Below, piece by piece: positions 1-21,811 of a DNA stretch of 21,811 nucleotides. The notes beneath the pieces were generated by a model. The model made no database searches, was not told the origin of the DNA, and was given only the letters and a program-made list of their open reading frames with translations. Each line of letters opens with the position of its first letter. The stretch's first letter is position 1. Source of the DNA: a virus. The stretch is from IMG/VR virus record IMGVR_UViG_3300035670_001364, positions 1-21,811 of that record; one strand, written 5' to 3'. The translations under genes were made by a program, and so were the position numbers.

Positions 1-470
1 TGTCATACGACTCAACAAAGAAAACATACACCGTTAGAAACTACAATGCATTGTCTAGGTTTGACGCACAGAAACACTTAAACCCAAATCCTTTATTCTC
101 TACAAAGGCAACTCATAGAAGTAATGCAAGGCAAATTTTGTATCCAAGAGCTTTTGAAACATTCACCTCATTCGGCGATACAACTAACGCAAGAATTGTT
201 CAAGAACGAGTATCTTTCTTGAAGATGGCTGAATCTAATAAGATGACTATTAGAGTTGCTGGTCGACTGGATTACACGGTTGGTAAAGTTGTTAAAGTTA
301 CAATGACGAAATTACAACCATTTAGATCTTCAGAGTCCCAAGCAGATATGATTGATAAGATTAATTCTGGTAAATATCTAATCTCCGCTATAAATCACGT
401 TATAACTATACAAGGTCATGAGTGCGCTATTGAACTCATTAAAGATTCTTCTATTAAGAAATTAGGTTAA
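1..470 (+). CDS. 27: Baseplate hub protein, T4 gp27-like (C-terminal fragment)
   Basis: The reading frame is open from base 3, with no stop before the TAA at 468-470, so the gene starts upstream of the window and about 156 residues are visible. The TTG at 51 is an internal Leu codon, not the start. The tail end resembles the T4 gp27 C-terminus: a helix (RVSFLKMAESNKMTIRV) followed by strands ending in a 'GKYLISAINHVI' segment, parallel to T4 'TEFYVDEVIHELS'. In T4, gp27 forms a trimeric torus in the baseplate centre that holds the gp5 spike and connects to the tail tube. The assignment rests on this motif resemblance, from memory of the T4 sequence, and on the gp5 homologue starting 5 bases after the stop. 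Another gpD/gp44-type hub protein would look similar, but the role would be the same. Confidence 0.75.
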   Translation, partial: SYDSTKKTYTVRNYNALSRFDAQKHLNPNPLFSTKATHRSNARQILYPRAFETFTSFGDTTNARIVQERVSFLKMAESNKMTIRVAGRLDYTVGKVVKVTMTKLQPFRSSESQADMIDKINSGKYLISAINHVITIQGHECAIELIKDSSIKKLG

Positions 471-475
471 ACATT

Positions 476-3400
476 ATGAACATTTATTTTGGTATCGTTG
501 AGAACAGAAGCGATCCACTAGAGTTGGGTCGTTGTCAAGTCCGTGTTGTCGGTTTACACACTCACGATAAAAACTTACTACCAACTTCAGATTTACCTTG
601 GTGTGCTTCGGTTCAACCAACAACTTCAGCTGCCATGAACGGTATTGGTTTCAGCTACGTTGGACCAGTTGAAGGAACTTCCGTTGTTGTTACATACCTC
701 GACGATACTATGCAACAAGGTCTTATCCTTGGTGCCGTTGGTGGTATTGCCACAGAACCAGTTCCTATTGACTTTGATGATTCTGGACCAATTCTTGAAT
801 CAGCGAGCACCTCAGTTTCTCTAAGAAGTATAAAAGGACCAACTTCTGGTAATAAGATCACGTTTTATGACCCAAATAACAGAGGAAGAACTGACCTAAC
901 CAAAGACCTAACAGCTAACATGCGTGTTAACGGATATGGTATTACTGAAGGTACAACTATTGTTTCTATTGATAGTGGTACACAAATTACAATCACAACA
1001 GAAGTACGTGATTTTGGCGAGAACATAATAGATTTTTATCCACCACTCGCTAACGCGAAATACGTGGCGGAATCAAAAACTATCGTCAGTGCGACTGCCG
1101 TTGCAACTAAAGCAGATACTGTTAAAAATACACCAACTAATAATTCAATTCCAACTATCCCACCACCTTCGTTTAAAAATACTCAGGCGAAGGCATCGCA
1201 AGGTATTAAAGCACTTATCGCTGCTTGTGATAAAGTTGGTTTGACTACTAAAGAACAAAAATGCGCGTTGTTGGGTATCGCTGGTGGAGAGACTGGATGG
1301 ATTCCACAGAAAGAATCTTACAATTATACTCCAGCTCGTTTAAAGCAGATTTTTTCTTTTGCAACCGACGATGATGTTGAGAAATACTCTAACGCTGTTA
1401 AGAAGGGTATGACTAGAGAAGAATTCTTCTCTTGGTGTTATGGACCAACAAAACGTGGTAAGGGTTTCTTTGGACATAAGACGGATGCCGATGGCGGTAA
1501 ATATTATGGTCGTGGGTTCATCCAGTTGACTGGTTATTCTAACTATAAGAAGTATAACGACCTGGCTAATGCTATGGGGTTGGATATTGATATTGTTAAC
1601 AATCCAGATTCTCTGGATTATGATATTAATATTTCTGCTACGGTGGCAGCTTTGTACCTTAAAGACAGAGTTTCATCTAAACTAAACCCTAATGAAAACC
1701 CAGGGTGGTTTTATGCTGCGAAAAAAGCAGTTGGTGTGAACTCACCAGATATCGCCGCGAGAAAACTATCTTACTATGAATACTTTTATGGTGTGGAGAC
1801 GAGTGGTGGCGTTGTTAAAGACGCTGGTGCAAAAGCACCAGACACTCCGTTCGAAGAAGCAGACGGAAAACCAGGACCATCTAAGAAATCAATTACAACT
1901 GGTTCTTTCAGTATAGGTTTCCGTGACCCAAATAACAAGTATCCTTTAAGAGATTACCTCGGCGAACCAGACGTTAATCGTCTAGCACGCGGTATTATAG
2001 ATGGCACTGTTGTTGGTATTAAAGACTCTAAACGCGTTGTTGGTGTTCCAACAGCAGCTGGAACAAGCTGGGACCAACCACTGGCAGCGTATGGGGCAAA
2101 ATACCCGTACAATAAAGTTTTTGAGACTGAGTCTGGACATATTCAAGAGTTTGACGATACACCTGGTCAAGAACGTCTACACACTTATCACCGTTCTGGT
2201 ACGTTTACCGAAGTTGATGCTAATGGCACTCAGGTAAATTATATCGTTGGTGATAACTTTATTTTAATGGAGCAAAATGGATGTATTCGTGTCGCGGGTG
2301 AGTGTAACATAACAGTTGATGGTCAAACAAACATTTTAGCTCGTTCAGATGCCAATATTGAAGTTGCGCAGAACGCGAAGTTGGTTGTTGGTAATAACTT
2401 AGAGGTTGGTGTTGCTAATGACTTTTCTTTAGCAGTTGGCGGGGATTTTAAAGTTAAAGTTGGTGGAGAATGTTCTCTAGACTCAAACTCATTAAACCTA
2501 AAATCTCAAAGCGTCTTAAACGCGCAAGCTGTTTCTGGATTATCGTTAAAAGGTAGTTCTACAAATATTGAATCCACTGGAGAATTTAGCATTCTTGCAG
2601 GTGGTGTAATGAGTATGGACTATCAAGAAGGTCAATTCGGTAATGGTGCGGCTGGAGCTAATGATGTTGAAAATGTTGATTTAACTGCCCCTGCTGCTGG
2701 TATTCCTTTAAACGCTTCAATCCCATACAGTATTGCGCCACCGAGAGAATTTGAAACCAAAAACGTCATCGAAACCCCTGACGATTGGGATACTCCAGAA
2801 GGAAGAGCCCAACAGAATAAGATTTCAAAAGAAGAAGGTGTGGAGAAACCTGCATCGGCAACTGCAGATGAAGGAACGGTTTCTATCACTGGTGGTTCAA
2901 GTACAACAGTGAATGTTGATAAATCTCTAATTCTTACAACAAAGGATTTCACTGATGATTATCACCTCTCTAAGAACTTTACCCTTGGTATGATGATATC
3001 TGGTGGTGTTGGCGGTAAACATAAACTAACACCGCAAATGTTGAAACCTAACAAGAATGCAACTGAGCGTCTATACACTGTACAAGAAATTGTCGGTAAC
3101 TTGGCGGACACTGCAAACAATGTTCTAGAGAAGATTGTAGATATTATGCCAGGAGGTTTGGCTGGGTATAATAGACAATGGGTTATAACTTCTGGATACA
3201 GGTTAAAGGGTGTTGTTTCCAACGAATCTCCGACGTCAGATCACTGTAAGGGTCATTGTGTTGATATTCAAATTAAAAATCCAGACACTTACAATAAAAC
3301 GTATGAATTAATCCAACAGATTGAAAGATTGATTCCATACGACCAATTAATTTTAGAGTATCGTTTCCCAGATAAATGTTGGATACATATTGCGTATAGA

Positions 3401-3520
3401 AAAGACAACAACCGAGCGCAAGCGTTTACTATGGTTAACGACTCAACATATAAGCGCAATGCTGCTGGTCTTCCTTACGGGTTCTATCTACTAAACCAGA
3501 TTCCACCGAAAGGTAAGTGA
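476..3520 (+). CDS. 5: Baseplate central spike, gp5-like, with GH19-like and M15 peptidase domains
   Basis: A 1014-aa spike protein, against 575 aa for T4 gp5. Domains in order: an N-terminal OB-fold (about 1-95, starting MNIYFGIVENRSDP); a small beta module (about 125-180); a Thr/Pro-rich linker (about 200-235); a GH19 chitinase/lysozyme-like domain (about 240-430) with Glu272 in AGGETGW, Glu280 in KESYNY and the family-typical GGKYYGRGFIQLTG at 340-353; the gp5/VgrG-type neck and triple-stranded beta-helix repeats (about 545-745); and a C-terminal M15-type zinc peptidase domain (about 825-1010). The last has SGYR, then SDHCKGHCVD with His923 and Asp930, Glu961, and WIH with His971 as the third ligand. 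By family knowledge the spike pierces the outer membrane and opens peptidoglycan during injection. T4 uses a GH24 lysozyme here; this protein has a GH19-like one plus a likely peptidase. ATG 476 follows the gp27 stop by 5 bases. Confidence 0.88.
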   Translation: MNIYFGIVENRSDPLELGRCQVRVVGLHTHDKNLLPTSDLPWCASVQPTTSAAMNGIGFSYVGPVEGTSVVVTYLDDTMQQGLILGAVGGIATEPVPIDFDDSGPILESASTSVSLRSIKGPTSGNKITFYDPNNRGRTDLTKDLTANMRVNGYGITEGTTIVSIDSGTQITITTEVRDFGENIIDFYPPLANAKYVAESKTIVSATAVATKADTVKNTPTNNSIPTIPPPSFKNTQAKASQGIKALIAACDKVGLTTKEQKCALLGIAGGETGWIPQKESYNYTPARLKQIFSFATDDDVEKYSNAVKKGMTREEFFSWCYGPTKRGKGFFGHKTDADGGKYYGRGFIQLTGYSNYKKYNDLANAMGLDIDIVNNPDSLDYDINISATVAALYLKDRVSSKLNPNENPGWFYAAKKAVGVNSPDIAARKLSYYEYFYGVETSGGVVKDAGAKAPDTPFEEADGKPGPSKKSITTGSFSIGFRDPNNKYPLRDYLGEPDVNRLARGIIDGTVVGIKDSKRVVGVPTAAGTSWDQPLAAYGAKYPYNKVFETESGHIQEFDDTPGQERLHTYHRSGTFTEVDANGTQVNYIVGDNFILMEQNGCIRVAGECNITVDGQTNILARSDANIEVAQNAKLVVGNNLEVGVANDFSLAVGGDFKVKVGGECSLDSNSLNLKSQSVLNAQAVSGLSLKGSSTNIESTGEFSILAGGVMSMDYQEGQFGNGAAGANDVENVDLTAPAAGIPLNASIPYSIAPPREFETKNVIETPDDWDTPEGRAQQNKISKEEGVEKPASATADEGTVSITGGSSTTVNVDKSLILTTKDFTDDYHLSKNFTLGMMISGGVGGKHKLTPQMLKPNKNATERLYTVQEIVGNLADTANNVLEKIVDIMPGGLAGYNRQWVITSGYRLKGVVSNESPTSDHCKGHCVDIQIKNPDTYNKTYELIQQIERLIPYDQLILEYRFPDKCWIHIAYRKDNNRAQAFTMVNDSTYKRNAAGLPYGFYLLNQIPPKGK

Positions 3521-3828
3521 TGGCAGGTATTGCTAAACTTGGAGATCTTTCGAGGGGGCATGACGGGTTTCCGCCAAGCCCCATGGTGACAACACCGATT
3601 AAAAAGACATATTATAATGGTAAGTTAATCGGGGCTTTATCCCCGCTATGTCAATATGAAGCGCACTCCAGTGGTTCCACCACGCACCAACAAACGGAAA
3701 GATACCCAATAACAGGTTCTTCTAAGACATACGTTGAGGGGTTTGCTATTATACGAAAAGGCGATCAATTGAATGATGGAGATTATGTTGAAGTGGAAGA
3801 ATCTGCAACCAACTCTTACATAGAATAA
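3520..3828 (+). CDS. PAAR-domain spike tip protein (T4 gp5.4-like)
   Basis: A 102-aa PAAR-family protein that caps and sharpens the gp5 beta-helix spike. Its ATG overlaps the TGA of the spike gene (TGATG), and AAAGG at 3509-3513 lies six bases upstream, so I start it here rather than at the in-frame GTG at 3517. It opens MAGIAKLGD, has Pro-rich turns (FPPSPM), and ends with a 'GS..Y.EGF.I.RKGD' repeat typical of the family. His14, Cys44, His49 and His56 provide the three-His-one-Cys set known to bind a metal ion at the tip of phage PAAR proteins. Position directly after the spike gene and likely coupled translation fit one-to-one assembly with the gp5 trimer tip. Confidence 0.9.
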   Translation: MAGIAKLGDLSRGHDGFPPSPMVTTPIKKTYYNGKLIGALSPLCQYEAHSSGSTTHQQTERYPITGSSKTYVEGFAIIRKGDQLNDGDYVEVEESATNSYIE

Positions 3829-3841
3829 CCTAAATAATCAT

Positions 3842-4234
3842 ATGGCACGCAATACAAGACTTTTTTCAGATTTAGACTTGAATTTTAGACCTCACCCAAT
3901 TACGGGTGATGTGACTATTAAAAAAGATGATGAAGCTATTAAGCAAGCTCTTAAAAATCTGATCCAACTAAGAAACTATGAAAAACCTTTTCATAGTGAA
4001 ATTGGCTCACCGATCCGTCAGGCTCTTTTTGAACCAATAACACCTATGACTTCTTTGATTGTTAGAAGAACGATCATTGATTTGGTTTCCAACTTTGAAC
4101 AAAGAGTTAAACTAATCGACGTTGATGTAATCGCTTCGCCAGAAAATAATTCTTTATATGTTAACATCGTCTTCAGAATTGTTAACACCGAACGTCCGCT
4201 ACAACTAGAATTCATGCTAGAAAGAACTCGATAA
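3842..4234 (+). CDS. 25: Baseplate wedge protein, gp25/GPW family
   Basis: A 130-aa protein, close to T4 gp25 (132 aa). The sequence follows the family pattern: an N-terminal 'FSDLDLNF..HPITGDV' segment, a helix with repeated charged residues (DDEAIKQALKNLI), the conserved 'GSPIRQALFEP' core, and a C-terminal beta sheet ending in 'RPLQLEFMLERTR'. gp25 joins the wedge to the hub and primes sheath assembly; TssE of type VI secretion is its relative. There is no clear Shine-Dalgarno sequence in the 13-base gap before the ATG. The stop TAA abuts the ATG of the gp6-like gene with no bases between them, suggesting coupled translation of the two wedge partners, which bind each other in T4. Confidence 0.9.
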   Translation: MARNTRLFSDLDLNFRPHPITGDVTIKKDDEAIKQALKNLIQLRNYEKPFHSEIGSPIRQALFEPITPMTSLIVRRTIIDLVSNFEQRVKLIDVDVIASPENNSLYVNIVFRIVNTERPLQLEFMLERTR

Positions 4235-6067
4235 ATGGCTAATAATAAACGTATTAAGGTTAATGACCTAGACTTTGATGCAATTAAAAGTAATCTTAAG
4301 AATTTCCTTGCAGGTCAAGAACAATTCCAAGACTACGATTTTGAGGGTTCATCGTTCTCTATTCTTTTGGATGTGTTAGCATATAATACTCACTACAATG
4401 CATTATACACCAACTTAGCTGTAAACGAAATGTTCTTAGATTCAGCGTCTAAGCGTTCTTCTGTAGTTTCTTTGGCGAAGATGTTAGGGTATCTACCAAA
4501 CTCAGCTCAGTGTGCAAAAGCTGTTGTGAACGCGACGATTACAGCCCCAACATACAACCCAGACGTTGTAACATTACCTGCGGGTCAACCGTTCTTAACA
4601 TCTATTGATGGTATTTCTTACACTTTCTATAATGTATCTGACGTTACGACAGTTTCAGCTGGTGGCTCTTATACATTCAACAACGTTGACTTAATTGAAG
4701 GTATTCCTTTGGTGTTTAACTACAACATCCAAAACGGAATGAGATATATTATCCCTAATAAAAACGTAGACCTATCAACTCTTAAAATTAAGATGAGAGA
4801 GTCGCCATCCGATGACTCATATGTTGTATATCAAACAACAGAATCTATTACATCTATTGACGGTACAAGTAAAGTTTATTTCGTCAAAGAACTTGACAGT
4901 GGATTGTATGAAATTTATTTCGGCGACGGAGTTGTTGGTTATAAACCAGTAGACGGCAACTACATGTCGATTGAGTATTATGTTTCTAGTTTGGATGCAC
5001 CAAACGGTTCAAATACATTCTCGTATGCTGGTACTGCGCTTCTTGGTTCTGGTTTAACTGTTGTTGCTCAATCTCCAGCTTATGGTGGTTCTGAACCTGA
5101 AGATATTAACTCTATTAAGTTCAATGCTCCAAAACTTTACGCTGCTCAGAACAGGGCAGTTACAACTGAAGACTATAAATCTCTAATCTATAAAAACTAC
5201 CCTCAAGCGGATTCAATCGTTGTTTGGGGTGGTGAAGATAACGACCCTCCAATTTATGGTAAGACTTTTATTTGCATCAAACCAAAAGATGCATCTAAAC
5301 TAACTCAAGCGCAAAAAGATTATATCCAATATAACATTATTGCTCCGAAGTCTATCGTTTCTATTACACCAGAATTCGTAGACCCAGAATACTTCAAAGT
5401 TCAAATCTCTACTACTGCGTACTACAACGCTAAAGTTTCTGAGAAGACTCCAGCTCAGTTAGAGACAATTATTCGTGATTCTATTTACACTTACGACGAC
5501 GAGAACCTTAAAAAGTTCGATGGTATTATGCGTTACTCTCAATTGGTTCGTTTGATTGACGAGGCAGACCAAGCTATCGTTAACAACACGACTAAAATTC
5601 TAGTTCGTCGTGAATTTGCCCCACGTTATAACATCAGTTCAGAATATAAATTAACGATGATCAACCCGATTTACCGTTCAGAGATTCCTTCTGAGTCTGT
5701 AATGACGACTGGTTTCTATATTCCAAACACTGCCAATATTCACTACATTGATGACGATGGTGTTGGTAATCTACGTTTATTCTACCTTGACGCGAACCAA
5801 AATAAAGTTATTGTCAACCCAACAATCGGTTCTGTTATATACGATACTGGTACAGTTATTGTTAGAAACTTGATTATTTCTTCTATGGCTGATGCTTCTT
5901 TCGAATTTATTCTTAGACCAGAAGCGTATGACGTTGTTCCAGCGTATAACCAAATTGTACAAGTTGATAGAGAACACTTAACTGTAAACGTTGTTAACGA
6001 TATGACTGCGGCTGGTTCTAACCAAGCTGGTAAAAATTACGTCTTCACTTCTATCAGACAGATTTAA
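4235..6067 (+). CDS. 6: Baseplate wedge protein, T4 gp6-like (baseplate J family)
   Basis: A 610-aa protein, near the length of T4 gp6 (660 aa). The N-terminus is diagnostic: 'YDFEGSSFSILLDVLAYNTHYN' (about 34-55), then 'NEMFLDSASKRSSV' and 'AKMLGYLPNSA', the signature found across gp6/J-type wedge proteins. The centre carries a 'IYFGDGVVG' motif (about 227-235), common in baseplate J-like proteins, and the 'ENLKKFDGIMRYSQLVRLID' segment. In T4, gp6 dimers form the iris-like ring that connects wedges and changes shape on contraction. It starts immediately after the gp25-like stop and ends two bases before the gp7-like start, so gp25, gp6 and gp7 appear to be one translational unit. Confidence 0.9.
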   Translation: MANNKRIKVNDLDFDAIKSNLKNFLAGQEQFQDYDFEGSSFSILLDVLAYNTHYNALYTNLAVNEMFLDSASKRSSVVSLAKMLGYLPNSAQCAKAVVNATITAPTYNPDVVTLPAGQPFLTSIDGISYTFYNVSDVTTVSAGGSYTFNNVDLIEGIPLVFNYNIQNGMRYIIPNKNVDLSTLKIKMRESPSDDSYVVYQTTESITSIDGTSKVYFVKELDSGLYEIYFGDGVVGYKPVDGNYMSIEYYVSSLDAPNGSNTFSYAGTALLGSGLTVVAQSPAYGGSEPEDINSIKFNAPKLYAAQNRAVTTEDYKSLIYKNYPQADSIVVWGGEDNDPPIYGKTFICIKPKDASKLTQAQKDYIQYNIIAPKSIVSITPEFVDPEYFKVQISTTAYYNAKVSEKTPAQLETIIRDSIYTYDDENLKKFDGIMRYSQLVRLIDEADQAIVNNTTKILVRREFAPRYNISSEYKLTMINPIYRSEIPSESVMTTGFYIPNTANIHYIDDDGVGNLRLFYLDANQNKVIVNPTIGSVIYDTGTVIVRNLIISSMADASFEFILRPEAYDVVPAYNQIVQVDREHLTVNVVNDMTAAGSNQAGKNYVFTSIRQI

Positions 6068-6069
6068 AT

Positions 6070-8262
6070 ATGACACATAGAGTAACGCCATATTACGGAA
6101 GAGACCGTATTGCCTTATCTGATAAGGTCTCTTCCCAACTACCAGAATTTGTAAGAGCAAATTATCCAACGTTTGTTTCTTTCTTAGAGGCATACTACGA
6201 ATATCTTGACACTCAAGCTGTCGATCTGGTAAAAACTAAAGACATTGATGAGTCTCTAGATGAGTTCATTACGTACTTTAAAATGGAATTGGCGAACAAC
6301 TTCCCAGTTGATTCGAATAAAACTAAAGAACGTTTTTTGCTTAAACACGTTAAGGATCAATATCTAGCAAAAGGTTCTGAAGCCTCTTATAAACTTCTAT
6401 TCCGTATTTTGTTCGGTAAAGATGTTTACATGGATTATCCTGGAAAACGAATGCTTCGTATTTCCGATGGTAAGTGGAAACAGGATGTATCTATCTTTGT
6501 TCGCGTTGATGCTGGTGATCCAAAAACACTTATCGGTAAAACCGTAGATATTCAAACATCAAAGAAAATCTACCGTACAGATATCGTAAAAAATGTGGTA
6601 TCGGCAAACAGAATTACTGCAAACGTTGAACAAGTAAACATATTCGACGAGTCGCAAAATATCTGGGAAATCTACTTAGATAGAAATTTCTACGGCGATG
6701 TTATCGCAGGTGATACTGTTAAGTTCGGCGCTGTGTTCCAGGGGCAAATTTTACCATGTACTGCGCGATTAAGAATACATGAAGCGGGTCAAGGTTTTAA
6801 ACCTGGTCAAGTGTTCCAGATTTCTTCTGGTGAAGGTACGCCTCTTTGGTTTAAGGTTCTAACAATTTATGACAACGGTGGGCTTAAAACAATTGACGTC
6901 ATTAAGTTCGGATTACACTACAACACGGACTTCTCTTTAACAGTTTCTCCAACGTCTGCTATTTCTAATAAACTTAGAAAGAAAGACACATCAACTGGTA
7001 ACGTTTCTAACTCATTCCAACTTACTCCAGACATTATTGGTAAGATCGATGTAATTGCTGGTGGTTCTGGTTATACTGCACCTCCAACAGTTATTGTCGG
7101 TGGCGACGGTACTGGTGGCGCAGCTCACACTGTAATACAGGGTGGCATTGTTACGGAAATTATAGTAGATAATATCGGTTCTGGTTATACAAATGCATTC
7201 TTAACAATCGTTAATGCTCCTGGCGACACAACTGGTTCTGGTGCTCAGGGTGAACCGATTTTAGGATCCGTGTATGACTACTATATGTTTGAGTCTACAA
7301 CTGGATTCAATGAAGTTGGTTATGTTAACGCTGGTGACTATTGGGACTACAATTGGTCTGATGGCGCATACGTTGGTACAGTAATTCGTCAGTTCTTTAC
7401 AGACTCGGAAGACGCTGCTGCAGAAAACCCAGCAGTTATTAACGTTTCTCTTGGCGCTGTTGCTAAATATCCAGGATACTATAAAACTAATGACGGCTTC
7501 TTAGATGACTCTATGTTCATCCAAGACTCTAGATACTACCAAGCATTCTCGTATGTTCTAAAAATTGACGAGCAACTTGAAACATACGCATCAGTCGTTC
7601 GCACTATGCTTCACCCTTCTGGCATGGCCATGTTCGGCGAATACAGCATTCAGAACTTCTTCGATTTAAATATTGGTTTCTCTGCTTTCGTCAAATCTCT
7701 TGGTGTTACCTTATTCAGTTTTGTATATCCAAATACAACTAATGTTTATTGGGATTTCATTAAGGATTTAGCGGATACAACTGCTAAAGAAGATGGAAGT
7801 TCAGGTTTTGATGACAGCATATTCTTTAAGACTTTGTCTAAAGACCTTGGAACGGAAACTGTAACACCTTCTCATTCCAATATGGGTACGTTGAATGAGA
7901 CTTATTGGAATTTCACTAAAGGGCTGACTGAAACTTTAACTGAGACCGAGGTAACGACTCTCAATGTTGGATTAAATTGGGATAACGCTGATGATAAACC
8001 TGTTGCTGGCCACGCAACGTGGGGAACCGCTGGACAAGTGTTTATGCAGTTCACTATGGTTGTACCGACAAGCGATTCAGTTGGTATAGCTAACGATAAC
8101 GTTACTTTGGGTGGTAACGTTCCAATAACCTTTACTAAATATACTGAAGACACAACAGTCGGTAGCTTAACAGAAAGTGGATATCTTTTCAAAGACCCAT
8201 ATGATGAAGGTGGCTACTTTGAAGATTTAACATACAACGCTGGTTTACAACAGCAGTTTTAA
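6070..8262 (+). CDS. 7: Baseplate wedge protein, T4 gp7-like (short form)
   Basis: A 730-aa protein, against 1032 aa for T4 gp7. The N-terminal 250 residues match the C-terminal part of T4 gp7 in order: a 'LPEFVRANYPTFVSFLEAYY' helix, 'AKGSEASYKLLFRILFGKDV' at about 100-119 (T4: TKGIEASYKFLFKVLYNEEV), a 'LIGKTVDI' strand, and 'GDVIAGDTVKF' (T4: GRLIAGQEVKA). Near residue 515, 'LHPSGMAMFGEY' parallels T4 'VHPVGFGFIAI'. T4's large N-terminal beta domains are missing. Instead there are two glycine-rich 'GSGYT' repeats (about 322-395) and a C-terminal region (about 560-730) with repeated aromatic 'YW.F.K.L..T' segments. gp7 starts wedge assembly in T4 together with gp10, gp8 and gp6. The ATG has no visible Shine-Dalgarno and follows the gp6-like stop by two bases. 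Confidence 0.8.
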   Translation: MTHRVTPYYGRDRIALSDKVSSQLPEFVRANYPTFVSFLEAYYEYLDTQAVDLVKTKDIDESLDEFITYFKMELANNFPVDSNKTKERFLLKHVKDQYLAKGSEASYKLLFRILFGKDVYMDYPGKRMLRISDGKWKQDVSIFVRVDAGDPKTLIGKTVDIQTSKKIYRTDIVKNVVSANRITANVEQVNIFDESQNIWEIYLDRNFYGDVIAGDTVKFGAVFQGQILPCTARLRIHEAGQGFKPGQVFQISSGEGTPLWFKVLTIYDNGGLKTIDVIKFGLHYNTDFSLTVSPTSAISNKLRKKDTSTGNVSNSFQLTPDIIGKIDVIAGGSGYTAPPTVIVGGDGTGGAAHTVIQGGIVTEIIVDNIGSGYTNAFLTIVNAPGDTTGSGAQGEPILGSVYDYYMFESTTGFNEVGYVNAGDYWDYNWSDGAYVGTVIRQFFTDSEDAAAENPAVINVSLGAVAKYPGYYKTNDGFLDDSMFIQDSRYYQAFSYVLKIDEQLETYASVVRTMLHPSGMAMFGEYSIQNFFDLNIGFSAFVKSLGVTLFSFVYPNTTNVYWDFIKDLADTTAKEDGSSGFDDSIFFKTLSKDLGTETVTPSHSNMGTLNETYWNFTKGLTETLTETEVTTLNVGLNWDNADDKPVAGHATWGTAGQVFMQFTMVVPTSDSVGIANDNVTLGGNVPITFTKYTEDTTVGSLTESGYLFKDPYDEGGYFEDLTYNAGLQQQF
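6097..6135 (+). other. Perfect 10-bp inverted repeat near the gp7 start
   Basis: GGAAGAGACC (6097-6106) and GGTCTCTTCC (6126-6135) are exact reverse complements around a 19-base loop. Within the loop, CCTTATC (6113-6119) and GATAAGG (6121-6127) form a competing inner pairing. The structure lies 27 bases inside the gp7-like gene. No T-run follows, so it is not a typical terminator. It may be chance. Confidence 0.4.
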
Positions 8263-8264
8263 TT

Positions 8265-8270
8265 AAGGAG
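8265..8270 (+). promoter_or_regulatory. Strong ribosome binding site for the 153-aa protein
   Basis: AAGGAG sits five bases before ATG 8276. It is the strongest Shine-Dalgarno match in the window and sets the start at 8276 rather than the in-frame ATG at 8285. Confidence 0.8.
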
Positions 8271-8275
8271 ATTTT

Positions 8276-8737
8276 ATGGATAACATGATTCAAGAAGACG
8301 GTATCAAGGCAACTGGTGCTGTACATATTCAACAATTTAACGCTGCTGGCGAATTGGTTCTAGAACACAAGGTGAAAAACCTAGTTGTTACAACTGGTAA
8401 AAACTATATCGCTGGTAAGATGATTGCAACTACTACTAACAACCCAGTCGCTATGACGCACATGGGTATTGGTACTGGTACTGCAACTGCAGTCGTTGGT
8501 GATACGGCTTTAGGCACTCAAACAGCTCGTGTTCTTTTGTCTGGCGCAGTTCAAGGTACTAACGACATTACTTACACTGCAACTTTCCCAGCTGGTACTG
8601 GTACTGGTGCGATTACTGAGGCTGGCGTGTTCAACGCTTCTACTGCAGGCACTATGCTTTGCCGCACAACTTTCCCAACTGTTACTAAGCAGGCTGGTGA
8701 TACTATCGCTATTACTTGGAAAGTAACTGTAAGCTGA
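8276..8737 (+). CDS. Putative virion structural protein, 153 aa
   Basis: A small, all-beta-looking protein rich in Thr, Ala and Gly, without signal peptide or membrane segment. It starts with a charged stretch, then 'NLVVTTGKNYIAGKM' (about 36-50), 'THMGIGTGTA' (about 61-70), 'GAITEAGVFNAS' and a final strand 'TIAITWKVTVS'. This 'GIGTGT...E.G.F......M..R..F..V.K..GD...I.W.V' pattern recurs in small structural proteins of many tailed phages, but I cannot name a T4 counterpart. It lies between the gp7-like and gp8-like wedge genes and has the best ribosome binding site in the window, so I infer a virion component made in fairly high copy, perhaps a baseplate or fibre accessory. Some similar sequences are annotated as tail-fibre pieces. 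The exact role is unknown. Confidence 0.65.
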   Translation: MDNMIQEDGIKATGAVHIQQFNAAGELVLEHKVKNLVVTTGKNYIAGKMIATTTNNPVAMTHMGIGTGTATAVVGDTALGTQTARVLLSGAVQGTNDITYTATFPAGTGTGAITEAGVFNASTAGTMLCRTTFPTVTKQAGDTIAITWKVTVS

Positions 8738-8780
8738 TATTTTCGTTTAATCTATATTATATTTTTACTGTCAATTCGGA

Positions 8781-8786
8781 TAAGGT
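8781..8786 (+). promoter_or_regulatory. Ribosome binding site of the gp8-like gene
   Basis: TAAGGT lies five bases before ATG 8792, in the 53-base gap after the 153-aa gene. The rest of the gap (8738-8780) is strongly AT-rich, but I see no convincing promoter octamer or terminator hairpin in it. Confidence 0.6.
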
Positions 8787-8791
8787 AAAGC

Positions 8792-11700
8792 ATGGCTAAT
8801 ACAGCATTAGTTAAAACAATTCTTCATAAGTCTCTCGCCGAGGGTGTTTATAGAGACCTAGTCACAAGAACTGGGTCGTATTATTACTTTCTAGGAAAAA
8901 CCCTCGGTTGGACTGATGAAGATAATCCACCATATCCAATTGACAGCTTAAAATATGAACACGATGTTCGTAATGAAATCATCACTCTGAAAGAAATCAG
9001 ACCTTCAGATATCGCTTTCGTTATTCCACGTAGAGAGTGGGTTGATAACGAATTGTATGATATGTATGACGATCAATATTGCGACGAGGTCATCGGCGTT
9101 GATATTATTTCTGGTGGTACAGGATATATTGATATTTACGATATCTCTTTATCCATTGAAGGTGGTGGCGGCTCAGGTGCAACTGCAGTTGTAACTATTG
9201 TTGAAGATGGGGAGATTGCAGGTATTACTCTCACTTCTAGGGGTTATGGATATAATGCAGAACCAACTATCGTAATTACTTCTTCTTCTGGTTCAGGTGC
9301 GGTGCTAAAACCAAAAATTGGTATTTCTTCAACTGGAAAACAGAAAATTGAAGAGGCTGCGTTTTATGTGGTTACAGACGAATATAATGTTTATAAGTGC
9401 CTAGACAACAATAATAATTCTAGATCTACTGTAAAACCAACAGGTACGGCTTTAGACCCATTTGAAACTAGCGACGGATATATCTGGAAGTTCATGTACA
9501 ACATTCCAATTAACCTTCGCAACAAATTCTACACTGATGAATATATCCCTGTTGTATCAGCGCTGACTAATCACTTCTATTCAAACGGTACAATTGATAA
9601 CATCTTTATCGCGAACCGTGGTAAGAACTATACATCAGCCACTGTTTCCGTTTTAGGCGATGGTTACAGAGAAGCTGATCCAATTTACGTTACTGGCGCA
9701 GCTGTTGTACAACAAGGTACTGGTTACCAGACTCCATCTATTATTTTTAGCGACCCTGTAACTGGGGCTTCTCCATTTACAGTAGTTAGCCCATTAACCC
9801 TTGGCCAGAAAGTTTTTAACTCAGATAAAGACTTCTATGAGGTCATGACGCCTGGTACAACTACAACATATGAACCAAACCATCGATTTGGTACAGTGTT
9901 GAATGGAACAGCAGCTTTAAGATATATCGGTTCAACTTTAAAGGGTTCTGTAACCACAGTTAACCCTAAAAATATTACTAAAATAACTGTAACAACTGGC
10001 GGTGCTGGTTATTTAACACCGCCAACAGTTACAATTTTAGACGGTACTGGCACTGGCGCGCAGGCAACCGCAGTCATTGGAACGTTTAACCTGTCTGATG
10101 TTATTGTAACTAACGGTGGTTCCGGATATCTAACTCCCCCAGTATTAACTGTATATGGTGGTGGTGGAACTGGCGCGCAGGTTCAAGCTATATTAACTGG
10201 CGGCACCATCACAGACGTTATGATGATTAACCAAGGTTCCGGATACACATCAGCGCCAACTATCCTCGTTGAAGGTTCTGGTACTGGTGCAGTTCTAACT
10301 CCAGTTATGTCTGGTTCTCCAGTCACTGAGATTATTGTAACTAATGGTGGAGCTGGTTATACAAGCCCAGTTGTAACTATAACTGGTGGTAGTGGCGCTG
10401 CGGCTTCTGCAACTGCAACTGTTGAAACTGGGGTTATTAGCGACATCTCGTTGAGAGGTTCTATCAGAGATGTGATTATTGTTAACTCTGGTTCTGGTTA
10501 TTTGACACCACCTGATGTTAATATTACAGGCGATGGTACTTTTGCTGTTGTTAAATCTAAAATTTATCAAGATAAAGTAATTTCAACATACGTTATTAAC
10601 GCTGGTTATGATTACGTTCTGCCACCAACAGTGACATTTGGTACACAATATTCTTCATTTAGCGAAGTATATACTAACGACCAATTGTCTAATGGTTCTA
10701 ATTTATACACAGTAGTTCAAGCTGGTGTGACTGGTTCTTCTGAACCGACGCACAGTACTGGTACAGTTGTCACTTCTCCAGCTTGGAACGCAAACACAAC
10801 GGTTGTAGCAAATCAAACTGTCTATGTATCAAACAGAATGTATAAGTGTTTGAACGGTGGTTTGACTGGTTCTTCTGAACCGACGCACAGTACTGGTACA
10901 GTAATGAACGGTGCTGTTAATTTACAGTACATTGGTATTCCAGCATCTCTTAGAAGAGATGGAGAAACTGCAACTGGTTATGCCGTTCTAAGATACGGTG
11001 CAGGGTATTCAGAAACACCAAAGGCAACATTTATTGATGCCACTGGTAAAGATGCCGAAATTGGTTTTTACACTGCTAAATCCGAAGCAAAAATTACTCC
11101 AATCGTTGCGAATGGTCAGCTAGTTTATATCGTGGTTGATGATCCAGGTGTTGGATATACTAAAGCTGAATTGACAGTTTCAGGCGACGGTGTTGGTGCT
11201 TCTTTGCAAGCTGACCTTTCTCTTGGCGCGATTTCTTCTCAGCAAGCGAATAATGAAATTTTAACACCAGAAGGTACAATTGACGCCATCGCTATTATTT
11301 CTGGCGGTTACTCGTATGGTGTTGCGAACATTTCAATCTATGGCGATGGTGAAGGCGCCGAGGCAGTTGCTGTCATTGACCCAGACACTAAAGCGATTAA
11401 GAAAGTTAATATCGTAAATAGAGGTTCTGGATATACATGGGCTGACGTAATTATTACTGGCAACGGTAATGGCGCGTCGCTAAGAGCTATTGTTTCTCCA
11501 TTCGGCGGGCACGGTAAAAATGCCCCTGAAGAATTATTTGCAACTTCTTTAATGTTGTATTCAAATATTTCTACCGACTTAAACCAAGGCGTGGTTGTTT
11601 CTAACGACTATCGTCAGGTTGGTATCATTAAAAACCCACGTGTGTTTAATGGATTGGAAGTTTTCCAAGGAACTGTTGGTTCTTGCTGCTATATCGTTCA

Positions 11701-12190
11701 AGCACCTATTGACACCACAAAGTTCAAACGCGACGATGAAGTTTACGTTGAGCGAACAAATAATCCAAGTATTGTTTGGGAACCAACTCAATACGTTTAT
11801 CTTGGCGACTTCTTATATTATGAAGATAGAATTTACACGGTGGTTGTTTCTGGTTTAACAGGTTCTGTACCACCAACTCACATGACTGGTACTGAGAAAA
11901 ACGGATTCTGTTCTCTAACATATGTTGGATCAACAAAATCTAAGAAAAGATATCGTATAGTTTCTATCACTCCATCTACTGCGCTTGTGCAATCGTTGGA
12001 CAACGATATTCCAGGAAACAGTGACGTGTTTATTAATACTCAATATGTAACATATAATTTCACTGCAACAACTATCGGTTACCCGACAGTGGATAAATAT
12101 TCTGGACAGATGATGTATATTGACAATAAACAAGGGTTTACACCTTCTGGCGACGAAACAATTACTCTTAGAACGATTATTAATTTCTAA
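8792..12190 (+). CDS. 8: Baseplate wedge protein, T4 gp8-like, expanded by beta repeats
   Basis: An 1132-aa protein built on a gp8 frame; T4 gp8 is 334 aa. Matches to T4 gp8 appear in order but far apart: 'PPYPIDS' and 'FVIPRREW' in the first 90 residues (T4: PPYPTDS, AVIPRRDW), a 'VYKCLD' strand and 'DGYIWKFMYNIP' at about 190-240 (T4: VYRCLD, DGYVWEYLFEIP), and 'SGQMMYIDN...ETITLRTIINF' at the C-terminus (T4: SGEMIYMEN...EEINILFTF). Between them are many glycine-rich 'GSGYT' beta repeats (densest at about 395-616) and four 'G.TGSSEPTH..GT....' modules. In T4, a gp8 dimer supports the wedge periphery beside gp7 and gp10. The repeats probably form an added peripheral beta structure; that is inference. 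No frameshift or stop interrupts the gene. Confidence 0.82.
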   Translation: MANTALVKTILHKSLAEGVYRDLVTRTGSYYYFLGKTLGWTDEDNPPYPIDSLKYEHDVRNEIITLKEIRPSDIAFVIPRREWVDNELYDMYDDQYCDEVIGVDIISGGTGYIDIYDISLSIEGGGGSGATAVVTIVEDGEIAGITLTSRGYGYNAEPTIVITSSSGSGAVLKPKIGISSTGKQKIEEAAFYVVTDEYNVYKCLDNNNNSRSTVKPTGTALDPFETSDGYIWKFMYNIPINLRNKFYTDEYIPVVSALTNHFYSNGTIDNIFIANRGKNYTSATVSVLGDGYREADPIYVTGAAVVQQGTGYQTPSIIFSDPVTGASPFTVVSPLTLGQKVFNSDKDFYEVMTPGTTTTYEPNHRFGTVLNGTAALRYIGSTLKGSVTTVNPKNITKITVTTGGAGYLTPPTVTILDGTGTGAQATAVIGTFNLSDVIVTNGGSGYLTPPVLTVYGGGGTGAQVQAILTGGTITDVMMINQGSGYTSAPTILVEGSGTGAVLTPVMSGSPVTEIIVTNGGAGYTSPVVTITGGSGAAASATATVETGVISDISLRGSIRDVIIVNSGSGYLTPPDVNITGDGTFAVVKSKIYQDKVISTYVINAGYDYVLPPTVTFGTQYSSFSEVYTNDQLSNGSNLYTVVQAGVTGSSEPTHSTGTVVTSPAWNANTTVVANQTVYVSNRMYKCLNGGLTGSSEPTHSTGTVMNGAVNLQYIGIPASLRRDGETATGYAVLRYGAGYSETPKATFIDATGKDAEIGFYTAKSEAKITPIVANGQLVYIVVDDPGVGYTKAELTVSGDGVGASLQADLSLGAISSQQANNEILTPEGTIDAIAIISGGYSYGVANISIYGDGEGAEAVAVIDPDTKAIKKVNIVNRGSGYTWADVIITGNGNGASLRAIVSPFGGHGKNAPEELFATSLMLYSNISTDLNQGVVVSNDYRQVGIIKNPRVFNGLEVFQGTVGSCCYIVQAPIDTTKFKRDDEVYVERTNNPSIVWEPTQYVYLGDFLYYEDRIYTVVVSGLTGSVPPTHMTGTEKNGFCSLTYVGSTKSKKRYRIVSITPSTALVQSLDNDIPGNSDVFINTQYVTYNFTATTIGYPTVDKYSGQMMYIDNKQGFTPSGDETITLRTIINF
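9974..10638 (+). repeat. Array of glycine-rich 'GSGYT' beta repeats in the gp8-like gene
   Basis: About six units of roughly 35-40 codons each carry the pattern 'I..I.V.N.G.GYL.PP.V.I..G.GTGA.A.A.V..G'. The turns read GGAGYLTPP, GGSGYLTPP, QGSGYTSAP, GGAGYTSP, SGSGYLTPP and then a degenerate GYDYVLPP. DNA identity between units is modest, so the duplications are old or codon use has drifted. Further single units lie before and after the array (about 9110-9300, 9600-9760 and 10980-11480). Confidence 0.85.
10728..10767 (+). repeat. 40-bp direct repeat, copy 1
   Basis: This stretch is identical base for base to 10863-10902. It begins TGACTGGTTC and ends TGGTACAGT, and encodes the TGSSEPTHSTGTV module. 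The offset is 135 bases, exactly 45 codons, so the duplication keeps the frame. Confidence 0.9.
10863..10902 (+). repeat. 40-bp direct repeat, copy 2
   Basis: Second identical copy of 10728-10767. Two diverged protein-level relatives of the same module lie at about 9850-9950 (EPNHRFGTVLNG) and 11850-11930 (TGSVPPTHMTGTEKNG). Confidence 0.9.
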
Positions 12191-12191
12191 G

Positions 12192-12199
12192 AATAAATA
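12192..12199 (+). promoter_or_regulatory. Possible T4-type late promoter
   Basis: AATAAATA matches 7 of 8 bases of the T4 late consensus TATAAATA. It lies in the 43-base gap before the giant structural gene and would give a leader of roughly 25-30 bases that still includes a purine-rich AAAGAG site (12220-12225). Similar octamers occur inside genes in this AT-rich DNA, so specificity is weak. Confidence 0.35.
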
Positions 12200-12233
12200 A
12201 TAAACAGTTATAACTTCTTAAAGAGAACGAAGA

Positions 12234-15200
12234 ATGGCACTTGACTTTAATACCGAACCGTACTTTGACGACTATTCCGCGGAGAAAGATTTCTACCGAA
12301 TTCTTTTCCGCCCGAGCTATGCGGTTCAAGCCCGTGAATTAACGCAAATTCAGACTATCCTGCAAAATCAGGTTACAAGATTTGGCGATCACGTATTCAA
12401 AAATGGTTCACAAGTAATTCCTGGTTCTGTTAATGCAGATAATCAGGTACACTTCATTAAACTTGAACAGTTTACTGGTACTATTGACGTTACAACTTAT
12501 ATTGAAACATTCAAGAATAAGATTGTAACTGGCGAAACTTCTGGTGTTAAGATGCGCGTGTTGGATACTACTGCGCAGGCTGATATCATTTCAGAGAATT
12601 TCGACGTTCCTACCCTTTACTGTAAAGTTGAGGGTACAGCTTCTGATAATACGACTAACCGTCTATTACCTGGCGAAAACATTATCGCATATGAAGAAGA
12701 TAACCAGATTTCAACAAACTTTATTTTAACTGAAGATCAACTCGGTGATATTACTGCAGTTGTTCGTATTCTTGGTGATGCTGGCGAGACTGGCACAACT
12801 TATCAAGGCGATTCTTCTTCTGACGTTTTAGGTTATGCTTATAGCGTTGAAGTGAAAGCTGGTATTTATTACATTGATGGTATTTTCGTTAGAAACGATG
12901 ACCTTAAAATGTACGCAGGTCGTTTTACCAACACTCCTTCATGCCGTGTTGGTTTTAAAGTTTCTGAAGAAACAGTTGCCCCAGAAGATGACGACTCTAT
13001 CCTAGACAACGCGACTGGTTCTTACAACTTCGCAGCCCCAGGTGCCCACCGTTGGCAAATCAAATTATCTCTTGTCAAACTTCCATTAGTTGCAACAGAC
13101 GCCATTCGTTTCGTTGAGCTTCTTCGCGTTGTTGATGGTCGCATCCAGCATAAGATTGATAAATCTTCATATGCTGAACTAGAAAAAACTCTAGCGCGTA
13201 GAACATATGACGAGTCTGGTAACTACGAAGTAAATAAGTTCAAACTATCTGTTCGTGAGCACTTAAACGATGGTACTAATTTTGGCGTGTATCAAGAACT
13301 TATCGGTGCACCACAAGACGGTATTACTTATGGTAACGACGACAACTTTGTTTTAGTCGTCGATCCAGGTAAAGCCTACATTCAAGGTTACGAAATTGAA
13401 TCTACTACTTCGCAGTTTGTAACTTTAGATAAAGCCCGTGAAATTAATGGTGAAGAAAACAACCACGTTGCGCGACTAGACGACAGTCCTATTGGATTGA
13501 GCGTTGGTAATTGGGTTAAAGTTAAAAACCTATTCCAAACTCCAGATATTACTAACTTTGAAAAGGTATATCTTGTAAAGACTCTTTCTACTGCAGGTAA
13601 TGCACCTGTTGCCTCTAATATCATCGGTACAGCTCGCGTTAAGTCTATTCAATTACATTCAGCTGATTATACTGCTGGTGTAAACACAGACTACAAACTT
13701 GGTCTGTTTGATATTAAGATGTACAGCGGTTATTCTTTTGAAGGTGATGTTAAGAGTATTACTGGTATTGGTGCAACTAGCACTAACCCATTTACTTGCG
13801 ATGCGTCTCCAATACTAAACCCGCTGATCGGTTCTGCAACATCTAGCACTGCATCAACAACAGTAACTGGTGTTGGTACTAACTTCCAGTCTTCTTTAAA
13901 GGCTGGTGATGTTTTATACTTGAACAATACATACGTTGGTCAAGTATCTTCAGTAACTAACAACTTAACTCTAGTTTTAACTGCCAACGCTGCAGCTTCT
14001 GTTACTGGTGGTACTGTTGGTCAATTTACTGCACCGCTACAAGACCCATCATACGAAACCCTATTGTTCCCAATCGGTTATACTACTGTTAAAACATTAC
14101 GTGGCCAAGACCAACTTGGTGGTGATACTGTTAAGTCTTCTTCTATCGTTGTTCGTCGTAAGTTCCCTAACTCTTCAACTGCGATTAATAAAGTTTCTTT
14201 TGAAATTACAACAACTAATGAAACTTTCTTATCTGACTCTGATCTATCAAACTTCTTGTTGATTGATAACGCGACTCACCTCCCTGTAAATATTACAACT
14301 GCTAACATTACTTTTGACAACGACGCTCTTAGAAAGCGTGTTGACTTTGCTGGTGTTAACAATGGTAGCTTCTATCTTGTTGCATCTGTACAACAACAAA
14401 ATAGCGCAGCGCAAGAAAAGACAAAGGTTCTAAAAGACACTTGGGTTGAAACGATTGTTGGTAAGAAATTAGTTTCAGCTTCTACAGTTGAACTTAGAAA
14501 AGCAGACGCTCTTCGTTTAAAGAGTGTTCGTATGACTCCTGGAAATTACACAGCATACGACACCAATAACTCTATTGATATTACTGAGCGTTATACTTTA
14601 GATAACGGTCAAAGAGCTACACATTATACAAACGCTAAACTTATTCTGAAGCCAGGATATCAAGCACCTTCTGGCGCTCTAAGCGTTGAGTACGATTGGT
14701 TTGAAGTTACTGCAGCGTTTGGTAATTATTTCTCTGTAGATTCATACGCTAGTGTTCCATATAAAGACATTCCATCGTTCACAATTACTGATCCAGCTAC
14801 TGGTAAGAAACGCGAGACATGTTTGTCTGATGTGTTAGACTTCCGTCCAATTTTAGATGGCGAAAATACATTCACTCCTGAAGTTCCTAAAATTGGTTCT
14901 GATGCACAAGCACCAGTGGCGTATTACCTTGGTCGCCGTGATAAGATTGTTCTAGACTCTATTGGTCGCTTCAATGTTATCAAAGGTGTTCCAGCGGCAA
15001 TTCCACAAGAACCAGAAGACCCTAAAGAGGGTATGGTTCTAGCTTCTCTAATTATTCCACCATACACTAAAACTGTAAGCAACGTTGTTATTTCTCAAAG
15101 AGATAACCGTCGTTACACAATGCGTGATATTGGTAAATTAGACCGTCGTATCGCTAACCTTGAGTATTACGTTACTCTTAACTTGTTAGAAAAAGATACT

Positions 15201-18200
15201 GCAACTATGCAAATCAGAGACACATCTACTGGTTTGGATAAGTTTAAGAACGGTTTCATCGTTGACCAATTCACTGGTCACGGTATCGGCGATGTTAAGA
15301 ACGTAGATTATCGCGTTGCTGTTGATTCTTCAACACGAGTTCTTCGCCCAATGCACTTTACAACTGCCCTAGAAATTGTTGAAGATCTAGCTTCTGGTGG
15401 CGACCGTGCGTTTAAGGGATATAAAAAGACTGGCGACTTAATCACTCTACCTTTCACTGAATCTGACTTTATTTTTAATAACAACGCAACACGCGCTATG
15501 GACATTCAAGCCATGGCCATGGGTGCACTAAAAGGTCAAATCAACCTATTCCCAGAAGGCGACAACTGGAAATCAGTTGACCGTCGACCAGACTTAGTTG
15601 CTATTGACGATAACAACTATGATGCTATTCAATTCTTGGCAGCTGAAGCTGGTGTAACTGGTACTAAGTGGAACGAATGGCAGACTAACTGGACATCTGT
15701 AACTTCTTCTACAAACAAGAGCGAGTCAAGAGTTTGGGACGGCAACATCTTAGTTACTGGTTACGAAACTACAATTACCAATTACAGCGGTTATGATTAC
15801 AGAAGCGGTATTAACACTTCTCTATCTTCTACTGTAAACGCACAAGACTACGGCGATCGCGTGGTGGATATGTCTTATATCCCTTACATGCGCGCAAGAC
15901 CTGTTACATTCTATGCACAAAACCTAAAAGCTAAGACACAATTCTGGCCATTCTTCGATAACATTGATGTTAAGAATTATGTTCAACCTGCAGACAGCTT
16001 CATCGTAGAGCGTACAAGTAACACTCTAATTGACTTTAACTTCAACAATATCATTGGTGGTATTCTTGCGGATGATCCAAGAAGAGCATACAAGGGTAAG
16101 ATTGAACCATCGTTCTCTGTTGGCGATGTTGTAACTAACCCCTTACACACTGCAGTTAGCGTCCAGTCTATTACTAACTTAACTGGTACTGGTTACCAAT
16201 TCACTCTAGTGGTCGCAGATACTTCTAACATTGCAGTTGGTCACCACGTTATGTTCTATAACATGGACAACCACAATGCGTATAACGTTAAAAACCTAGA
16301 CGATTTACAAGATAACCAAAACATTCCAGCAAGTATCGGTATCTCTAATACTGCAGCGATGTCTAAAGAACTTAACCTTAAGAAGTTTAAAGTTATCGCG
16401 ATCTCTGGTCAACAATTAACATTAGCTAATATTGACGGTTCTGCCATTGATGCGTTCAGTTCTTATAGCACTGGTTCTTACACTCAAAGTAAGACTGGTA
16501 TGTTGTACCGTCTACGTGCTTCTGGTGTTGTTGTGTCTGGTGGAGAAATTATTTCTTCTGACTCAATTGGACCAATTCAGCAAGAAATTAAAGTAGTTAA
16601 CATCAAGAACGGTTTTGGTGTTGGTGATATGTTACAAGGTACTGTTAACATCGGCGGCACAACTGCGCTTAACGTTGTAGACGTTATCTCTATTAACGGT
16701 AACTCTTCAGCCTCTATTGCTTCTACAATGAAGAAGCCTGGTGATGATGTTATTACTGACGCTGATGGCGTTGCAGTTGGTGTATTCTATCTTCCAGAAA
16801 CAGACGAGCTATCTTTCCGTACTGGCGAGCGTGTATTTAAGTTGACCGATAACCAATCTAATAGCAATTCTTTCTGGGATTCTATTGGTTCTACAACTTA
16901 CTATGCGCAAGGTATTTCTCTAAGTAAAGAACGTACTATTGTTTCTACAAGAAGCGCAGTATTTACTCAGGCTGATACATACGAAGACACTCAGTCTCTA
17001 CCACCAACTCGCAGAACAACTACAAGTTCTAGAATTATTTACCAATACCGTTATGACCCTCTTGCTCAAACGTTTACTGTTTCTTCAGCAGGTGGTGTGT
17101 TTGTAACATCTCTAGATTTATATTTCTCTAAGGTTGGCGTAAGACCAATTTCTGTTGAATTAAGAAATACTGATAACGGTGTTCCTTCTTCTAAGATTAT
17201 TCCTTTCTCTGAAGTTACGCTGAACCCATCAGAAATTAATGTTTCTACTAACAGCTTAACAGCGACAACGTTTAACTTTAAGTCTCCAATCTATCTACAA
17301 GAAGGTGAGACATATGCGTTCGTTGTTAAGTGCGACGAACCAGGAAGCCAAGTTTATGTTTCAGAAATGGGACAAGTTGATATGGTTACTGGTAACACTA
17401 TCGCTGGCCAGCCATTAACTGGTTCTCTGTATGCTTCTCAGAACGCAAAAGAGTGGGAAATTCACGCTCTTCTAGATATCAAATTCAATCTTAAGAAAGC
17501 TAAGTTCCAAACTAATTCTCAAGCGGAAGTTTTACTAAAAGCTGTTCCTCCACTAGACGTTACACTGACTAATAACCCGTTTGAGATCACTCCATGGACT
17601 AACCTAGTTCGTGTATATTTCCCGAACCACGGTTTCTTGGCGAATGAATTAGTTTCTATTAGTGAAGTTGCCGATGGTTACTACGGTACAGCTAAAGGTT
17701 ACGTTGGTATTCCTGCAGCTCTATTAAATAGAACTCATACTGTAAGCGCTTCAGGGTTAGAAAGAGATTCTTTTGTAATTGATTTAACTGTAACTGATTC
17801 TGGCGGTAACTACTTACTGCAAGGTGCTTCTACAAGTACAACTTCTAACACTATCGGTACTGGTGCCAAGACTTTCACAGTAGGTACTGGTCTTGGTTAT
17901 CTTGCTGGCGATATGGTTACTGTAGAATATTCTTCTAGCATCTATATGACTGGTTCAGTCACAAGTTACAGCGGTACATCTCTTGTATTGAACATCACTA
18001 CAACCGTTGGTTCTGGTACATATGCTTCTTGGAAAGTTAAACCAGAATACATTAAAGGTGAATACGGTGGAACTACTGTTCGTTGCTCTAGAAGCATTAA
18101 GATGGACTCAATGTATTTGAAGACTTCCGATCTATCTTTCCAAGAAACAAAGATTGATTATTATATTCAAACTGAAGGTGAAGACAAAGTATTCTCAGAG

Positions 18201-19394
18201 TATCTTCCAGTTGTTGCTAACTCAAATACACTGTTTAAAGCTAGACAGCATATTTGCTCTTATGACAACCAAACTGTAATCTCCGAGTCTCCTCTGCAGA
18301 AAAAATCTTCTGTGTTGGTTAAAGCAATTCTTACTTCTTCTAACGAAAACGTATCTCCTGCAATTGACCTTCAAAAGATTTCTGCTTATTCTGTAACTAA
18401 TAGAATTGATAACGACACTGCATCAACTATTAACGTTGCAGCTATCGACACTAGAACTCTGTTAACATACGGTGACCTAGTAACTACTGATATTGAGAAC
18501 TCTGCTCCCGCTGGTACTATAACTACAACAACTGCAAGCGCCACTGTAACTGGCGTTGGTACTTTGTTTAGTACACAAATCGTGGCAGGTAATACTTTAC
18601 ACAACTCTGCTGGTACACTGATTGGTACTGTACAATCTGTAAACGGAAGCAATACATCTCTTACTTTAACTGGAAATGCAGCAGTTGCAGTTACTGGCGG
18701 AACTTACAAAGTTCGTTCTTCTCCAACTTTATACTTCGACACTGCAACATATAACGGTGAAACTCTTGGCGTTATCCGCACTAATATTGATACTGCGGAT
18801 AACTTACTAGGTCAAGCCAACGTTGGTAAGAATATAACAATCTCTAACGCTCTAACAGGTGTTGATGGTAGCTATGTTGTCAAGTTTGTTGATGTTAGCA
18901 GCGATAGCACCACATATGCGGGTAACACTGAACTTGATGTTATTCGTGTTTATGTCACCCCAGCGTTCGGCGCAACTGGTAACATTAGCATGCTAACAGA
19001 TACTGATTTCAAGATCACTATGCAAGATAAATATGTAGATGATTTTGCTCCAATCGGTTCTCATAATGCAGCTAACTATATTACAAGAACTCTTGCTCTT
19101 GCAACTGCCGCTGACCAACTGAAGGTTATTTTCGACGGTTCTATCGTTAACCACTCTGATGTTAAAGTTTATTACAGAACTTGGACTGGCGACGTAGATC
19201 TAAGAAAACTACCATATCGCGATACTGGTTTTGTTAATACAACTTTTGACGCAGAGAACGTATTCACTGAACGTACTATTGATATGAGTGGTATGACTGC
19301 ATACACTAACATTCAAATCAAGATTGTTATGAAATCTTCTTCTGCGACTTCTGTTCCTATGATCAAGAACTTACGAATTCTTGCACTATCATGA
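12234..19394 (+). CDS. Giant virion structural protein with DUF4815 N-terminus
   Basis: A 2386-aa protein, the largest here. Its N-terminus (about 5-65) holds 'FRPSYAVQARELTQIQTILQ' and 'RFGDHVFKNGSQV.PG', the signature I recognise as DUF4815, found in large structural proteins of cyanophage-type T4-like phages. A 'YTMRDIGKLDRRIANLEYYV' segment (about 960-980) follows. Around 1604 comes 'RYDPLAQTF', followed by a beta-sandwich-like region (about 1610-1760). Three small beta modules interrupt the chain: two related 'TVTGVGT.F...' modules (about 533-597 and 2093-2159) and an 'IGTGAKTFTVG' module (about 1864-1933). There is no transmembrane segment. The role is probably peripheral baseplate or fibre attachment, inferred from its place after gp8 and before the fibre genes. 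It has no clear T4 counterpart, although T4 has gp9-gp12 in this position. The stop overlaps the next start (ATGA). Confidence 0.75.
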   Translation: MALDFNTEPYFDDYSAEKDFYRILFRPSYAVQARELTQIQTILQNQVTRFGDHVFKNGSQVIPGSVNADNQVHFIKLEQFTGTIDVTTYIETFKNKIVTGETSGVKMRVLDTTAQADIISENFDVPTLYCKVEGTASDNTTNRLLPGENIIAYEEDNQISTNFILTEDQLGDITAVVRILGDAGETGTTYQGDSSSDVLGYAYSVEVKAGIYYIDGIFVRNDDLKMYAGRFTNTPSCRVGFKVSEETVAPEDDDSILDNATGSYNFAAPGAHRWQIKLSLVKLPLVATDAIRFVELLRVVDGRIQHKIDKSSYAELEKTLARRTYDESGNYEVNKFKLSVREHLNDGTNFGVYQELIGAPQDGITYGNDDNFVLVVDPGKAYIQGYEIESTTSQFVTLDKAREINGEENNHVARLDDSPIGLSVGNWVKVKNLFQTPDITNFEKVYLVKTLSTAGNAPVASNIIGTARVKSIQLHSADYTAGVNTDYKLGLFDIKMYSGYSFEGDVKSITGIGATSTNPFTCDASPILNPLIGSATSSTASTTVTGVGTNFQSSLKAGDVLYLNNTYVGQVSSVTNNLTLVLTANAAASVTGGTVGQFTAPLQDPSYETLLFPIGYTTVKTLRGQDQLGGDTVKSSSIVVRRKFPNSSTAINKVSFEITTTNETFLSDSDLSNFLLIDNATHLPVNITTANITFDNDALRKRVDFAGVNNGSFYLVASVQQQNSAAQEKTKVLKDTWVETIVGKKLVSASTVELRKADALRLKSVRMTPGNYTAYDTNNSIDITERYTLDNGQRATHYTNAKLILKPGYQAPSGALSVEYDWFEVTAAFGNYFSVDSYASVPYKDIPSFTITDPATGKKRETCLSDVLDFRPILDGENTFTPEVPKIGSDAQAPVAYYLGRRDKIVLDSIGRFNVIKGVPAAIPQEPEDPKEGMVLASLIIPPYTKTVSNVVISQRDNRRYTMRDIGKLDRRIANLEYYVTLNLLEKDTATMQIRDTSTGLDKFKNGFIVDQFTGHGIGDVKNVDYRVAVDSSTRVLRPMHFTTALEIVEDLASGGDRAFKGYKKTGDLITLPFTESDFIFNNNATRAMDIQAMAMGALKGQINLFPEGDNWKSVDRRPDLVAIDDNNYDAIQFLAAEAGVTGTKWNEWQTNWTSVTSSTNKSESRVWDGNILVTGYETTITNYSGYDYRSGINTSLSSTVNAQDYGDRVVDMSYIPYMRARPVTFYAQNLKAKTQFWPFFDNIDVKNYVQPADSFIVERTSNTLIDFNFNNIIGGILADDPRRAYKGKIEPSFSVGDVVTNPLHTAVSVQSITNLTGTGYQFTLVVADTSNIAVGHHVMFYNMDNHNAYNVKNLDDLQDNQNIPASIGISNTAAMSKELNLKKFKVIAISGQQLTLANIDGSAIDAFSSYSTGSYTQSKTGMLYRLRASGVVVSGGEIISSDSIGPIQQEIKVVNIKNGFGVGDMLQGTVNIGGTTALNVVDVISINGNSSASIASTMKKPGDDVITDADGVAVGVFYLPETDELSFRTGERVFKLTDNQSNSNSFWDSIGSTTYYAQGISLSKERTIVSTRSAVFTQADTYEDTQSLPPTRRTTTSSRIIYQYRYDPLAQTFTVSSAGGVFVTSLDLYFSKVGVRPISVELRNTDNGVPSSKIIPFSEVTLNPSEINVSTNSLTATTFNFKSPIYLQEGETYAFVVKCDEPGSQVYVSEMGQVDMVTGNTIAGQPLTGSLYASQNAKEWEIHALLDIKFNLKKAKFQTNSQAEVLLKAVPPLDVTLTNNPFEITPWTNLVRVYFPNHGFLANELVSISEVADGYYGTAKGYVGIPAALLNRTHTVSASGLERDSFVIDLTVTDSGGNYLLQGASTSTTSNTIGTGAKTFTVGTGLGYLAGDMVTVEYSSSIYMTGSVTSYSGTSLVLNITTTVGSGTYASWKVKPEYIKGEYGGTTVRCSRSIKMDSMYLKTSDLSFQETKIDYYIQTEGEDKVFSEYLPVVANSNTLFKARQHICSYDNQTVISESPLQKKSSVLVKAILTSSNENVSPAIDLQKISAYSVTNRIDNDTASTINVAAIDTRTLLTYGDLVTTDIENSAPAGTITTTTASATVTGVGTLFSTQIVAGNTLHNSAGTLIGTVQSVNGSNTSLTLTGNAAVAVTGGTYKVRSSPTLYFDTATYNGETLGVIRTNIDTADNLLGQANVGKNITISNALTGVDGSYVVKFVDVSSDSTTYAGNTELDVIRVYVTPAFGATGNISMLTDTDFKITMQDKYVDDFAPIGSHNAANYITRTLALATAADQLKVIFDGSIVNHSDVKVYYRTWTGDVDLRKLPYRDTGFVNTTFDAENVFTERTIDMSGMTAYTNIQIKIVMKSSSATSVPMIKNLRILALS
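13830..14024 (+). repeat. 'TVTGVGT' beta module, copy 1
   Basis: This encodes about 65 residues with 'TASTTVTGVGTNF', 'LKAGDVLYL', 'VGQVSSVTNN' and 'LTANAAASVTGGT'. It pairs with a second copy at 18510-18710 of the same gene, more than 1,500 residues away. Confidence 0.75.
17823..18033 (+). repeat. 'IGTGAKTFTVG' beta module
   Basis: This encodes about 70 residues with 'IGTGAKTFTVGTGLGYLAGD' and 'SYSGTSLVLNITTTVGSGTY', ending in 'ASWKV'. The pattern is a recurring exchangeable module in phage tail fibre and baseplate proteins. Confidence 0.65.
18510..18712 (+). repeat. 'TVTGVGT' beta module, copy 2
   Basis: This encodes 'TASATVTGVGTLF', 'IVAGNTLHN', 'IGTVQSVNGSN' and 'LTGNAAVAVTGGT', the same layout as 13830-14024. 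The DNA has diverged, so the copies are not recent. Confidence 0.75.
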
Positions 19395-19636
19395 GCAACC
19401 TCGCTAAAGTAGAAGGATATAGCCAATTCAAGAAAGACACCTCCGCTGGAGGTGTCGTGAACGTTGACAAACGTTCATATGAAAACTATATTGCAACTCG
19501 TAACATTTTGAAATATCAAAAAGAACAGCAACAATCTACCACAGAAACTGTTGAAGGTCTAACAGTTGAAATAAATAATATTAAAGAAGATTTGAAAGAC
19601 ATTAAAACACTTTTAATGGCTATAATTAACAAGTAA
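19391..19636 (+). CDS. Small coiled-coil structural-region protein, 81 aa
   Basis: Its ATG overlaps the giant gene's TGA (ATGA) with no Shine-Dalgarno, so translation is probably coupled. The N-terminal half contains 'DKRSYENYIATRNI'. The C-terminal half (about 40-80) is charged and heptad-like (KEQQQ...VEGLTVEINNIKEDLKDIKTLLMAI), consistent with a short coiled coil. Similar small proteins occur beside large structural genes in distant T4-like phages, but I know of no assigned function. By position it could be a fibre chaperone, a trimerisation factor or a linker between the giant protein and the fibres. This is inference from context only. Confidence 0.65.
   Translation: MSNLAKVEGYSQFKKDTSAGGVVNVDKRSYENYIATRNILKYQKEQQQSTTETVEGLTVEINNIKEDLKDIKTLLMAIINK
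19436..19456 (+). other. Perfect 9-bp hairpin containing a GGAGGT sequence
   Basis: GACACCTCC (19436-19444) and GGAGGTGTC (19448-19456) pair perfectly around a 3-base GCT loop. The right arm contains GGAGGT, a full anti-16S match, three bases before an in-frame GTG at 19457. There is no T-run, so a terminator is unlikely. It may be a cleavage or translation-control structure, or chance. Confidence 0.45.
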
Positions 19637-19645
19637 AGGTATTTC

Positions 19646-20962
19646 ATGGCAGCTATTAACTTACGTCAGGACAAAGAGCGTCCATTAACAATCGCTGAGG
19701 TTGATTTTAACTTTTCAGCGTTAAACGACGAAGTAGGTCAAAAGTTGGACAATGCAGCGTTCAATGCAGTTAACATCTTAGAATTGTTAGATGGAAACGC
19801 TGGCGCAGGTTCAACGCTAGATACTGACAAAATTCACGGGTGGTATCCTTCTCAAAACGCAGACGCTGATACTGTCGCTATTAGAGATGCACTTGGTAAC
19901 TTAAAAGCAACACAATTCCAAGGTTTGCATATCGGCAACGTTATTGGTGATATCACTGGTAACGGTACAGGTATTTGGACAGGTAACGCTACAAACGTTT
20001 CTGGTATCGTCCAGCTAGACCACGGTGGTACTGGTGCGAACACTGCAGCTAACGCAAGAACAAACTTGGGTTGCGGTAATATGGCAGTTCAAAATAAGAA
20101 CACCATTGATATTACTGGCGGTACTATTACTGGTATCACAGACCTGGCAGTTGCTGATGGCGGTACTGGCGCATCCAATGCGATTGGCGCTCGTTCAAAC
20201 TTGGGTTTGATTATTGGTTCAGATATTCAAGCATACAATGCAACTCTTACTGGTCTTGGCGCTACAACTGGTAACGGTTTTGTTATTAGAAAAACAGACA
20301 ACTCAGCTGTTGTGCGAAAGTTCGTCGCTGGCAACTCTCTAGACTTAACAAACGCAGACGGTACTGCTGGTGATATTACTATCGGATTGAATAGTTCACC
20401 GAGTATTGCTTCTATCACTAAAACAGGAACTGATGCTACTGGTAATCTTGGACAATCAAACAACCGTTGGGGTTACGTTTATACAAGATATATTACATTA
20501 GATTCTATTACTAAAACTGGAACTAACGCTTCTGGTGATATTGGACAATCTGATAATAGATTTGGTTCTGCTCACTTAACTAGCCTCGGCGTTGGTACTG
20601 GCGCTTCAGGTACTGCTGGTGAAATTCGCGCAACTAATAACGTAACCGCTTACTACTCCGACGACCGTTTAAAAACTCGCCTTGGTGGTTTAGAAAATGC
20701 TTTAGATAAAATTGATCAACTTGCGGGCTTCTATTATGAAGCGAATGAAACTGCGCAAGCTCTTGGTTATGATGTAAAACGAGAAGTCGGTTTATCTGCG
20801 CAGGATACTCAAAAGATTCTACCAGAAATTGTTGCCCCTGCTCCAATTGATGATAAATACTTAACGATTAGATATGAACGTTTGGCTCCACTTTTTGTTG
20901 AAGGTATTAAAGAACTTCGCCAAGAATTAAAGGCTATTAAAGCTCACATTGGAATGAAATAA
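19646..20962 (+). CDS. Tail fibre with C-terminal S74 intramolecular chaperone
   Basis: A 438-aa fibre protein. The N-terminus (LRQDKERPLTIAEVDFNFSALN, about 5-26) is an anchor type also seen in the next gene. The shaft contains 'GGTGANTAANARTNLG' and 'GGTGASNAIGARSNLG' repeats, typical of phage tail fibres, and two tandem 31-residue units 'SITKTGT.A.G..GQS.NR.G' starting at 20411 and 20504. The C-terminus is a peptidase_S74 domain: 'YYSDDRLKTRLGGLENALDKI' with Ser338 and Lys343 of the catalytic pair, 'GLSAQD' and 'YLTIRYERLAPL'. By family knowledge the domain trimerises and folds the shaft, then cuts itself off before the Ser, which would release about 101 residues. AAGG (19636-19639) lies six bases before the ATG. 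The fibre is probably baseplate-attached and binds the host surface. Confidence 0.88.
   Translation: MAAINLRQDKERPLTIAEVDFNFSALNDEVGQKLDNAAFNAVNILELLDGNAGAGSTLDTDKIHGWYPSQNADADTVAIRDALGNLKATQFQGLHIGNVIGDITGNGTGIWTGNATNVSGIVQLDHGGTGANTAANARTNLGCGNMAVQNKNTIDITGGTITGITDLAVADGGTGASNAIGARSNLGLIIGSDIQAYNATLTGLGATTGNGFVIRKTDNSAVVRKFVAGNSLDLTNADGTAGDITIGLNSSPSIASITKTGTDATGNLGQSNNRWGYVYTRYITLDSITKTGTNASGDIGQSDNRFGSAHLTSLGVGTGASGTAGEIRATNNVTAYYSDDRLKTRLGGLENALDKIDQLAGFYYEANETAQALGYDVKREVGLSAQDTQKILPEIVAPAPIDDKYLTIRYERLAPLFVEGIKELRQELKAIKAHIGMK
20411..20596 (+). repeat. Tandem 93-bp repeat in the fibre shaft
   Basis: Two 31-codon units (starting 20411 and 20504) share 'SITKTGT.A.G..GQS.NR.G'. This 'G..GQS.NRWG' unit commonly precedes S74 chaperone domains. 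The match is clear over the first 19 or so codons of each unit and weak beyond. Confidence 0.7.
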
Positions 20963-20980
20963 TAACAGGAAACTAAGTAA

Positions 20981-21811
20981 ATGGCTTCTATTACCACACG
21001 TGTAACAGCTGGTACTGGCGCAACAGTTAAAAATGCACCATTAACAAATGCTGAAATTGATAACAACTTTATCAATATAAACTCGGCAAAACAAGAAACT
21101 GCAGACTGCGTATCTACAAATACTGCCAACAAAGTTGTAAAGCGCGACGCTTCTGGTAACTTTTCAGCTGGTACAATTACTGCGACATTATCTGGTGCAG
21201 CAACTTCTGCAACTACAGCAACGCATTTGGCTGGCGGTGCCGCAGGTACTATTCCTTACAACAGCGCATCTGGAACTACAGCGCATCTAGCAGCTGGTTC
21301 TTCTGGTCAGGTTTTAAGATCTAACGGAGCTGGTGCTCCGACATGGATGAATCAGTCTTCTATTGCAGCGGGTTCAGCTTCTTCTGCTACAAATTCTACA
21401 CAATATAATGGTGTTGTTCAAGCATCTTTCTCGCCATCTATGAAAGCTGCATTTAATATGTCTGGTGGGGGTACAATTACAGTTGATGGTAGCGGTTACG
21501 TTTATTGGAGCACGCGATTTATTATCATTTCCCATGGTAACAGCAGTAACTTCGCAACCAGCGGTTATTTTGACATTAACTGCCCAACATCAGGTACAAT
21601 TACAGGTGTTGGTGGTGCAGGCAACGTTACAGCAACTGGCGCTGGCATCCCGTTAGCATCATGGCAAGCCCTATATTATATTTTACCTCTCGGTTCTGCA
21701 AGTAGTTCTGTTGCAGGTAACTTCCGTGTTATGTCTTACACGTCTGGTCAAGATGTTCCATACAACTGGGTATTAATTTGTGTAAGAAACGGTGATGACG
21801 GTTTATTTTAT
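20981..21811 (+). CDS. Second tail fibre protein (C-terminus cut by window end)
   Basis: An ATG at 20981, with AGGA ten bases upstream (20967-20970), opens a frame of 277 codons with no stop before the window edge. The N-terminus repeats the anchor of the preceding fibre: 'APLTNAEIDNNFININ' against 'RPLTIAEVDFNFSALN'. The shaft has 'AAGTIPYNSASGTTAHLAAG' and 'GQVLRSNGAGAPTW', common fibre segments. The C-terminal domain (about 155-277) contains 'YVYWSTRFIIISHG', 'TSGYFDINCPTSGTITGVGG' and 'WQALYYILPLGS', and resembles fibre tip domains I recall from marine cyanophages. It has no S74 domain in view, and the tip motif suggests that only a few residues are missing. It probably encodes an alternative or additional receptor-binding fibre. 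Confidence 0.78.
   Translation, partial: MASITTRVTAGTGATVKNAPLTNAEIDNNFININSAKQETADCVSTNTANKVVKRDASGNFSAGTITATLSGAATSATTATHLAGGAAGTIPYNSASGTTAHLAAGSSGQVLRSNGAGAPTWMNQSSIAAGSASSATNSTQYNGVVQASFSPSMKAAFNMSGGGTITVDGSGYVYWSTRFIIISHGNSSNFATSGYFDINCPTSGTITGVGGAGNVTATGAGIPLASWQALYYILPLGSASSSVAGNFRVMSYTSGQDVPYNWVLICVRNGDDGLFY

Follow-up and report, generated by a model that had tools for sequence, protein, structure and literature searches.

The window (the whole stretch of DNA analysed, a 21.8 kb IMG/VR virus fragment) begins with the C-terminal end of a tail protein gene in the hub (gp27) position, followed by an intact ORF with no internal stop, a PAAR-like gene that overlaps the stop of this ORF, and the genes of the baseplate wedge proteins gp25 and gp6 (Table 1). 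The product of the intact ORF matched the gp5/tail lysozyme family of PHROGs (6e-86) and its full-length structural model retrieved T4 gp5 as the top Foldseek match (2e-11), while the order of the operon, hub - gp5 - PAAR - gp25 - gp6, provides the hub, gp25 and gp6 context of a T4-type gp5. The small PAAR-like protein further matched NF033420 (2e-7), which is below the cut-off of that model.

Table 1. Features of the spike gene and its neighbours (window coordinates; residues are those of gp5)
Feature	Coordinates	Strand	Size or residues	Basis
Tail protein, C-terminal end, hub (gp27) position	3..470	+		phrog_350 3.4e-20
T4-type gp5 central spike gene, GH19 and M15-type domains	476..3520	+	1014 aa	
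N-terminal gp5 OB domain	476..760	+	1-95	Gp5_OB 1.6e-25, T4 gp5 alignment
Variable inserted beta domain	791..1090	+	106-205	median 48% identity, pLDDT about 70
GH19 lysozyme-type domain	1178..1810	+	235-445	PF00182, 8p8e profile match, fold
Putative catalytic pair codons	1289..1315	+	E272 (1289-1291), E280 (1313-1315)	alignment, invariance
Trimerisation region and octad-repeat beta-helix	1901..2620	+	about 476-715	T4 gp5 alignment, periodicity
Linker, helix to M15 domain	2621..2941	+	716-822	relatives' lengths, low pLDDT
M15-type zinc peptidase domain	2942..3517	+	823-1014	homology, motif, fold
Putative zinc ligand and catalytic Glu codons	3242..3388	+	H923 (3242-3244), D930 (3263-3265), E961 (3356-3358), H971 (3386-3388)	
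PAAR-like spike tip protein	3517..3828	+	103 aa	phrog_281 1.6e-9
Baseplate wedge gp25	3842-4234	+		PF04965, PF21379 (jointly for gp25 and gp6)
Baseplate wedge gp6	4235-6067	+		PF04965, PF21379 (jointly for gp25 and gp6)

Further downstream, the window encodes a wedge-like protein of 1132 aa (8792-12190) with many repeats resembling GGxGYxxPPxVxIxGGxGxGA, a repeat type common to several virion protein families, and a 2386-aa protein (12234-19394) that is the product of the window's largest gene and matches phrog_358, a family of unknown function. A 438-aa tail-fibre protein (19646-20962) follows, whose C-terminal part (about residues 320-435) is common to many tail-fibre families and resembles an intramolecular chaperone of the S74 type.

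The protein sequence itself agrees with this gene context. An OB domain of the gp5 type lies at its N-terminus, and T4 gp5 residues 367-566 aligned with its trimerisation region and beta-helix, in which the periodicity of V, I and L peaks at lags 8 and 16; the Gp5_trimer_C model matched 9 of 16 relatives. Among relatives the beta-helix is mostly 114, 130 or 137 residues long, with a maximum of 154, and the differences in length are often multiples of 8 or 16. The central GH24 lysozyme of T4 was not found, its slot being occupied by a GH19 domain. Since the central enzyme slot varies in other gp5 proteins too, we regard the protein as a gp5 variant and not as a non-member. The product of the ORF is thus a T4-type gp5 spike, as an earlier note on this DNA, made from the sequence alone, had proposed. 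Between the OB and GH19 domains lies an inserted beta domain of lower conservation, for which a weak structural match was observed to a chain of the Arthrobacter phage Bridgette (8eci_1, Z 9.3). The AF2 model of the full-length monomer had a pLDDT of 60.5, too poor to guide the placement of domains, and it was dropped for this use.

The GH19 assignment, likewise anticipated by the note for the place of the T4 lysozyme, was borne out by profile and fold. Glyco_hydro_19 (PF00182) matched with 26.0 bits (9.6e-6), passing the curated Pfam cut-off of 25.5, and the domain was detected in all 16 relatives of set A1 at E values up to 0.01. A profile built on 39 relatives retrieved 8p8e (4.4e-9), the C-terminal domain of TseP (8xcl, 5e-7) and the SPN1S endolysin (4ok7, 1e-6), and the predicted fold matched 7r6s with a Z score of 17.3 (2.6 A, 183 aligned residues), 8p8e with 16.0, 4ok7 with 15.9 and TseP-C with 15.1. 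E272 and E280, the glutamates that the note had named for this domain, align with the catalytic glutamates of the GH19 endolysins (8p8e, 4ok7) and of TseP, in which the second Glu of the pair, E663, was found to be essential by experiment (PMC11893102), and both are invariant in 80 of 80 aligned relatives.

The note had also placed an M15-type zinc peptidase domain after the beta-helix, and here the Pfam evidence fell short: Peptidase_M15_3 (PF08291) matched the whole protein with 17.4 bits (0.0049) and the domain scanned alone with 21.0 bits, both below the Pfam cut-off of 23.2, while 30 of 39 relatives matched the model at E values up to 0.1. Because Pfam alone left doubt, the assignment rests on homology, motif identity and fold. 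As to homology, residues 898-991 matched an endolysin family of PHROGs (7.5e-13), and tblastn from the domain reached M15 proteins of the phages ctYwJ313 (1e-8) and SCTP-2 (3e-7), both of which belong clearly to PF08291, scoring 80.5 and 68 bits. The motif SxHxxGxxxD ... E ... WxH is present, and S921, H923, G926, D930, E961, W969 and H971 are identical across 11 divergent M15 domains, two of which are unambiguous PF08291 members. H923, D930 and H971 are the predicted zinc ligands and E961 the predicted catalytic Glu, the positions the note had given, and all four are invariant in the 79 of 79 relatives having the region. Together with E272 and E280, this makes six named residues whose agreement with the known motifs, and invariance among homologues, are far more than chance would produce. 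The isolated domain was modelled with a pLDDT of 85.9, and its closest fold was the Zn DD-peptidase of Streptomyces (1lbu, Z 10.6, with 129 residues aligned at 3.2 A); the next match had a Z score of 6.4, hedgehog N-domains scored about 6, and M15 enzymes such as ChiX, LysECD7, VanXY, VanY and Ply500 about 4-5. Foldseek gave the M15 model an E-value of only 0.008. When the PDB was searched with the domain, by sequence and by profile, no M15 structure emerged, and the matches returned (a designed TIM barrel and ribosomal L26) were dismissed as spurious. The domain is therefore a member of the M15 superfamily that is not firmly placed in PF08291, so that the note's fused peptidase stands on grounds other than the Pfam score.

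Scanning IMG/VR, we found 478 stretches that encode relatives of this gp5, and aligned the best 80 of them, nearly all of full length and about 58-81% identical. Nearly all of these best 80 keep both enzyme domains, and a gene in the hub position lies upstream of gp5 in 77 of 79 relatives. Where dN/dS was defined by the NG86 method (some dS values were saturated), it was 0.06-0.12 for the GH19 domain (estimable in 3 of 4 pairs), and 0.10 for the M15 domain (estimable in only 1 of 4), indicating purifying selection on both. The insert had higher values, at 0.15-0.35, as did the linker, at 0.19-0.25. A gp5 with two predicted enzyme domains is a conserved and common trait of a large aquatic T4-like group.

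The position of the M15 domain, C-terminal to the beta-helix as the note had described, had been considered a structural question, since the helix normally ends at the PAAR tip. The location was confirmed, and the puzzle appears a mild one: some T6SS VgrG spikes have extended effector domains (PMC11925235) and may serve as a precedent, the PAAR gene is kept, and the linker between helix and M15 domain, of about 107 residues in the window and 103-111 in relatives, is long enough for the domain to lie beside the tip. This linker contains a conserved ETPxxxxTPEGR, and residues 742-809 had a pLDDT under 50 in the full-length model, a low-confidence prediction as would be expected of a flexible tether. 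Among the 59 loci that extend to gp25, the order hub - gp5 - PAAR - gp25 was held in 56, and the idea that the M15 domain generally replaces PAAR was rejected on this count. In many relatives one or two extra small genes, absent from the window, lie between gp5 and PAAR (for example L030:3969-5226, L025:7054-7530 and L047:6349-6792). In the contigs behind two loci, L035 (46 kb) and L041 (160 kb), neither profiles nor tblastn, the latter run with no positive control, revealed a PAAR gene, whether between gp5 and gp25 or elsewhere; at 144-146 residues, the beta-helices of these two belong to the longer end of the range. A fuller reading, by which a common aquatic T4-like lineage with probably diderm hosts uses a two-enzyme drill whose M15 domains cap or flank the tip and, in some members (L035, L041), have rendered PAAR dispensable, seems to us improbable.

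Several other explanations of the two domains were weighed. The M15-type domain could act on the maturation of gp5 itself, or on a protein of the host surface, instead of on peptidoglycan, and T4 gp5 is indeed cleaved post-translationally between Ser351 and Ala352 (PMC3004832). Yet in the fold comparison a DD-peptidase ranks first and cell-wall M15 enzymes appear among the matches that follow, the family of the domain occurs in phage proteins annotated as endolysin or peptidase M15, and other phages carry an M15 domain on the PAAR protein, where a role in cutting gp5 is less obvious; we hold such a role to be unlikely. Somewhat less likely still is that the domain has no catalytic activity and serves in structure or binding, like the hedgehog N-domains of the same fold: these rank directly behind 1lbu among the fold matches and the M15 Pfam score lies under its cut-off, whereas the invariance of the zinc ligands and catalytic Glu, in 79 of 79 relatives and 11 divergent domains, argues against a silent role.

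A different substrate may also be imagined for the GH19 domain, for instance a capsule or a chitin-like polymer, since chitinases belong to GH19 and the Pfam model is named for chitinase class I. In the fold comparison, however, the best matches (Z 14-17) were endolysins of phages and TseP's lysozyme domain, with the chitinases behind them at about 9-12, and the domain occupies the slot of the T4 lysozyme, leaving this the least probable of the three.

The reading we prefer, and consider likely, is that the window encodes the gp5 of a T4-like aquatic phage with two peptidoglycan-cutting domains in each chain, which open a local hole in the wall. In T4, gp5-gp27 is pushed into the periplasm, where the helix dissociates before the peptidoglycan is opened by the lysozyme domains (PMC3004832). 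By analogy, contraction of the sheath would push the PAAR-tipped gp5 trimer across the outer membrane. Having reached the periplasm, the GH19 domains would cut the glycan backbone via E272 and E280, and the M15 domains, with zinc on H923, D930 and H971 and E961 as the base, would act on stem peptides or cross-links. The combined cuts would make a local opening through which the tail tube could pass. Such a paired cut is plausible because the baseplate of phage A-1(L) has active paired domains (PMC10966104). A needle combining a glycosidase with a peptidase is what the earlier note had envisaged, and both domains and their predicted catalytic residues were recovered; we infer the activities, the bonds cut, the trimer with its six predicted wall-cutting domains, the position of the M15 domain and the order of events.

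As to the host, relatives point to a Gram-negative bacterium, and the window's gp6 is closest to those of Methylophilales and Pelagibacter phages. The identity of a cyanophage was considered and is unsupported, no psbA being found in five longer contigs of relatives or in BUCT-ZZ01. Virion-associated lysins of Gram-negative phages have been described as typically holding a single catalytic domain, with endopeptidase domains almost exclusive to phages of Gram-positive hosts (PMC6116005). The single-domain generalisation now looks too narrow, given that the two-enzyme spike is conserved and that its relatives infect diderm hosts. The protein is furthermore a natural example of an enzyme placed past the helix tip of a phage spike, parallel to the effector domains on VgrG spikes, and supplies two candidate wall-cutting domains for biochemistry.

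Compared with known systems, the window's gp5 shares with T4 gp5 its OB domain, a central glycosidase, the trimerisation region, the octad beta-helix and the operon context. By contrast, GH24 is the only enzyme of T4 gp5 and nothing comes after its helix, while the window's protein has GH19 in place of GH24, an additional beta domain and an M15 domain beyond the helix. The gp5 of Caulobacter phage Cr30 (YP_009098974.1) likewise has an OB domain, a lysozyme, a helix and a C-terminal M15-type domain, with a PAAR gene next to it, except that its lysozyme is of the Phage_lysozyme2 type (PF18013), without GH19. That of pf16 is arranged as OB-helix-M15 with no glycosidase called, and no enzyme domain was called in gp5 of Pelagibacter phage HTVC008M. 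In Methylophilales phage Melnitz (L019:2959-6002) the parts of gp5 are divided over two genes, the first for OB-VanY and the next for the helix with an M15-type domain at its C-terminus, a spike with possibly two M15-type enzymes, and in Vibrio phage 1.244.A (L022:4340-5329) and PA5oct (L099:2413-3435) an M15-type domain is found on the PAAR protein. A peptidase would thus appear to be placed at the needle tip in two ways, on gp5 or on the PAAR protein. Since the enzyme domains differ across the spikes and tips of isolated phages, spike and tip together constitute a modular enzyme site.

Outside T4-type spikes, gp13 of phi29, with a lysozyme domain at its N-terminal end, differs in coming from a podovirus of a Gram-positive host, in using M23 and not M15, and in not being a gp5 spike. 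It is similar in being a tail-tip wall-degrading protein, with an M23 D,D-endopeptidase (PMC9662197). The baseplate hub gp15 of Anabaena phage A-1(L) shares the pairing of a glycan-cutting with a peptide-cutting domain, both active (PMC10966104), but is a hub instead of a spike, with no T4-type gp5 of this kind. The T6SS effectors TseP and Tae17 also bring two wall-cutting activities to a gp5-like spike (PMC11893102, PMC11796386), and some VgrG spikes have functional domains of their own (PMC11925235); all these are bacterial weapons, and TseP and Tae17 are proteins separate from the spike. A survey of pelagimyophages described gp5 as strongly divergent and proposed that this may adapt it to the wall of the host (PMC7029224). 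Two wall-cutting activities in one tail device are therefore a known concept; in the open-access literature (subscription papers lay outside the search) we found no paper on a gp5 with GH19 and M15. This very pair is nonetheless present, un-noted, in the public genome of Synechococcus phage BUCT-ZZ01, where no PAAR match was found in the 5.8 kb stretch searched, which stops at gp5. The gp5 of this phage (UTS51949.1, 939 aa), annotated only as a baseplate hub subunit, is about 36% identical to that of the window and has its OB, GH19, helix and M15-type domains arranged in the same succession within a single protein.
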